Assembly: GCA_903847205.1 (NCBI GenBank)
Contig: CAINDA010000044.1
Span: forward strand, 1-64,000
Origin: an uncultured Bacteroidota bacterium
Lineage (GTDB): Bacteria > Bacteroidota > Bacteroidia > 2-12-FULL-35-15
Length of the DNA: 64,000 nt
Reading direction: 5' to 3'
This document shows, piece by piece, positions 1 to 64,000 of the stretch. The notes under the pieces were generated by a model. The model was not told where the DNA came from, ran no database searches, and was given only the letters and a program-made list of their open reading frames with translations. Numbering within the stretch: position 1 is the stretch's first letter; each line of letters begins with the position of its first letter. Position numbers and translations under genes: made by a program.

Positions 1-79
1 TGAGTTCGCCCAAAAAGAACTTCTTAGAGAAAAACCTAAGAAAAAAGTTCCGAAATTGAAGTTGAAATTTAAAATGTGA
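1..79 (+). CDS. 3' end of an unidentified gene cut by the window edge
   Basis: A frame open from base 2 ends at a TGA at 77-79. Its last 25 residues are very rich in Lys and include KPKKKVPKLKLKFK. Most of the gene lies outside the window, so the product cannot be named. A basic tail like this is common at the C-terminus of nucleic-acid-binding or membrane proteins, but that is only a guess. The gene would be convergent with mgtE, 67 bases away. The frame is short enough to be chance. Confidence 0.35.
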   Translation, partial: EFAQKELLREKPKKKVPKLKLKFKM

Positions 80-146
80 TCCCAAAATCATTATAAAAAA
101 TGGCGGATTTTCTTAAACGTGAGTTTTGCAGTGGTCTCAATTTACC

Positions 147-1526
147 TTAAAGAATAGTGCCTTTCATAACAATCATTGCAATGGTAAAATAGATTACAAG
201 CCCGGTTACATCAACCAAAGTGGCAACAAATGGAGCGGAAGAAACGGCAGGATCGGCACCGGCGCGTTTTAAAACAAGGGGCAGCATTGAGCCTGATAAT
301 GTACCCCACAGCACTACTCCCAAGAGCGAGAAAGAAACTACTACTGCCACCAGCAGCCAATGAGGACCATATATAGTGGTGAATAAACTCCAGGTGGCTA
401 CTCTTATAAAGCCTATTATTCCTAAAACAGAGCCAAGGAACAAGCCTGAAAAAATTTCTCTTTTCATTATTCTCCACCAGTCCTTTAATGTAACTTCTCC
501 TAAAGCCATTGCACGGATAATCAATGTGGATGCCTGAGAACCTGAATTGCCGCCGCTTGAAATAATGAGGGGAACAAAAAGCGCCAGTACAACAGCTTTG
601 GCAATTTCATTCTCGAAATAGCCCATTGCTGTTGCTGTAAGCATCTCACCAAGAAACAATATAACAAGCCAGCCCGAGCGCTTTTTCATCAATTTCAGAA
701 AAGGAATATTCATATAAGGTTCGTCCAAAACTTCAACACCGCCTATCTTCTGCATATCTTCTGTTTCCTCTTTTTCAGCTAAACGAAGTACATCATCAAT
801 TGTAATTATTCCAAGCAGAATCCCCTGAGCATCTGTAACAGGCAGAGCGACACGGTTATTTTTCCTGAAAACATTTATTGCCGCTTCTTCTTCGTCAGTT
901 ACAAAAAATGAAATGAATTTATGATCCATCAAATCACTTACCTTTTTTTCAGGTGTTACAAAAAGGAATTCCCGAATTCTTATGTCATCAATCAGCACAC
1001 CTTTATCGTCTATGACATAAATTACATTAACAGTTTCCTTATCCTGCCCATGTTCTCTGACATAATCGAACACATGCTTTACTGTCCAGTCCTGCTTTAC
1101 TGCAATGTAATCAGGAGTCATCAGCCGGCCGACGCTGTGATCGGGATAACCAAGAAGCGATAAAGTAATTTTCCTTTCTTTTTCCGAAAGAAGTTTTAAA
1201 AGTTCTGTTACAGTTTTACTCGGAAGCTCAGAAAGAAATTCTGTACGGTCATCAGGCTGCACTTCGTTTAATATTTTAGCGGCCTGTTCGTTGGCAAGGT
1301 TTCTTATTAATGCTTTCCTGGTTTCAAGTTCAAGTACTTTAAATGTTTTAATAACCAGCTCGTAAGGGAGCACACTAAAAACAAAGGCCTTTTGCTCGTC
1401 GGGCAAAGTTTCAACCAATTCTGCTATTTGAGGAGAATGCCAATTGTTTAATGCTTTTTTTAATTCTTTTTTATTTTCTGAATCTATAAGTTCTTTAATG
1501 GAAAGGCTGCTGGGTTTGTTTTTCAT
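147..1526 (-). CDS. mgtE: Magnesium transporter MgtE
   Basis: MgtE is an inner-membrane Mg2+ channel/transporter gated by cytosolic Mg2+. The protein has the full family architecture in about 459 residues: a helical MgtE N domain (about 20-130), a CBS-domain pair (about 135-255, including VIYVIDDKG and ALPVTDAQG), and five membrane segments (about 285-459) with the conserved stretch SSGGNSGSQAS in the pore region. The length is normal. I place the start at the ATG at 1526. A GTG two codons upstream overlaps an AGGTG sequence and is less likely. The gene is alone on its strand here. A TAnnTTTG-like box lies 49 bases upstream of the start. Confidence 0.95.
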   Translation of the reverse strand: MKNKPSSLSIKELIDSENKKELKKALNNWHSPQIAELVETLPDEQKAFVFSVLPYELVIKTFKVLELETRKALIRNLANEQAAKILNEVQPDDRTEFLSELPSKTVTELLKLLSEKERKITLSLLGYPDHSVGRLMTPDYIAVKQDWTVKHVFDYVREHGQDKETVNVIYVIDDKGVLIDDIRIREFLFVTPEKKVSDLMDHKFISFFVTDEEEAAINVFRKNNRVALPVTDAQGILLGIITIDDVLRLAEKEETEDMQKIGGVEVLDEPYMNIPFLKLMKKRSGWLVILFLGEMLTATAMGYFENEIAKAVVLALFVPLIISSGGNSGSQASTLIIRAMALGEVTLKDWWRIMKREIFSGLFLGSVLGIIGFIRVATWSLFTTIYGPHWLLVAVVVSFSLLGVVLWGTLSGSMLPLVLKRAGADPAVSSAPFVATLVDVTGLVIYFTIAMIVMKGTIL

Positions 1527-1574
1527 AATCACCTTTTTAATTTAAATTTGTTTTCAATTTTTTTCGAATCGGTT

Positions 1575-1582
1575 CAAAGATA
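1575..1582 (-). promoter_or_regulatory. Putative -7 promoter box for mgtE
   Basis: On the minus strand the bases read TATCTTTG, which fits the Bacteroidota -7 consensus TAnnTTTG. It lies about 50 bases upstream of the mgtE ATG. No TTG -33 element is visible at the usual spacing, so the call rests on one half of the promoter. Confidence 0.4.
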
Positions 1583-1796
1583 ACATTTCGCGGTTTAATC
1601 GAGGGGTGTACAAGGTTAGGCAAACTAAATAAATGCTGTGTAAAATAATGCGGATTGCAAATCACATTCTCTTTGGAAGGGATTAATACTCTTTACCGGC
1701 GAATGAAATTTTGAAGAGGCGGAAATTGTGAATAGATATAATTTTGTTTTGAATAAAATTCAAACGGACACTAATTATTTCTACACTTTTTTAATC

Positions 1797-2984
1797 CTAA
1801 ATAAAATTAAGGTACTCGAAATCTGCTCCTAAAATTTTACTGCTGTCGGCTTTTAACCATTTGCTGAGCAGGGAAGCATAGATGTTTCTGAAATCAATCT
1901 GGTATTTTAAATCGCCTTCATCTAAATTTTTCAAGTCGGGCATATCATTATACATTCCTTGTTTTTTTAATTTAGATCCGAGAATAAATACATTGTTAGC
2001 TGTTCCGTGATCTGTGCCTCCGCTTGCATTCTGACTAACCCTTCTTCCGAACTCAGAGAATACCATCACTAAAGTATCATTCAATTTATCAATGCTTTTT
2101 AAATTTTGAATGAAGGCTGTTGTGCTTTCCGAAAACTGTTTTAATAAATTTTCCTGACGGTTCAACTGGCCTGCATGCGTATCAAAGCCCCCCAAGGATG
2201 CATAATAAACGCGGGTTTTAAGTCCTGAGCCGATAAATGATGCTATTTCTTTCAACTGCTTTGCGAGATTATTTTTAGGGTACTCAAAACTATTTTTATA
2301 AATCTTGCTTGTCTCAAAAATATATTCGGCGGAAGCATACGTTTCGGCAACTGTTTTATATAAATAGGCGGCATTATCATGTTCGTGGCTGCTTTCTAAA
2401 TCTTTGAGCTCTTTGAAAAAAGGCTCGCGGGTTTGGTTATACAGCTGCTGGGGATTGTTTACAGCAATTCCTTTTTTTGAATCCCCTTTCAGGGCTAATG
2501 ATAATGTTTGATCAAGCTCAAGAGCTAGGTAAGGGTTATTGCATTCGGAGCAGGAAGAATCTAAATAGCGCCCCAGCCAGCCGGTGCTCTTATATTGATC
2601 GGCATCAGATGCAGTCTGCCAGATATCCATTGAACGAAAGTGCGAACGGCTGGGGTTTGGATAGCCTACATTATTAATTATACACATAAGCCCGTCGTTA
2701 TACAAGCCTTGCAGGCCGGCCATAGCGGGATGAAAACCAAGACCCGAATTAAGTTTTAATATTTTATCTTTAGTAATAGAAATTCCCGGACGGCTGTTAT
2801 AATAAATATCGTTGTCGAACGGAATAAGGGTATTAAGCCCGTCGTTACCTCCCGAAAGCTGGATGATAACAAGATTGCGGTATTCTTCAGGAGCAAACTT
2901 TTCGAATGGTTTCAAAAAATTGGGAATCCATAAAGCTCCTGCAGCTAAACTTGATTGTTTTATAAAATCTCTTCGGTTTGTCAT
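1797..2984 (-). CDS. DUF1501 domain protein
   Basis: This 395-residue protein belongs to the DUF1501 family, a branch of the alkaline-phosphatase/sulfatase-like fold whose substrate is unknown. The N-terminus TNRRDFIKQSSLAAGALW looks like a twin-arginine (Tat) export signal, so the protein is probably exported folded. Family features seen are IQLSGGNDGLNTLIPFDND near the N-terminus, a GFDTHAGQ segment in the middle, and VMVFSEFGRRVSQNASGGTDHG towards the C-terminus, whose Asp and His residues would be metal ligands in this fold. It lies one base downstream of the DUF1800 gene. These two families are very often paired in Bacteroidota and Planctomycetes, so the products probably act together, but the reaction is not established. 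Confidence 0.88.
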   Translation of the reverse strand: MTNRRDFIKQSSLAAGALWIPNFLKPFEKFAPEEYRNLVIIQLSGGNDGLNTLIPFDNDIYYNSRPGISITKDKILKLNSGLGFHPAMAGLQGLYNDGLMCIINNVGYPNPSRSHFRSMDIWQTASDADQYKSTGWLGRYLDSSCSECNNPYLALELDQTLSLALKGDSKKGIAVNNPQQLYNQTREPFFKELKDLESSHEHDNAAYLYKTVAETYASAEYIFETSKIYKNSFEYPKNNLAKQLKEIASFIGSGLKTRVYYASLGGFDTHAGQLNRQENLLKQFSESTTAFIQNLKSIDKLNDTLVMVFSEFGRRVSQNASGGTDHGTANNVFILGSKLKKQGMYNDMPDLKNLDEGDLKYQIDFRNIYASLLSKWLKADSSKILGADFEYLNFI

Positions 2985-2985
2985 T

Positions 2986-4332
2986 TCAGCATAATTGATA
3001 TTCGGGCATCGAAACTATTTTCAATACCAGCTGTTTATTTGATTTTGAATTGCTCATTAAAATACTTTTCTTTTTATCATCTAATTTAGGCAGCAGCAGA
3101 TTTTCAATTAATTCATCCGCATTTGCATCAATGTAAAAGGGTTTATCACCTGCATTTAATTGTATAGTTTCTGGAAGGTTGAACATTTCTTCGGGCATAT
3201 CTTCTTTTTCAGCAATTTCAATTTTACCGCCGTTTAAAACAAGGGAAGGTGTTTTTAAACGAAGCAGCAGGGTTGAGCTGTCAATCCAGCTGCGACCGCC
3301 GGGCCACCCGGCAACGTTGGGCGGATAAAATAAAATCTGGCCGAGCGCTCTTTGTAATTTAAGCATCGCACTTTCATCAGGCACTATGCCGAATGATTTT
3401 GAAAAGCCCGCAATAAATTCAACAGGTGATTTAATGTTAGCGCCGATATTACTTTCATCATAAAACCAATCGGCGTTAAATATTTTTTTTAAGAGCAGGC
3501 CGGTGTCATACTTATTCTGATAATAAAAATCGGCTAATTCGGCAGTATGTTTTTCATTGATATTTTCATTTACAAAAAAACGGTAAAACTTACGGCAGAT
3601 ATAAACTGCTGTCTGTTTTTGTTTTAAAATAATGCTGATAATATCATCTCCGTTAAAATTACCGGTTTCGCCCATAAATGTTTTTATGCCGCTGTGGTGC
3701 GCTTTTTCATTAAAAACAAATTCATAGGTTTCGGGATCGAACGACCATCCTGTAAAGGCGCGGGCCGATTCTTTAATATCCTGCTCAGTATAGTTACCGC
3801 GGCCTATTGTAAAAAGCTCCATGAGCTCACGGGCGAAATTTTCATTAGGATGCTGTTTGCGGCTTTGATTATTGTTTAGAAACTGAAGCATAGCAGGGGA
3901 TTTTGAAACAGCTGTTACCAAATCGGCAAACGATGAAAAAGCATATTGACGGTGAATACTGTTTAACTGCTGCGCCATATACGGGTTTTCGATATGGCAG
4001 GCAAAATGGCCGTGCCAGAACAAAACAGTTTTTTCGAGCAGTGGGCTCTGTGAAGAAATAAGCTGTTTCATCCAGGCGGCGTTCAGGCTTTTTAATTTAT
4101 CCTGGGCAAGTTCACGGAGATTCTTTTTTTCTTTTTCTGTGAAGTCCTTCATTTGTTTATGTGAAGGTATTTCATTCAGCTGAATGCAGTTCAGATAAGC
4201 ATAATTGCCGTTTGTGTTTAAGAGCGCATCAACAAGCTGATGAATTTTTTCTGCTTCAAGTTTTTTTGCATCCTGAATAGATATGCCGAAACCGGCCCGG
4301 CTGTATAAATGATATATTTTTTTTAATTCCAT
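2986..4332 (-). CDS. DUF1800 domain protein
   Basis: This 448-residue protein is a DUF1800 family member. The family is mostly helical, has no established activity and is usually encoded next to a DUF1501 gene, as here. Recognisable features are HLYSRAGFGIS at the N-terminus, FWHGHFAC in the first third, and the conserved segment NENFARELMELFTIGRG followed by ARAFTGW. The ending PPNVAGWPGGRSWID before the tail is also typical. No export signal is obvious, unlike its partner. The gene starts at an ATG and ends one base before the DUF1501 start codon, so the two are co-transcribed. Confidence 0.88.
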   Translation of the reverse strand: MELKKIYHLYSRAGFGISIQDAKKLEAEKIHQLVDALLNTNGNYAYLNCIQLNEIPSHKQMKDFTEKEKKNLRELAQDKLKSLNAAWMKQLISSQSPLLEKTVLFWHGHFACHIENPYMAQQLNSIHRQYAFSSFADLVTAVSKSPAMLQFLNNNQSRKQHPNENFARELMELFTIGRGNYTEQDIKESARAFTGWSFDPETYEFVFNEKAHHSGIKTFMGETGNFNGDDIISIILKQKQTAVYICRKFYRFFVNENINEKHTAELADFYYQNKYDTGLLLKKIFNADWFYDESNIGANIKSPVEFIAGFSKSFGIVPDESAMLKLQRALGQILFYPPNVAGWPGGRSWIDSSTLLLRLKTPSLVLNGGKIEIAEKEDMPEEMFNLPETIQLNAGDKPFYIDANADELIENLLLPKLDDKKKSILMSNSKSNKQLVLKIVSMPEYQLC

Positions 4333-4408
4333 GCTGTTTCAGACTGATAAAAAAACAGAAGGTTTAAGATGAGGATAATTTTTTTTTAGACTGGCAGATT
4401 AATTATAA

Positions 4409-4448
4409 AACAAAAAAAATCCAGCACTGATGCTGGAATTTTTTTTCT
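4409..4448. terminator. Bidirectional intrinsic terminator
   Basis: A stem TCCAGCA/TGCTGGA with a CTGA loop is flanked by eight A on the left and eight T on the right. It can stop transcription from the FG-GAP gene on the minus strand. It is followed by CTGCC, a trailer shared with three other terminators in the window. Confidence 0.75.
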
Positions 4449-4523
4449 GCCAACTGCGTTGTTTTCTATGCAGCTGTGAAAGCTCTTTACAGTTTTTAGT
4501 AATTACATAAATCAAAAAACCTG

Positions 4524-5807
4524 TTAAGGCTTTTTAGTTACATTGATAATATCTATCCAGTCTGCACCGTACGGATCGAGATGTTTTACAGCAATACCAA
4601 GCATTCCATTACCTTTAAAGTCGCCAAGAACAAGATTAACACCTGTATTAAAATTTGCCCCGCCGGCAGCAAGCTGAATAGGAGTTTTTCCTAACGTGCC
4701 GTCGCCATTGCCGGGGAAAACAAACAATGCATTGTCTTTTTGATAAGCAACCACATCAAGTTTTTTGTCACCATTAATATCACCGACAACAACAGCGCCA
4801 ATACTTCCACCATTTTCGGCAATTTTATATTTAACGGGTTCTTGAAGAGTTCCATCTCCTTTGTTTATGAATACATTTAGAAATCTACCTCCATCAGCGC
4901 TGAAGCCAACTATTACATCTGGTTTTTTATCACCATTCAAATCACCCACCGCCATAATGCTTGCCAAATCATAAGCTCCGGTTGTTAAATTGAAGCTCTT
5001 GGGGGCAGAAATTCTGCCATTAGTATTTAATGAGATCATCACGGCGCCGGCACCTTCGTTGCCGAATCTTCCTGTTATAATATCAGGCGAACCGTTGCCA
5101 TCCATATCTGCCATAGCAATTCCAGCATCACCCGATATACCTTTAATTTCTGTTTCACCGGTAAATTTGCCGCTGCTTGAACCCAGCTTATAACAAACTC
5201 CTCGGGTATTGATTAAAATATCCAAGCTGCCATCGCCATTTATATCCGCAGATTCAATAAGGCTGATATTATGGCCGTATGTATCCGGAACCAAAATTGG
5301 AAATGGCTTTGCCATGCGGAGTGTTCCATCGCCTTTTCCAAGAAAAAGATTTCCATCATCTTCACCATGTCCCGTATTCGCAGTTACAATATCCAATGTC
5401 TTATCTTTATCAAAATAACCCGATGTGATTCCAAAACCTGCATCCCCGCCTATCTCAACCATAACGGGGTCTTTAAATGTGCCATCTCCATTACTAAGAG
5501 CTACATATACACCCTTGCCTTTCCCAAGGCTGGCAAAACCTATAAAAGCAAGATCTGTTTTACCATCATTATTAAAATCGCCAGCAGTCATTGAATACGA
5601 CATCCCTTTCAGCTGCTCCGGAGCAGAGAAAATTATTTTATTCCATTCCCCGTTTCCGCTCACAGACTTACCAGTTGATGGTTTATTTCCATTGTTCGAA
5701 ACAGAAATGGTTTTAGATTTATTTAACAAATTTGATAATGTTTGACTATAAGCATGCGATGTAAAAATGGTTGCAGCAAGCCCTGTAATTAGGTAATTTT
5801 TATTCAT
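4524..5807 (-). CDS. Secreted FG-GAP/VCBS repeat beta-propeller protein
   Basis: This 427-residue protein starts with a Sec signal peptide (cleavage probably after SHAYSQ). It then carries about seven FG-GAP/VCBS repeats, each with a calcium-binding-like DxNxDGxxD core, for example GDFNNDGKTDLAFIG, ADINGDGSLDILIN, ADMDGNGSPDIITG and GDINGDKKLDVV. Such repeats form an integrin-like beta-propeller used in surface or periplasmic proteins; no catalytic domain is visible. It ends in INVTKKP without a T9SS sorting domain, so it may stay in the periplasm or act at the outer membrane by another route. Its first third is duplicated in decayed form at about 6745-7010. Confidence 0.85.
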   Translation of the reverse strand: MNKNYLITGLAATIFTSHAYSQTLSNLLNKSKTISVSNNGNKPSTGKSVSGNGEWNKIIFSAPEQLKGMSYSMTAGDFNNDGKTDLAFIGFASLGKGKGVYVALSNGDGTFKDPVMVEIGGDAGFGITSGYFDKDKTLDIVTANTGHGEDDGNLFLGKGDGTLRMAKPFPILVPDTYGHNISLIESADINGDGSLDILINTRGVCYKLGSSSGKFTGETEIKGISGDAGIAMADMDGNGSPDIITGRFGNEGAGAVMISLNTNGRISAPKSFNLTTGAYDLASIMAVGDLNGDKKPDVIVGFSADGGRFLNVFINKGDGTLQEPVKYKIAENGGSIGAVVVGDINGDKKLDVVAYQKDNALFVFPGNGDGTLGKTPIQLAAGGANFNTGVNLVLGDFKGNGMLGIAVKHLDPYGADWIDIINVTKKP

Positions 5808-5988
5808 AGTATATTTTTTTCAATTTATTTTACGGTATTCTGCAAATGCATTTCATACATAATTTAATTTATTTCAAAAGTGTCAGCCCCAATATATTTC
5901 AATGGTTCGTCTATTTTTAAATGGAAATGAATTCATTTATGAAATAAATATTATTTACTTTTTATAAAAGATTATTAAATCGAATAAA

Positions 5989-6109
5989 TTAATTAGAATG
6001 ATTTTTTATAATTGATTTAACTGAATCGACAATATTTCCCCAATTCTTCTTCCATTTATCTTTCACAAAATCTCTTTGAGCATTACTAACTACAATTTCA
6101 TTTTTGTCC
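5989..6109 (-). pseudogene. 3' remnant of a small secreted-protein gene
   Basis: The minus strand encodes about 40 codons ending in KSIIKNHSN and a TAA. They are nearly identical to the last 40 codons of the gene at 7198-7656. No 5' part is present: homology stops abruptly at 6109, where the sequence joins the 3' end of the next paralogue (6098-6601). The overlap of 12 bases, in another frame, alters that gene's last residues. This is a fossil left by a tandem duplication. Confidence 0.8.
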
Positions 6110-6601
6110 GATATTAGTATGATTTGCTATAATTAAGTAAACTGCATTGACAATATTATCCCAATTTTTCTTCCATTCATCTTTCTCAGAATCGCTTCGA
6201 TAATCTAGATCTTCAGAATGTCCAATTTCTTTTTTGTCCCATAACACGGACATTGCAGCTACCTTGCCGCCATCGTTTATGACAGTCGTCTTCGGCTTAG
6301 CAGCCTTTTTTAAATCAGCATCTATATTGTCGAATTTATTTTCTTTGAGCAATTGGTAAAATTTATCAAGCTCTTCATCTGAAAGGGCGAATTTTTTATA
6401 CGTCTTCACATTTTGGTCAATTTGTGAATAGGAGCAACTATCTTTTGAAATTTTTAGTTCTGACCGAAAATTATACATGCCGCCATACGTTTTGTATTCA
6501 AATTCAAAATTAGAGGGCCGTTTATGTGGCAATTTTAAAGATTCTTGTTGAGCAAAAAGACTCGACAAGCCAATTAAGACAACTGTAAGTATGAGTTTCA
6601 T
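6098..6601 (-). CDS. Small secreted protein, paralogue A
   Basis: This 167-residue protein has a signal peptide (LILTVVLIGLSSLFAQQ) and no family I can name. Visible motifs are FEFEYKTYGGM, a central LSDEELDKFYQLLKENKFDN and a C-terminal WDKKEIGHSED followed by KDEWKKNWDNIV. It is clearly paralogous to 7198-7656 but has an insertion around AAKPKTTVINDG and a C-terminus (NIGQK) created by the junction with the adjacent remnant. A pattern of short strands ending in one or two helices suggests a small globular periplasmic domain. The start is an ATG directly after CCCCTCCT, a context shared by both paralogues. Confidence 0.7.
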   Translation of the reverse strand: MKLILTVVLIGLSSLFAQQESLKLPHKRPSNFEFEYKTYGGMYNFRSELKISKDSCSYSQIDQNVKTYKKFALSDEELDKFYQLLKENKFDNIDADLKKAAKPKTTVINDGGKVAAMSVLWDKKEIGHSEDLDYRSDSEKDEWKKNWDNIVNAVYLIIANHTNIGQK

Positions 6602-6641
6602 AGGAGGGGTGATTTAAGAATTTTTTAAAGTTAATTTTCCT

Positions 6642-6649
6642 CAAAACTA
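6642..6649 (-). promoter_or_regulatory. Putative -7 box for small secreted paralogue A
   Basis: The minus strand reads TAGTTTTG, fitting TAnnTTTG, 41 bases upstream of the ATG at 6601. The equivalent position of paralogue B reads TAATTTCG, so only this copy keeps the consensus. Confidence 0.35.
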
Positions 6650-6744
6650 ACAAAATAAGTTTTAAAGCAAACAAAAGGAACTGTTTTGTATTTTTAATTA
6701 ATCAGCTTCAAAACAAAGTAATTCATTTTCAATTCAGGGACCTT

Positions 6745-7010
6745 ATTACTAGGAGCTGCATATACACCTTTGCCTTTCCCAAGGCTGGCAAAACCAATAA
6801 AAGCAAGATCCGTTTTACCATCATTATTAAAATCGCCTGCAGTCATTGAATACGACATCCCTTTCAGCAGGTCCGGAGCAGAGAAAACTATTTTGTTCCA
6901 TTCACCGTTTCCGCTCACAGCCTTACCAGCTGATGGTTTATTTCCATCGTTCGAAACAGAAATGGTTTTAGATTTATTTAACAAATTTGATAATGTTTGG
7001 CTATAAGCAG
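6745..7010 (-). pseudogene. Truncated FG-GAP gene copy
   Basis: The minus strand carries codons matching about residues 14-105 of the FG-GAP protein at 4524-5807, including NLLNKSKTISVSN and TAGDFNNDGKTDLAFIG. The copy lacks the start codon and signal-peptide codons: a deletion of roughly 45 bases joins CTATAAGCA to the former upstream region. The 3' end breaks off after PSNK, where unrelated sequence gives a quick stop. No ATG is available, so it is very unlikely to be expressed as a secreted protein. Confidence 0.8.
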
Positions 7011-7320
7011 TTTTTACAATTTATTTTTTTCAATTTATTTTACGGTATTCCGCAAATGCTTTTCATACATAATTTAATTTATTTCAAAAGTATAACGCTA
7101 GTATATATCGAGGGTTCGTCTATTTTTAAATGGAAATAAATTCATTAATGAAATAAATATTATTTACTTTTCATAAAAGATTATAAAATCAGATAAATTA
7201 ATTAGAACGATTTTTTATAATTGATTTAACTGAATCGACAATATTTCCCCAATTTTTCTTCCATTTATCTTTCACAAAATCTCTTTGAGCATTACTTACA
7301 ACAATTTCATTTTTGTCCCA
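6745..7320. repeat. Second copy of a tandemly duplicated segment (first copy about 5493-6109)
   Basis: The stretch holding the FG-GAP gene fragment, the intergenic region with its shared ACTTTT-TATAAAAGATTAT block, and the 3' part of paralogue B matches 5493-6109 with scattered substitutions and small indels. The two copies lie in the same orientation about 1.2 kb apart. The divergence shows that the duplication is not recent. Confidence 0.8.
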
Positions 7321-7656
7321 TAACACGGACATTGTGATTCCTCCACGGTCATAAACACCTTCCTTACGATCAGAGGTTATTTTGTCGAATTTATTTTCTT
7401 TGAGTAATTGGTAAAATTTATCAAGCTGCTCATCTGAAAAGTCGATTTTTTTATTCGTCTCAACACCTTTGTCTTTTTGTGAATAGAAGCAGTTATCTTT
7501 TGAAATTTTTAGTTTTGAATGTGAGTTTATCATTCCGCCATCCGTTTTGTATTCAAATTCAAAATTAGACGGCCGCTTATTAGGCAATTTTGCGGATTTT
7601 TGTTGAACAAAAAGACTTGACAAGCCAATCAAAACAACTGTAAGTATGAGTTTCAT
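7198..7656 (-). CDS. Small secreted protein, paralogue B
   Basis: This 152-residue protein is the paralogue of 6098-6601. It has the same signal peptide (LILTVVLIGLSSLFVQQ), the same FEFEYKTDGGM block, the same FYQLLKENKFDK helix and a C-terminal KDKWKKNWGNIVDSVKS. It lacks the short insertion of paralogue A and keeps what looks like the original C-terminus, KNRSN. I do not recognise the family. The flanking FG-GAP fragment suggests the ancestral order was this gene followed by the FG-GAP gene on the same strand. Confidence 0.7.
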   Translation of the reverse strand: MKLILTVVLIGLSSLFVQQKSAKLPNKRPSNFEFEYKTDGGMINSHSKLKISKDNCFYSQKDKGVETNKKIDFSDEQLDKFYQLLKENKFDKITSDRKEGVYDRGGITMSVLWDKNEIVVSNAQRDFVKDKWKKNWGNIVDSVKSIIKNRSN

Positions 7657-7839
7657 AGGAGGGGTAGTTTAAGAATTTTCAAAAGTTAATTTTGCACGAA
7701 ATTAATAAAATAAACTTTTAAGGTGATGAAAGGAATTGTTTTGTTTTTTTAATTAATCTTTAAAAAAAACAAAACAATTCCTCTTCAATTCCATACTTAA
7801 TTTAAGGCAATCATTCTAGGTTTAAGAGGTGGAGCATTT

Positions 7840-8214
7840 TTATGCTAATTGCTCTTTAAGCCATTCTATAGCTTCAGCTTCATGTTTAAATAATTTTGTG
7901 GGTGCATTGGGCTTATCCTTTTTTAAATAAACATTAGCTATCAGCAATGTGGCGAAATTATTATTTGATACAATGGCTGTTGCTTTTCGGTTTATAGGTG
8001 AATGAGCGGCCATAAACTGCCGGGTTTCAGAAGGCACTGTAACATTATTTCTCCCGTCGATAAGAACAGCGTAATTGTCAGTCCCAGCTATTTCCGCCTG
8101 GGCAACATACTGCTCTTTCATTGATTTAATTGTCATGTCGGCATCTTCTTTTATTCTTACAAACATTATATTATTAGAATACTCAAGAAATGAATTGGCT
8201 GTTTCTCTTTTCAA
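7840..8214 (-). CDS. DUF7793-like (STAS-like fold) protein, paralogue 1
   Basis: This protein of about 124 residues is similar along its whole length to the product of 61357-61788. The shared pattern is a short strand-turn-strand start, an Asp-containing strand (AVLIDGRN here, PMLADIKS there), a helix with ARDF/TRQF, a strand with AIAIM/ATAIV, and the ending PTKLFKHEAEAIEWL. This alternation resembles SpoIIAA/STAS-like folds, and I think the family is the one NCBI calls DUF7793; its function is unknown. The frame has no ATG at its head. The TTG at 8214 keeps the first strand; the first ATG (8166) would remove it. A promoter box 36 bases upstream fits the TTG start. Confidence 0.7.
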   Translation of the reverse strand: MKRETANSFLEYSNNIMFVRIKEDADMTIKSMKEQYVAQAEIAGTDNYAVLIDGRNNVTVPSETRQFMAAHSPINRKATAIVSNNNFATLLIANVYLKKDKPNAPTKLFKHEAEAIEWLKEQLA

Positions 8215-8249
8215 ATTGCAAAGGCTTGATTGTTCTTATCTCTTTTTTG

Positions 8250-8257
8250 CAAATATA
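8250..8257 (-). promoter_or_regulatory. Putative -7 box for the DUF7793-like gene
   Basis: The minus strand reads TATATTTG, an exact TAnnTTTG match, 36 bases upstream of the TTG start at 8214. It supports that start because it leaves a short leader. Confidence 0.5.
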
Positions 8258-8316
8258 AATTAAATATGGTTCGGGATTGAAGGTGGAATAATTTGTGAAG
8301 GGCAGTTCAAATAAGC

Positions 8317-9117
8317 TTACTCCTTAGTATGAAATTTTATTGTTTGATTTATTATTGTCTCCTTTGGCCTGTTACTTTTTGCATCAATACTTGGTTTCCA
8401 TTTGGGCATTATGGTTATTACCCGCAGCACTTCTATATCACATTCGATGCAGAGACTTTTAGTGATTTTTATGTTTTTGGCTGTTCCAAGGGTATCTAAT
8501 GTAAATCTAACGCCAACACTGCCTTCGCCATGCCAGTTAAGAGAATTCCAATTAATGTTTTTATCGAAAAAGGATAATAAGCTGTCGCGGCCGCCGGGAA
8601 ACTGAGGCATTTCTTTTTCAGAAGGGCTTTTAGCTTCAGCAATTATAAGCGGTTTGATATTGAATTTATTTACATCATTGACCGCGGGTTTTTGATTTTT
8701 TATTTCGAGCAGGACTTTTACTAAATTATCTAGTTTTTTATTGGGTACATAACCATCGAAAGCACCGCAGTCATACTCTTTTTTGTTTGTGGTAATTTTT
8801 ATGCTTGAAATATCGGCACCGTCAAAGCTGCGCCTGTTTGTTGGAGATGGCAGAAGTATTAAATCATTCAATTTATATTCAGCAATAGTATATATAAGCC
8901 CAGCCCATTGCTGTGCTGATGTTTCTGTTTTAATGATTTTTTGGCTGGCTGGCTCTCCTCTTTCTTTGATAAAAATGCTGTCGGAAGTAACAATAATAGA
9001 TTCACAATTGAGGCTGTTGCAGCTTGTGAAAGTAAACTTTACAATCCTTTCATTCTGCGCATTTAATCTTGTAAGGCTTAACAATAAAATAAGGAGGAGG
9101 GGATATTGTTTTTTCAT
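8317..9117 (-). CDS. Secreted TonB C-terminal domain protein
   Basis: This 266-residue protein has a cleavable signal peptide (KKQYPLLLILLLSLTRLNAQ) in place of the usual TonB membrane anchor. The C-terminal 100 residues form a TonB C-terminal domain: PQFPGGRDSLLSFF is the typical Bacteroidota entry motif, followed by GVRFTLDTLGTAKNIKI and the MPKWKPSIDAK strand. The N-terminal 160 residues are unrecognised and contain three Cys. Because it lacks a membrane helix, it probably does not transduce energy from ExbBD in the classical way. It may be a periplasmic adaptor. It stands alone between the DUF7793-like and AbiJ-like genes. Confidence 0.75.
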   Translation of the reverse strand: MKKQYPLLLILLLSLTRLNAQNERIVKFTFTSCNSLNCESIIVTSDSIFIKERGEPASQKIIKTETSAQQWAGLIYTIAEYKLNDLILLPSPTNRRSFDGADISSIKITTNKKEYDCGAFDGYVPNKKLDNLVKVLLEIKNQKPAVNDVNKFNIKPLIIAEAKSPSEKEMPQFPGGRDSLLSFFDKNINWNSLNWHGEGSVGVRFTLDTLGTAKNIKITKSLCIECDIEVLRVITIMPKWKPSIDAKSNRPKETIINQTIKFHTKE

Positions 9118-9204
9118 TTTAAATTGTACATCCTTTTGGCTTTATACTTTTTGTTTTTTTCACGCTTCGCTGAATTGAGGGTGAAACGCTTTTATGAACG
9201 CCTG

Positions 9205-10029
9205 TTAAATTTTATTCATTAAATAATTTACAAAAGCAGAACAAACGATCAACATAAAACGTGCCTCTTCCATGTCAACAGTAACACCTGATTCAAGCAA
9301 GCTATGTCTTATTCCTCCTTCGTCAGAAGTATAACCATAAAGTGCACTAAAAGCAGATTTTAAGCTGCCCGGAATACTGTGCTTGGCTTCAATTTCTTTT
9401 AGAGCTAGTCCAAGAGTTGTTTTATCGTTTTTAGTAATAATTTTCGCTAAAGATTCCACAGCAGAAATGGATTCTTTTATTGAATTTCTATAGTCTGGTT
9501 TTTTTCTGTCCGATAAAAGTTCCAGTGCAGTTTGAAGATGCGTTTTTACTGAAATAAATTTGTCAGAGTTTTTTAAGGCAGTTTCTATTTCAATAACTTC
9601 CTCCTTTGAATTTATTTCCATCAACTTATTTTCAATGAAACGATAAGCAGACATTTCTTTTTTTAAGAAGCCATTACAGATATCTGGAAATTTTGGATGA
9701 TACTGGGAAGAAAACTCAATAAAGTCGAAAACTAAATCCCAGTCTGCCTTAAAAAACCACTCTCTGACTGTTGGCGTCGCTTTAAATTCTGCAACTGTAC
9801 CATAACTCATAGGTAAATTGTCTATTGGGTATTTAAAAAAATAAATCCATAACTCTCTGAAATAAACGGTCAGGTCAGAGTGTTCCTGGTAGTTTTTCGT
9901 ATTACTTCGATGGTCTATAATTAATTCTAAAACTAACGTCCATAATGTATTTCTTAGATCGGACGATAGTTCTTCTTTCTCGAGCTTCGTCTTTACGGGT
10001 CTTTTGCCAAGTCTTTGTGAAAATCTCAT
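9205..10029 (-). CDS. AbiJ_NTD4-type abortive-infection-like protein
   Basis: The protein begins MRFSQRLGKRPVKTKL and continues with LSSDLRNTLWTLVLELI, the hallmark of the AbiJ N-terminal domain 4 (AbiJ_NTD4), found in proteins annotated as abortive-infection (anti-phage) factors. The C-terminal half (about residues 175-274) is helical, with SISAVESLAKII and DEGGIRHSLLES, typical of the AbiJ C-terminal HEPN-like part in which the Arg-His pair is conserved. I place the start at the ATG at 10029 (274 residues) because family members begin at this motif; the frame extends 27 codons further to 10110 without support. A role in phage defence is inferred from family naming only. The gene stands alone, next to the tandem arrays at 10.25-11.13 kb. 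Confidence 0.8.
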   Translation of the reverse strand: MRFSQRLGKRPVKTKLEKEELSSDLRNTLWTLVLELIIDHRSNTKNYQEHSDLTVYFRELWIYFFKYPIDNLPMSYGTVAEFKATPTVREWFFKADWDLVFDFIEFSSQYHPKFPDICNGFLKKEMSAYRFIENKLMEINSKEEVIEIETALKNSDKFISVKTHLQTALELLSDRKKPDYRNSIKESISAVESLAKIITKNDKTTLGLALKEIEAKHSIPGSLKSAFSALYGYTSDEGGIRHSLLESGVTVDMEEARFMLIVCSAFVNYLMNKI

Positions 10030-10254
10030 TTGTCTTAATAATTTATTTGTTTTATGGAATTTTCGAAGCATTGCAGAACTTGCTATATGCTTTTGGATAA
10101 TTATCATCACATTTTATTTTTTAAAGGTAGATTATTTAATATCACAAGTCATCATATGATGGTTTAAGTTTTGAATAATTTGCATCAAAACAAAAAAACA
10201 AAACTGTATTATGAAAAATTGATACTTTTTCATTTCTTTAGGAATTTTAGACTG

Positions 10255-10338
10255 GATAAAAGCATCTGCTCGCATCAAACTCCTAATCCCGAGATTGATA
10301 AAAGCTTCTACTCACATCAAAAACACAGCCCTATGTTT
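10255..10338. repeat. Two-copy 42-bp tandem repeat
   Basis: GATAAAAGC starts at 10255 and again at 10297, exactly 42 bases later, and the following TCTnCTCnCATCAAA is shared. The first 25 bases of each unit match at 22 positions; the rest of the unit has diverged. A bare GATA at 10339, another 42 bases on, may be a decayed third unit. No gene is evident between 10030 and 10375. Confidence 0.6.
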
Positions 10339-10375
10339 GATACAATCAATTTGATATAGCGAAGGGAATTATTAA

Positions 10376-10816
10376 AACTTGAAGGAGACAATTGAAAACT
10401 TGAAGGAAACAATTGAAATAGTGAAGGAGACAATTGAAACAGTGAAGGAGAGAATTGAAACAGTGAAGGAGAGAATTGAAACAATGAAGGAAACAATTGA
10501 AACTGTGAAGAAGACAATTGAAACTGTGAAGAAGACAATTGAAAACTTGAAGGAAACAATTTGAACAGTGAAGGAGACAACTGAAAACTTGAAGGAAACA
10601 ATTGGAACAGTGAAGGAGACAATTGAAAACTTGAAGGAGATAATTGGAACAGTGAAGGAGACAATTGAAAACTTGAAGGAAACAATTGAAATTGTGAAGG
10701 AAACAATTGAAATTGTGAAGGAGACAATTGAAACAGTGAAGGAGAGAATTGAAACAATGAAGGAAACAATTGGAACAGTGAAGGAAACAATTGAAACAGC
10801 AAAGGAAACAATTGAA
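10376..10816. repeat. 21-unit tandem array, 21 bp per unit
   Basis: Twenty-one consecutive units of exactly 21 bp share the core AAGGARACAATTGAA and differ mainly in a six-base variable segment (AACTTG, ACAGTG, ATTGTG, ACAATG and others). There is no indel in 441 bases. Because 21 is a multiple of three the array reads open on both strands: on the plus strand it would encode heptads of the type KETIENL, but it has no ATG at its head, a TAA just before it, and an in-frame TGA in unit 9. The unit contains the palindrome CAATTG. It ends directly at a TAA (10817-10819), where the next array begins. Confidence 0.9.
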
Positions 10817-10817
10817 T

Positions 10818-11130
10818 AAACGTCCGGACGTTACTCAGTAATGCGAAAACGCAACTCACAAACGTCCGAACGTTACTCTGTAATGCGATGACGTAACTCA
10901 CAAACGTCCGAACGTTACTCTGTAATGCGATGACGTAACTCACAAACGTCCGGACGTTACTCAGTAATGCGAAGACGCAACTCACAAACGTATGAACGTT
11001 ACTCAGTAATGAGAAGACGCAACTCACAAACGTCCGAACGTTACTCTGTAATGCGATGACGTAACTCACAAACGTCCAAACGTTACTCAGTAATGCGATG
11101 ACTTAACTCACGAACATATGAAGGTTACCA
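10818..11130. repeat. Palindromic 42-bp tandem array, about 7.5 units
   Basis: Units begin at 10818, 10860, 10902, 10944, 10986, 11028, 11070 and a partial one at 11112. Each has AAACGTCCGAACGTTACT, then a GTAATGCGATGACG-like half and ACTCAC. The first part is a 14-base dyad: AACGTCCGGACGTT is a perfect palindrome in units 1 and 4 and nearly perfect in others. GTTAC and GTAAC, 16 bases apart, give further inverted symmetry. The units abut with no spacers, so this is not a CRISPR array. Confidence 0.9.
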
Positions 11131-11148
11131 GGAAGGAAATATAAAACT

Positions 11149-11178
11149 TAAAAACCCCAGCATCAAAAGGGTTTTTTG
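11149..11178. terminator. Terminator-like hairpin
   Basis: A stem AAAAACCC/GGGTTTTTT encloses a loop of about ten bases and is followed by TGTTCTGCCC, the same trailer as the terminators at 15.8 and 23.6 kb. No gene precedes it on either strand within 300 bases, so it may insulate the arrays. The rest of 11179-11361 shows nothing I can identify. Confidence 0.5.
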
Positions 11179-11361
11179 TTCTGCCCAGGCAGCAAGAAAC
11201 ACATTATTACCCTGTTTGAGAATTTTACTGATTCTGAATAATTTTTAAGGACACAGATTTAAAACGGAATGTTATTATACTATTACAATACAATAGAAAC
11301 CTTATTACACAATTAAACGTGATGGCAGTTAATCTAATTAATCAGCGAAGCAAAATATTTA

Positions 11362-12234
11362 ATGATTAAACAGGTGAAAATAACGGGGATGCTTTTCTAT
11401 ATTATTTTTATTTTTTCTGCCCTAGATATTTTGGGGCAGTCCGATTCATTGAGAAAAAGAAATGCCTTGCAGGATTCTATTGAAGATTCAATTGATAAAC
11501 ACTCCCAAATTGATATTCATACGGCATACATGAGCCGTGTAGTTTATGCAGGCCGGGATTACGGCATTAATCAATACGGTGTTTTACCGGGCATTTCTTA
11601 TAAAAACAAAAATGGTGTATCGATATATGACGAAAGTTTTATATGGAGCGGCATGCAGCGAAAATATTTCAAAAATGAACTTGGCATGTCGTGGGAGCAT
11701 GAATGGTTTGATGATTTTTCGACCGATGCAGGCTATGAACGCTGGTTTATTAATGACAGCAGCGCCGATGTGCGTAACAGCCTTACAAATGCGCTTCATC
11801 TGGGATTGATGTATTTTACACGTTACCTGCATTTGAGCAGTTACAACATGTATATGTATGGTACTAACCATGCTTTTGTAAGTTCCGTAACAGCTGCCGG
11901 AAATTTTGCCATTCGTACAGGCCGTAATGGTAAACTGTATATACAGCCGTTTGCCAGATACATTGGCGGCAACTCAATTACACCAATTAGTATTTATCAG
12001 GCAGGTTATGCAAAAACAGGCGGTGCAGCCGAATCACCTTCTTCCATTTCCTTTGCAACTCTGGACTATGAGCTTGGGATGCAGCTTTTTTTTAAATACA
12101 AAAAAATTGAAATTACCCCGCAGTATATCTATGCTTTCCCTGTGAATCCCAGTTCCGAAAATCCACAAACACCGTTCGGTTATTTTACAATTGATGTGGT
12201 TTTTAAAATATTATTCAAAAAGAATAAATACTGA
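11362..12234 (+). CDS. Putative outer-membrane beta-barrel protein of an exopolysaccharide locus
   Basis: This 290-residue protein has a signal peptide ending near ILGQS, followed by alternating aromatic and polar strands typical of an outer-membrane barrel (DIHTAYMSRVVYAGRDYG, NALHLGLMYFTRYLHLSSYN, LYIQPFARYIGGNS). The last strand is IDVVFKILFKKNKY. I do not recognise a named family. Its TGA overlaps the next gene's ATG by one base, so the two are translationally coupled. A role in export or surface attachment of the polymer made by the next gene is an inference from this coupling. Confidence 0.7.
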   Translation: MIKQVKITGMLFYIIFIFSALDILGQSDSLRKRNALQDSIEDSIDKHSQIDIHTAYMSRVVYAGRDYGINQYGVLPGISYKNKNGVSIYDESFIWSGMQRKYFKNELGMSWEHEWFDDFSTDAGYERWFINDSSADVRNSLTNALHLGLMYFTRYLHLSSYNMYMYGTNHAFVSSVTAAGNFAIRTGRNGKLYIQPFARYIGGNSITPISIYQAGYAKTGGAAESPSSISFATLDYELGMQLFFKYKKIEITPQYIYAFPVNPSSENPQTPFGYFTIDVVFKILFKKNKY

Positions 12235-15200
12235 TGCAGGTTTTCCAGACAGACAATCCATCGCGGTGGAAAAAATTCAAATGGACTTTTGGACTGCTAT
12301 TCGCTTTGTTTATTATTGCCGGAATAGTTTTTTTAATCTCTATTTATTCTGCTGACCTTGCCGCTCTTCCAAAATTATCAGGCAAAACTTTTTTCGGGAA
12401 TGACAATCAACCTGCTATTAAAGATAATGGTGTTTACATCGATCCCAGCCGCTACAATGAATTTAAAAAAGACAAAGACACATTAAGCGGCAGCATTGAA
12501 CACCCTTTTGCTTTCAACATTCATAAATTAAATAATAAACATCAGTCAGAAAAACAGGATATAATAAAAGCAGCATTTTATGTTAACTGGGATCTTCAAT
12601 CCTACTATTCATTGCGCGATAACATAAGTTCGCTGAATACTATTTTTCCTGAATGGTTTATGCTTAATAATACTTCCGACAGCATCAGTATTGCTATTGA
12701 TACTAAAGCCCTGCAGATTATGCGTGAGCACAATGTAAACATCATCCCAATGCTTACTAATTTTTATAACGAAAGCTGGAATGGAAAAAACGTACACAGG
12801 ATAATAAGTGATTCCATCAACCGGCAGAAAATTATTGCCAGCATTTTATTCAACTTAAATAAATATGGTTTCCGGGGGATTAATATTGATTTCGAAGATC
12901 TGGAAGAAAAGACAGATGAAAATATGATACTGTTTCAAAAAAAATTATACGAGGAGCTTCATAAAAATAATTATTTAGTTACTCAGGATATCCCCCCAGG
13001 CAATGCCGATTATAACCTGGAAGAACTGACAAAGTATAATGATTACCTAGTTATAATGGCTTATGATCAGCATTATGCAACCGGGGAGCCGGGGCCGGCA
13101 GCATCCATAAAATGGATAGAAAGCATGATGGATAAAATAACAAATGATGTTGAACCTTCAAAATTAATATTGGGTTTGTGCTGCTATGGTTACGACTGGC
13201 CGCAAAATCAAACCGGCAATGATATAAGTTTTCAGAAGGCAGTTTCAACAGCATCGGCCCAGCATCGTGTACCTGTTTTTGATAACACTTCTTATTCTTT
13301 AAATTATGAATACCAGGATCTGCATGGAATAAAACACAGTGTCTATTTTAATGATGCCGTATCCGTTTTTAATACCATGCGGCTGGGTTATGAATATCAT
13401 GTAGGCGGTTTTGCGGCCTGGAGGATGGGCGCAGAAGATGCCCGCATGTGGAGCTTTTATAATGCCCCCCTCGACAGAGGCCATATCAGCAGTATGAAAC
13501 CTTATCAGGATAAGCTTAAAAATGTGAATACTAAAAACAGCGTTCAATATAAAGGCGAGGGTGAATTATTTGATGTGGTATCAACCCCTTCACAGGGATC
13601 AGTTTCAACCGAAAGCGACTCCATTGACAAACTAATAAGCGAGGAGAGTTATGAAAAACTGCCGGCTGGCTATATGATAAATAAATTCGGAAAAGTTTCC
13701 GATAAAAGAGTGGTGCTGAGTTTCGATGACGGGCCTGATGAAAAATATACTCCTCAGGTTATTGAAATTTTGAAGAAAGAAAATATACCTGCATCGTTTT
13801 TTCTGCTTGGAGAAAATGCCGAGAACAATATTCCTATAGTGAAAACATTATTTGAAAATAATTTTGAGCTGGGTAACCATTCCTTTTCTCATCCTAATTT
13901 CTCAATTGTTTCGGCACTCAGAATAAAACTTGAGCTGCGTGCAACAAAGCGTTTGATTGAATGTATTACCGGACGGAGTACCATACTGTTCCGCTTTCCA
14001 TACAGCGGTGATGATGATTCTGAAGCTGTTGATGACATATATCCGATGTGGGTATGTAAAACAGAACATTATTATACTGTAGGCTCCGCAATTGATCCGC
14101 GCGATTGGGAAAAAAATATAAAATCAAATGAAATTTTAAAACGTGTTATCGAGCATCAGCACCACGGGAATATAATTTTGCTGCATGATGGCGGCGGAAA
14201 CAGGGAAGAAACAATAAAGGCTTTGCCCCTCATCATACAATATTTTAAAAACAACGGCTATACTTTTACTACCGTTGCCGACATTATAGGCAAAACAAAA
14301 AATGAGGTAATGCCGCCTGATTTAAGCCAGAAAGAAAAGTTAACCAATTCAGTAAATTATTTTATTGCCAGCTTTATTTTTTACTCAAATAAAATTTTAT
14401 TGTCGCTATTTCTGTTCGGAATTCTGCTGGTGATGTTAAGGTTATTCTTTGTAATTGTTTTGGCGCTGCTTCAAAAAATTAAAACAAAACAAAAGAAAAC
14501 AATCAGCGATAATGCTTTTAATAGTTTAGTTTCAGTGATAGTTCCAGCCTTTAATGAAGAAACTACGATCTTAAAAACAGTACACATACTTTTATTATCC
14601 CGCCATAAAAATCTTGAAATTGTTATTGTCGATGATGCTTCAACAGATGACACGTATAAAATTTTGAAAGAGAATTTCAGCGGAAACCCACGTATAAAGC
14701 TATTTTCGAAAACCAATGGAGGCAAAGCATCTGCACTAAACTTCGGTGTTGCAAATGCCTCGGCGGAAATAGTATTATGTATAGACGCCGACACACAGCT
14801 TAGAAGCAATGCCATTGATGAATTGATAAAATATTTTGACAACCCGCAAGTTGCAGCTGCTGCCGGGAATGTGAAAATAGGAAATGAAGTTAACTGGATC
14901 ACAAAATGGCAGAGCATCGAATACATTACAGGACAGAATTTCGACCGCCGCGCTTTTGATCTTCTTGACTGCATTACAATTGTCCCTGGTGCAATTGGAG
15001 CATTTCGTAAAAATGTGCTGGTTAATTCCGGCGGCTTTCCCATAGATACGCTTGCCGAAGATTGCGATCTTACCATCCGTTTGCTTGAACAGGGTTACAC
15101 AGTGCGATATAGCGCGGAAGCCCTTGCCTTTACTGAAGCGCCTGAATCAGTAAAAATGTTTTTAAAGCAGCGCTTTCGCTGGACCTTCGGCATTATGCAG

Positions 15201-15632
15201 AGCTTTTGGAAACACCGCAGCAATTTTTTAAATTATAAATCGGGCACGCTCGGCTTTATTGCAATGCCCAATATGCTGCTATTTCAGTTTATACTGCCTG
15301 CTATTGCACCTGCTGCTGATCTAATAATGATTTTGAGTTTCTTTGAAGGACGTGCCAGCCAGATACTTTCTTATTACATATTATTCATCGCAATAGATGC
15401 AGCAGGTACAATTCTGGCTTTTAGCTTTGAAAAGGAAAATATTAAAAGGATTTGGCACCTTATTCCGCAAAGAATAGTTTACAGGCAGTTGATGGGCTTC
15501 ATTTTATATAAATCATTAATAAAAGCTGTAAAAGGCGAGATGATGAGCTGGGGCCAGCTTAAACGCAGCGGCAATGTTGATATCGAAAATAAAACCGCCC
15601 CTGCTGACGTTAATTTAAAATCCAGGTCTTGA
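12234..15632 (+). CDS. Trifunctional GH18 / polysaccharide deacetylase / GT2 membrane protein
   Basis: This 1132-residue protein joins three enzymes. After an N-terminal membrane helix (about 17-39), residues about 105-430 form a GH18 glycosidase domain with GINIDFED (about 215-222), which keeps the catalytic Asp and Glu. Residues about 485-690 form a NodB-type deacetylase with VVLSFDDGPD and GNHSFSHP (about 547-554), the metal-binding motifs. After a membrane helix (about 708-735) comes a family 2 glycosyltransferase with SVIVPAFNEE (about 766), DAD (about 850), AEDCD (about 940) and QRFRW (about 978), then membrane helices at the C-terminus. The combination matches processive synthases of a beta-linked GlcNAc-like polymer that deacetylate and trim it. 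The outer-membrane protein upstream fits this. Confidence 0.9.
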   Translation: MQVFQTDNPSRWKKFKWTFGLLFALFIIAGIVFLISIYSADLAALPKLSGKTFFGNDNQPAIKDNGVYIDPSRYNEFKKDKDTLSGSIEHPFAFNIHKLNNKHQSEKQDIIKAAFYVNWDLQSYYSLRDNISSLNTIFPEWFMLNNTSDSISIAIDTKALQIMREHNVNIIPMLTNFYNESWNGKNVHRIISDSINRQKIIASILFNLNKYGFRGINIDFEDLEEKTDENMILFQKKLYEELHKNNYLVTQDIPPGNADYNLEELTKYNDYLVIMAYDQHYATGEPGPAASIKWIESMMDKITNDVEPSKLILGLCCYGYDWPQNQTGNDISFQKAVSTASAQHRVPVFDNTSYSLNYEYQDLHGIKHSVYFNDAVSVFNTMRLGYEYHVGGFAAWRMGAEDARMWSFYNAPLDRGHISSMKPYQDKLKNVNTKNSVQYKGEGELFDVVSTPSQGSVSTESDSIDKLISEESYEKLPAGYMINKFGKVSDKRVVLSFDDGPDEKYTPQVIEILKKENIPASFFLLGENAENNIPIVKTLFENNFELGNHSFSHPNFSIVSALRIKLELRATKRLIECITGRSTILFRFPYSGDDDSEAVDDIYPMWVCKTEHYYTVGSAIDPRDWEKNIKSNEILKRVIEHQHHGNIILLHDGGGNREETIKALPLIIQYFKNNGYTFTTVADIIGKTKNEVMPPDLSQKEKLTNSVNYFIASFIFYSNKILLSLFLFGILLVMLRLFFVIVLALLQKIKTKQKKTISDNAFNSLVSVIVPAFNEETTILKTVHILLLSRHKNLEIVIVDDASTDDTYKILKENFSGNPRIKLFSKTNGGKASALNFGVANASAEIVLCIDADTQLRSNAIDELIKYFDNPQVAAAAGNVKIGNEVNWITKWQSIEYITGQNFDRRAFDLLDCITIVPGAIGAFRKNVLVNSGGFPIDTLAEDCDLTIRLLEQGYTVRYSAEALAFTEAPESVKMFLKQRFRWTFGIMQSFWKHRSNFLNYKSGTLGFIAMPNMLLFQFILPAIAPAADLIMILSFFEGRASQILSYYILFIAIDAAGTILAFSFEKENIKRIWHLIPQRIVYRQLMGFILYKSLIKAVKGEMMSWGQLKRSGNVDIENKTAPADVNLKSRS

Positions 15633-15750
15633 TAGTTTAAGGATTTATACCGATTACTTTTAATATTAAATTAAAACCGCTTGCAACTATAATCTCATGC
15701 TGAAAGAAAAAATATTCTGTTGTTCAGAAACAAACATGAGCATTAGATTT

Positions 15751-15788
15751 AAACAAAAAATTCCCGCATAAAGCGGGAATTTTCGTTT
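15751..15788. terminator. Bidirectional terminator between convergent genes
   Basis: AAACAAAAAATTCCCGC pairs with GCGGGAATTTTCGTTT around a five-base loop. It separates the convergent GT2 fusion gene and GH25 gene and can serve both. TGTTCTGCC follows. Confidence 0.8.
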
Positions 15789-15824
15789 GTTCTGCCAAGG
15801 ATAAAGCAGGTTAATTCACATCTT

Positions 15825-17657
15825 TTATTTAATCAGCAAAACTTTTTTGCTGTAAACAGTTTCATCAGCCTTTATTCTGAATAAATAAATACCCTGTTTA
15901 AAGGCACTCATATCAATTGTTTTACTGAAACTGCTTCCGGCATCAATACTGTTTTCGGTATAAACCCTTTCGCCCAAATCATTCATTATTTCAATTAAAA
16001 TGTTTCTGCTGTTATCAGCATAACTAATGGTTACAAGGCTGTTTGCAGGGTTGGGATAAACGGCAAAGGATGTGTTATCTGAATTTTGACCGATGCCTGT
16101 TGTGGTTAATACATAAGGCAGCGACATTGCTGAACACCCAAAACTGTTTGTGGTCTCCACAGTGTAAGAGCCATTTCCGGTAACGTAATGGATTTGATTA
16201 ATAGCGCCTGCTACAGCCACACCATTAAAATACCATTGATTGCCTGTTGATGCACTTGAGGTTAATACATTTCCGGAAAGTGAAATTGTTGGCACAGGAG
16301 GGTTGGCATTTACAGTTATAGTATTTGATACCGGCGCACTGGCACCTGATGTATTATGAGCAACCAGTGTAACCGTGTAAGTACCGGCAGTGCTGTAAGT
16401 AACCGTAGGGTTTTGAGAAGTGGATGATGCCGGTGTTCCGCTTGGCATAGTCCAGGTCCAGGATGTAGGCGCGTTTGTAGAATTATCGGAAAGTGTTATT
16501 GCCTGCCCCTCACACTTAGCCGTAGAAGCAGTAAATGCTGCAACCGGCGGAACGTTTGCCGCGCATCCAATAAAAGTATTAAATGAAGTACTGTTACCAT
16601 TAAAAACATCAACATCAACCGAACTGCCGGAGATGCCGGGAATAGTGCCGGTCCAGGAGTACTGCTTGAAATCCCAATTAGGAGCCCAGGGCCCTAGTGT
16701 AGGAGGCGGAGCTGTTGAACTGCCGTCGGGATCAGCCATCCAAAGCGGATATATATTTATAGAACTTTGAAGAGAGGATGCAATAGAACCGCTGGTATAA
16801 ATAATAGGCGTAATGCCTGTTGCATTTTTTACTGCAACCGACCATGCTTCGGCCCATGCTGTTAACTGAGCGCTGGTTAAACTGCCTGTTGTTTCAAAAT
16901 CTAGACAAGGCGGTAATTGGCAGGATGTAATGTAAGTTTGCGCTACATTTAAAAAATGCGCTGCTTCAGAAGCTGCGCTGTTATTTTCGGGATGAGCAAA
17001 ATGATAGGCACCCATTTTTACTCCGGCTGCTTCGCCGTTTACTATATTGTTAACAAAATCGGCATCGGTAACAGTAACACCTTCGGTGGATTTAGCCCAT
17101 GCAAACTTATAATTTGCTCCCGCAACCTGCGACCAGTTAATAGTTCCTTGATAGCTGGAAACATCAATACCAAGCATGGGAGTGTTTGCAGCCCCGCTTG
17201 CATCCCTCCATACTAATGTTGAATAAGGTGTGCTTGTATTAGTTAAACAGCCCGACACTGTTGTTAAAAGTTTTACTATGCCTGTAAATGTTGCAGTCCA
17301 TCGGATATAAGGCGCATTAGTGCAGCCTGTTAATCCGCAGTTATTAGCGTAGCAGAGTGTTGCCGATGTGGAATTATTAAACAACGTTAATTCAGGATCC
17401 CAACCCTGGGTTCCTCCAAAATTATCGCAGTATGTCCATTCATAAATGTCGCCGGAGGTTACTGAAAACAATGTCCAGTTGCCGCCGTTCATATAGGCGC
17501 TCACGGTTGTCCATGAAGATGATGTGGTAGAAAATGTAGATGATGGATATTGATTTGTTTCTGCAGCACTGGTGCAACCGCCTGCTGCGCAGGTTTGCGC
17601 ATTGGCATTGAGGCCAAACATTATTAGAACTGAAATAAAGAGTAATTGTTTTTTCAT
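15825..17657 (-). CDS. Secreted GH25 lysozyme with PKD domain and T9SS type A sorting domain
   Basis: This 610-residue protein has a signal peptide ending at LNANAQ and an N-terminal region (about 25-155) with several Cys. A GH25 muramidase follows (about 160-360) with GIDVSSYQG at its start and PPCLDFE carrying the catalytic acid pair. Next come one PKD domain (about 368-450, SWTWTMPSGTPAS) and one Ig-like module with GNQWYFNG. The type A T9SS sorting domain starts at VYPNPANSLVTISY and ends GIYLFRIKADETVYSKKVLLIK. It should cleave peptidoglycan outside the cell. It shares its PKD, Ig-like and sorting modules with the next two secreted genes upstream on the same strand. Confidence 0.92.
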   Translation of the reverse strand: MKKQLLFISVLIMFGLNANAQTCAAGGCTSAAETNQYPSSTFSTTSSSWTTVSAYMNGGNWTLFSVTSGDIYEWTYCDNFGGTQGWDPELTLFNNSTSATLCYANNCGLTGCTNAPYIRWTATFTGIVKLLTTVSGCLTNTSTPYSTLVWRDASGAANTPMLGIDVSSYQGTINWSQVAGANYKFAWAKSTEGVTVTDADFVNNIVNGEAAGVKMGAYHFAHPENNSAASEAAHFLNVAQTYITSCQLPPCLDFETTGSLTSAQLTAWAEAWSVAVKNATGITPIIYTSGSIASSLQSSINIYPLWMADPDGSSTAPPPTLGPWAPNWDFKQYSWTGTIPGISGSSVDVDVFNGNSTSFNTFIGCAANVPPVAAFTASTAKCEGQAITLSDNSTNAPTSWTWTMPSGTPASSTSQNPTVTYSTAGTYTVTLVAHNTSGASAPVSNTITVNANPPVPTISLSGNVLTSSASTGNQWYFNGVAVAGAINQIHYVTGNGSYTVETTNSFGCSAMSLPYVLTTTGIGQNSDNTSFAVYPNPANSLVTISYADNSRNILIEIMNDLGERVYTENSIDAGSSFSKTIDMSAFKQGIYLFRIKADETVYSKKVLLIK

Positions 17658-17742
17658 GTTTGTTTGTGTTTAATGTTTAAAGTTTGTACTTGATTAATAC
17701 TGCTAATATCAAGGTCATTTTTTAAGAAGCCATCGCATATAT

Positions 17743-17791
17743 TTCGACAAGCTCAATATGACCAGCGCTCGGTCAGTCTGAGCTTGTCGAA
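17743..17791. repeat. Long imperfect palindrome in an intergenic region
   Basis: TTCGACAAGCTCA pairs perfectly with TGAGCTTGTCGAA. Inside, TGACC pairs with GGTCA around a seven-base loop. The TTCGACAAGCTCA word is a common dispersed intergenic palindrome in many bacterial genomes, so this is probably one copy of a genome-wide repeat. There is no T tract, so it is not a classic terminator. Confidence 0.7.
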
Positions 17792-17900
17792 GACTATGGG
17801 CAGGACTTTCAATTAGGATATTCATTGACTAAACAACATTGCTGCTTATATATGTTTTAACAAAGTACTATTTTAATAATTAAAGATCCCCTGTTGCAAA

Positions 17901-18971
17901 TCAATGCTCTATCTTCACTAATATTCCGTTTTCAAAGTACAGCTTGTATTTCCAATTATAAAACCAATGCTCAATTGTTCCTTTGCTGTTTGTCGCTTTA
18001 TCATTGTTCCAGGGGGCACCCCAGGCGGCTTTACACATATCAGCTGTCATACCTATTTCAATATTGCCCTGTGCAGCTAATTCTCCAAAATGCTGCCCGA
18101 ATTTATTTATACATTCCGCTTTATGTTTTTCCTTTTTCTCGCTTTCTGCTTTATACATTGCTTCTTTTTGATTTCTATCAGCATGATCTAATCTGATAAA
18201 TTCTTTCTCAGTCATAAAACTCCTTCCAAGTTTATCGAGGTTTGTAGGCGGTTTCATCAGTATCTGAATGCCTTTATCATTTTTCAGCTGACAAAGTATT
18301 TCATAAGTACTGTCTTTAATATCAGTGTTCCAGTTTTTTAATACTGCAGCTTCGCTGCAAATCCATTTACTTTTATCACTGATTTTAATTACTTCCTGAT
18401 TTTCATATAATTGTTTTTGTTTTACTAAATAAGGGATAGCAATAAATGAATTGAAATAACTATTGCTGTAAGGCGGTGTTTTGCTTTGGCTTACCACCCA
18501 GTATAGAAGAGCGGAATTCAGAGAATCTTTATTGTTATTATCCCTGAGCACAAAAACTACAAAAACAATCAAATCTTTCCATTGAGGAGAATTAAATTGT
18601 TTATACCTGTAACCGGATTGAATAACAGCATTTTTTTTCTGCAGCTGTTCCTCAGGGTTTCCCTGAAGAATATCAATAATTGTATAATTTTTATTTCCCT
18701 TTAAACCATTACCGGCTTTCGAAAACACTATGGGGCCCGCTTCTGGATTGATAATAGGAGGAAGATATAATTGTAACCCGATAAATTGATATTGATTTTC
18801 CAATTTATATTGTTCCTCCAGCGTTTCGGTACTGTCGTATGCAGGCGGTTTTATTACTGTCTTTTCTTTTTGTTTTTTTTCAAATTCTTCTTTCCCTGCA
18901 GGAGTCTGGGAGAAAAGAGAATTTGTAACTGCCGACAATAATAAAAGAGAACATAATAGTTTTGTTTTCAT
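17901..18971 (-). CDS. Secreted protein with a C-terminal BamE/SmpA-like domain
   Basis: The start is taken as the ATG at 18971, which gives a clean signal peptide (KTKLLCSLLLLSAVTNSLFSQ); the longer frame would add seven residues before it. The mature protein of about 335 residues has an unrecognised N-terminal part with a charged segment rich in Lys and Glu. It ends in IEIGMTADMCKAAWGAP followed by GTIEHWFYNWKYKLYFENG, which matches the BamE/SmpA/OmlA-like fold (IGMT...WGxP...yFeng). In BamE that fold assists outer-membrane assembly, but many unrelated periplasmic proteins use it. It sits among three T9SS substrates. I cannot assign a specific role. Confidence 0.65.
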   Translation of the reverse strand: MKTKLLCSLLLLSAVTNSLFSQTPAGKEEFEKKQKEKTVIKPPAYDSTETLEEQYKLENQYQFIGLQLYLPPIINPEAGPIVFSKAGNGLKGNKNYTIIDILQGNPEEQLQKKNAVIQSGYRYKQFNSPQWKDLIVFVVFVLRDNNNKDSLNSALLYWVVSQSKTPPYSNSYFNSFIAIPYLVKQKQLYENQEVIKISDKSKWICSEAAVLKNWNTDIKDSTYEILCQLKNDKGIQILMKPPTNLDKLGRSFMTEKEFIRLDHADRNQKEAMYKAESEKKEKHKAECINKFGQHFGELAAQGNIEIGMTADMCKAAWGAPWNNDKATNSKGTIEHWFYNWKYKLYFENGILVKIEH

Positions 18972-19019
18972 TTTCACAATTTTCAATTGCATAAATATAA
19001 GAAAACAGAGCGGGCATTT

Positions 19020-21062
19020 TTATTTAATCAGCAAAACTTTTTTGGTGTAAACATTTTCATTGTTTGCTATTCTGAATAAATAAATACCCTGTTTAAATGC
19101 ACTCATATCAATTGTTTTATTGAAACCGCTGCCGGCATCAATGCTGCCTTCTGAATAAACCCTTTCTCCTAAATCATTCATTATTTCAATTAAAACATTT
19201 TTACTGCTATCTGTGAAACTAATGGTTACAAGGCTGTTTGCAGGGTTTGGATAAACTGTAAAGGCATTGTTATTTACAATTTGACCGATGCCAGTTGTGG
19301 TTAATACCGAAGGTACTGAACCAGCTGAACATCCAAAGCTGTTTATAACCTCAACAGTGTAGGAGCCGTTTGCTGAAGCAGTATAGGTTTGATTAACTGC
19401 ACCTGTTATCAATACATTATTTAAATACCATTGATTACCTGTGGCTGCACTTGAGCTTAATACATTTCCGGTAATTTGAATTGCCGGCACAGCAGGATTC
19501 GCATTTACTGTTATAGTCTGCGATACTGCTGCACCTGCGCCGAATGAGTTAGAAGCGGTAAGTGTAACAGTGTAAGTACCGGCAGTATTATAAGTAACCG
19601 CAGGATTTTGAACTGATGAGGAAGCCGGACTTCCGTTCGGCATAGTCCAGGTCCAGGATGTCGGCGAGTTTGTAGAATTATCAGTAAGTGTAACTGACTG
19701 CCCCGCACATACTGTTGCTGCAGAAGCCGTGAAGTTCGGCGCTGGCGGATTGTCAGAAGTAATAACATCTGCTAAAGAAGTGCTTGAACAGCCGAACGAA
19801 TTTGTAACGACTACTGTATATGATCCGTTTGCAGCTACAGTATAAGTTTGATTAACCGCTCCATTTATAATTGAAGCATTCATGTACCACTGATTGCCAG
19901 TTGCTGCGCTGGAACTTAAAACATTTCCTGATGGGGTAATGACTGCCACAGGCGGGTTAGCATTAACAGTAATGGTTTTCGAAACAACGGTACTGCTTCC
20001 GACCGAATTCACCGCGGTTAAACTTATAGTATAAGTTCCGGCTGCTGCATAAGTAACTGAAGGATTCTGCAGATTGGATGAAGCTGGTGTGCCGCTAGGC
20101 ATAGACCATGTCCATGAAGTCGGAGTATTAGTTGATGCATCAGTAAGTGTAACTGCCTGACCGGCACATACAGTTGAAGCCGATGCAGTAAAGTTTGCAA
20201 CAGGAGCGTATTTCCAAACATTGGTAATAGGTACAGCATAAGCACTGCTGTCGCAATGAGCTAATCCATACATATCTTCAATTGTACGAAGCATAGTATA
20301 ATGATTAATATGTGTGGCATAAGCGCCGCCTTGTACCATCTGCCCTATAAATATGGTTGCAATTTGATTAGGAGATCCGCCGTCGTCTTCATCAAAAGTT
20401 AAGATTAAAAGACTATTGTTTGCCTTTGCCCAATTAATATAACTAGTCATATTGTTATACACCCATGTATCCCCGTTTTGGATGCCTGTAACTGAAAGTG
20501 CAGGGTTATGCATATCATCGTTTAAATTGGGAATTACAAAAGATACTGTAGGCAGTGTGCTGAAAGCGCTTGTTGGGAAGCTTGTAAATTTCTGTCCAAC
20601 AGTAGATGGCAGCCTGTTGGTTCCTGTTCCCTGCCAGTTAGTCCAGGGGCAGTGTTTGCGTGCGTAATTACCTGAAGTAGCTGCCAATGAACCAACAGAA
20701 GGTAAATCTTCGCTGTAGCCTGCAAAAGTTTTACCGCCTGCAATCAGAGAAGCTCCTAAATTACAAGTTGAAAATGGAGTGCTGGAGGAAATTACATCAG
20801 TGGTTATGCCCTGAGTTGCTCCCGAAAAAAGCCTTATGTAATTTGGCTGGCTGGGATGTGTTAATGCATATGATTGAGTAAACAAAGCTGCATTGGGGTC
20901 GCTTAGCAAAGCATTAATATGAGGGGCATTGGTACTTCCTATGATTTCACTATATCCCCAGTTTTCTAACATCAGCACAACCACATGGTCGGGCGCAGGA
21001 ACTGTTTGAGCAAAAGTAAAAGTACTTGCTGCAAGCGCGGTAATTAATAGTTTTGTTTTCAA
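19020..21062 (-). CDS. Secreted phosphoesterase with two PKD modules and T9SS type A sorting domain
   Basis: This 680-residue protein belongs at its N-terminus (about 22-280) to the phosphoesterase family that includes phospholipase C and acid phosphatase AcpA (PF04185-like). VVVLMLENWGYSEI, SYALTHPSQPNYIRLFSG and LILTFDEDDGG are the metal-binding and core segments. Two PKD domains follow (from about 284 and 437), each with an Ig-like GNQWYxN module, then a type A sorting domain (from about 587) ending KKVLLIK. The start codon is TTG: the bases at 21060-21062 code for the first residue of a good signal peptide (KTKLLITALAASTFTFAQ), and no ATG is available before codon 31. The substrate is not predictable. 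Confidence 0.88.
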   Translation of the reverse strand: MKTKLLITALAASTFTFAQTVPAPDHVVVLMLENWGYSEIIGSTNAPHINALLSDPNAALFTQSYALTHPSQPNYIRLFSGATQGITTDVISSSTPFSTCNLGASLIAGGKTFAGYSEDLPSVGSLAATSGNYARKHCPWTNWQGTGTNRLPSTVGQKFTSFPTSAFSTLPTVSFVIPNLNDDMHNPALSVTGIQNGDTWVYNNMTSYINWAKANNSLLILTFDEDDGGSPNQIATIFIGQMVQGGAYATHINHYTMLRTIEDMYGLAHCDSSAYAVPITNVWKYAPVANFTASASTVCAGQAVTLTDASTNTPTSWTWSMPSGTPASSNLQNPSVTYAAAGTYTISLTAVNSVGSSTVVSKTITVNANPPVAVITPSGNVLSSSAATGNQWYMNASIINGAVNQTYTVAANGSYTVVVTNSFGCSSTSLADVITSDNPPAPNFTASAATVCAGQSVTLTDNSTNSPTSWTWTMPNGSPASSSVQNPAVTYNTAGTYTVTLTASNSFGAGAAVSQTITVNANPAVPAIQITGNVLSSSAATGNQWYLNNVLITGAVNQTYTASANGSYTVEVINSFGCSAGSVPSVLTTTGIGQIVNNNAFTVYPNPANSLVTISFTDSSKNVLIEIMNDLGERVYSEGSIDAGSGFNKTIDMSAFKQGIYLFRIANNENVYTKKVLLIK

Positions 21063-21188
21063 ATTTTTATTGTTTTTAATTAATGTACTAAGGCTGTAAA
21101 TTGTTTAACGCTATTCATTTTTAAGCTTCGATGCTAATTTGAACTTTAAGCCTTTCTTGATTTTTGTTATTTCTCTTGATAAATATTT

Positions 21189-23477
21189 CTACTTAATCAG
21201 CAAAACTTTTTTGGTATAAACAGTTTCTTTCACCGCTATTCTGAATAAATAAATACCCGGTTTAAATGAACTCATATCAATTGTTTTATTGAAGCCGTTT
21301 ATTGAATCGCTTATATTTTCAGAATAAACCAGCTGCCCCAAATCGTTCATTATTTCAACAGCAGTATTTTTACTGTTCTCAGTAAAATTAATTGTTACAT
21401 TTCCATTTGACGGGTTTGGAAAAACAGTTAAAACACCGCTTTTTTCAAGTGATGTTATATCAGTGGTAGTAATCATTATGGATGCTGAAGCAGATGAACA
21501 CCCGGATGAATTTGTAACTACCACGGCATAGGAGCCGTTTGCAGTTGCTGTATCTGTTTGAACGGTATCGCCGTTAATTAATATCCCATTCAAATACCAT
21601 TGATCACGTGAGCCGATGCTCGCATTTAATATATCGCCGTTTTCAGTAACAATTGGTATAGAAGGATTGGCATTTACAGTAATTGTATGAGATAACGCTG
21701 TACTTGCGCCAAAAGAATTTGATGCTGTCAGCGTAATAGTATAAGTACCGGCATTGGCATAAGTTACAGTCGGGTTTTGCAGCGCTGAAGAAGCCGGAGT
21801 TCCTCCCGGCATTGTCCAGCTCCAGGATGTGGGACTATTTGTTGAATTATCTGCCAGCGTATTCGCCTGCCCTGCACAGGCTGGTGTAGATGAAGTAAAG
21901 TCGGCAACAGGAGGATTGCTGTTGTTGACATTTACAGAGGAAGATGTACTTGAACAGCCAAACGAATTTGTAGCAGTAACTGTATATAAACCATTTGAGG
22001 TTACCGTATCCGTTTGAAAAGAATCGCCGTTTATTCTTATTCCGTTCAAATTCCATTGGTTGCCAGCAGCTGCGCTAGAGGTTAGTATTGTTCCGGCAAC
22101 TGTGATTGTAGGAATGGGCGGGTTAGCATTTACTGTAACGGTATGTGAAACTGATGAACTGGAACCTGAAGAGTTTGTCGATACAAGTGTAACAGTATAT
22201 GTGCCTGAAGTGCTGTATGTAACAGAAGGGGTATGTAAAGTAGAACTCGCCGGAGTTCCTCCTGCCATTGTCCAGCTCCAGGAGGTAGGTGTGTTAGAAG
22301 AATTATCAGTTAGTGTAATTGCCTGCCCCTCGCAATCCCCCGCAGAAATAGAAAAGTTTGCAACAGGCGGATTATTGTTCGTATAATTTTTTACTGCAGA
22401 AGTACTCGAACACCCATTTGAATTAGTAACAGTAACTGTATATGCCCCGCTCGAAGATGCTGAGAATGTTTGATTAACTGCTCCTGTTATCAACACTCCA
22501 TTCAAATACCACTGATTGCCGGTGGCTGCACTGGATGACAATGTACTTCCGGTAAGCGTAATTGTTGGAACAGCGGGATTAGCATTTACAGTTATTGTAT
22601 GCGATACCGCAGAGCTCGTTCCTGATGAATTTGTTGCAGTAAGCGTTACTGTGTGGGAGCCCGAGGTCGTATAAGTTACAGTCGGGTTTTGCAATGTTGA
22701 TGTTGAAGGAGTGCCGCCGGTCATTGTCCAGTGCCAGGATGTAGGGCCATTTGTAGAATTATCTGTAAGGGCTATTGCCTGCCCTGCACAAGCAGTTGCA
22801 GATGGAGTAAAAGCAGCCGCGGGAGGCTGGGATGCTGAAGCAAAATGAATATCTAAAATAGGATGAAGTTCTAAATTGTTTGGAGCAGCCCCTGTCTGCC
22901 CATGAGGCGGATCTATAAAACCCACACCTGTAACTGTTACCTGTGCAATGTTTACAGTAAAAACATTTCCGCTTGCAATATTCGCATCAATAAAAGCTTT
23001 AGCTGCCACAAATTCTGCTCTATGACTTGAGGTTAATGCTGCAGTACAATTTGGATCAGGAATCTCGCCGATCAATGTATGCGTGCCATCGCTAAGTACT
23101 AAGTGATAATCATTATCACTCTCGGTTTTTTTAATAGTAATATTACAATTTATAATATAGGTAGTTGTTTCAATAGGTGCCGTTCTGGGCATTGTTGTAC
23201 TTGGGGTGGGGGTTGTTAATGCCACAAGATTGGCAACAGTTGAAGCAACGGGCGTATAATTAACAGTGCTTGCTGCAGGGTCGGTTAATACTTTTAAACT
23301 CCAGAGTTCTGTACCTCCGCAGGCTGTCTGCATTCCTTTGCCAGTCTGCAGGCTTTTTTCATTTTCATCCTCGTCTTCTTCTCTGTTGTAACTCGTTGAA
23401 TCAATTTTCTGAGCGTGAATGAGGTTTGTAAGGCTGCATATAAATAAAAAAATAAGTGTAATTTGTAGTTTTTTCAT
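21189..23477 (-). CDS. Secreted OB-fold-like protein with three PKD modules and T9SS type A sorting domain
   Basis: I place the start at the ATG at 23477, which opens the signal peptide KKLQITLIFLFICSLTNLIHAQ; the longer frame adds six residues. The mature N-terminal domain (about 45-215) has YIINCNITIKKTESDNDYH, a DGTHTLIGEIPDPNC segment and VTGVGFIDPPHGQTGAAPN followed by LELHPILDI. This pattern is shared by OB-fold-like domains of extracellular proteins of unknown function. Three PKD plus Ig-like modules follow (from about 216, 368 and 519), then a type A sorting domain ending KKVLLIK. It has the most module copies of the three related secreted genes here. Confidence 0.8.
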   Translation of the reverse strand: MKKLQITLIFLFICSLTNLIHAQKIDSTSYNREEDEDENEKSLQTGKGMQTACGGTELWSLKVLTDPAASTVNYTPVASTVANLVALTTPTPSTTMPRTAPIETTTYIINCNITIKKTESDNDYHLVLSDGTHTLIGEIPDPNCTAALTSSHRAEFVAAKAFIDANIASGNVFTVNIAQVTVTGVGFIDPPHGQTGAAPNNLELHPILDIHFASASQPPAAAFTPSATACAGQAIALTDNSTNGPTSWHWTMTGGTPSTSTLQNPTVTYTTSGSHTVTLTATNSSGTSSAVSHTITVNANPAVPTITLTGSTLSSSAATGNQWYLNGVLITGAVNQTFSASSSGAYTVTVTNSNGCSSTSAVKNYTNNNPPVANFSISAGDCEGQAITLTDNSSNTPTSWSWTMAGGTPASSTLHTPSVTYSTSGTYTVTLVSTNSSGSSSSVSHTVTVNANPPIPTITVAGTILTSSAAAGNQWNLNGIRINGDSFQTDTVTSNGLYTVTATNSFGCSSTSSSVNVNNSNPPVADFTSSTPACAGQANTLADNSTNSPTSWSWTMPGGTPASSALQNPTVTYANAGTYTITLTASNSFGASTALSHTITVNANPSIPIVTENGDILNASIGSRDQWYLNGILINGDTVQTDTATANGSYAVVVTNSSGCSSASASIMITTTDITSLEKSGVLTVFPNPSNGNVTINFTENSKNTAVEIMNDLGQLVYSENISDSINGFNKTIDMSSFKPGIYLFRIAVKETVYTKKVLLIK

Positions 23478-23627
23478 GGGGATAATTTTTAACATTTAAA
23501 TAACATTATGATGAAGGTAGTTTAACATTCTGTAGAAATGTTGTACCAATACTGTAGCAATGTTGTAGGAAACACGCTGTAGATAAAGGAATGAAGAATT
23601 GTATTGAGCAAAAGAAGTTCTATAAAA

Positions 23628-23660
23628 CAAAAAATCCCGCATTATAGCGGGATTTTTTTG
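23628..23660. terminator. Terminator downstream of the LytTR regulator and gene remnant
   Basis: CAAAAAATCCCGC and GCGGGATTTTTTTG enclose ATTATA. It ends the minus-strand operon 28050-23784 after the fossil type B 3' end. TTCTGC follows, as in the other members of this terminator set. Confidence 0.8.
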
Positions 23661-23701
23661 TTCTGCGAATCGGCTGGAAAATGAAGATTTATTAAACCGA
23701 T

Positions 23702-23779
23702 TTACTTTACTAAAGTTATTGTTCCAGGGAACTTATATTTTTTATTAAAGAGATCGGTAAGTTCAAAACAATACACTGA
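23702..23779 (-). pseudogene. Fossil 3' end of a T9SS type B (gliding-associated) gene
   Basis: The minus strand between the regulator's stop codon and the terminator reads VYCFELTDLFNKKYKFPGTITLVK and a TAA. That closely matches the last residues of the type B protein at 28271-31483 (VYVWKVELTDVFNKKHKYLGTVSLVK). No start and no upstream part exist: the sequence before it belongs to the regulator gene in another frame. The rest of the gene has been deleted or replaced. Confidence 0.8.
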
Positions 23780-23783
23780 AAAA

Positions 23784-24539
23784 TTATTTATCAAGCCATT
23801 TTTTAAAATCGTTGACACGTTCTCTGCTCACAATACCTTCCTCTCCTTGCAATGCAGCTGAATTTAGTTTCAGCCTGCTGTTAAAATACGGGCTCACTTT
23901 TTTAATACTGTTGATATGAATGATCACTTTCCTGTTTATTCTAAAAAAGGTATCTGAAGAAATCAGAGGTTCTAAATTATCTAATGTATAATCTATGGTG
24001 TACCTTTTGCCATTTGTGAGAGCCAGAAGCACCATACCGTCTTCAGAAATAAAATGAGAAATATCGTCTATTTTAACAGACTCAATAGAATCACCCATTT
24101 TAACCAGAAAACGATTTTTATATTGTTTATTTGTGTTTTGATAAGCGCTTGCAATATTTTCTATAACTGCTGTACGGCTGATAGTGCTGAATTTTTTATA
24201 TTTATTCAGGGCGTCCCTCAAATCATCAATTCCAATTGGCTTTAACAAATAATCCACACTGTTGAGTTTAAAAGCTTTTATAGCATACTCGTCATAAGCA
24301 GTTGTAAATATTACCGGTGTATCGGTTTTTATTTTTGTAAAAATCTCAAAACTCAATCCATCTGCCAAATGAATATCTACAAAAAGCAAGTCGGCAGTTA
24401 CACCTTTTTGAAACTCTTCTATACTTTTTTTTACTGAATCGAAAACGGCAATCACATCAATATCTTTATCAACCTTTTTTAAAAGATGTTCAAGGTGCTC
24501 TGCAGATAGCTTTTCGTCCTCTATAATAATTGCTTTCAT
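23784..24539 (-). CDS. LytTR-family response regulator
   Basis: This 251-residue regulator has a receiver domain (1-120) with the acidic pair Glu7-Asp8, the phospho-acceptor Asp55 in LLFVDIHLADG and the Lys of YLLKP. It has a C-terminal LytTR DNA-binding domain (about 140-251) containing FRINRKVIIHINSIKKV and SRERVNDFKKWL. LytTR regulators bind direct repeats upstream of target promoters. The ATG overlaps the histidine kinase stop by four bases (ATGA), so the pair is co-translated. The kinase and TonB receptor upstream on the same strand are likely partner and possible target. Confidence 0.93.
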   Translation of the reverse strand: MKAIIIEDEKLSAEHLEHLLKKVDKDIDVIAVFDSVKKSIEEFQKGVTADLLFVDIHLADGLSFEIFTKIKTDTPVIFTTAYDEYAIKAFKLNSVDYLLKPIGIDDLRDALNKYKKFSTISRTAVIENIASAYQNTNKQYKNRFLVKMGDSIESVKIDDISHFISEDGMVLLALTNGKRYTIDYTLDNLEPLISSDTFFRINRKVIIHINSIKKVSPYFNSRLKLNSAALQGEEGIVSRERVNDFKKWLDK

Positions 24540-25555
24540 TTTGAATTTAGCAGCGGTATTTGTACAATAAATAATTCTTTGCTTTCAATAATATTCAATT
24601 CACTGCTTGTAAAATAGCTGTAGCGTGCCTTAATATTCTGAAGTCCTGTTTTCGAACTTGCTTCAGCAGATGAGCGGAGCTGCAATTTATTAGAAACCTC
24701 TAAAATGCCGCCGGTAGTTTTAACAGTGATTGTTAAAGGCAGTTCATTTGAAATTTCGTTGTGTTTTATTGCATTTTCAATAAGTATCTGAAGAGCCATG
24801 GGCGGTATCAAAAGATTTAATTTATCATTTTCAATATCAAAATTAAAGATGATATTTTTATCGAACCTTATCTGCAGCAGATAAGTATAGGAGCGGATAA
24901 ATAAAAGTTCTGATTCAAGCGTTACCAATTCACTGCTGCGGTTATCAAGCAGGTAGCGGTAAACTTTCGAAAGCTGATTTATAAAATCAACGGCTTTATC
25001 CTGATCTTTATAAACCAATGACGACAATACACTTAGATTGTTAAATAAAAAATGCGGATTAATTTGACTGCGCAGGTTTTCTAACTGGGCCTGTATAGTA
25101 TCTTTTTTATGCTGCTCAATTTCAATTAATGAATATTTCCATTTCCTGAAAAACTGAAAACCAATTTCAACCGAAAGTAATATTATAGATACCAGCACTC
25201 CAATAATAATGGACATGGTAAACAGCTTCTTCTTGCTCTCTTCGGGCAATTCGCAGACATAGGTATCGTATAACAATAATGTTAAATAAATTATGCCGGC
25301 ACTGAAAATTAAACTTACCGGCAAATGAACCAGCAGTCTTTTTAAAGGGCTTTTTCCCCAGGGCAGCTTAGTCTCAATCCATGAATCAAACCGCAGATTG
25401 CCTTCCCATACTATAATTGTAATTAATATTGAAGCAAAGAGATCATTAAAAAGGCGGGCGTTTTTATTTGCAATCGGATTGATCAGATGCAATAAAAGGA
25501 AAACGGCAAATCCGACTCCAATCATATAAACAAACCGTTTGTTATTTTTCTTCAT
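24536..25555 (-). CDS. LytS-like sensor histidine kinase
   Basis: This 339-residue protein has four membrane segments (about 10-30, 40-55, 75-92, 113-135). A His_kinase domain of the PF06580 type follows, with QINPHFLFNNLSVLSSL carrying the phospho-accepting His, and an ATPase domain with LLIPPMALQILIENAIKHN (N box) and TGLQNIKARY (G box). It is paired with the LytTR regulator by overlapping codons. The TonB receptor ends 59 bases upstream of its start. No extracellular sensor domain is visible, so the signal is probably sensed in or near the membrane. Confidence 0.93.
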   Translation of the reverse strand: MKKNNKRFVYMIGVGFAVFLLLHLINPIANKNARLFNDLFASILITIIVWEGNLRFDSWIETKLPWGKSPLKRLLVHLPVSLIFSAGIIYLTLLLYDTYVCELPEESKKKLFTMSIIIGVLVSIILLSVEIGFQFFRKWKYSLIEIEQHKKDTIQAQLENLRSQINPHFLFNNLSVLSSLVYKDQDKAVDFINQLSKVYRYLLDNRSSELVTLESELLFIRSYTYLLQIRFDKNIIFNFDIENDKLNLLIPPMALQILIENAIKHNEISNELPLTITVKTTGGILEVSNKLQLRSSAEASSKTGLQNIKARYSYFTSSELNIIESKELFIVQIPLLNSK

Positions 25556-25614
25556 AGCATAAATTTAAGAAAAAGAGGAGGAAGACATCCCTGAATCAAA
25601 TACTATTTTAAAAA

Positions 25615-27990
25615 TCAAAACTGAATTCGATAAACGAAATTAGGGAAAAGGCCAATTTGGTAAGCTGTATTGATTTGATTTGTGATCGGATTATAACGTT
25701 GTGCAAACACGTTTTTATTGTTTGTCACATTTTGAATATCGAATGACCACACCTGCGATAATTTATACTTTTTACTATTAGCAGTATATCCCGCTTTTAA
25801 ATCTAACCTGAAAAAATCGGGGTTGCGCTGCGAATATGCATAATTATCACCTTTCAAAACTTCCTCGCCTGCTGCCTGAGATGCCGCCAGATCAACAGGA
25901 GTATAGTATCTTCCTCCTGCCTGAGTCATTTTTATATCCACCGAAAAAGCGTTTTGCTTTTCTCTGCCAATTTTAAATTCTTTACCGAGTAAAATATTAT
26001 AAACATAATTACCATTAAATGCAGTATTCCTTTCAATACCGTCGCTGCCTTTATACTTCGATTCATAAAGAGTACCAGTAATTAATGCGTAAAAACCTCC
26101 GCTGAAAAACTTTTCGATCGTTAACTCAGAACCATAGTTGGTGCCAGTACCTTTATTAATTAAATAATCATTATAATTCGGCTGAAAACTTGCACCAGTA
26201 TTGAGCATGGAAAAACTGCCTGATGTTTGCGATACCGGCACATCCGAAAGCAGCTGATAATAAACTTCTGTTTTAATTCTCCAATCCTTTAATGGCAGTA
26301 CATCATAACCCAGCACAAAATGCTGGCTTTTAGTGAACCCCAAGTTTTTGTTGGATTGGTCGTAAGTGCCGTCAGGTTTAAGAGTTCGGTAAAAATAAAC
26401 ATCAGTAGGCTGCATTTGGCTGTGCATGCCGTATCCTAAACTAAAAGTACTTTTTTCTCCGGCCTGATATTTTATGCCTGCACGCGGTTCAACCGAATAA
26501 GAATTATTTAATGTTAACACTTGTGAATGAAGCCCTGCATTTAAACTTAATTTACTGCTGATACTATATTTTGCCTGAACAAATCCCTGTAACAGCAGAG
26601 CCTTATTGTTCGAATCCCAATATTGATTCCATACTGAATTTGTATCTCTGAAACCGGCTTTCAGATTAAGATTCAACACCTCAGCAATAGCTCCTGCCTT
26701 AATAAATAATTTGGAGCTTATTTTAGAATTATAAGATGCATTTACAGAATAATGAATTTGTGCAGTTTTATTTTCTATACTGCGTGTTGTTTCAGAACTG
26801 GTTTTTGATACATTATCTTCAATATAATTAGATGCATTATATGTGGCTCCGATAACTGTGCTGAAATACGACCTTTCGTTTATTTTAATAAAATGCTTTA
26901 ACCCAATTAAACCTATATCACTAGTAAAATAGCTATCCTTAGACGGGTTGGCAAACAAATCAGTACTGTCAATTTTAGTATGCAAAAAATCAATATGGCT
27001 TTTACCGCCTAAACCAAAAAGTGTAAACTGTCCGAATTTAGAATTCGAGCTTTTTATTTTGAAAGAAATATCCTGGTAAAAAGGCGTGGCAGCGGTACCT
27101 ATGGGGATGCCGAGCTTTTGAGCTACTCCGGTAAATGCATAACGGTATGAAATCAAATACGAGGAGCCGTCTCCTTTTTTTATCGGACCCTCTGCCATTG
27201 CTTCAATGCCGGTTAAGGCACCAATCTGAAAAGTATATTCTCTTTTTTCGGAATTACCGGTTCTGAAACCCAGATCAAATACGCCTGCATTTGCATTGCC
27301 GTATTCTGCAGGGAAAGCAGAAGTAAAAAAATCTGAATTTTTAAGCATATTGGTATTCAGTGCGCTTACAGGACCTCCTGTAGTTCCGATGGTAGAAAAA
27401 TGGTTCGGGTTGGGTACGTTCAAGCCTTCTATGCGCCATAATACGCCGGCAGGTGAATTACCCCTGATCACAATATCATTCCTCGAATCATCCGGTGAAC
27501 TTACACCTGCAAAATTTGCTGCCAAGCGCGATGGGTCTGAACGCCCTCCTGCATAACGGTTTACCTCTTCCATCGAAAAAGAGCGGGCACTCACGGTTGT
27601 CATTTCATTAGTTGTTTCATTTTTTTTTGTTCCGCTTACAACCACTTCCTTTAATGAATTAATATTTTCTTCCATCCCGATTTCCAGTACTACTTCTTTG
27701 CCTGATGTAACAACTACATTTGGTATAATTATTTCTTTATATCCAATATATGTTACTCTTAAATCATATCTGCCGGCAGCAACCTCAGTAATTTTAAAAT
27801 GTCCCTCAATATCGGTGGCTGCACCTTTTGGAGGCACTGCGCCGGATATTTGAATATTTACCCCTGGTATAGATGACTGCGATTGTTTGTCAAACACTGC
27901 TCCCCTGATTGTCTGCATTGGTGTTTGTGCTCCGGCAGTTTTAGTAAATGCTGAAACAATTACTAAAAAAAGTATAAATGTTTTTTTCAT
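25615..27990 (-). CDS. TonB-dependent receptor with carboxypeptidase-like N-terminal domain
   Basis: This 791-residue outer-membrane protein has a signal peptide ending TAGAQ, then a CarboxypepD-regulatory-like domain (about 25-105, GAVFDKQSQSSIPGVNIQI). A plug domain follows (about 130-250, with DIVIRGNSPAGVLWRIEGL and PNHFS), and a beta-barrel finishes with an aromatic C-terminal strand (FVYRIQF). It should import a substrate at the cost of TonB-ExbBD energy; no SusD partner is next to it, so a glycan role is not supported. It is first in an operon with the LytS/LytR pair, an arrangement suggesting that the sensor responds to its substrate. Confidence 0.92.
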   Translation of the reverse strand: MKKTFILFLVIVSAFTKTAGAQTPMQTIRGAVFDKQSQSSIPGVNIQISGAVPPKGAATDIEGHFKITEVAAGRYDLRVTYIGYKEIIIPNVVVTSGKEVVLEIGMEENINSLKEVVVSGTKKNETTNEMTTVSARSFSMEEVNRYAGGRSDPSRLAANFAGVSSPDDSRNDIVIRGNSPAGVLWRIEGLNVPNPNHFSTIGTTGGPVSALNTNMLKNSDFFTSAFPAEYGNANAGVFDLGFRTGNSEKREYTFQIGALTGIEAMAEGPIKKGDGSSYLISYRYAFTGVAQKLGIPIGTAATPFYQDISFKIKSSNSKFGQFTLFGLGGKSHIDFLHTKIDSTDLFANPSKDSYFTSDIGLIGLKHFIKINERSYFSTVIGATYNASNYIEDNVSKTSSETTRSIENKTAQIHYSVNASYNSKISSKLFIKAGAIAEVLNLNLKAGFRDTNSVWNQYWDSNNKALLLQGFVQAKYSISSKLSLNAGLHSQVLTLNNSYSVEPRAGIKYQAGEKSTFSLGYGMHSQMQPTDVYFYRTLKPDGTYDQSNKNLGFTKSQHFVLGYDVLPLKDWRIKTEVYYQLLSDVPVSQTSGSFSMLNTGASFQPNYNDYLINKGTGTNYGSELTIEKFFSGGFYALITGTLYESKYKGSDGIERNTAFNGNYVYNILLGKEFKIGREKQNAFSVDIKMTQAGGRYYTPVDLAASQAAGEEVLKGDNYAYSQRNPDFFRLDLKAGYTANSKKYKLSQVWSFDIQNVTNNKNVFAQRYNPITNQINTAYQIGLFPNFVYRIQF

Positions 27991-28049
27991 GTTTTTTTGT
28001 TTTATAATTTATGTGCAATAGTACTGATGAAAAATAAGGACAGAAAGAA

Positions 28050-28057
28050 CAAAATTA
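28050..28057 (-). promoter_or_regulatory. Putative -7 box for the receptor-sensor operon
   Basis: The minus strand reads TAATTTTG, fitting TAnnTTTG, 60 bases upstream of the receptor ATG. No -33 element is clear. Confidence 0.3.
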
Positions 28058-28190
28058 ATGAGCTGTTGAATTGGCCGGTTGAATTGCAGAAAAACAATTA
28101 TGTTTAAGGGGTAAGACATTCTCCAGATACAAAAATTTAATTTTATTGCAGAGTCGAATATTGGCAGAAGCGAGATAACGTTAATCTAAT

Positions 28191-28231
28191 GAACAAAAAA
28201 ATTCCAGCAATGCTGCTGGAATTTTTTGTTC
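28191..28231. terminator. Bidirectional terminator downstream of the type B gene
   Basis: A long palindrome GAACAAAAAAATTCCAGCA/TGCTGGAATTTTTTGTTC with a short loop. It terminates the 28271-31483 gene on the minus strand. Confidence 0.85.
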
Positions 28232-28270
28232 AGACAAAGAGGAAATAAGCGGAGGATTCATCAAACCATT

Positions 28271-31200
28271 TTATTTTACTAACGATACTGTTCCAAGGTA
28301 TTTATGTTTCTTATTAAACACATCAGTAAGTTCAACTTTCCAAACGTAAACATCCATCTGCGCAATATCTTTGCCGAAATTCGCTCGGCCGTCCCATTTA
28401 TCATTCAGCTCATTGGCATGAAAAATCATATTTCCCCAGCGGTCGAATATCCATAAATCATATACTGTAATACCTATGCCCGAACCGAAAAAATAATCAT
28501 TAACGCCATCTGCATTAGGGGTAAATGCATTCGGAATATAAAATACAAAATCGGGACCTATATCTACCATTTCACTTGTAGTATCTATACAGCCATACTG
28601 TGTTGTTGTAAGCAATGATATTTTATAAGAAGCAACATCCGGTTTATATGTGTGAGGATTGGGATCACGCATGCTAGATGTATCTGAATCGCCGAAATTC
28701 CAATTCCAAAAATCAGCACCGGTTGACAAATTTTTAAATTCAAAAACCGGATTGATAACTGTTGTTGATTGGGGATCTGTTTTAAAAGCAGCAACAGGGT
28801 TAGGGTAAACGGTGATGTAATTATTTTTAACACTCGTTGTCTGACATCCGCTGTCGGTAGTTACCTTTAAAGTAATGTTAAAATAATTTGGCGCGAAAAC
28901 TGAGTCGTTTGTATAACAGTGCTCAAACGTTTGGGAATTTATCAAAGCGCTGCCGTCACCTACATTCCAAGTCCAATGCACATTACCGCCTTTTGTAACA
29001 GAGGAGGAGTCTGCAAAATTAATACATAATGTTTCGCATCCTTTTATTTTATTGGTTGTGAAATTCACTTTAGGATTCGGGTTTATCGTAACAATTTTTG
29101 TGATGGAATCTTTACAGCCGAAATTAGAAATCCCGGTGAGTTGTATATGATATGTATTTGCTGTATCATATAAATGATTAATTACATTCTGATTCGGATT
29201 AATTGCGGTGCCGTCGCCTAAATTCCAGTTCCAATATTCAATGTAACTTGGTGCAGGAATTGTAGTCTGATCATAAAAGCTTACGCGTGTACCGTAGCAT
29301 ATCCCTATAGGCGCAGGGTTTGTATAAAAGTTCACTACAGGAAGCGGATGAACCAAAACAGTTTTTGTAATTGTATCCTTACAGCCATTAGCAGTAGTTG
29401 CAATCAGGGTTGTTTGAAACAAACCGTCATTGGGGAAAACATGGGTTGGGTTATGTGCAGTATCGGCTAAAGATAAATCCCCAAAGCTCCAATTCCAGGC
29501 CGTAATAGTTTGATTTAAAACCGAAGATTTGTCGGTATAACTGGTTGGCTGATGCAGACAGGCGCTGTCGGCTGTAAATAATGCATGAGGCAGGGTAATG
29601 CTTACGGCAACATCAGCAGTATCAATACACCCGTTAATGTCCGTAACAACAAGATTGTACGTTTTAAGTGCCGTATCATGCGCGTTATACGGGTTTCCTG
29701 ATAAAAGCAGGTTTGTATATGTTGAATCGTACCATTTGTAGGTCACACCACCGCTTCCTGTTATAGCCACTGTCTGGTATTTACATTTGGTAAAATCATT
29801 CCCGGCCGAAGCTACCGGAGGAGGCTCCACCACAAGGGTTTTGGTAATAGGCTGATCAACGCCGTTGCAGGTAAGTGTATAGGTGATATGATAAGTACCG
29901 GCGGTATTAAAATTATAAAACGTAGTGTCGCCATGCGTTATAACCGGCGGAACAACCTGGCTAGTTATGGTATCTGAAATTACCACGCTCTGCGGCGAAC
30001 ATCGGATTGCCTTGCTGTAAACGTACATCGACTCATTTAAGCAGATTTTATGTGTGCTTATTTCAAATGTTGGAATACAGTTATAACAATTATCTGTCAT
30101 AGTTCCGGCACTTGCAAGTTCCAGTATATTCGACTGCGCATACGAATCCTCGTAGTAGGATGTTGTTGTAAACGTCGGCGTTATCGCAGCTGCCGTAATT
30201 GCATGAGGCGTGAATACAGGCGTAATCAAAGGCATGTAACTGCAGTTGGGGAGATTTCCCATTGAATCTGTTTTCACAAAAAGCGCTTCGTAATCACTCG
30301 GCGGATATAATGTTTCTCCTGAAAATACTATTCCTTTATCCACGTCTTCATTGATTCCCCAGCCTTTTGAATATGAATTAAATGTCAGATTTCTCGACCA
30401 TACAGGTGTTAAATTCGGGTTTAGTTTGTTAACCAATGCAAACACATTGCCGTTGCTCTCATTAGTGTAACCAGCCTGAATAATACCGCCGTTTGCTAGT
30501 TCGGTAATTCCTCTTGCTCTGTCGTCGTTTCCGCCTTTATCAATGGTTGTACAGTTTACAACATTACCGTTAGCATCTGCTTTGATAACTACACAATCGT
30601 AATTGCTTCCTGTTTTTGTAGAGCCGGAAATTAAAAAACCTCCGTCATGAGTGATCTTGCCTGAAACGTCCCAGTCCAGGCCGTCATAAGGACCGATGTC
30701 ATATTCTTTAGTCCATAAAATTGCGCCGGTAGAAGAAAGCCTCATAGCATAAAAATTATTATTTGGGCCGTTACCATAAGATCCCAGGAGCAAGACATCA
30801 CCGTTGGGGAATGCCTCCACATAATTTGCATACGAATACAATCCTGCTAAAGAAGGGAAAGCATGATCCCACATTACTGTTCCATCTATTTTACTGACTT
30901 TAGCTATATATGGTTTTTTAGGTTCTGCATCCACATAACCGCAAACTAAATACCCGTCAGATGCTTCGGCACAGCAGGTTCCCTGTGCATCTCTATATTG
31001 ACGGTAAATATTAAACCAGTTAAAAGCATTGCCGTTAAAGTCAACTAATGTGAGGAACAAACTTAGAGTATCATTCACCAAATCCCAGCTGCGTTGTGCT
31101 GCCCCTGTCATCAGATATTTATGGTCTGATGTTTCGGTTACATATCTTCCGCCGCAGCTTCTTACCCGTGGATGCGGATTCGAAAATTCAAATTTTATTT

Positions 31201-31483
31201 CTTTCGCCATATGGCCGCACTTGTCAATCTTAGCCATATAAAAATAGCAGTAAACATCCGCCTGAATGATGTACTGCTTATCCTGCCCTACCATAACATA
31301 TCCGCTGTCATAAGTGGGGGTAAGCGCCATACCGAAATTCAAGGCATTTACTGCAGCAGTTTTTAAATACGTTAAAGGCTGTGCAGCTAAAGAACTGCAA
31401 AAACAGGATATCAAGACAATACTAAAAAAGCGGAAAACCTTTTTAGCAGTACTACCCTTTTTGTTTAGTAATGATTTAGCCAT
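28271..31483 (-). CDS. Large T9SS type B (gliding-motility-associated) surface protein
   Basis: This 1070-residue protein has a signal region (about 16-35, with FRFFSIVLISCFCSSLAAQ). Its N-terminal half (about 40-420) contains beta-propeller-like repeats in which each blade resembles DGGFLISGSTKTGSNYDC or GIIQAGYTNESNGN. Several PKD-type domains follow (for example WNWSFGDLSLADTAHNP and WNWNLGDGTAINPN). The C-terminus, starting IPNAFTPNADGVNDYFF and containing IFDRWGNMIFH and KWDGRANFGKD, is a type B T9SS sorting domain. It is therefore an extracellular, probably adhesive protein. The small secreted gene upstream ends eight bases before its start, so the two are co-transcribed. Confidence 0.88.
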   Translation of the reverse strand: MAKSLLNKKGSTAKKVFRFFSIVLISCFCSSLAAQPLTYLKTAAVNALNFGMALTPTYDSGYVMVGQDKQYIIQADVYCYFYMAKIDKCGHMAKEIKFEFSNPHPRVRSCGGRYVTETSDHKYLMTGAAQRSWDLVNDTLSLFLTLVDFNGNAFNWFNIYRQYRDAQGTCCAEASDGYLVCGYVDAEPKKPYIAKVSKIDGTVMWDHAFPSLAGLYSYANYVEAFPNGDVLLLGSYGNGPNNNFYAMRLSSTGAILWTKEYDIGPYDGLDWDVSGKITHDGGFLISGSTKTGSNYDCVVIKADANGNVVNCTTIDKGGNDDRARGITELANGGIIQAGYTNESNGNVFALVNKLNPNLTPVWSRNLTFNSYSKGWGINEDVDKGIVFSGETLYPPSDYEALFVKTDSMGNLPNCSYMPLITPVFTPHAITAAAITPTFTTTSYYEDSYAQSNILELASAGTMTDNCYNCIPTFEISTHKICLNESMYVYSKAIRCSPQSVVISDTITSQVVPPVITHGDTTFYNFNTAGTYHITYTLTCNGVDQPITKTLVVEPPPVASAGNDFTKCKYQTVAITGSGGVTYKWYDSTYTNLLLSGNPYNAHDTALKTYNLVVTDINGCIDTADVAVSITLPHALFTADSACLHQPTSYTDKSSVLNQTITAWNWSFGDLSLADTAHNPTHVFPNDGLFQTTLIATTANGCKDTITKTVLVHPLPVVNFYTNPAPIGICYGTRVSFYDQTTIPAPSYIEYWNWNLGDGTAINPNQNVINHLYDTANTYHIQLTGISNFGCKDSITKIVTINPNPKVNFTTNKIKGCETLCINFADSSSVTKGGNVHWTWNVGDGSALINSQTFEHCYTNDSVFAPNYFNITLKVTTDSGCQTTSVKNNYITVYPNPVAAFKTDPQSTTVINPVFEFKNLSTGADFWNWNFGDSDTSSMRDPNPHTYKPDVASYKISLLTTTQYGCIDTTSEMVDIGPDFVFYIPNAFTPNADGVNDYFFGSGIGITVYDLWIFDRWGNMIFHANELNDKWDGRANFGKDIAQMDVYVWKVELTDVFNKKHKYLGTVSLVK

Positions 31484-31491
31484 AGGATTTC

Positions 31492-31845
31492 TTATTTGTT
31501 AGCAATAGTTTTTTTATAAACCTCCAGCCCGTCTATCTGAATTGATTTGATAATGTGCATCGGGAATTCAGATTCCTTCACAAAAATCTTAAGAATGCTG
31601 TCCTTATTGCAAAGGCTGGCATTTGTTGTTTTAAACACAGCTGAATTATTATCCGGAGCGGTTTTCCAGTCAGTCATATCATTTTTACGAATGATAAGAG
31701 TGCGTTTTATTTTCATGCCCAGATTGGGGCACATAAAGGCATTTAAGTCTATTTCAACTTTAACATTATGACTCGAGCTTGGAGGTGCCTGTGAATAGAT
31801 ATTTATTGAGACACATAAACAGATAAATAGTAGTAATGTTTTCAT
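31492..31845 (-). CDS. Small secreted protein of unknown function
   Basis: This 117-residue protein has a signal peptide (KTLLLFICLCVSINIYSQ) and a mature domain of about 98 residues with two Cys, in NAFMCPNLGMKIKR and ASLCNKDS. The pattern of strands ending in IKSIQIDGLEVYKKT could be a small ferredoxin-like or heavy-metal-associated-like fold, but it lacks a CxxC and I would not name it. It lies directly upstream of the large type B gene in the same operon. Confidence 0.65.
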   Translation of the reverse strand: MKTLLLFICLCVSINIYSQAPPSSSHNVKVEIDLNAFMCPNLGMKIKRTLIIRKNDMTDWKTAPDNNSAVFKTTNASLCNKDSILKIFVKESEFPMHIIKSIQIDGLEVYKKTIANK

Positions 31846-32052
31846 AGATTTATCAATTTAAGTTTATATAAAACCTGATGAACAAATGATACAAAAGGTT
31901 GCTTTGGTATTTGGTCTATTTTTAAAAGCTTCTTAAATCTTACTTAAAATATAATATTGTTAAAAGATATCTTTAAAAACATGGAAAACAATACTTCTCG
32001 CCCTTTCATTGTCATCCCGAACTTTTCTCGAGGAATCTTATTCTTATATCTC

Positions 32053-35000
32053 CTATCGTATCAAAGTAAAAGATCCCTTTTCTAAATAATCTTTGCCGTC
32101 AAGTCCTTTGGCTTTAATAATAAAATAATAAGTTCCGTCAGCAGCATTCTGTCCGCTTGCAGTGTGCCCGTCCCAGCCCCCGCTGATGGTGTTCCAGCTG
32201 TATATTTTTTCGCCCCAGCGGTTAAATATTTCAGCATTCATTGTTTTTAATCCGGTAGTTTTTATGAAATAAACATCATTGATATTATCACCGTTAGGAG
32301 TAAAAATATTCGGACATACAAAGCTGGAACTTTGGTCAACTGTAATTACTACAGAAGCGGTATCGTGACAGCCCATATTGTTGGAAGCAATCAGAAGCAC
32401 AGTATAGGTACCCGCTGTATTGTAAATCGTCGAAGGGCTGACAAGGCTTGAGCTGTCGCCGTTTCCGAATGTCCATTTATAAATTGTTGAATTAGCGCTG
32501 TAATTGGCGAAATTAATGTTCAGCGGATTAAAGCCTTCTACTGTATCAGCAGTAAATGCAGCATTTACAGTTGTTGTGTAAATTGAAACTGTATCACTGA
32601 AATTACAGCCTAAACTATCTGTTACCGTAACCGAATATGTTCCGGCAGCAAGTCCGGAAACAGTGGCCGAAGTACCGCCTGAAGGCGACCATGAATACGT
32701 ATAATTTCCATGTCCGCCGGTAACAGCAATAGTTGCTGAGCCGTTGTTAGTTCCTAAACAAATAATGTTTCTTGTAATAACATCATTGAAAGGAGATGGC
32801 GGAAGCACAGTTATGGTGGTGGGAACACTTTTACATAAATTATAATCAGTTAAAACAACAGTATAGGTTGTCACTGTCAATGGGTTTACAATAATGGATT
32901 CTGTTGATGCTCCTGTATTCCATAAATAATACAATCCTGGTGTAGCGGTAAGTGTGTCGCTGCCCCCTGGAAGACAAGGTGAAGTGCTCGAAATTGAAAC
33001 ATAGGGTGCCGGGATTACATTAATAGTAATAGAATCAGTAACCGGGATACAGCCGTTTTTAAATGCAGTTACAGTGTAAGTTGTAACAGTTTCGGGCCTT
33101 ACGGTGATGGAGTCATTCGTCTGCGATGTGTTAATCCAGATATATGAATTTCCTCCGGATGCTGTCAGCAGCGCTGAATCACCTATGCACATTGACGTAT
33201 GATTAGCCATAACACTTAACTGAACACCTTGGTTCAAATGAACTGTAAACGTATCGGGCGCACCCGGACAGCCCGTTGTTCCGAAGGGCTGAACAACATA
33301 AATATGAGTTGAAGAAGGGCTCACGACAATGTATGAAGAGGTATCCCCTGTATTCCAAACATAGGTGCTTCCGCCGGTCACATGCAGTGTATCTGATTCT
33401 CCAGAGCATATTGAATCTCTTCCAGTAATGTGCGCAGCAGGTATATTGCCCACTATAATCTGCATTGTATCCGGCCTTGACGGACCGCAGCAGTCAGAAG
33501 TTGTCTGAAGAATGAGATTAAAAGTTCCCGGTGTTGTAAATACAATGTTATTTAATGAGTCATAATTAGGACCGTTAAAAGTGCCCGGTGTAACTGCTCC
33601 GCCGAAATTCCATGAATAATTAATTCCGTGAATAGAGCTGTGAAATGAACCTGAATCACCAACACAGAATACAGAGTCTAACGTTATAATCTGCGGATTG
33701 CTTACAATAGCATTGGTAAGAATACCAGCATATTCAGTATAGATATAAGGAACCCCGTCAATAGTAAGAGTTACAGTTGGCCGGCCCACTGCAGCATATT
33801 GAACAGGCACAGGGGCTGCACCTGTTGCTGTAGCCGGAGTTGCACCTGCTCCAAAATTCCATAAAAATGTTGTACCAGGCGCTGTAGTGCTGAAAACAAC
33901 ATCCTTATTAGTACAGCCGCTGTTAACAACACTTATGATCGGTTCTGCAGGTGTATTTACATTTGTAACAACCGGTGCTGTACCGTTTTGATACAAAGGC
34001 AGACTCACACCTGGAAGCCCGTTGCCGCCTGTTCCGCCTGCACCGCCATTACCGCCGTTACCGCCTTTACCGCCTGTTCCTACTTCCGGACAGCTGCCGC
34101 TTCCAGAGAAATTTGCTCCGGCACCGCCAGTACCAGCCGTACCGCCAGTACTGCCGCCACCAATACCGCCGGCGCCCAAAAGGCCTGCATTTAGCGAACA
34201 GTCTGAAATAATACCGCTGGCCCCATTATTAAACGCCGCTATACCGAAAGAACCTCCCCCGCCTGAACCGCCTGTTCCACCAGTTCCATGCTGCCCGCCA
34301 GCTCCGCCGCCGCCGCCACCGCCGCCTGCACCATCAATGCAGAAAAAACACCCCTGCCCTCCTCCTCCTCCGCCACCGCCGCCACCGCCGCCGTTAGTAC
34401 CGTTTGTGCCTGCAGTTCCTAAACCTCCGGGAATAAAAAATGCAGGTGAATATGTGCTCGCAGAACCTGCTGCACCGTTGGTTCCTGCTATTCCGTTTGC
34501 GCCGTTTGCGCCTATTCTTCCACACATTCCAGCTGCAGTAAATACACATCCGGGGCAGCCGTTTGAACTGCTTCCCGATCCGCCGCCTCCGCCTAGCGCA
34601 CCGCCTGTACCGTTGGCTCCGCCTTGCCCGCTGTTGTTTCCGCTGCCGCTCACGCCGCCGTTTCCGCCGTTAGCGCCCCAGCCCACTGTTCCGCCGGTTC
34701 CGCCGCAGCGAACGCCTGTATTATCTTCGTCGCCAAAACATCCTGCACCGCCGTTAGCGCCGTTTCCGCCATTAACACCGGGTGTTCCGCTTAATCCTGC
34801 AGAAGCATTTCCGGCATTGACTATACATCTTACAATATTGTAATTACTGCAATTAACCAAATGAATACCATAAGTTGATACCCCGTGGCCGGGAGCATTA
34901 GCCACATTGATCGTTAAATCCTGAAGCCTGAAATTTGAAATAGTATTGAGATCGATAGCTGTTAACCTGTCGGGCGCAAGCTCTACATTGTTTGCATCTC

Positions 35001-36657
35001 TTGAAATAATTGAGGGCGCTGAATTGGATTTGTTCCATAGTGCATCATAGCCCCCCTCAAGTGTTGTATTGTTTGTCAGGGAAATCGGATTTGAAATAGT
35101 ATATGTTCCCTGCGCTAATTTTATGTAACTGTTGTTGCAATGCGCCATTCCAAGCGCCGTTAATAAATCCGCAGGATTAGCCTGCGTGCCGTTACCTGTT
35201 CCCGTCGGCGTTGCATAAATTGTGTTGCAGGATGCAGCTAATGGAGGAGGATTAACAAAAACGGAAACTGAAGCGCTGTCAACACAGCCGTTTGTTGACG
35301 TGCCGATAACAGTATAAACAGTGTCCGCAACCGGGCTCACTGTTATGGATGGTGTTACGGCACCGTTATTCCATGTGTAAGTATTGCCGCCTGATGCTGT
35401 TAATGTAACACTGGCACCATTGCATAAATTAACAACTGAAGGATTAACAGAAACGCTCTGAGAGCCCAGCACAACTGCAGTTCCGCTGGATGTGATGGAA
35501 CAGCCGTTAGCATCAGTTACTGTTAAAGTATAATTGTAAGTCCCTGGTGAAGAATAGGCATAGCTTGGGTTTGGCAGTGTTGAAGTAAAACCGCCGTCGC
35601 CGAACCAGAAATAGGAATATGGCGGAGTTCCTGAGCCGGGCGTAATATGAGAAGTAAAGTTAGTAGCACCGACACATATCGTCGGGGCAGTAGTTGTGAG
35701 CACTGCCGAAGTAGGGATACAGGCTGTGCAAGTGGTTTGATAATACAAACCCATCAAAAGCCAGTTATAACAGTCCTGCGGAGAGTTTATTCCAAAAGCG
35801 GAAATCGTCTGTCCGTTTGTTACACTCGCAGGTCTTTGTTCGTAATCCCAAAAATCTTCTACAATTGCATTGCTTGGCCCGCCGTTCATACTCATTGAAG
35901 CGCCAAGTCCCTGTAAGTCGGCTGCAATCATAAAAGCAGAAGCATTGTTCGAAGCCTGGCACGCTGAAAATCCAGTGATACTCTGCGTTAGAGCGCCGCC
36001 GTTTGAAACGATAATTGTTCCGTCGTTGATAAGTAAATTGCCTGTGTATGTTGCAGAGCTGTCCGTATAAATAATAAATAAGGTAGCGCCGTCAACATCA
36101 TTGGGCGAGCCTGTGGGAAGCCCGCTGATAAGGTATGTTCCGTTGCCGGTAATACTGTTTGTTACATCTGCTCTGTAGGTGTGCGAACCGGCGTATCCCC
36201 AGCATTTATCCGGGCCGCTTCCGATAAGGGCAGCTGAATATACTGCAGTTGTATTCTGAGGATTTTGAATTGTGGCATTAATTGCAACCCCATTGCCGGA
36301 GGTACCAATCCACAGATAAGCTTTTTCGATATGTATGCCGCCAAAACAAGGGATGCCGGTTACTGGAAACGGCGCAGGCTGTGTAAGACCAACATAAGGC
36401 ACTCCGCCCGGAACCATGCGCTGGCCAAGCACAGCGCTGGACTGCACAAAATTCAACCCGCATTTAGTAAGATTTACCGTATTACCCAACGAACCGCTGC
36501 CATCCTGCGGAGAAGGGCTGCCGCCATCGTGTTTTTTTAAATGCTGCTCATTGTATTCTTTTGATCCAGGCAGCTGGGCAAAACAAATTAAAGCAGAAAA
36601 AATGCTGAAAGAAAAAACGAAAAGCTTAAGAATCCTTTTAAAGTAGGGTTTTCCCAT
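32053..36657 (-). CDS. Giant T9SS type B surface protein with a glycine-rich collagen-like region
   Basis: I use the ATG at 36657 (1534 residues); a longer start adds four residues. After a signal peptide ending LICFAQ come an N-terminal beta domain (about 40-315) with few charged residues and then a PKD domain with YFWFGDGGFTSTLP. A parallel beta-helix-like segment (about 480-615, NNTTLEGGYDALW) follows. Next is a region of about 270 residues (615-890) built of GG, GN and GA runs interspersed with NG and TG steps. Further PKD and Ig-like domains and a type B sorting domain (IFTPNGDNINDVYF, FNRWGEKIYSW, ending KGSFTLIR) complete it. It should be an exported adhesin or matrix protein. Confidence 0.88.
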   Translation of the reverse strand: MGKPYFKRILKLFVFSFSIFSALICFAQLPGSKEYNEQHLKKHDGGSPSPQDGSGSLGNTVNLTKCGLNFVQSSAVLGQRMVPGGVPYVGLTQPAPFPVTGIPCFGGIHIEKAYLWIGTSGNGVAINATIQNPQNTTAVYSAALIGSGPDKCWGYAGSHTYRADVTNSITGNGTYLISGLPTGSPNDVDGATLFIIYTDSSATYTGNLLINDGTIIVSNGGALTQSITGFSACQASNNASAFMIAADLQGLGASMSMNGGPSNAIVEDFWDYEQRPASVTNGQTISAFGINSPQDCYNWLLMGLYYQTTCTACIPTSAVLTTTAPTICVGATNFTSHITPGSGTPPYSYFWFGDGGFTSTLPNPSYAYSSPGTYNYTLTVTDANGCSITSSGTAVVLGSQSVSVNPSVVNLCNGASVTLTASGGNTYTWNNGAVTPSITVSPVADTVYTVIGTSTNGCVDSASVSVFVNPPPLAASCNTIYATPTGTGNGTQANPADLLTALGMAHCNNSYIKLAQGTYTISNPISLTNNTTLEGGYDALWNKSNSAPSIISRDANNVELAPDRLTAIDLNTISNFRLQDLTINVANAPGHGVSTYGIHLVNCSNYNIVRCIVNAGNASAGLSGTPGVNGGNGANGGAGCFGDEDNTGVRCGGTGGTVGWGANGGNGGVSGSGNNSGQGGANGTGGALGGGGGSGSSSNGCPGCVFTAAGMCGRIGANGANGIAGTNGAAGSASTYSPAFFIPGGLGTAGTNGTNGGGGGGGGGGGGQGCFFCIDGAGGGGGGGGAGGQHGTGGTGGSGGGGSFGIAAFNNGASGIISDCSLNAGLLGAGGIGGGSTGGTAGTGGAGANFSGSGSCPEVGTGGKGGNGGNGGAGGTGGNGLPGVSLPLYQNGTAPVVTNVNTPAEPIISVVNSGCTNKDVVFSTTAPGTTFLWNFGAGATPATATGAAPVPVQYAAVGRPTVTLTIDGVPYIYTEYAGILTNAIVSNPQIITLDSVFCVGDSGSFHSSIHGINYSWNFGGAVTPGTFNGPNYDSLNNIVFTTPGTFNLILQTTSDCCGPSRPDTMQIIVGNIPAAHITGRDSICSGESDTLHVTGGSTYVWNTGDTSSYIVVSPSSTHIYVVQPFGTTGCPGAPDTFTVHLNQGVQLSVMANHTSMCIGDSALLTASGGNSYIWINTSQTNDSITVRPETVTTYTVTAFKNGCIPVTDSITINVIPAPYVSISSTSPCLPGGSDTLTATPGLYYLWNTGASTESIIVNPLTVTTYTVVLTDYNLCKSVPTTITVLPPSPFNDVITRNIICLGTNNGSATIAVTGGHGNYTYSWSPSGGTSATVSGLAAGTYSVTVTDSLGCNFSDTVSIYTTTVNAAFTADTVEGFNPLNINFANYSANSTIYKWTFGNGDSSSLVSPSTIYNTAGTYTVLLIASNNMGCHDTASVVITVDQSSSFVCPNIFTPNGDNINDVYFIKTTGLKTMNAEIFNRWGEKIYSWNTISGGWDGHTASGQNAADGTYYFIIKAKGLDGKDYLEKGSFTLIR

Positions 36658-36840
36658 ATAACAGTGCAATTATTTATTTACATTTTTGAACTTTTTGCAA
36701 TTACGTTTGCAGGGTGTAATTTAGGAATAGAATTGTAATGTAGCAAATAAAATTTGAAAAACAATCGGCCTTCTCTTTGAAGATAGAATCACGGATGATT
36801 GAAAGTTGAATAATATGTAAAATCAATTGAGGCATGCAGC

Positions 36841-36848
36841 TATATTTG
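36841..36848 (+). promoter_or_regulatory. Putative -7 box for ridA
   Basis: TATATTTG fits TAnnTTTG and lies 76 bases upstream of the ATG at 36924. It overlaps the first codons of the longest open frame, which therefore is not the true start. Confidence 0.45.
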
Positions 36849-36923
36849 CAGACTTTAATTCAAGCATCATATACAGATTTAATACAAATTAAAATCAAAA
36901 TACAAAGTATACAATTCTCTAAA

Positions 36924-37301
36924 ATGAAAACAATAATAACATCAAAAAATGCACCTGCGCCGATTGGCCCTTACAGCCATGCAGTGCTAAAAGGCAATAC
37001 TTTATTTGTAAGCGGACAGGTTGGCAAACACCCTGTTTCAGGCGAATTAATGCTGGCTGACATTAAAACCGAAACAAAACAGGTAATGGAAAATCTGAAG
37101 GGGATTTTAACTGATGCAGGAATGGATTTTACACATTTATGTAAAACAACTATTTTCCTTACAGATATGAATGATTTTTCGTCGGTAAATGAAGTTTACG
37201 GCTCTTATTTTTCGGGAGATTATCCGGCAAGGGAAACTGTGCAGGTTTCAAAGCTTCCATTAAATGTAAATGTTGAAATAAGTGTAATCGCAATGCGGTA
37301 A
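36924..37301 (+). CDS. ridA: RidA family reactive-intermediate deaminase
   Basis: RidA hydrolyses enamine/imine intermediates (2-aminoacrylate and relatives) released by PLP enzymes, in the cytosol, as a trimer. The 125-residue frame starts KTIITSKNAPAPIGPYSHAV and carries FVSGQVGKHPVSGEL, a central QVMENLKGILTDAGMDF, FLTDMNDFSSVNEVYGSYF and YPARETVQVSKLPLNVNVEI. The Arg of ARETVQVSKLP is the residue that binds the substrate carboxylate. The start is the ATG at 36924: an upstream frame of 30 codons overlaps a promoter box and does not resemble the family. It stands alone, convergent with the OmpA gene 25 bases downstream. Confidence 0.95.
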   Translation: MKTIITSKNAPAPIGPYSHAVLKGNTLFVSGQVGKHPVSGELMLADIKTETKQVMENLKGILTDAGMDFTHLCKTTIFLTDMNDFSSVNEVYGSYFSGDYPARETVQVSKLPLNVNVEISVIAMR

Positions 37302-37326
37302 AAAATTACCGCTGATAAAATAAAAT

Positions 37327-39999
37327 TTACTGTTTCCGGGAAACTTTAAATTCTGTACGGCGGTTTTTTGCGTGTTCCTCTTCGGTACATTCCACGCCGT
37401 CGGCGCATTTGTTTATCAATCTGCTTTCGCCGTAGCCTTTTCCCGTAATACGGTTTTTGGCAACTCCTTTGGATTTAATATATTCAACAGCAGCATCTGC
37501 ACGCTGCTGAGAAAGTTTTAAATTGAATTCCGCTGAAGAGCGTGAATCGGTATGTGATGAAAGTTCAATTATCAGCTGCGGATCATTCTCCATTATATTC
37601 ACAACTTTATCTAATATATTAGCCGCCTCAGGTAAAATTTTATACTTACCGTAATCATAATATACTTTTTCAATAATCGTAAGATTTTCTTTAGCAGCAC
37701 TGGATTTAAACGTTAAAACTTTTAACCACGGATCGTCCACATAAACATTTTCCAGGATCTTTTTTTCGCTTGGCAGAATAGAGAGCTTAAACTTGCCGTC
37801 TTTACGAACAAGTTCTTTAACAACAACATCTTTTGAGTCAGTTAAAAATACTTTATGAAATGAAGTTAACTGAGGATCTTTTTCATCAAAAGTGAACATT
37901 ATTTTTTGGTCAGAGGGCAGGTTTGTAAATTTAAAATTACCGTTGTTATCAGTTTTCACAGTCTGAATAATCTCACCTTTTTCATTCACCAAATTAATGG
38001 TGGAATTTGCCAGCGGCTGTTTACTGTCAGAAACAAACTTGCCTTTAAAATCAATCCGGAGTTCCGTATCTTCAACTTTCATAAGCTTCATTGCGGCTTT
38101 ATCAGATGATAAAAATTCGAATTTAAAACCTCCCTTTTTACCTGTTGTAGTGGCTTGTATTTCTTTACCGCTTTTATTAGTTACAATAATTTTCATGTTA
38201 GCCGGCAGCGAAACATCATTTTCATCAACTCTCACTATAAAATTCTGATCAGATGGAAGGCTGGTAAAAACAAATGCTCCAAAAGCATTGGTTACAACAG
38301 TTTGAATTATTTCGCCTTTGTCATTTATCAAATTAACTTTTGTATCGGCTAACGGTTTCGAAGGATTTACACCGTATAACATATTACCAGCAAAAGTTAC
38401 ATCACCGTCAGTAGTGACTTCTGACACCGCATTTGGGTCCGCAGGCAGATTTCTGAAAACCAATTTCCCGCTTTTAGTATCACCGCTTGTCTGTCGGATG
38501 ATTACTTCCTTTTCATCCTCCAGGTAATACTTTGTTTTAACAGCTGATTTAGCATTTGTCTCATCGAGCTGTATCAAATATTTTTTATCTGGATCAAGAT
38601 TTTCAAATTTAAAATATCCCTCCTTGTCCGTAGATGAACTCTTTGTTATTTTACCATCTTCAGACACAAGGGTTATATCAATAAGCTGTGCAGGGTTGCC
38701 GCTGCTTTTGCTTTGCAGTATTTTTCCGGAAATGTTAAGCGACTTGCCGAGTGCGGTAAAACTATATATGTCATCACTCCCGGTACCAGCAGCCCTGTCG
38801 GATGAAAAGTAGCCTTTTTCGTTATCGGAAAATACAATTCCAAAATCATCAGTAGGGGAATTTATCATCATACCAAGATTTTTTACATTCCCATACTTGC
38901 CGTTATTTTTTGAAGAAGAAAATATATCAAGCCCTCCGAATCCTGAAAGGCCTGTTGAAGAAAAAAACAACATGCCATCCTTGCGGATATAGGGGAATAC
39001 TTCTTCACCCGGCGTATTAACTTTACTTCCCAAATTTACAGGCTTGCCCCAGCTTTCACCTTCTTTTTCGCACATATAAATATCCATTCCGCCTTCTCCT
39101 CCAGGCATATCAGAAGCAAAAAATAAAGTTTTTCCATCGGATGAAATGCTTGGATGGGCTACTGAATAATCATCGCTGTTGTAAGGAAAGGCTGTAAGTT
39201 TATTCCACTTATTATCCTTTAATGAGGATATAAAAAGCTTGGTGCGGTTCACAAAATTTTTATCCTTTTTCACCAGCAGCTCTACGTGAGTTATATACAT
39301 GGTGTTTTCTTCATTATTAAAACAAACCGGGCCGTCATGAAAATCAGAATTAACAGGCCATGGCAGGGGATTTATTTTTTCAGAAAACTCAGCATTTCCG
39401 CCTTTTGTACTTTTCATATCTACGGCATACAGATGAAGAAAATGCTGTTTGTCAGCAGAACCGGTACTAAACAAATCGTTTATTCTATCGGATACAAAAA
39501 CAAGCTGGTTTTTTAAAAGCACTGGACTGAATTCAGAGTTTTTGGAATTTATTCCTGAAATAAGCGATACATCAAACTGCTTAGCCTTTGTAGACCAGAT
39601 TAAAATATCATTGCAGGATTTTATAAGCAGCGCTCCTTTTTTATCATTCGGAACAGCAGCGGCGTATATTTTAAACTGCTCTTTTGCTTCCTCAATTTTA
39701 CTATTGCTTCTAAGAATCATTCCATAATTAAAATGATTGATCGGCGCAACATTAGGCAGTTTCATTAACCTTGCATAAAACGATTCAGCTTTGGGATAGT
39801 CTTTAAGCAGGCGGTAACAATCAGCAATTTTTTCAAGCGCCTGGGGATTTTCGCTTTTCTGAAGAACCTTTTCATAGAGTTCTGCAGCCCTTTGATAATC
39901 GGTTTTACCATAGTATTTATCCGCCTTCTTTAATTGCGCAGAAGACGGCAGGCTTAATAACAAAAATGCAGATATGATGATGAAAAACAGTATTTTCAT
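37327..39999 (-). CDS. PorE-like OmpA family protein (TPR, PD40 propeller, regulatory repeats)
   Basis: This 890-residue outer-membrane-associated protein has a signal peptide (ending LPSSAQ), TPR repeats (about 20-130), a PD40/WD40-like propeller (about 160-420; for example SSDGKTLFFASDMPGGEGG and RKDGMLFFSSTGLSGFGG) and three or more carboxypeptidase-regulatory-like repeats. It ends in an OmpA peptidoglycan-binding domain (about 770-890, IELSSHTDSRSSAEFN then LSQQRADAAVEYIKS). This order matches PorE of the T9SS, which anchors the machine to peptidoglycan. It follows PorP/SprF on the same strand. Many Bacteroidota have several such proteins, so this need not be the core PorE. Confidence 0.87.
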   Translation of the reverse strand: MKILFFIIISAFLLLSLPSSAQLKKADKYYGKTDYQRAAELYEKVLQKSENPQALEKIADCYRLLKDYPKAESFYARLMKLPNVAPINHFNYGMILRSNSKIEEAKEQFKIYAAAVPNDKKGALLIKSCNDILIWSTKAKQFDVSLISGINSKNSEFSPVLLKNQLVFVSDRINDLFSTGSADKQHFLHLYAVDMKSTKGGNAEFSEKINPLPWPVNSDFHDGPVCFNNEENTMYITHVELLVKKDKNFVNRTKLFISSLKDNKWNKLTAFPYNSDDYSVAHPSISSDGKTLFFASDMPGGEGGMDIYMCEKEGESWGKPVNLGSKVNTPGEEVFPYIRKDGMLFFSSTGLSGFGGLDIFSSSKNNGKYGNVKNLGMMINSPTDDFGIVFSDNEKGYFSSDRAAGTGSDDIYSFTALGKSLNISGKILQSKSSGNPAQLIDITLVSEDGKITKSSSTDKEGYFKFENLDPDKKYLIQLDETNAKSAVKTKYYLEDEKEVIIRQTSGDTKSGKLVFRNLPADPNAVSEVTTDGDVTFAGNMLYGVNPSKPLADTKVNLINDKGEIIQTVVTNAFGAFVFTSLPSDQNFIVRVDENDVSLPANMKIIVTNKSGKEIQATTTGKKGGFKFEFLSSDKAAMKLMKVEDTELRIDFKGKFVSDSKQPLANSTINLVNEKGEIIQTVKTDNNGNFKFTNLPSDQKIMFTFDEKDPQLTSFHKVFLTDSKDVVVKELVRKDGKFKLSILPSEKKILENVYVDDPWLKVLTFKSSAAKENLTIIEKVYYDYGKYKILPEAANILDKVVNIMENDPQLIIELSSHTDSRSSAEFNLKLSQQRADAAVEYIKSKGVAKNRITGKGYGESRLINKCADGVECTEEEHAKNRRTEFKVSRKQ

Positions 40000-40110
40000 A
40001 AAGTAATATTACGGCCAAACAAGTATTATGGATATTGTATTTTTCACCCCGGTCATTGAGAAGAATTTATTCATTCGTCTTAAGGTTTGTACTGGATACT
40101 TAATACTTTT

Positions 40111-41064
40111 TTAAAAATAACGCGGCGAAAACATTTTTGATTTTCTCAAATTGAAATCGTACCCGAGCATAATTTCGTGACTTCCCCCGCCGTATGTTCC
40201 AATTTTATTGAATCCCCAATCATATGAATAACCCAGTCTGAATTTTTCAGTAATATTAAACTGGGTGTAAAAAACCATACCATATCCAATGCGGGCTGAA
40301 AACCCAGCCCATACCCGCTGATCAAGCAAAAAGCTGAAATTAACATCCACAGCTCCCGGTGCATTTGCTACCGATTTAATCATACAGGAAGGGTTAAAAA
40401 CCAACTTATCAGATAAGGCCCAGGCCTTGCCTACTGTAAAAAACAAATGGCGTTCCAGCTCAGTATTGTAACCATAGTAGAGGGGAACATCCTTACTTAA
40501 ATGTCCTTTAAATAGCTGTGTGGCACTAAAGCCTGCATACATTGTACTTGTATAATAGTATATACCTGCATCTGCAGAAGGCAGAATTGTTTTTGTCTGC
40601 GTCTGCGCTGTAGTTAAAGGATCCAGCTTGTCTTTATAATCAATTAAATACCAATTGTAAGTATATTGATAAACACCCATTCGAAGGCCAAATGATAATT
40701 TACCTTTTCTGATAGGTATTTTGTAAGCATAAGAAGCTAATGCGCCGATGCTTTTCTTGGGCCCTATCTGATCGCTGATCACTGTAAAACCTACACCAAT
40801 TTTTCTTTTGCGGAGAGGGCTGTGAATTGTAAAAGTTTCTGTTGTGGGCGCGCCATCCTTAATTCCTATTCCAGTCCATTGGGTGCGTAAAAACATGGAA
40901 GTGCTTAATGCATCTTTAGTTCCTGCATAGGCAGGATTTATAGCCAATTGATTAAACATATACTGGCTGTATTGAGGATCTTGCTGGGCCATTAAAGTAT
41001 CTCCGCCATGCCGGATGAATGGCTGAATAAAAATTAATAATGAAATAAATATGTTTTTTTTCAT
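40111..41064 (-). CDS. PorP/SprF family T9SS-associated outer-membrane protein
   Basis: This protein of about 317 residues starts, in my reading, at the ATG at 41064 (signal peptide KKNIFISLLIFIQPF). It has the diagnostic segment QDPQYSQYMFNQLAINPAYAG, then strands of a 14-stranded barrel with GFTVISDQIGPKKSIG and LPSADAGIYYYTSTMYAGF. PorP/SprF proteins assist secretion or surface attachment of type B T9SS substrates such as SprB. It lies between a type B substrate and a PorE-like protein. The order on the strand, substrate first then PorP/SprF then OmpA, resembles the sprB-sprF type clusters. Confidence 0.93.
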   Translation of the reverse strand: MKKNIFISLLIFIQPFIRHGGDTLMAQQDPQYSQYMFNQLAINPAYAGTKDALSTSMFLRTQWTGIGIKDGAPTTETFTIHSPLRKRKIGVGFTVISDQIGPKKSIGALASYAYKIPIRKGKLSFGLRMGVYQYTYNWYLIDYKDKLDPLTTAQTQTKTILPSADAGIYYYTSTMYAGFSATQLFKGHLSKDVPLYYGYNTELERHLFFTVGKAWALSDKLVFNPSCMIKSVANAPGAVDVNFSFLLDQRVWAGFSARIGYGMVFYTQFNITEKFRLGYSYDWGFNKIGTYGGGSHEIMLGYDFNLRKSKMFSPRYF

Positions 41065-41134
41065 ATACAAAATGCTCCGCTCTTTTAATGACTGCAATTG
41101 CCTTTTAATTGCAGGTAATGAAAATGCATGTATT

Positions 41135-41917
41135 TCAATGCGTTAATTCCACCCATCCTTTATATACTTTTCCGTCGGCTTCAATGATGTAAAAGTAAGT
41201 AGCATCAGGTATTAATACTCCTTGCTTATTCTTGCCATCCCAGACTACATCTTTATTATCATAATTTTTTGCATCCCACACTAATGAACCCCAGCGATTA
41301 AATATTGAAACCGTATTTGTCTCGAAATTAGTTATGCCGTCAATCTGCCAATTATCATTTTGGCCGTCGCCGTTTGGAGTGATTCCTTTGTAAACTATCA
41401 ATTGTGTACCACAGTCAACCTGGTCTTCTTTAATTTCCACTGTGCCCGAAATGGTAAAATTGCCGTCTTTAATTACATAGTCATAAATTCCGGGTTTAAG
41501 ATCTGTAAATAAATGAGTGTTTCGGAAAGTTGTGTCGCTGCCCCATCTGTATGAAACATGCCCTGTACTATCTTTCACCCCGAGATTAGCACTGCCGTTA
41601 TCTGCCCCGATACAGGTAGAATTTACCCCTACTGCATCCACAACCAAAGCATTTTTATCAGGCTGTTGAAAACCCTGAGTAAGCCATTTAAAAGTGGAGA
41701 AGGGGGGGGATGAAACAGAATCGCTGGTTACAACTACTTCACCAACCGTATAATCAATAGTACCCCAAGGCAGCACCCCGGGAGCCGAAGAACCGCCGGT
41801 GGTACCTAATACATGACGCATAGGTACTGTATCAAAGACTTGCGCCTGCACTGTTTGATGAAACAGAAACAATACGCAGCATGTTACAGACAGTATATGT
41901 TTTTTTAAAATCATCAT
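41135..41917 (-). CDS. T9SS type B substrate, small gliding-associated protein
   Basis: This 260-residue protein has a signal peptide ending TVQAQ and an N-terminal segment with HVLGTTGGSSAPG and YTVGEVVV. A middle SprB-type repeat-like segment (SSTC-like CIGADNGSANLGVKD with SYRWGSDTTFRN) follows. It ends in a type B sorting domain beginning GITPNGDGQNDNWQIDG with SIFNRWGSLVWD. It is only about 100 residues longer than the sorting domain itself, so it is a minimal substrate. It lies 70 bases upstream of the PorP/SprF start (counting from the ATG at 41064), in the same operon. Confidence 0.87.
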   Translation of the reverse strand: MMILKKHILSVTCCVLFLFHQTVQAQVFDTVPMRHVLGTTGGSSAPGVLPWGTIDYTVGEVVVTSDSVSSPPFSTFKWLTQGFQQPDKNALVVDAVGVNSTCIGADNGSANLGVKDSTGHVSYRWGSDTTFRNTHLFTDLKPGIYDYVIKDGNFTISGTVEIKEDQVDCGTQLIVYKGITPNGDGQNDNWQIDGITNFETNTVSIFNRWGSLVWDAKNYDNKDVVWDGKNKQGVLIPDATYFYIIEADGKVYKGWVELTH

Positions 41918-42133
41918 TTGTTTCTTTAATTCAGTATTTCCAGAAAATAAAAAAAGAATCCATCTTAGATTACAGATTCATCTTTCTTAGAAATTTATGT
42001 TAGGAACGAAATTACAAATTAAATCGAATTATGGATTTATTTCGGCCTTTTTATTTCATTTTTGGTTTAAGAGCATTGAAGGCTGATCGCATCGGCAAAC
42101 AATATGCAGCAGTATGCGCCTGCCTATAGGGTT

Positions 42134-44053
42134 CTATAAGCCTTCACTTAATTCGAGCCAGCGCAATGATTTTTCGTCAAGCTCAGAAATGATACTGCCG
42201 ATCTGCTTTGTCCATTTAATAACATCATCATGATTATCTGCGCTGGAATTAAGCTGTTCGGTAATTTCCGACTTTTCAGTTTCTAATTTTTCAATGGTTT
42301 TTTCAAGCTCTTCAAACTCCAGTTTCTCTTTAAAGCTTAATTTTTTTTTAGCGGCTGCAGGTTTTGAAACAGTTTTTTCAATTGGTGCAGAGGGCGTTTC
42401 ATCAACAGCTGTCTGCTGTAATCCGGCTTTTGCTGCTTTGCTGCTGCTCTTTTCTTCCTGCTCTTTTTTATCGCGGTATTCGGTATAGTTTCCTGGAAAG
42501 TCGCGGACAACGCCCTCTCCTTCAAACACAAAAAGGTGATCCACCATTTTATCCATAAAATATCTATCGTGAGTTACCACGAGCAGACATCCCTGAAAAT
42601 TTGTTAAAAAATCTTCAAGTACACTGAGTGTAACAATATCCAAATCATTGGTAGGCTCATCGAGAATTAAAAAATTCGGATTTTTTATTAGGATGGTCAT
42701 TAAATAAAGCCTGCGTCTTTCACCTCCGCTGAGTTTAGAAACAAAGCCGTACTGCACATCGGGAGGGAATAAGAATTTAGTAAGCAAGCCTGATGCGGAG
42801 AGTTTATTGCCATCGGCTAAAGGAATAAATTCTGCAATATCTTTTACAACATCAATCACGCGTTTATCTTCATTCAGTTTCAACCCTTCCTGCGAATAGT
42901 AGCCGAATACAATGGTTTCGCCGGATGAAATATTTCCAGAATCGGGCATTTCAAGGCCCATTATCATATTTAAAAAGGTAGATTTACCAACTCCGTTTTT
43001 ACCGATAACACCGATTTTTTCGCCTTTTTTAAAGATGTATGAAAAGCCAGTAACTATTTTTGTTTCGCCGAAAGCTTTTTTTATTTTATTAAATTCTAAT
43101 ATCTTCCCTCCTATCCGCGACATTTTTACGCCTAGGACGAGTTTTTCTTCAGTGCCTTTGCTGAATGCTTTTTCCTTTACTTCGTGAAATGAATCAACTC
43201 GGTATTTTGCTTTTGTACCGCGCGCCCGCGGCATTTTACGCACCCATTCTAATTCTCTTTTATACAAATTTTTAGCTTTGTCGATTTCGCTGTTTTCCAT
43301 TGTTTCGCGCTCCGCTTTTTTCTCAACAAAATATTGAAAATTTCCGCGGTAATGAAAAAGTTTGCCGGCATCAATCTCAGAAATTTCAGTGCAGACGCTG
43401 TCCAGAAAATAACGGTCGTGGGTTACAAGCAGCAAAGTTAAATCACGTGACACCAGGTAATTTTCAAGCCATTCAATCATCTCCACATCCAAGTGATTGG
43501 TGGGCTCATCAAGGATGAGCAGATTGGGTTCATCAATTAATACCTTAGCTAAAGCAACACGCTTTTTTTGTCCGCCCGAAAGCATTGAAATCTGTTTATC
43601 CAAAAAAGCAATTTTCAAACGCTGTAAAATTTCATGAACCTTGGCTTCAATATCCCATGCGCCAAGCTTATCAACAACGGCGCTGCACTGCTCCAGCTGT
43701 TCAGATGTTTTATCGTTATACTCTTCTTCAAAAGCAAGCAAGGCCGTTTCGTAATTGCGGACCGCGTTCAATTTTGGGTTATCAGTATTGTAGATAGCTT
43801 CAATCACAGTGCTGTTTTCATTAAACACAGGATTTTGATCCAGATAGGTAACTGTAATATCTTTTCGGAATGTTATGCTGCCTTCATCGGCAATCTCCTT
43901 GCCCGTAATGATTTTGAGAAGTGTTGATTTCCCAGCACCGTTCTTGGCAATGAGCGCCATACGCTGTCCCTGGTTAAGCCCGAAGCTTATTTTATCGAAT
44001 AATACTTTTGAGCCGTACGATTTTGATACGGATTCTACTGAGAGATAGTTCAA
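42134..44053 (-). CDS. ABC-F family ATPase (Uup-like)
   Basis: This cytosolic protein has two ABC ATPase domains. The first has AKNGAGKSTLL (Walker A), LSGGQKKRVALAKVL and LLILDEPTNHLD. The second has GKNGVGKSTFL, LSGGERRRLYLMTIL and FLILDEPTNDLD. A linker with a charged helical pair sits between them, and the C-terminal coiled coil (about 540-639) is rich in Lys and Glu. ABC-F proteins act on the ribosome or, for Uup, on nucleic-acid structures. No ATG lies at the head of the frame. I choose the TTG at 44053, which gives LNYLSVESVSKSYG, the usual start of the family; an upstream TTG at 44089 overlaps a promoter box. Confidence 0.92.
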   Translation of the reverse strand: MNYLSVESVSKSYGSKVLFDKISFGLNQGQRMALIAKNGAGKSTLLKIITGKEIADEGSITFRKDITVTYLDQNPVFNENSTVIEAIYNTDNPKLNAVRNYETALLAFEEEYNDKTSEQLEQCSAVVDKLGAWDIEAKVHEILQRLKIAFLDKQISMLSGGQKKRVALAKVLIDEPNLLILDEPTNHLDVEMIEWLENYLVSRDLTLLLVTHDRYFLDSVCTEISEIDAGKLFHYRGNFQYFVEKKAERETMENSEIDKAKNLYKRELEWVRKMPRARGTKAKYRVDSFHEVKEKAFSKGTEEKLVLGVKMSRIGGKILEFNKIKKAFGETKIVTGFSYIFKKGEKIGVIGKNGVGKSTFLNMIMGLEMPDSGNISSGETIVFGYYSQEGLKLNEDKRVIDVVKDIAEFIPLADGNKLSASGLLTKFLFPPDVQYGFVSKLSGGERRRLYLMTILIKNPNFLILDEPTNDLDIVTLSVLEDFLTNFQGCLLVVTHDRYFMDKMVDHLFVFEGEGVVRDFPGNYTEYRDKKEQEEKSSSKAAKAGLQQTAVDETPSAPIEKTVSKPAAAKKKLSFKEKLEFEELEKTIEKLETEKSEITEQLNSSADNHDDVIKWTKQIGSIISELDEKSLRWLELSEGL

Positions 44054-44086
44054 TTGGAATGATTTTAAATTAGCCCGTAAAGGTAG

Positions 44087-44094
44087 CAAATTTA
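44087..44094 (-). promoter_or_regulatory. Putative -7 box for the ABC-F gene
   Basis: The minus strand reads TAAATTTG, an exact TAnnTTTG match. It puts transcription start near 44080 and excludes the TTG at 44089 as start codon. Confidence 0.5.
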
Positions 44095-44195
44095 TTGCTA
44101 TTCCAGCAGAAAGACCTTGGATTGGGTGAACGACAAATATTCATTTCGTGTTAAACCTCACCCTGCCCCTCTCCTCGAAAAAGGATCGGGACCAA

Positions 44196-44915
44196 TCAGC
44201 TTAGGTTCCCATCTTTTTCTTTTGGAAGATAATTGTAATTAACTATAATCTCACCGGGTGCATCATTCAATTCTTCACTTGCTTCCCACTCCTCGCCTCC
44301 GCTGGCATCTATCTGTTCGTTTTCTTCATCATCGCCGAAATTGTATTGCGTATTACGCGGGCCTTCCTTACGGAAATGATAAGCAGTTATTAAACCTGCC
44401 AATGACCCCAGCAAATGAGACTCCCATGACATGCCGTTTTTCAAGGGCAATACTCCCCAGATAGTGCCTCCGTATAAAAACACAACAAACAATGAGACTG
44501 CAAGCAGCTTGGTATCTTTTCTAAAAACCCCGCTGAAAAATAAAAAAGTTATAAACCCATAGATGATACCGCTTGCGCCGATGTGATAGGCTTCGCGAGC
44601 CGCTGTCCACACCCAGATACCAGTCATTAAATACACCCAAAAAAATATTTGAAAGGCAATGGAGCGGTAGAAATAAAGAATAAATGAACCTAATATTAGT
44701 AAGGGAATTGAGTTTGCTGCCAAGTGCGACCAATCGCCATGCAGCATGGGGGAAGTTACTATGCCGAACAAACCATGAATAGAACGAGGATACAAACCAT
44801 ACCAGGAAAGGTTTACACCTGAAATAGTTTCATACAATTTAATAGCCCACAGCAGTATTAAAAATACCCCTGGGTAAAGCAGGCTGAAAAATAATTTGGA
44901 AGTAGTGTTACGCAT
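44196..44915 (-). CDS. Rhomboid family intramembrane serine protease
   Basis: This 239-residue inner-membrane protein is a rhomboid peptidase, which cleaves single-pass membrane proteins inside the bilayer. The active-site Ser115 lies in HIGASGIIYG (113-116 is GASG) and the partner His167 in SWESHLLGSLAGL. The HGDWSHLAANS segment near 59-69 carries the conserved His and Asn. Six membrane segments span residues 10-185. The C-terminal tail (about 185-239) is acidic, with a DDEENEQ and EEWEASEE stretch, unlike the core. It stands alone, divergent from the small secreted gene at 45122. Confidence 0.9.
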   Translation of the reverse strand: MRNTTSKLFFSLLYPGVFLILLWAIKLYETISGVNLSWYGLYPRSIHGLFGIVTSPMLHGDWSHLAANSIPLLILGSFILYFYRSIAFQIFFWVYLMTGIWVWTAAREAYHIGASGIIYGFITFLFFSGVFRKDTKLLAVSLFVVFLYGGTIWGVLPLKNGMSWESHLLGSLAGLITAYHFRKEGPRNTQYNFGDDEENEQIDASGGEEWEASEELNDAPGEIIVNYNYLPKEKDGNLS

Positions 44916-45104
44916 AGTCCTTGTAATTACAAATTCTAACGAATTGCATGCTGCTTAGTTTCATTTAATTGCAGTACAATCCGCCGGGCAGATAATTCGT
45001 TTGATAATTATTTACAGCTTTTCAATTGTCATACCAATTATTTAAAATGACATAAAGACATTTCCACAAAGTGCAGCGCATTTCCGCCAAATGAAATATT
45101 TCTT

Positions 45105-45112
45105 TACATTTG
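45105..45112 (+). promoter_or_regulatory. -7 box shared by two small paralogous genes (copy 1)
   Basis: TACATTTG lies ten bases before the ATG at 45122, inside a TTTACATTTGnTTCCATnCAT context repeated at 49181. Transcription starting about seven bases after the box would leave almost no leader. The first TTG of the longest open frame overlaps the box and cannot be the start. Confidence 0.55.
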
Positions 45113-45121
45113 TTTCCATTC

Positions 45122-45658
45122 ATGCTAAAGAAAACCGCTGTACTATTTTTACTTTCCATTTTCCTGTTTAATACAGCGGGATATTATTTTGTGTATAAAG
45201 CCGTTCAATACGGTATAAAATCAGAGGTGCAGTACGAAATAAAATCAGGTGCAGCTGCTGATGAATTAGCAACCGTTACTATCAGCAGAAAAGACTTAAG
45301 TTCTGTTGAGTGGCTGGAAGAGGGCAAAGAAATGCGTTACAATAATCAATTGTACGATATTGTTAAAACGAAAGAAACTGCCGCTGAAATTACTTTTTAC
45401 TGCATAAATGACTCAAAAGAAAAATCATTATTAAGCGGTCTTGAAGAACATATTAATACGAATGTGACTGACAGCAAACCTATAAACAACAGCCCTGCAA
45501 AAAAACTCAACGACAATTTGCATAAACTTTATTTTTCAAATGAGACTTCTTATAAATTTAATAATGTTTCGAAAATCAGCACACACTTTTTTACCAGCAG
45601 TTTAATTTACTCTTCTGCTTTTATCGATACAAGTTCCCATCCTCCTGAATTCGTTTAA
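45122..45658 (+). CDS. Small membrane-anchored or secreted protein, paralogue 1
   Basis: This protein of about 178 residues has an N-terminal hydrophobic segment (LKKTAVLFLLSIFLFNTAGYYFV). Its motifs recur in the product of 49203: EEGKEMRYNNQLYDIVK, FYCINDS, EEHINTN, KLYFSNE and a C-terminal HPPEFV. I recognise it as a type common in Bacteroidota next to TonB receptors but know no function. It is encoded just upstream of the TonB receptor at 45839, on the same strand, 180 bases away. The extended motif with His and Pro near the C-terminus could bind a metal, which is a guess. Confidence 0.65.
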   Translation: MLKKTAVLFLLSIFLFNTAGYYFVYKAVQYGIKSEVQYEIKSGAAADELATVTISRKDLSSVEWLEEGKEMRYNNQLYDIVKTKETAAEITFYCINDSKEKSLLSGLEEHINTNVTDSKPINNSPAKKLNDNLHKLYFSNETSYKFNNVSKISTHFFTSSLIYSSAFIDTSSHPPEFV

Positions 45659-45838
45659 TCTTATTTATTTCTATTTTCAGTTCGCTTAAATCTGACAGGA
45701 CTTCAATTTATTTGCAGTCTTATTTCAGCAGCGTTTACTGGAAGCATTTTCATCAAATATTGAAAAAACTATGCCGGCGGAAAATGCCGCATATCTGCTC
45801 CATTAATTATCATTAATAAATTTTTAAACAATTATGCT

Positions 45839-48295
45839 ATGAAAAGATTACAACCTTATATCTACACATTTTTATTTATGCTTATTGCTGCTCATTCATT
45901 TGCACAAAACGAATTAAGCGGTACAGTAAAAGACGGGAAAGACAATACTTCACTGCCTGCGGTATCAATCTATATTCCTGATTTAAAATTAGCCGCTATT
46001 ACTGATGCGAATGGAAATTACACAATTAAAAATATTCCAAACGGAACTTATTTAATACAAGTAACCTTTATAGGCTATGCATCACAGGTGAAAGAAATTA
46101 ATCTTAAAGAATCTGCTAAAGCTGATTTTGTACTTAATCAATCGAGCATGGAATTTAAGGAAGTGATTGTTACAGGTGTATCCTCAGCTACTGAACAGCA
46201 GAGCAATCCGATTCCGGTAAATGTAGTTTCACAAAAAGATATGCTTCAAAACTCTTCAACAAATATAATTGATGCAATTACTATTTCCCCCGGTGTTTCT
46301 CAAATGACTGTAGGTCCTAATATTTCAAAACCATTTATCCGCGGATTGGGCTACAACCGTGTGATAACATTGAATGACGGCATACGCCAGGAAGGACAGC
46401 AGTGGTTTGAGGAATTCGGAGAAGAGATAGATGAATTTTCGATAGATAAAGTTGAGATTATGAAAGGCCCTGCAAGTTTAAGCTACGGCTCAGGAGCAAT
46501 GGCTGGTGTAATTAATATGATAGCTGCACCGCCTTTGCAGGAAGGACAGATAAAAGGAAAAATTTTAGCAAACTACCAGACGAATAACGGATTGATTGCT
46601 GAATCATTTAACCTTGCAGGAAACACAAAAGGATTTATCTGGGATGTACGTTACAGCAATAAAATGGCACACTGCTATCAGAATAAATACGACGGCTATG
46701 TTGCAAACTCAGGCTATTCAGAAAGTAACATGAAAGCCCTGCTTGGAATCAACCGAAAATGGGGCTATTCACATCTTACCATCAGTTCATTTGATATGAA
46801 AATCGGAATTGTTGAAGGTGCAAGAGACAGCGCAACAGGAAAATTTTTACAGCATTACATTGGATCGGGCAATACCGACAGTACAGCAATTGCACCTGAA
46901 AGTAATTTTACAAAATATAATAATTTCCCCGTTATCCATCAGCATGTAAGACATTATAAGGCAGTGCTGGACAACAGTTTTGCATTAGGAGGCGGCAGAT
47001 TAAATGTTCGCTTGGGGCTGCAGCAGAATTACCGTCAGGAAGCAAATGATATTACTTACGACGGTTTCAACAATTATTTTTTCCTGCAGACAATTAATTA
47101 TGATGCACGGTATATCATGCAGGAAAAAAATCATTTGGAACTTTCGTTCGGAACAAACGGTATGCAGCAAAATTCTGAAGACAGAGGAACTGCATTTGTG
47201 CTGCCTGAGTACAGCTTGTTTGACATGGGGGCTTTTGTTATTGCGAAAAAAACCATTGATAAATTATCTATCAGCGGCGGACTGCGTTACGATACGCGCA
47301 CGTTAAAAGGCAAGGATCTGTATGTTGATTCTACGGGAACACGTTTAGCAACTAACGGCCCTGCCGGACCTAACTCTATACCTGAATTCACTGCCTACAC
47401 TTCTAATTTTTCAGGATTATCAGGGAGCCTTGGTTTAACATACGATTTCACCAAATCTGTTTACGGAAAACTAAACATTGCAAGAGGCTACCGTGCACCA
47501 AGTGCACAGGAAAGCGGCGCTAACGGTATTCATGACGGCACGCCTTTCTTCGAAATAGGCGATCACAACCTGAAAGCTGAAAGCAGTTTACAGGTAGATG
47601 GTACATTAGGTTTAAATACTGAAGATTTTTCGATAGAAGGAAATGCATTTATCAATCAAATTAACAATTATATTTTCTCGCAAAAATTATCAAACTACAA
47701 CAATACGGGAGATTCTATACGAGTTGATCATGCTTTGCCTCCTGATATCGGTGCAGGGCCTGCATTCAAATTTGTTCAGAGCGATGCAATGCTTACCGGC
47801 GGTGAAGCCATTGTAGATTTACATCCGCATACATTAAGCTGGCTGCATTTCGAAAATTCTTTTTCTATAATTAATGCCATTCAAAAAAATCAGCCGGATT
47901 CTACTAAGTATCTGCCCTATATTCCACCTTATAAATACCGCTCAGAATTGAAGTTTGTTTTTAATAAAGCGGGAGATGTTTTAAAAAATGCCTACATCAA
48001 AGTTGGAATTGATTATTATTTCAAACAGGATAAATTCAATAAAAACAGTGAAACTGCAACACCTGCTTATGCTTTAATAAATGCAGGCATCGGAACTGAT
48101 ATTTGTTCTAAAACAAGGACACTCTGCTCCTTATTTATTTATGGTGCTAACCTAACTGATATTGCTTATCAAAATAACATGAACCGTTTAAAATATACCG
48201 ACCCCAATAATGTAACCGGAAGAATCGGCGTTTACAACATGGGCAGAAATATCAGCTTAAAACTGATTATACCTATTGATATTAAAAAATCATAA
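45839..48295 (+). CDS. TonB-dependent receptor
   Basis: This 818-residue outer-membrane receptor has a signal peptide ending SFAQ, then a CarboxypepD-regulatory-like domain (about 24-100, GTVKDGKDNTSLPAVSI). A plug follows with KPFIRGLGYNRVITLNDGIR and VEIMKGPASLSYGSGAMAG (TonB-dependent hallmark), then a barrel of about 600 residues. It should import a substrate, but no SusD and no siderophore genes are near. The small paralogous proteins on either side and the DUF4412/GLPGLI-like protein downstream probably belong to its function. A strong hairpin at 48321-48355 follows it. Confidence 0.92.
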   Translation: MKRLQPYIYTFLFMLIAAHSFAQNELSGTVKDGKDNTSLPAVSIYIPDLKLAAITDANGNYTIKNIPNGTYLIQVTFIGYASQVKEINLKESAKADFVLNQSSMEFKEVIVTGVSSATEQQSNPIPVNVVSQKDMLQNSSTNIIDAITISPGVSQMTVGPNISKPFIRGLGYNRVITLNDGIRQEGQQWFEEFGEEIDEFSIDKVEIMKGPASLSYGSGAMAGVINMIAAPPLQEGQIKGKILANYQTNNGLIAESFNLAGNTKGFIWDVRYSNKMAHCYQNKYDGYVANSGYSESNMKALLGINRKWGYSHLTISSFDMKIGIVEGARDSATGKFLQHYIGSGNTDSTAIAPESNFTKYNNFPVIHQHVRHYKAVLDNSFALGGGRLNVRLGLQQNYRQEANDITYDGFNNYFFLQTINYDARYIMQEKNHLELSFGTNGMQQNSEDRGTAFVLPEYSLFDMGAFVIAKKTIDKLSISGGLRYDTRTLKGKDLYVDSTGTRLATNGPAGPNSIPEFTAYTSNFSGLSGSLGLTYDFTKSVYGKLNIARGYRAPSAQESGANGIHDGTPFFEIGDHNLKAESSLQVDGTLGLNTEDFSIEGNAFINQINNYIFSQKLSNYNNTGDSIRVDHALPPDIGAGPAFKFVQSDAMLTGGEAIVDLHPHTLSWLHFENSFSIINAIQKNQPDSTKYLPYIPPYKYRSELKFVFNKAGDVLKNAYIKVGIDYYFKQDKFNKNSETATPAYALINAGIGTDICSKTRTLCSLFIYGANLTDIAYQNNMNRLKYTDPNNVTGRIGVYNMGRNISLKLIIPIDIKKS

Positions 48296-48320
48296 GTTAT
48301 TCTATGATGCATATTAAATT

Positions 48321-48355
48321 TATGAAAGAACAATATATTATATTGCTCTTTCATA
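48321..48355 (+). terminator. Hairpin at the 3' end of the TonB receptor gene
   Basis: TATGAAAGAACAATA pairs with TATTGCTCTTTCATA (one G-U pair) around a five-base loop. The following bases are AGATTTATTT, so the T tract is weak, but the stem is strong enough to be a terminator or an mRNA-protecting end. Confidence 0.55.
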
Positions 48356-48437
48356 GATTTATTTACCTCCTCCAATTTTAAAGAAAAAAAACGCTGTGCA
48401 TTTGACAGTTTCATTTTAAAAATTAAAATTCATCTGC

Positions 48438-49127
48438 ATGAAGACCATACACATCACGCTTTTACTGATTACAATAGTATGGAGCTCATTTGCCCAGCAG
48501 CAATTTGAAGGGAAAATAATATATGACATGTCCTTTCCTACAACAAAGGAGTTAAATACAAAAACAATGAAAATGGCGCCAAAAGAAATTGTGGTTGTTA
48601 CTATGTTTTTGAAAGGACATAAAATGCGAATGGAAACGTTAACATTGCTCAATAACAGCATCAGCTTCTATGATACCAAATCAAAAACACTGATATCATT
48701 AATGGATATTAAAGGGCAGAAAACAGCTGTTGTAACGGATAAAGAAGAAATGGAAAAAGAAGAAAAACAAAATCCGGTTAATGAAAAGCCTGAAATAAAA
48801 TTTCTTGATGAAACCAAAGAAATTGCAGGCTATCCCTGTAAAAAAGCGGAGATTGTTTTAAATAAAAAAACCATGGAGATTCTGATTGTATATTATACAG
48901 ACAAAATAAAATCAGATGCTGTAAAGGAGAATCCTAAATGGCTGCTTGCTCATCATAAAGAAATTCCCGGAGTTGTGCTGGAGTATAAAATAATGAATCA
49001 AAAAGATGAAATATTTAATGTTACTGCAAAACAGGTAAGTGCAGAATTAATTGCAGATAACAATTTTATTATCCCTGCGGACTATAAAAAGGTAAGTGAG
49101 GAAAAAATGAATAAACTGGGAAAATAG
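48438..49127 (+). CDS. Secreted DUF4412/GLPGLI-like protein
   Basis: This 229-residue protein has a signal peptide (KTIHITLLLITIVWSSFAQ) followed by FEGKIIYDMSFP and a FLKGHKMRMETL strand, the entry of the DUF4412 or related GLPGLI-type periplasmic family. The EIAGYPCKKAEIVL segment recalls the cysteine-containing core of these families. A central Lys/Glu-rich stretch (about 100-120) is likely flexible. It sits between two related small genes and downstream of the TonB receptor, suggesting a shared role in the periplasm or outer membrane. Confidence 0.65.
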   Translation: MKTIHITLLLITIVWSSFAQQQFEGKIIYDMSFPTTKELNTKTMKMAPKEIVVVTMFLKGHKMRMETLTLLNNSISFYDTKSKTLISLMDIKGQKTAVVTDKEEMEKEEKQNPVNEKPEIKFLDETKEIAGYPCKKAEIVLNKKTMEILIVYYTDKIKSDAVKENPKWLLAHHKEIPGVVLEYKIMNQKDEIFNVTAKQVSAELIADNNFIIPADYKKVSEEKMNKLGK

Positions 49128-49181
49128 ACCTGCTGAATTTTAAAACAAACTGTTTTGTTTTTTTATTAAATGTTTTTAATT

Positions 49182-49189
49182 TACATTTG
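49182..49189 (+). promoter_or_regulatory. -7 box shared by two small paralogous genes (copy 2)
   Basis: TACATTTG stands 14 bases before the ATG at 49203, in the same context as at 45105 (CTTCCATCATACA follows). A TTTG lies about 25 bases upstream, close to the position of a -33 element. The leader would be very short. Confidence 0.6.
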
Positions 49190-49202
49190 CTTCCATCATA
49201 CA

Positions 49203-49736
49203 ATGAAAAAAACAGCCGTTATATTATTACTCTCCATCTTCCTGTTTAATACCATGGGCTATTTTATTTTGTTTAAAACTGCTCAAATTGAAATGAAAGA
49301 GCAGGCTTTTGAACAGATTAAACAGGGGCTTTTCAAGAACCCGCTTTCTATTATAACAATAAATAAAAATGAATTATCGAAAATTGAATTGGAAGAAGGC
49401 GGAAAAGAAATACGTTATAATAATGACTATTATGATATTGTTAAAGTTACTGAAACCAATGAATCTATTTCGTATCACTGTATAAATGATAATAACGAAA
49501 CGCAGCTCTTATCAAATTTCGAAGAGCATATTAATACAAGCGCAGCAGGTAATGCACCTTTAAAAAGCAATCCTTCGAAAAACTTATCTAACAATGTTAT
49601 TAAGCTTTATTTTTCAAATGAAGCCCAATTGTTTTCATTTTACGGTACCTCATCAAACATTATTTTTAATTCGTTCAATTCAATTTATTCAGCGGTTTCA
49701 TTGAAAACCGACTCCCCTCCTCCTGAGTTAGTTTAA
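49203..49736 (+). CDS. Small membrane-anchored or secreted protein, paralogue 2
   Basis: This 177-residue protein is a close paralogue of 45122-45658, with the same N-terminal segment (KKTAVILLLSIFLFNTMGYF). Shared motifs are EEGGKEIRYNNDYYDIVK, YHCINDNN, EEHINTS, KLYFSNEA and the ending SPPPELV. The start is the ATG at 49203, not the TTG-headed frame 33 bases earlier, because the promoter box lies between them. The two paralogues flank the TonB receptor and the DUF4412-like gene, so the set of four looks like one functional unit. Confidence 0.65.
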   Translation: MKKTAVILLLSIFLFNTMGYFILFKTAQIEMKEQAFEQIKQGLFKNPLSIITINKNELSKIELEEGGKEIRYNNDYYDIVKVTETNESISYHCINDNNETQLLSNFEEHINTSAAGNAPLKSNPSKNLSNNVIKLYFSNEAQLFSFYGTSSNIIFNSFNSIYSAVSLKTDSPPPELV

Positions 49737-49876
49737 TTCCTTTATCAAATTGCATCTAATTCGTTTTTGAAGATTACTCTGGTGTGCCTTTGCAGTCAGT
49801 AATATAATTTATTCTGTTCTGCGCAGTACTGATATTATCCCAGGCTGTTTCAAATAAATCAAAAACGTAATAATTC

Positions 49877-49986
49877 ATTGCTATCCGAAAAAATTTGGCA
49901 GGGTTCATAGCATGCTCTGTTAAATTATTTGGTTAGAGGTACCTCTGCGTTCGGTCGGGGGACTGAACGCAGAGGTACCATTTAAA
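49877..49986. repeat. 110-bp hairpin repeat, copy 1
   Basis: Starts ATTGCTATCCGAAAAAA and contains GGTACCTCTGCGTTC and its exact inverse GAACGCAGAGGTACC around GGTCGGGGGACT, whose ends pair further to leave a GGGG loop (49938-49979). TTATTTGGTTAG before the hairpin is mirrored by CTAACCAAATAA at 50004-50015. The region 49737-50308 has no gene, only these repeats and a promoter. Confidence 0.85.
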
Positions 49987-50058
49987 TTTTTAATAATAAA
50001 TAACTAACCAAATAAAGAGATAAATACTAAATAAGCGATCAAGAAAACATAAGAACTT

Positions 50059-50170
50059 ATTGCTATCCGAAAAAATTGGCAGGGTTCATAGCATGCTCTG
50101 TTAAATGATTTGGTTAGAGGTACCTCTGCGTTCGGTCGGGGGACTGAACGCAGCGGAGGTACCATTTTAA
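50059..50170. repeat. 110-bp hairpin repeat, copy 2
   Basis: Nearly identical to 49877-49986 and in the same orientation, 182 bases downstream. It has one base fewer in the A/T run and three extra bases in the right arm, so the stem GGTACCTC...GAGGTACC carries a three-base bulge. No coding frame links the two copies. Confidence 0.85.
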
Positions 50171-50278
50171 ACTTTATATTTTAATCGTAAAACATTCCTT
50201 TTTAATCAAAAAAACTGCCGTTTAAGTGATGAAACAAGCCGCTGAATAAATGAACTGAAATACTTAAGCCCCTAAAGA

Positions 50279-50286
50279 TACATTTG
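50279..50286 (+). promoter_or_regulatory. Putative -7 box for the M43 protease gene
   Basis: TACATTTG, an exact TAnnTTTG match, lies 23 bases before the ATG at 50309. Confidence 0.5.
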
Positions 50287-50308
50287 AATATTATAAAATA
50301 CAAATACC

Positions 50309-53026
50309 ATGAAAACAAAATCTTACAAATACATTTTATTCAGTGCTATTATCTGCGCTGCACAGCTAAAAACAGTTTACGGCCAAAATGGAAAACAATG
50401 CGGAACAACTGAAGCTACGCAAATACTTCATGCTGCTCACCCCGAATTGATTCAGAAAGACATTGATTATAACAATGGATTAACGCAGCAGATTCAGTAT
50501 AAAAAACAACAGAAAGCAGTTCAGGGAACAACAGAAACTATTTTAACTATTCCTATTGTGTTTCATGTTATTCATACCAACGGTCCCGAAAATATTTCGG
50601 ATGCACAGATTCTGGATCAGGTAAATATATTAAACAGAGATTATGCGAAATTAAATGCTGATACTTCTGCTATTATCGGCAACTCTCCGTTTGATACTTT
50701 GGCTTCAAATATACATATTCAGTTCAGGCTTGCCAGGCTGGATCCTCATGGAAACTGCACCAATGGAATAGACAGAATTTATTCACACAGAACAAATAAT
50801 GCCGATGATAATTCAAAATTAAATCAATGGCCCAGAGAAAAATATTTGAATGTTTGGACAGTTAAAACAATAGGCCAGGCTGGCGCAGCAGGTTATGCTT
50901 ATTACCCTTCGGATGTTGACGGATTTTTATTTACAAACGACGGCGTACTTATTTTATCAGAGTATATCGGCAGCATTGGAACCGGCACTCCCTACACTTC
51001 AAGAGCGTTAACACATGAAATAGGCCACTGGATGAGTTTACAGCATCCCTGGGGTTCTACCAACAGTCCGGAAGTTGCCTGCGGCGACGACTTTGTTGAT
51101 GACACACCAATAACCAAAGGGCATTTATCTTGTGATCTGCTGACGCCGAAATGCGACAGCAGCAATTTTGCTACTCCATATAATTTTAAGCATGTAAGTC
51201 TTACTTCCGGCACAACTGATACAACTTCTCTGCATAAATCTATAGGGGCAGTTTTCGGAAACTTTACAGCTTCGGGTGTTGCTTCACAGCCTAGTGATAC
51301 AGCGCGTTTTTCTTTTTCAAAATGGGATACCGGCTCACATAACGGGGATTCATTATATGCCGCTTTAACAGGAAGTATAAATACATCCAAATATTACCAG
51401 GTAACAATAAGTCCTGCATGGGGCAAAAGCATGAGTATAAAATATCTTGCGTTTACTTTTCAGCGTTCCGGCACCGGTGTAAGATCGTTTGCTGTACGCT
51501 CAAGTGTTAACGGCTTTGCGGGCAATCTGCCCGCATCTGTTTCGGGCAATGCCAATTTAAGTATTGCTGGAACAAATGAATTTTTCTACTCTAAAGACAC
51601 CACAATCAGCCAAAGCGGAAGTGTTATTACACTAGGCGGCGCCTCTTACACAAATAGAATTACACCGGTTACTTTTCGTTTCTACGGCTGGAATGCAGAG
51701 GACAGCCTGGGTACTTTCAGTATTGATAACGTAAATTTTGCCGGTGAGGCCGGAACAATTGAAAACACGCAGAATTATATGGATTATTCTTATTGCTCTG
51801 TTATGTTTACCAAGGGACAAAAGGACAGGATGAGAACCGCATTGGGCAGTGATGTTTCATTCAGAAACAGAATTTACAGAGCTTCGAATTTAGCCGCTAC
51901 AGGTACTGATGCTGCAGGGCAGGCAATGGCTGCATGTATTCCAAAGCCTGATTTTTATGCCAACAGAAATGAAATATGCGCAGGAGGATCAATAATATTT
52001 ACAAAAAATATTCTATATGGTACAGCTGCTGCTGCCGTTTGGACATTTGAAGGCGGCACCCCTGCTACTTCCACAACAGCCAATCCTTCTGTTACCTATA
52101 ACACACCGGGTGATTATATGGTAAAGCTTACAGCAGGCAATACTTCAGGATCGGATTCAGTAATTAAAAATTTCTATATTCATGTAAGTCAGCCTGGGGC
52201 GGAATACAGCGGATTAGCATCAGAAAACTTTGAAAACAACTCCTCTTATTACTGGAACTGGCTGCTGAATAATTATGACAATAATAATTACAACTGGCGA
52301 TTTACAGATTCGACCGGCTATAGCGGAAATCACAGTTTAAAAATGTACGGCGACGGTGATTATATTCTTGATGTGGATGATTTTATTACTCCTGCATTTG
52401 ATATGTCGCATGTAAGCGGAGCAAATCTTACTTTTCGATGTGCAGGTGCTTCTAAAGGAATGGCTGCGGCCGATGTGAATGATGTACTGAAAATATATTC
52501 GTCAACTACCTGCGGGCAGACCTGGCAGCTGCGTACTACTTTTCCCGGAAGTGTTTTAGCAAATAACGGCTGGCATCCTGAAAGTTTTTCACCTGTTTCT
52601 CCAAGCCAATGGGCTTTACAAACAGTTGCAATACCAAGTAATATAGCCACATCAAACGTTCGTTTTAAATTTGAATATACATCCGGGAAAGCAAATAATA
52701 ACATTTATATTGATGATATAAATATTACAGGAGTGCTTGGAATCAGCGAAAACAGCATTGATAATGCTAAGGTTTCTATTTATCCAAATCCAACTGATCA
52801 AACAGCCTCGGTGGCTTATCATTTGAATAAAAAAGGAAATACAAAAATTGAATTGGTGGACCTGCTTGGCAAAACAATTTTAGAAATAAATAATAATGAG
52901 CAGCCTGAAGGTGATTATATTATGCCGATATCAAAACAATTATATAATATAAATGACGGCATTTATTTTATGAAATTATCGATTGACAATTCAACTATCA
53001 CCAAGAAAATTATTTTTACTGAATAA
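50309..53026 (+). CDS. Secreted M43 zinc metalloprotease with nested domain, PKD and T9SS type A sorting domain
   Basis: This 905-residue protein has a signal peptide ending VYGQ and a pappalysin-type (M43) protease. The zinc motif is HEIGHWMSLQH (His236, Glu237, His240, His246) and the Met-turn is NYMDYS (about 489-494). Between them, after GDDFVDDTP and three Cys, lies about 190 residues (290-480) of unrelated beta-rich sequence with SFAVRSSVNGF and FRFYGWNAEDSLGTFSIDN. A PKD domain (about 555-635), a beta-sandwich domain (about 645-805) and a sorting domain (IYPNPTDQTASV, ending TKKIIFTE) follow. It should cleave proteins outside the cell; a strong terminator follows. Confidence 0.92.
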   Translation: MKTKSYKYILFSAIICAAQLKTVYGQNGKQCGTTEATQILHAAHPELIQKDIDYNNGLTQQIQYKKQQKAVQGTTETILTIPIVFHVIHTNGPENISDAQILDQVNILNRDYAKLNADTSAIIGNSPFDTLASNIHIQFRLARLDPHGNCTNGIDRIYSHRTNNADDNSKLNQWPREKYLNVWTVKTIGQAGAAGYAYYPSDVDGFLFTNDGVLILSEYIGSIGTGTPYTSRALTHEIGHWMSLQHPWGSTNSPEVACGDDFVDDTPITKGHLSCDLLTPKCDSSNFATPYNFKHVSLTSGTTDTTSLHKSIGAVFGNFTASGVASQPSDTARFSFSKWDTGSHNGDSLYAALTGSINTSKYYQVTISPAWGKSMSIKYLAFTFQRSGTGVRSFAVRSSVNGFAGNLPASVSGNANLSIAGTNEFFYSKDTTISQSGSVITLGGASYTNRITPVTFRFYGWNAEDSLGTFSIDNVNFAGEAGTIENTQNYMDYSYCSVMFTKGQKDRMRTALGSDVSFRNRIYRASNLAATGTDAAGQAMAACIPKPDFYANRNEICAGGSIIFTKNILYGTAAAAVWTFEGGTPATSTTANPSVTYNTPGDYMVKLTAGNTSGSDSVIKNFYIHVSQPGAEYSGLASENFENNSSYYWNWLLNNYDNNNYNWRFTDSTGYSGNHSLKMYGDGDYILDVDDFITPAFDMSHVSGANLTFRCAGASKGMAAADVNDVLKIYSSTTCGQTWQLRTTFPGSVLANNGWHPESFSPVSPSQWALQTVAIPSNIATSNVRFKFEYTSGKANNNIYIDDINITGVLGISENSIDNAKVSIYPNPTDQTASVAYHLNKKGNTKIELVDLLGKTILEINNNEQPEGDYIMPISKQLYNINDGIYFMKLSIDNSTITKKIIFTE

Positions 53027-53062
53027 TATTTTGCCACATACCAAATAAACGTAAAATATATA

Positions 53063-53102
53063 TTCATAAAATAGGCGCACTCAGATGCGCCTATTTTATG
53101 AA
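53063..53102 (+). terminator. Terminator of the M43 protease gene
   Basis: TTCATAAAATAGGCGCA and TGCGCCTATTTTATGAA form a perfect 17-bp stem with loop CTCAGA. It starts 37 bases after the stop codon. It is a very stable stem but has no long T tract. Confidence 0.75.
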
Positions 53103-53164
53103 AAAATTATATCTTGCAAGCTAAGTGTTTAAAGCCCTATCCCTTAGTTTCAAAGAAATTATAT

Positions 53165-54358
53165 ATGCGAAACATTTTACTGCTGACTGCAATACTTATA
53201 TCCATGTCTTTATCAGGACAGGAAAAAGTTAATCCAACTGATACATTAAAGATTTCAGGCAGAATAAAAAACGAGAAGATTTTCACGCTATCTGATTTAG
53301 ATGCTTATCCAAAAAATAATATTGAAGACCTTGTAATCACAAACCCGAAGGGCGAAACCAAGGGGACGGCTAAAAACATAAAGGGAGTTTTACTGAAAAC
53401 TGTTTTAGAGAAAATTGAATTGCAGGCCGATAAACCTAAAGAATTAAATGAATTTTATTTTGTATTTATTGCTTCTGACGGTTACAAAGTAGTTTTTTCC
53501 TGGAATGAAATATTTAATACCGAAACCGGGAATAACCTCTACATTATTACAGAAATGGATGGTAAAAAAATAAAAGAAATGGATCAGCGAATTTTGCTTG
53601 CTGCCACTAGAGACTTTATTACAGGGCGCAGATATATAAAAGGACTTCAAAATATTATTATTGAACAAACCCTGGAATCAGGTGTAAAAAAAACAAAACA
53701 AAAAAACAAATGGCTTGATGCTTCACCAAAAATTACCGGTGCAATGAAAAATGTAATGTGGAAAGGACAGCTTTACGGAACCATAGATATTGACACAATT
53801 GCAAACAAAAAGCATATTTACGGACTTGGCCCGGTTGAATATTTAAGCGGAGAAATTATGCTTGTTGATGGTAAAGGATTTAAATCTGCTGTTGTAAGTG
53901 ATTCAACAATGCTGGTTACTGAAACGTTTGCAGTGAAAGCACCATTTTTTGCATATGCCAATATTGAGAACTGGACTGAAACAGCAATCCCTGACAGCAT
54001 TTCAACTATACCGCAGCTCGAAAGTTTTCTTGACCTCACAACTAAAAATTACCCGCGGCCATTTTTTTTTAAACTTAATGCGGCTGTTGATAATGCAGTT
54101 ATTCATGTCGTAAATTTACCAAAAGGAACAAAGGTTGCATCACCCGATGATGCTCACAAAGGACAAAGAACATTTAATATTAAAAACAGAACAGTTCAAT
54201 TATTCGGATTTTTCTCAACCGAACATCAAGCTGTATTTACGCACCATAACACCTATGTTCATATTCATTTAATAACTGATGACAAACAAAAAATGGGACA
54301 TCTTGATAGCTTAAAAATAAAAAAAGGTACAGCAAAATTGTTTCTCCCTGCACAATAA
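53165..54358 (+). CDS. Secreted Oxidored_molyb-like / acetolactate decarboxylase-like fusion
   Basis: From the ATG at 53165 (signal peptide RNILLLTAILISMSLSG) the protein has 397 residues. Residues about 28-170 resemble the molybdopterin-binding fold of sulfite oxidase relatives: LKISGRIKNEKIFTLSDLDAY, IKGVLLKTVLEK and SDGYKVVFSWNEIF. It has no Cys, so it cannot ligate Mo in the usual way. Residues about 195-397 match alpha-acetolactate decarboxylase: GTIDIDTIANKKHIYGLGP, LSGEIMLVDG (Glu230) and HIHLITDDKQKMGHLD, whose His366, His368 and His379 have the zinc-ligand spacing of the family. That enzyme makes acetoin and is normally cytosolic; here it is exported. The substrate is uncertain. Confidence 0.82.
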   Translation: MRNILLLTAILISMSLSGQEKVNPTDTLKISGRIKNEKIFTLSDLDAYPKNNIEDLVITNPKGETKGTAKNIKGVLLKTVLEKIELQADKPKELNEFYFVFIASDGYKVVFSWNEIFNTETGNNLYIITEMDGKKIKEMDQRILLAATRDFITGRRYIKGLQNIIIEQTLESGVKKTKQKNKWLDASPKITGAMKNVMWKGQLYGTIDIDTIANKKHIYGLGPVEYLSGEIMLVDGKGFKSAVVSDSTMLVTETFAVKAPFFAYANIENWTETAIPDSISTIPQLESFLDLTTKNYPRPFFFKLNAAVDNAVIHVVNLPKGTKVASPDDAHKGQRTFNIKNRTVQLFGFFSTEHQAVFTHHNTYVHIHLITDDKQKMGHLDSLKIKKGTAKLFLPAQ

Positions 54359-54641
54359 AACAAATACAGCTTCTTGTTCTTCCATAATAAATTCAGCACG
54401 AACAAACCTTCCTACAGCGCATCCTCATTAATTCTAATAAAGCCATTTCAATTAAAGCACGGTTTGCAGCACCGTATTTTCTTCCCACTCATAATAACAA
54501 AAAATTAATGCATTAAATTGATTCTAGTTAAATCACTGCTGCCTCCTCTTGGAATAAATTTCAAACTGAAAAATATTTTAGGCCTGTGTGTATCTTTTGA
54601 AACTTATTTCATTAGGAGAGTAAATCAAAACATTATATCCT

Positions 54642-55598
54642 ATGAAAAATCCAGTATTCTTTCTGCTAATGTTAACCGGGCTGGCAGCCCGCTGCCAGGT
54701 GATTAACAAACACTATAATCAAGATCAATGCAAAAATCATTTTGAAAACGAAAATGAAATTGCTGCATCTGATAACAGCGTAACCATTATAACTAAGGTA
54801 ATTTACAATGCTGTTCCGGACGGATATCATATAACTTATACAACCTCTTTTATCGGCAAATCACCGGCTGCGGTAGAAAATGAAATGAATAAAAAAATTG
54901 ACAGCCTGATTGAAAAAGCTGTGTATATGAAATTATCCAAAAGGGATGTTACTGCCGATATAATTTCTTTGGATCCGGTGTTTGATTTTAATCATGATGA
55001 TGCAGCACCAAGCGGCTATAAGATTACCGAGAATATTACTTTTAATATAAAAGATATAACTGCTATCCGCAGATTATCCAAAGTATGTTTGGAGTACGGT
55101 ATTTATGATCTTATAAATGCTGAGGCTTACCTCGAAAATTCGAAAATCATCTACGACAGTTTAGATGCAAAAACTGTTCAGCTATTGAACATGAAGAAAA
55201 AATTATGTACCGAAACAGGATGGTCTTTGAGCGGCGGAAAAACTACTTTAACAAAATTCAAAGATGTTTATTATCCCAGTGAACGTTATTTGAAATCAAG
55301 CATTAAAAATGCAGTTTTATATAAACATAAGATTTCTGAAAACTCAGAAATAAGCATGGAAAGAAAAGTGGATATCGATAATTATTTCAATTTTAATTTA
55401 AAAGATGCCGACTTTGTTTTTAATGCATCCGCTGCCAGTCCTGTAATTCAGTTTTATTATCAATTAAATTACACCTATACTAAAAAGGATACGGAGACAG
55501 AAATGAGGGAGAAAATTAAAAACGAGGAAGAAAAAAAACAGGATAAAGTATTTTATATTATTGATAAAAACGGAGCGCTTAAAAAAATAGAAATGTAA
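54642..55598 (+). CDS. Secreted SIMPL (DUF541)-like protein
   Basis: This 318-residue protein has a signal peptide (KNPVFFLLMLTGLAARCQ). The mature part shows the SIMPL/DUF541 pattern: an opening strand with YHITYTTSFIGKSPAAVENEMNK's helix (about 52-75), KLSKRDVTADIISLDPVFDF, and the GYKITENITFNIKDITAIRRL strand-helix. The second half (about 170-318) is less typical. SIMPL proteins are periplasmic or envelope-linked and mostly of unknown role. No partner gene overlaps. A strong bidirectional terminator follows at 55626. Confidence 0.6.
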   Translation: MKNPVFFLLMLTGLAARCQVINKHYNQDQCKNHFENENEIAASDNSVTIITKVIYNAVPDGYHITYTTSFIGKSPAAVENEMNKKIDSLIEKAVYMKLSKRDVTADIISLDPVFDFNHDDAAPSGYKITENITFNIKDITAIRRLSKVCLEYGIYDLINAEAYLENSKIIYDSLDAKTVQLLNMKKKLCTETGWSLSGGKTTLTKFKDVYYPSERYLKSSIKNAVLYKHKISENSEISMERKVDIDNYFNFNLKDADFVFNASAASPVIQFYYQLNYTYTKKDTETEMREKIKNEEEKKQDKVFYIIDKNGALKKIEM

Positions 55599-55625
55599 GA
55601 ATGTATAGGAATGTCATCAGATTTT

Positions 55626-55661
55626 AAAAAGCCCGCCCGATATAATCGGGCGGGCTTTTTT
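55626..55661. terminator. Strong bidirectional terminator
   Basis: AAAAAGCCCGCCCGA and TCGGGCGGGCTTTTTT enclose TATAA. It separates the convergent SIMPL-like gene and the gene at 55715, and can terminate both. Confidence 0.9.
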
Positions 55662-55714
55662 GTATTAAGTATTAAGTATTATGACTAACAGGATTCTTAA
55701 TACTTTGTATTCCC

Positions 55715-56704
55715 TTACAACAAATTCAGAGCAAACGAACCAGATTGAAGAGTATCTGGATTTACAACCATTATAAAATGATTATTGGCAAAATCGCCTA
55801 ATTGTGCGGCAGTATAAGTTGTGTTTGCACCAGGTGCGACTTCAACAAATGCAGTTCCTATTGCAGCATCTTTTACATTAGCCAGATAAAAACGAAGCAG
55901 CACAGAGCCGGTATTGTTAATGCGAATTTGATTAGTTGCAGCCAATGTGCGCTGTGCAATTGTATAAGTCTGCCCATGCTTCACGATATGACTGAAATCG
56001 GTCTGCGTATGTTTTCTAATAGTGGCTTCATCAAAATAACCGCCGATAACCTCAGGTGTTTTATAAAACTTTATCATAAGTTTAGCCAAGCCGATATACA
56101 TTTGTTCGGCAACGGCAACAGAAGCATCGAAACAGGCATCGCTTTGAATACTGCTAATATTTTTACCGTCGTTTTTTTCATCAAAAGCTTTTTTCAAATC
56201 AACGTAATAAGAGTTTACGGTTGCTTTTAAAGCTAATAAAGCAGTCGCATTAGCTGGGTCGGCAGTTGCTGCGGTTGTTAGTGCAAGCATCAGCGCACTT
56301 ACAGCATTAAGCCTGTTTATCTGTGCGCCTGTTTGATAAGGAGCATGGCCGTTTGGAAACAAAGTCATATATGGCCCGCCTGCTGTTGCCGGAGGATAAA
56401 TAAGTTTTGCTGCAGAATCCCATTGGCCTACATTGGCAGTTATTTCTGCTAATTTGGTCGCAAATGTTTCGCTGGCGCCATTTTGAATACCTCCCTGTGC
56501 TATAAAAGCAGTATAAGTGGTATTCATTGCTGTATCAAAAGGCAGCATATCAGTTTTTATCAATAATATATCTGGGTCGGCTGCATTTGCATTAAGTTTC
56601 GACATAAAAAAATTGCTCATTTTTTGAGCATTAATGTAGCTGCCTTTAATGGCAGTTAAAAAAATGTTTGACGCGATTGTCCAGGCTGGTGTTGTATTGC
56701 TCAT
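55715..56704 (-). CDS. Protein of unknown function behind a 42-bp array
   Basis: This 329-residue protein has no signal peptide and I recognise no family. The N-terminal 230 residues are Ala-rich and helical, with several helices of 20 or more residues (for example AVSALMLALTTAATADPAN); the last 90 residues look beta-rich, with LRFYLANVKDAAIGTAF and NNHFIMVVNPDTLQSGSF. That is the shape of a helical bundle plus a C-terminal binding domain, possibly self-assembling. The gene is alone, and the region upstream (56745-56950) is a tandem array of 42-bp units beginning 40 bases before the ATG. Confidence 0.6.
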   Translation of the reverse strand: MSNTTPAWTIASNIFLTAIKGSYINAQKMSNFFMSKLNANAADPDILLIKTDMLPFDTAMNTTYTAFIAQGGIQNGASETFATKLAEITANVGQWDSAAKLIYPPATAGGPYMTLFPNGHAPYQTGAQINRLNAVSALMLALTTAATADPANATALLALKATVNSYYVDLKKAFDEKNDGKNISSIQSDACFDASVAVAEQMYIGLAKLMIKFYKTPEVIGGYFDEATIRKHTQTDFSHIVKHGQTYTIAQRTLAATNQIRINNTGSVLLRFYLANVKDAAIGTAFVEVAPGANTTYTAAQLGDFANNHFIMVVNPDTLQSGSFALNLL

Positions 56705-56744
56705 GTTTTATAAATTTTAGGATTATTATTTTTGATTATGTTAG

Positions 56745-56950
56745 TTTTGAAATGAAATGATCCATTCTTTGAGTGGAGAACGCTTCGTTTGAATTGAAAT
56801 GGCCTATTCTTTGGTTAAAGAACGCTCCATTTGAATTGAAATAACTCATTCTTTGGTCAAAGAACGCTCCGTTTGAGTTGCAATAACCAATTCTTTGGTC
56901 AAAGAACGCATCGTTTGAATTGTAATGGCATATTTATTTTTCAAAGAACG
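56745..56950. repeat. Palindromic 42-bp tandem array, about five units
   Basis: TTCTTT begins at 56765, 56807, 56849 and 56891, and a variant starts at 56933: a strict 42-base period. Each unit contains a dyad of the form TTCTTTGGTCAAAGAA, then CGCTCCGTTTGAATTGAAAT with minor changes. The array reads through a stop in one unit and is not coding. It ends 40 bases upstream of the start of the gene on the minus strand. The remaining 56951-57167 shows no gene; a TATCTTTA near 57117 is only a weak -7 candidate for the metzincin operon. Confidence 0.88.
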
Positions 56951-57167
56951 AAAAATCTAAACTCGATTTTGTGCCTGCGAAAATGTTAGAACTCTTTTTT
57001 TTAAACAATGATGTGTATCACATTAATTTTAAAATAGAATTTTATGAGGGGATATTTTACAAGTAAAAAAATATTAGTTTGAATTCATAAAACTAAACAT
57101 GCTGCTCACTTATTTATATCTTTATGCAGAAAACAACCTTAATCTGCTGAAAGTTTAATATCAAACT

Positions 57168-59090
57168 ATGAGAAAAACAATTACTTTATTTTCAATTTTA
57201 CTTATTTGTTTTGCATCGTTTGGGCAAACCCACTCCCTTACCCTTTCTTTCGCAGGGGAGACAACTGAATGCAATAGCAGTCAAAGTTATTTCGTATTTA
57301 ATATAATTGCCGCTTCTGATCCGGGCACTATCTTTGACAGCTGCGTAATAGACATTACTTGTAATCCAAGTGCTTTCGGCACTTGGATTTGTAATAATAA
57401 TGCGGTATTATGTACACCTGCTTCATCAAATTATAGAGCTGTTGTAAACAATCTAACAAGCAGTGAAATACAGATTGGAATAGGCAGCATCGGAAACTCT
57501 TTGCAAAACGGGACACAACTTACAACTAATGGCACTGATGTTTTAGTCACAGTTAAAATACCGATTAAAAATTGCCAGACTTCAACATTAAGTTTTATGC
57601 CAAATCAAATGCTGGGGATGCCTATTTCATATTATGCTGAAGCAACAACACCGACTATTGGTGATTCTCTCTATATATCTTCCTATCCATGCGGGACAGA
57701 CTCAACCTGCCATGATACATTACATTATCCCGTAACAATTTATAATTATCAGAGTATTCCTTATAATTATAATACTTATGGTACATCCGATATTAATTCA
57801 ATTGCCTGCCCGCCGCATTTAGATCAAATAGATTCATATTTGACTATTAATGCCGGAACAAATGCCTCAGATGATATTTTAACATTAACCGGCAATGGAT
57901 TTGGAATTAGCAAAGGAATCATTCAAGTGCCAGACGCTAATCATGCCAGCAATTTTTCATATATTAAATTAGATACATCGGATTATACATGGTCAGAAAA
58001 TCAGATACAAATAAAAATGCCATCTGTAATGTTTGGAACGCAGCATTTAATGACACCTGGTACTGGAACAATTAAAGTAATTAATGTGTGCGGGGATGCC
58101 GATTCCTCACAAACCATTTATATCAAATACAGCATAAAGAATTCCCGAGACTATTCAGAGACTTATAAATTAAGAGAGAATATTGTTAAAGCGAATCGCG
58201 CACCAGGAAGCTATATTTTTAGATGTGATAGCGCCAGCATGGCCAATAATCCCCTAGCAAAAATTTGCATAAATAAAGCAATACAAGTATGGAATTGTTA
58301 TACTGGCGTGAATTGGGTATTAGGAAACGATACTACAGTAAACGTAGCATTACCACCTCTTACCAATGGGGTTTCTGTTATTTATTTTAGTAATGGGAAC
58401 TTTCCAAGTGATAGTACATTAATGGTAACATTTTTGCAAAATCAGAATCCATGTCATAGTAATACAAATGCTTTTATCAAAGAAGCAGATATAAATATAA
58501 GACAGGATTTAATCCCTGCAGGATATGCAACATGGAATTATGATGACAGCACACTCAATAATGCGACAGGTAATGTAGCTTATTTTTATGACGCAATACT
58601 TCATGAACTTGGGCATGCTTTTCTATTGAACCATGTAAACAATCCGGGAGATTTAATGTATTGGCAGCAAACTAATCAGAGAGTAAATTTATTCTCAGGC
58701 TCAGCTTTGTCAGGGGCATTTGATGTAACTGCGGCCAGCCAAATTGCTAACACATGCGGTGATTCAATCTTTATAAAAGGTACCATAGGCTGTATTGATT
58801 CTACTCTCAGCATTCCTTTTATTTTAAATAATGAATATAATTTTGACATTTTCCCTAATCCTTCAGATGGAGGCTATATCACAATTGCTTATCAAATAAA
58901 TAATAGCGCCTATGTTCAGTTCAAAATAATGGATTACACAGGCAGAGAATTACTGGCACAAAGCAAGGAAAAAAAATCTGCCGGAACTTATAGCGAACTG
59001 ATAAACATTAATGATTTTGCAAAAGGCGTATATATATTCATAATAAATATCAACGAAAAATATAAAACAGTTAAATTCATTAAATTATAA
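57168..59090 (+). CDS. Secreted metzincin-like metalloprotease with T9SS type A sorting domain
   Basis: This 640-residue protein has a signal peptide (RKTITLFSILLICFASFGQ). An N-terminal beta domain (about 25-190) with several Cys is followed by an IPT/TIG-like domain (about 225-320, ILTLTGNGFG). Then comes a matrixin-type catalytic domain (about 340-520) with HELGHAFLLNH (His479, Glu480, His483, His489) and a Met-turn DLMYWQ (Met497). A type A sorting domain ends the protein (IFPNPSDGGYITIAY, GVYIFIININEKYKTVKFIKL). It is the first gene of a three-gene operon: the next gene begins 11 bases after its stop. Confidence 0.88.
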   Translation: MRKTITLFSILLICFASFGQTHSLTLSFAGETTECNSSQSYFVFNIIAASDPGTIFDSCVIDITCNPSAFGTWICNNNAVLCTPASSNYRAVVNNLTSSEIQIGIGSIGNSLQNGTQLTTNGTDVLVTVKIPIKNCQTSTLSFMPNQMLGMPISYYAEATTPTIGDSLYISSYPCGTDSTCHDTLHYPVTIYNYQSIPYNYNTYGTSDINSIACPPHLDQIDSYLTINAGTNASDDILTLTGNGFGISKGIIQVPDANHASNFSYIKLDTSDYTWSENQIQIKMPSVMFGTQHLMTPGTGTIKVINVCGDADSSQTIYIKYSIKNSRDYSETYKLRENIVKANRAPGSYIFRCDSASMANNPLAKICINKAIQVWNCYTGVNWVLGNDTTVNVALPPLTNGVSVIYFSNGNFPSDSTLMVTFLQNQNPCHSNTNAFIKEADINIRQDLIPAGYATWNYDDSTLNNATGNVAYFYDAILHELGHAFLLNHVNNPGDLMYWQQTNQRVNLFSGSALSGAFDVTAASQIANTCGDSIFIKGTIGCIDSTLSIPFILNNEYNFDIFPNPSDGGYITIAYQINNSAYVQFKIMDYTGRELLAQSKEKKSAGTYSELININDFAKGVYIFIININEKYKTVKFIKL

Positions 59091-59101
59091 CAACACAAAT
59101 C

Positions 59102-59764
59102 ATGAAAATAGCAACAAAAATTATCATAGTTTTTTTAATTATAAATTCTCTTCTGATTTTATCAGGCGGCAATTGTTCAGCGCAGCAAATCAAACAATCT
59201 AGCTCACAAGCATTGGTGAATAAAAAAAGAACTATAAACCGTAATCCATTTATTTTTGAAGGTATCGTTATTCAGCAAAAATGTTATGCTGCGAAAAATG
59301 GAGGGATTCTAACCTGCAATGTTATTCAAATTACAAAAATATTTAATGGAAGTCCTAAAATTAAACTTGGAAGTATAAAAGTTATAACAACAGGCGGTCA
59401 TCTTGAAAATGATACTTCTCCTTTAATCGAACCGTCTGATAGTTGGGCGGGATTCTATCCAGGTTTAACGTATATAGTTTTTGGCAGCGTTGCTGATTCG
59501 GCTTTATTAACGAATAACATGATTGATACTGACAATATCCTTTCTTTACAACAACATGATTTAATTAGTATAACTGATGTTAAAAATAAAACATTGAATA
59601 GTAAGGATGTCCCTGCAGCAAATTGGCATTCTAAAACCTTTAAAACACTAGATAACCTTTATATCTATCTAAAGGATAATTATGATTTAACTATTCAAGA
59701 AGAAGCATCTTCAAAACAATCAATAACACCGGCAGACAATATCAAACAAAAGAAACAGAAATAA
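59102..59764 (+). CDS. Secreted protein of unknown function in a protease operon
   Basis: This 220-residue protein has a hydrophobic N-terminal signal segment ending NCSAQQ. The mature core reads FIFEGIVIQQKCYAAKNG and CNVIQITKIFNGSPKIKLGS then KVITTGGHL, a beta-domain pattern found in the N-termini of many T9SS proteins of Bacteroidota. Here it stands alone, with no protease or sorting domain. It is encoded 11 bases after the metzincin-like gene and 2 bases before the next gene, so all three are co-transcribed. It could be a chaperone or inhibitor for the protease, which is inference. Confidence 0.6.
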   Translation: MKIATKIIIVFLIINSLLILSGGNCSAQQIKQSSSQALVNKKRTINRNPFIFEGIVIQQKCYAAKNGGILTCNVIQITKIFNGSPKIKLGSIKVITTGGHLENDTSPLIEPSDSWAGFYPGLTYIVFGSVADSALLTNNMIDTDNILSLQQHDLISITDVKNKTLNSKDVPAANWHSKTFKTLDNLYIYLKDNYDLTIQEEASSKQSITPADNIKQKKQK

Positions 59765-59766
59765 TA

Positions 59767-61191
59767 ATGAAAGCAAAAAAAATCAATTCTACTATTAGCA
59801 ATTGGCAAATGACAAAAAGAAAAAACAGGCTGGCAAATTTGCTAATTCAAATTGCATGCTGCCTGTTGCCAATTGTTTCCTTTGCGCAATACACCCAGAT
59901 AGCCAGTTTAACTCCCTTTAACGGAGAAATCCCAAAAGGCTCTCTTATTTCGGACGGCACCTATCTCTATGGAATGGCATCATTCGGCGGTATAAACGAA
60001 GATGGAACCATCTTTAAAGTAAAACCCGATGGAACCAGCTTTACCAAATTACATACTTTTTCAAATACAAACGGGCAATGGCCTACCGGCTCACTTGTTT
60101 CTGTTGATTCTTTTCTTTATGGGATGACACCCGATGGAAATAATACTTCCGGTAATGGTATTATTTTTAAAGTAAAACCGGATGGAACAGGGTATGTCAA
60201 ACTGCATGATTTTATTGCAGAAGGACCAAGCGGATCTCTCATTTATTTTGGCGGCTTTTTATATGGAATGACACATGAAAATATTTTTAAAATAAAACCC
60301 GATGGAACAGGCGATACCGTAATATTCCGTTTTCCTTTTTCTTGTATAAATGGTTGTTTACCTAATGGTGATCTTGTTTATGATGGAATCTCTCTTTATG
60401 GAATGACCGCAAATGGAGGTGCGAACAATAAGGGAATTATCTTTAAAATAAAACCCGATGGAACAGGAGATTCAACACTCTTCAATTTCTCCGATGCAAG
60501 CGGAAGCATTCCTTTAGGCTCTCTTATTTTTGACAGCATTTATTTTTATGGGATGACATCTGCCGGAGGCGAAAATGGTTATGGAACAATTTTTAAAATA
60601 AAGCGCGATGGCACGGCTTATTCCAAACTATTTGATTTCGATCCTTCCGGCGGATTTGGATTAAATGGAAACGTCCCCACGGGATCACTTGTTTCTGACG
60701 GAACCTTTCTATACGGGATGACGGAGCAAGGCGGAGTTTATGGCGGCGGGGTAATCTTTAAAATAAAACCCGATGGAACAATGTTTACCAAACTGTTTGA
60801 TTTTGCAGGTAATTCAAATGGATTTAGACCTTACGGCTCACTTCTTACTGATGGTAACTTTCTTTATGGAACAACTTCTTTTGGCGGTACATATAATTAT
60901 GGAGCCATTTTTAAATACGCGCTTACCACCGGCATAACCGAAAATAATTTAGCTGCAGGTTTCAGTATTTCCCCCAATCCCTTCAGCACACAAACCACCA
61001 TTACATTTAATGAAGAACAAAAAAACACCACAATTAAAATAATGGATGTATTGGGCAAACAAATAAAAAGCATTGATTTTAAAGGCAGAACTTTTATACT
61101 GGAAAAAGAAGAAATGAAACCCGGCATTTATTTTCTGCAGATAAGTGATGAAATAAAACATATGGTTTATAGGAAGATGATTCTTCAATAA
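59767..61191 (+). CDS. GloVer-repeat secreted protein with T9SS type A sorting domain
   Basis: The 474-residue frame (a second ATG lies at 59809, 14 codons in) carries a signal peptide NRLANLLIQIACCLLPIVSFAQ. About eight choice-of-anchor GloVer-type repeats follow, each reading like GSLIxDGxxLYGMT, GGxxxxGxIFKIKPDGT and TKLFDFxxxxNG; the copies are unusually regular. A type A sorting domain ends it (ISPNPFSTQTTITF, GIYFLQISDE). Tandem repeats of this kind may form a beta-propeller. It is the last gene of the metzincin operon. A long inverted repeat overlaps the signal-peptide codons. Confidence 0.82.
   Translation: MKAKKINSTISNWQMTKRKNRLANLLIQIACCLLPIVSFAQYTQIASLTPFNGEIPKGSLISDGTYLYGMASFGGINEDGTIFKVKPDGTSFTKLHTFSNTNGQWPTGSLVSVDSFLYGMTPDGNNTSGNGIIFKVKPDGTGYVKLHDFIAEGPSGSLIYFGGFLYGMTHENIFKIKPDGTGDTVIFRFPFSCINGCLPNGDLVYDGISLYGMTANGGANNKGIIFKIKPDGTGDSTLFNFSDASGSIPLGSLIFDSIYFYGMTSAGGENGYGTIFKIKRDGTAYSKLFDFDPSGGFGLNGNVPTGSLVSDGTFLYGMTEQGGVYGGGVIFKIKPDGTMFTKLFDFAGNSNGFRPYGSLLTDGNFLYGTTSFGGTYNYGAIFKYALTTGITENNLAAGFSISPNPFSTQTTITFNEEQKNTTIKIMDVLGKQIKSIDFKGRTFILEKEEMKPGIYFLQISDEIKHMVYRKMILQ
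59799..59875 (+). repeat. Long inverted repeat within the signal-peptide codons
   Basis: CAATTGGCAA (59799-59808) followed by ACAGGC (59825-59830) is the inverse of GCCTGTTGCCAATTG (59861-59875). A 16-base insertion in the left arm holds the second ATG (59809). Inside, GCAAATTTG and CAAATTGC pair around CTAATT. The mRNA could fold into a large hairpin with that ATG in a bulge. Confidence 0.65.
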
Positions 61192-61356
61192 TGCACAATG
61201 ATAACGATGTTATCTATCTAATAATAATTTTCACAATCTTACATTATATTTTACATATCCGCATAATAAAAAAAACGGATGCGATAAATAAACGAAATTT
61301 AAAATATAAAAATACTTAGCGTTGCTAATGTTTCTTCTGACAATAAAATATACCAA

Positions 61357-61788
61357 ATGAAAACACTCCTTTTTGATAATGATGAAATAACTTTTGAAGT
61401 ATTAGATGGGATATTAGTTTCGGCATGGAAATCTAAATTTATTGATATAACCCTTATTCGAAAAGTTAAAAAATATCATTTGGAAATCATGGATGGAAAA
61501 TCATATCCAATGCTGGCCGATATTAAATCGGTAAGAGATACAACAAAAGAAGCGAGAGATTTTTTAGCATCAAAAGAAGGCTGTGCAGGTCTTATAGCAA
61601 TTGCAATAATGATAAATTCCCCGATAAGTAAAATGATTGCTAATTTTTTTATTTTAGCCAGCCGACCCGTTATACCAACCAAAATGTTTACCGATGAAAC
61701 GGAGGCAAAAAAATGGCTGCTTAATTTTACTTCCCCCCAAAATAAAAATGATAAAAAGCATTTTTCAGCGGAGCAAATGCTATTTTAG
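61357..61788 (+). CDS. DUF7793-like (STAS-like fold) protein, paralogue 2
   Basis: This 143-residue cytosolic protein is the ATG-initiated paralogue of 7840-8214. The EITFEVLDGILVSAWKS start, YPMLADIKSVRDTTKEARDF, GLIAIAIMINSPISKMI and PTKMFTDETEAKKWLLNF line up with the same landmarks there. A tail of 17 residues rich in Lys and Asn is its own. I assign the family tentatively to DUF7793; the SpoIIAA/STAS-like layout suggests regulation or partner binding, but no switch protein or kinase is nearby. Confidence 0.7.
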   Translation: MKTLLFDNDEITFEVLDGILVSAWKSKFIDITLIRKVKKYHLEIMDGKSYPMLADIKSVRDTTKEARDFLASKEGCAGLIAIAIMINSPISKMIANFFILASRPVIPTKMFTDETEAKKWLLNFTSPQNKNDKKHFSAEQMLF

Positions 61789-61801
61789 GCTTAAAAAATA
61801 A

Positions 61802-61809
61802 TAGATTTG
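61802..61809 (+). promoter_or_regulatory. Putative -7 box for the Cys-rich gene
   Basis: TAGATTTG fits TAnnTTTG and stands 107 bases before the ATG at 61916. The distance is long and no -33 box is seen. Confidence 0.25.
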
Positions 61810-61915
61810 AAAAGAATGGCAGATTTCATTATTTTTACGCCCCGCTTTGCTGCTATTATAATAAAGCTTTTAGTGTGTTATGTTACGTCGAATCACAATT
61901 AGAATTAAAATTTGA

Positions 61916-62194
61916 ATGAGCATAAATAATAAGAAAAACATTAAAACTGCAGCGGACATCATTTTTAGGATTGATGACAAAATATTAAAAGAAACAGCTA
62001 ACTGTCCTTATAAGTTCGGCTGTTTAGAAAACGAAAATCATGTTTGTTTAGCAAAAGTAAATAATTGTGTAGATGCAAAAATTCATTTTGTAAATTGTAC
62101 CGCCCAGCGATGCAATTATTATTTAAGTTTCGGCAGTCATGTAGTCTGCAGATGCCCTGTAAGGCAGGAAATATTTAATAAATACGGGAAATAA
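61916..62194 (+). CDS. Small cysteine-rich protein of unknown function
   Basis: This 92-residue protein has no signal peptide and contains eight Cys: CPYKFGC, CLAKVNNC, a NCTAQRC segment and a C-terminal CRC. Paired Cys of this kind suggest a small zinc-binding or metal-cluster-binding protein in the cytosol. I know no family name. It is flanked by the DUF7793-like gene upstream and the convergent YadA-like gene downstream, eight bases away. Confidence 0.6.
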   Translation: MSINNKKNIKTAADIIFRIDDKILKETANCPYKFGCLENENHVCLAKVNNCVDAKIHFVNCTAQRCNYYLSFGSHVVCRCPVRQEIFNKYGK

Positions 62195-62202
62195 ATACCT
62201 TA

Positions 62203-64000
62203 TCACTTCACATAATAATGTTTCTGTCCTCCTATTGTAACTACATAAATCTGCACCGAACCTCCTGAAGGAATATCAAAAGTAGCTGCCCCTGCATTAC
62301 CTGTTCCTGCTGTATAAAACAACGCGGTGGTTAATGTATTTGAAGTAAAAAGAAAATTAGAATAATTTACAATCACACAATTATAACCATCCGGCAGGTT
62401 TTCCGGAAAAAATGGATTTCCTGCATTTTGTGTGTAGAAAATACTTCCAGAGTTAGCCGCGCTCAATGGGCCCACGGTTGCTTCAATTGCAGGCAGCAGC
62501 TGAGAACTTGCAGCCGCCCATGAAGCAGTCCCCGCACCGTCTGTAGTAAGCACCTGCCCTAATGTGCCGTCGGTATTCGGAAAAGTAACAGCACCCGTTG
62601 TAAGCTTACCGCTGGTGTTTACAGATGTTATACCGGTATTCCCCAATTGAATTGTATTGCTTCCCGCGCCTATAGCATTATAGCCGATTACAATTTCGTT
62701 TGATTCATTATCTGCATTGGGTTTGGTATTTACACCGATTAAAATAGAATTATCAATTACAGTTGTGTAGGTTGAACCATCAGCAATATAGCGTCCTGCA
62801 AATGCACCGAGAACAGCGTTATTGCTTCCTGTAGTATTCCTGTCTATTGCAGCAACGCCTATAGCGGTGTTAGAAGCACCGGTAGTATTCTGCTCTAGCG
62901 ACTGCACACCCAAACCTGAATTGTAAGTTGCACTTGTATTTGATACCAGGGAATTTTCGCCTACTGCAGTGTTGCCTCCGCCCGAAATATTTGAACTCAA
63001 TGCACTATGCCCAACTGCAGTATTATCACCGCCGTTAATATTCGAATGCATTGCCAAAGGCCCGATTGCAGTATTAAAATTTGCTGTTGTATTCGCAATC
63101 AGCGCCTCCGTTCCAAAGGCAGTATTGTAGCTTCCGGCAGTGTTATCCTCCAGTGCCAAATATCCTGCAGCAGTATTATCATTGCCGTTATTAAAATACA
63201 ATGCCTGCCCTCCTAAGGCTGTATTCCTTGCACCGGCAGTATTTGTTTTTAAAGATGAAACGCCGAGCGCTGTATTAAAAAAGCCAACCGTATTTGCATT
63301 AAGAGCCTGACTGCCGACTGCTGTATTCGTAGGTACAGCGCCGAGTCCAAGCCCAACAGTAATTGTGTTTATAGTTGCATCGCTTGAAGTTGTTATAGTA
63401 GGAGTTATTACACTTGTCCCGAAATATCCCGTACGGGGCCTCGTTGCACCGCTTGCGCCGATATCAATAGTATTGTCGGTAAACAATAGATCACCTGTTA
63501 AAGTTCCTCCTGCTAAAGGAAGGTATGCTCCCGAAGCTGCACCCGTTGTTAAATAAGTATTTGCATCTACACTGCCGTCTGCTTTTAAAAATTCAGACGA
63601 TGCCCCGCCTGCTTTAACAAATGAAGAACCCGTTATGGAGCTTGTCACGCCTAATGTTCCAGCTACATCTACTGTATTTAAAGGCACATCTATACCCACG
63701 CCCACATTTCCGTTTTTCAAAACGGTGACTGCATTTGACTTTGCACCGCTGTTTGCGCCGTTGCCGATAACAAACAAACGGTCGGCAGTATTCCAGGCTG
63801 CAGTGTTTGCAGGCGCATAATCAGTATTAAACTGCCCGATAGCTGTTTCATTGTATGAACGTGCGGTAGTGTAGTAGCCCATTGCAGTGGAGTTATCACC
63901 GCCTGCAATAGTATTTTCACCCAATGCAGTTGATGAAAATCCTCTTGCCTGATTGTATGCACCGAGTGCTGTAGAACCATTGCCTAATGCAGTATTATCA
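62203..64000 (-). CDS. YadA-head-like repeat surface protein (5' end beyond the window)
   Basis: The frame runs off the right edge of the window without a start; the first in-frame Met-like codon (TTG at 63924) is internal. About 599 residues are visible. They consist of short YadA-head/trimeric-adhesin-like repeats such as NTALGNGSTALGAYNQARG and NTAVGHSALSSNISGGGN, with two segments of other sequence between (about 40-230 from the edge, including DRLFVIGNG and LPLAGGTLTGDLLFTDN, as in tail-fibre proteins). The C-terminus ends in VVTIGGQKHYYVK with no type A or B sorting domain. It is probably an extracellular or fibre-like protein. The anchor is not visible. Confidence 0.8.
   Translation of the reverse strand, partial: DNTALGNGSTALGAYNQARGFSSTALGENTIAGGDNSTAMGYYTTARSYNETAIGQFNTDYAPANTAAWNTADRLFVIGNGANSGAKSNAVTVLKNGNVGVGIDVPLNTVDVAGTLGVTSSITGSSFVKAGGASSEFLKADGSVDANTYLTTGAASGAYLPLAGGTLTGDLLFTDNTIDIGASGATRPRTGYFGTSVITPTITTSSDATINTITVGLGLGAVPTNTAVGSQALNANTVGFFNTALGVSSLKTNTAGARNTALGGQALYFNNGNDNTAAGYLALEDNTAGSYNTAFGTEALIANTTANFNTAIGPLAMHSNINGGDNTAVGHSALSSNISGGGNTAVGENSLVSNTSATYNSGLGVQSLEQNTTGASNTAIGVAAIDRNTTGSNNAVLGAFAGRYIADGSTYTTVIDNSILIGVNTKPNADNESNEIVIGYNAIGAGSNTIQLGNTGITSVNTSGKLTTGAVTFPNTDGTLGQVLTTDGAGTASWAAASSQLLPAIEATVGPLSAANSGSIFYTQNAGNPFFPENLPDGYNCVIVNYSNFLFTSNTLTTALFYTAGTGNAGAATFDIPSGGSVQIYVVTIGGQKHYYVK

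Follow-up and report, generated by a model that had tools for sequence, protein, structure and literature searches.

The window, by which we mean the whole stretch of DNA analysed, comprises the first 64 kb of the 304-kb contig C44 and belongs to a genome of 5.49 Mb, whose phylum, judged by its genes and by the named relatives of one protein family (C, below), is presumably Bacteroidota. Two adjoining tandem arrays lie in it between divergent genes. The minus-strand gene (9205..10110), whose start faces the arrays at a distance of 273 bp, encodes a protein with an AbiJ_NTD4 domain (PF18863, E 8.4e-27) and is likely a phage-defence gene. The plus-strand gene (11362..12234), which also faces the arrays and starts 247 bp from them, encodes a 290-aa protein without a Pfam match, and no homolog of it was detected in 35 other genomes of the genus at E 1e-10. 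Next to it, on the same strand, lies the gene (12234-15632) for a 1132-aa protein combining GH18, polysaccharide deacetylase and family 2 glycosyltransferase domains. An inverted repeat, AAAAACCC / GGGTTTTT with an 11-nt loop (11150..11176), is placed between the arrays and the plus-strand gene and could act as a terminator; it is absent from the output of the terminator scan, whose loop limit was 8. The scan of positions 9000-12500 for promoters and terminators gave no more than the shuffle level. A linkage of AbiJ genes to arrays of this kind was considered and rejected: among 7 homologous loci, some with flanks ending at contig ends, an array with a period that is a multiple of 21 bp (21n) was present in the fetched flank of L196 only. 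In L196, an AbiJ homolog from another genome, an array with periods of 21, 42 and 84 bp is located upstream.

The array that drew attention to the locus extends over 10818..11115 and was recognised by Tandem Repeats Finder (TRF) as 7.1 copies of a 42-bp period with 91% matches and no indels. It consists of seven full units and a decayed eighth one (from 11112), and abuts a 21-bp array at 10380-10816, so that the preliminary description of 42-bp units in exact spacing beside a 21-bp array holds. Each full unit carries a 14-bp dyad, called here dyad 1, whose first copy AACGTCCGGACGTT occupies 10819..10832. Its copies start at 10819, 10861, 10903, 10945, 10987, 11029 and 11071, i.e. every 42 bp up to 11071-11084, and show 7, 6, 6, 7, 5, 6 and 5 symmetric pairs out of 7 in the order of the units, falling to 4/7 in the decayed one. 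The same description had assigned to every unit this dyad or a near-palindromic variant of it, which agrees with the exact AACGTCCGGACGTT in 2/7 full units and 5 or 6 pairs of 7 in the others; the outer arms are invariant across units and the four central bases differ. A second dyad, first seen as TGCGAAAACGCA at 10842..10853, has its centre 22 bp from that of dyad 1 and also recurs every 42 bp. With 4, 3, 3, 4, 3, 3 and 2 pairs of 6 in the seven units it is weak taken alone.

The array as such cannot be a product of chance. Dyad 1 taken alone can: perfect 14-bp palindromes number 7 in the 64-kb window against 5.9 expected, two of the seven being units of the array, and shuffles of the 42-bp consensus yield local dyads as good as its best one (P 0.56). 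The same applies to the 21-bp array (P 0.91) and to a related 63-bp array described below (P 0.79). By itself, the 42-bp array would pass as an ordinary minisatellite. The dyad gains weight because it recurs in that 63-bp array and because the class of arrays to which both belong is, taken as a whole, significantly palindromic.

The internal structure of the unit points to a shorter monomer. The two halves of the 42-bp unit are identical at 12/21 positions (P 0.001), and the consensus shifted by 21 against itself gives 24/42 matches where shuffles reach a maximum of 15.8 on average (P 0.001); the unit originated long ago as a dimer of a 21-bp monomer. The adjoining array (10380..10816) comprises 20.8 copies of a 21-bp period, with TRF reporting 84 bp as well, and has CAATTG in many of its units. 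One plus frame of it reads as coiled-coil-like heptads (TIENLKE) broken by one stop, which is probably accidental. A genome search for the dyad, as had been proposed, revealed dyad 1 in one further array, at C12:20261-20568, which has a period of 63 and an internal period of 21 (32/63 matches when shifted by 21 against itself). This array is homologous to the 42-bp array and stands upstream of a gene of a protein family called here B, and the orientation of the match is that expected if the minus-strand neighbour took the place of the family B gene. Since the 42-bp unit has 21-bp halves, the adjoining array has periods of 21 and 84 bp and the C12 array one of 63 bp, 42 bp represents one multiple among several of a 21-bp pitch.

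TRF gave a second 42-bp array in the window itself (56746..56950), located 42 bp from the start codon of a minus-strand gene (55715..56704) that encodes a 329-aa protein, and this was the clue to a wider class. On contig C44, 11/12 non-coding arrays with a score of at least 100 have a period within 1 bp of 21n, the twelfth having a period of 66; this count takes in the two arrays of the locus, though a 250-aa minus-strand frame made the script label them as coding. In 200 kb of G120, a genome of an unrelated genus, 3/3 such arrays fit 21n, and so does the sole one found in 40 kb of the congener G010. The array under study belongs to a class of non-coding arrays, most of them in the 5' flank of a gene, that keep their pitch while the letters change. 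The pitch of about 21 bp corresponds to two turns of B-DNA, and the higher-order units measure 41-42, 63, 84 or 105 bp. Arrays of 35 and 14 bp, both multiples of 7, were observed beside 21-bp ones in a single bin (L207, 1279-1468, and L210, 1490-1583), and may hint at a 7-bp sub-pitch. Repeats of another kind are present on the same contig: at about 219-304 kb (L072-L076) long coding repeats of about 250-470 bp are contained in very large open frames, and their products are possibly surface adhesins.

Three protein families were found with such arrays. The 329-aa protein represents family A (about 330 aa), for which AlphaFold2 predicts helices and a C-terminal beta-domain with a mean pLDDT of 86. 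In the fold search small beta-domains, with PirA at the top (Z 9.9, rmsd 4.1, 92 residues), came closest to the C-terminal domain, and the helices weakly match coiled-coil stalks; no function was drawn from these matches. The genome has 12 family A matches, some of them partial, and the family was detected in 9/36 genomes of the genus and, with at most 7 candidates scored per genome, in 21/295 genomes and 8/155 genera of the taxonomic class. Two family A genes, in L061 (C28:152000-160769) and L060 (C56:1-9000), resemble each other closely and have related arrays; the copy in L061 is split into two reading frames. From 99 family A loci, 93 were left after removal of identical upstream ends, and 72/93 have an upstream array of period 41-43 ending 36-558 bp before the start, the total including 7 loci with less than 400 bp upstream, one of which has an array. 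The array units are mostly unrelated in sequence between loci.

The placement of the arrays relative to family A genes is one-sided. When flanks shorter than 600 bp were excluded (leaving 85 upstream and 49 downstream flanks of the 93 loci), arrays within 1 bp of 21n were present in 65/85 upstream and 0/49 downstream flanks (P 1e-20, the loci not being independent, as some are close paralogs). Five additional upstream arrays have periods that are multiples of 41 (82, 123), as has one of the three downstream arrays (82), and with multiples of 41 included the figures become 70/85 and 1/49 (P 7e-22). The remaining 15/85 upstream flanks contain no array that reaches a score of 100.

Family C (about 205 aa) is helical, with a fibronectin-III match that is weak and below the cut-off, and its profile is unrelated to that of family A. 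It was detected in 20/295 genomes of the taxonomic class, representing 11 genera. Its flanks, counted under the same 600-bp rule (28 upstream and 26 downstream of 30), show the same asymmetry, with arrays within 1 bp of 21n in 18/28 upstream and 0/26 downstream (P 1.5e-7). One additional upstream array has a period of 124, 9/28 upstream flanks are without an array of score 100, and the family C gene in L148 is without an array. Named records contributed 21 family C loci, some of which (L200-L203) seem to have been counted already. Of these 21, 19 had usable upstream sequence, and 13/19 have an array with a score of at least 100 and a period within 1 bp of 21n not more than 800 bp upstream. The arrays precede family C genes in Pedobacter planticolens, Mesonia hippocampi, an Ignavibacteria bin and a Limisphaerales (Verrucomicrobiota) bin. 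The family C gene of Flavobacterium endophyticum has no upstream array and a weak downstream one, and that of Prosthecobacter debontii has a two-copy array at a distance of 843 bp upstream and, on its downstream side, one of 62 bp that is 2.9 kb away.

Family B proteins (122 aa) have basic ends and occur in 4/295 genomes of the taxonomic class; the best hit in a fold search had an E of 4.2. All five genomic loci have 21n arrays upstream, or 6/6 with the homolog encoded by a Kovacikia minuta plasmid (Cyanobacteriota), where an array of 42/84 bp is situated about 300 bp upstream. One of the family B arrays is weak, with 2.4 copies of 41 bp at a distance of about 470 bp. Downstream of its family B homolog, the plasmid has a further 41-bp array, with 2.8 copies (L199, 3976-4088). 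Outside Bacteroidota, the pairing of an array with a gene of families A-C was seen at single loci in Ignavibacteria, Verrucomicrobiota and Cyanobacteria.

Neither neighbour of the 42-bp array belongs to these families, and most arrays on C44 are likewise orphans without an adjacent family A-C gene. A search of the contig for remnants of families A-D (E 10 for A and C, E 1 for B and D) returned nothing besides four intact genes. The array was also compared with 58 other genomes, 35 of them from the genus, with no match at E 0.01. The preliminary description had expected the spacing to be conserved in relatives: pitch and symmetry are indeed common to them, but the letters are not. It had also interpreted 42 bp as four helical turns suited to cooperative binding by a dimer, and the helical-phase geometry proved to be real and wider than claimed, with related arrays repeating at 21, 41-42, 63, 84 and 105 bp. 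The dyad array has a further copy in the genome and the pitch recurs in relatives, the opposite of what had been named as grounds for abandoning the idea.

The symmetry of the units was assessed in 68/72 family A arrays (agreement of at least 0.8). Best-axis pairing was 0.57 in comparison to 0.48 in shuffles, with a mean z of 1.85 and 32/68 arrays above 2. When the axis was set on the near arms alone, pairing in the far halves was 0.454 against 0.253 in shuffles (P 8e-12). The units of family A arrays are imperfect palindromes with a second dyad axis half a unit (20-21 bp) from the first, a symmetry that is not universal, as many units have z near 0. Family C arrays follow the same trend (mean z 2.8, 11/20 above 2), although z may be too high where long units contain internal repeats.

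Periods of 21n are all divisible by 3, and it was considered whether the arrays could code for peptide repeats of 7 (heptads) or 14 residues. The 250-aa open frame on the minus strand spans both arrays of the locus, at least one of six frames is open in 50/72 family A arrays, as short units easily allow, and a purine signal at 2.9 bp was detected in 16 period-41 arrays. Against this, all six frames of the C12 homolog are interrupted by stops and the frame is not kept across homologs, a period of 41, found in 18/72 family A arrays, shifts the frame, and the 3-bp harmonic is absent from 51 period-42 arrays. It is unlikely that the arrays are coding, and their service as peptide repeats is highly improbable.

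The order of array and gene in families A-C, from which the gene beside the 42-bp array is excepted, could also reflect an RNA function similar to that of type III toxin-antitoxin systems, with transcribed stem-loops that bind the downstream protein and co-evolve with it at each locus. The array units do fold as stem-loops, pairing is weakest at the centre of the axis as in a loop, and changes of both partners that keep the pairing number 10, with about 2.8 roughly expected. Cognate RNA antitoxins differ in letters between loci, and so do the array units. A hairpin that works as RNA can be expected to accept G-U pairs only on the strand that forms it, and equal numbers of G-T and A-C mismatches at paired columns speak against RNA; the observed 94 and 79 (P 0.29) show no bias, a result that is compatible with RNA too. 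The antisense strand folds more stably than the sense strand in 49/72 units and 44/72 arrays. Homologous 41-bp arrays of one genus point in opposite directions with respect to their genes in L114-L116 and in L119-L120, with 29/41 matches in the opposite orientation, 20-21 in the same one and at most 23 in shuffles; the inversion comes from this one group, and the array of L038 looked flipped in one comparison and was ambiguous in another. RNA hairpins do not need periods locked to about 21n, and Rfam at gathering thresholds gave no match in the window. Families A, B and C have no Pfam match to a toxin at the curated cut-off, nor any Pfam or NCBIfam match to an endoribonuclease of the ToxN/CptN/TenpN kind, and no such fold is among those listed for A and B, though a toxin of that kind could escape these comparisons. 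The strand and inversion evidence favours a feature acting at the DNA level and disfavours sense-strand RNA hairpins; we regard the RNA explanation as rather unlikely.

If the arrays belong to DNA, they could still be functionless palindromic minisatellites generated by slippage or by a process that counts helical turns, their linkage to families A-C marking the sites where they are tolerated. Fast turnover of letters, the frequency of orphan arrays and higher-order units of 21 bp, typical of satellite growth, all fit such a by-product. It does not easily account for the upstream-only placement across unrelated families (families A and C taken separately, as counted above) or for dyads that are maintained despite the change of letters, and we regard this origin, too, as rather unlikely.

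The patchy distribution of families A and C and the family B gene on a cyanobacterial plasmid could suggest mobility, either of MITE-like elements enclosing the arrays or of array and gene as one cassette, and Porphyromonas MITEs contain 41- and 23-nt direct repeats according to the available passages of PMC4596501. On the other hand, no exact inverted repeat of at least 11 bp at a separation above 700 bp surrounds the arrays of the locus (9901-11700 examined), the arrays share no common sequence, and family C has no match in plasmid and phage collections at E 1e-5. A mobile element is, in our estimate, a distant contender.

The interpretation that we put forward, tentatively and at somewhat below an even chance, is that the arrays constitute a non-coding DNA lattice serving as a multivalent operator- or iteron-like platform for a putative dimeric protein. 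This extends the dimer idea of the preliminary description, in which a dimer is a reasonable candidate for the binder. Such a protein would line up along one helix face of the lattice and, once bound, would regulate the adjacent gene or be co-regulated with it. Given the change of letters from one locus to the next, each array probably has a binder of its own, either the adjacent product or a partner of it; a common binder could not read letters so different. The 42-bp array would then be an orphan lattice, which may share its putative binder with the C12 array and would answer in trans to the protein that binds upstream of the family B gene. Several observations weigh against the lattice: the 42-bp array has no adjacent family A-C gene, its dyads alone are not above chance, and part of the family A and C upstream flanks, as well as the family C gene in L148, are without an array. 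The search for a candidate DNA-binding protein identified none, and the family A and B models contain no DNA-binding domain. No Rep, Par or HTH regulator gene was seen adjacent to the array or in families A-C. The base composition of the arrays has no 10.5-bp harmonic, and TAnnTTTG, the Bacteroidetes promoter motif, is not enriched on the sense side around 92 arrays.

A more specific version of the DNA lattice may be formulated as a two-part element, consisting of a palindromic lattice of 21-bp pitch and a protein that would assemble along one helix face of its own lattice. The protein would be small and helical and would carry a beta-domain, a fibronectin-III-like end or a basic tail. Pitch and two-fold symmetry would be the conserved code and the letters would drift; the element would be shared by Bacteroidota, Ignavibacteria, Verrucomicrobiota and Cyanobacteria, with orphans like the 42-bp array as targets in trans. 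We hold this version possible but doubtful, having rated it slightly lower because the dyads of the 42-bp array are at chance level alone and the family C gene in L148 is without an array.

A class defined by helical pitch and symmetry and not by letters would be invisible to sequence-based annotation. If functional, it provides a handle on three protein families of unexplained function; if not, its existence suggests that some mutational process measures length in helical turns. No description of such a repeat class was found in searches of the open-access literature, where the minisatellite MITEs of Porphyromonas and the TAACTGA repeats came nearest.

Among known systems, type III toxin-antitoxin loci (ToxIN, CptIN) place a tandem repeat array immediately before a protein gene, and this array acts as RNA on an endoribonuclease. 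The arrays of families A, B and C also stand upstream of a gene and vary in letters by locus, but the strand comparisons gave no sign of RNA here and no toxin family matched at the curated cut-off. The TAACTGA direct repeats of Beggiatoaceae, Cyanobacteria and Bacteroidetes are intergenic and many lie near start codons, as stated in the passages available from PMC4679880. They resemble the 21n arrays in their intergenic position and their patchy occurrence over Bacteroidetes and Cyanobacteria, and 7 bp divides 21, whereas they consist of a fixed heptamer in place of a pitch with free letters, and those passages mention no dyad lattice (PMC4679880). The BrickBuilt and 464/PgRS MITEs of Porphyromonas gingivalis contain intergenic direct repeats of 23 and 41 nt, and of 22 nt too, near genes (PMC4596501, in part), and share with the present arrays the occurrence in Bacteroidota and the tandem intergenic arrangement. 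Each of them is one sequence family in a MITE with terminal inverted repeats, in contrast to the 21n arrays, which are mostly unrelated in sequence, and the passages of PMC4596501 at hand report neither a link to families A-C nor a pitch common to unrelated sequences. Where those elements have one repeat sequence at all copies, the dyad of the 42-bp array is present in two arrays only. Iterons and partition-site arrays (parC, ParA operators) are helix-phased repeats that hold a protein on one face of the DNA and are often located upstream of the gene of their binder. The 21n arrays differ from them in that no replication or partition gene was seen beside the 42-bp array or in families A-C, and in having letters that vary by locus and a binder that is putative, and resemble them in the direct repeats set in helix register, with periods near 21n.
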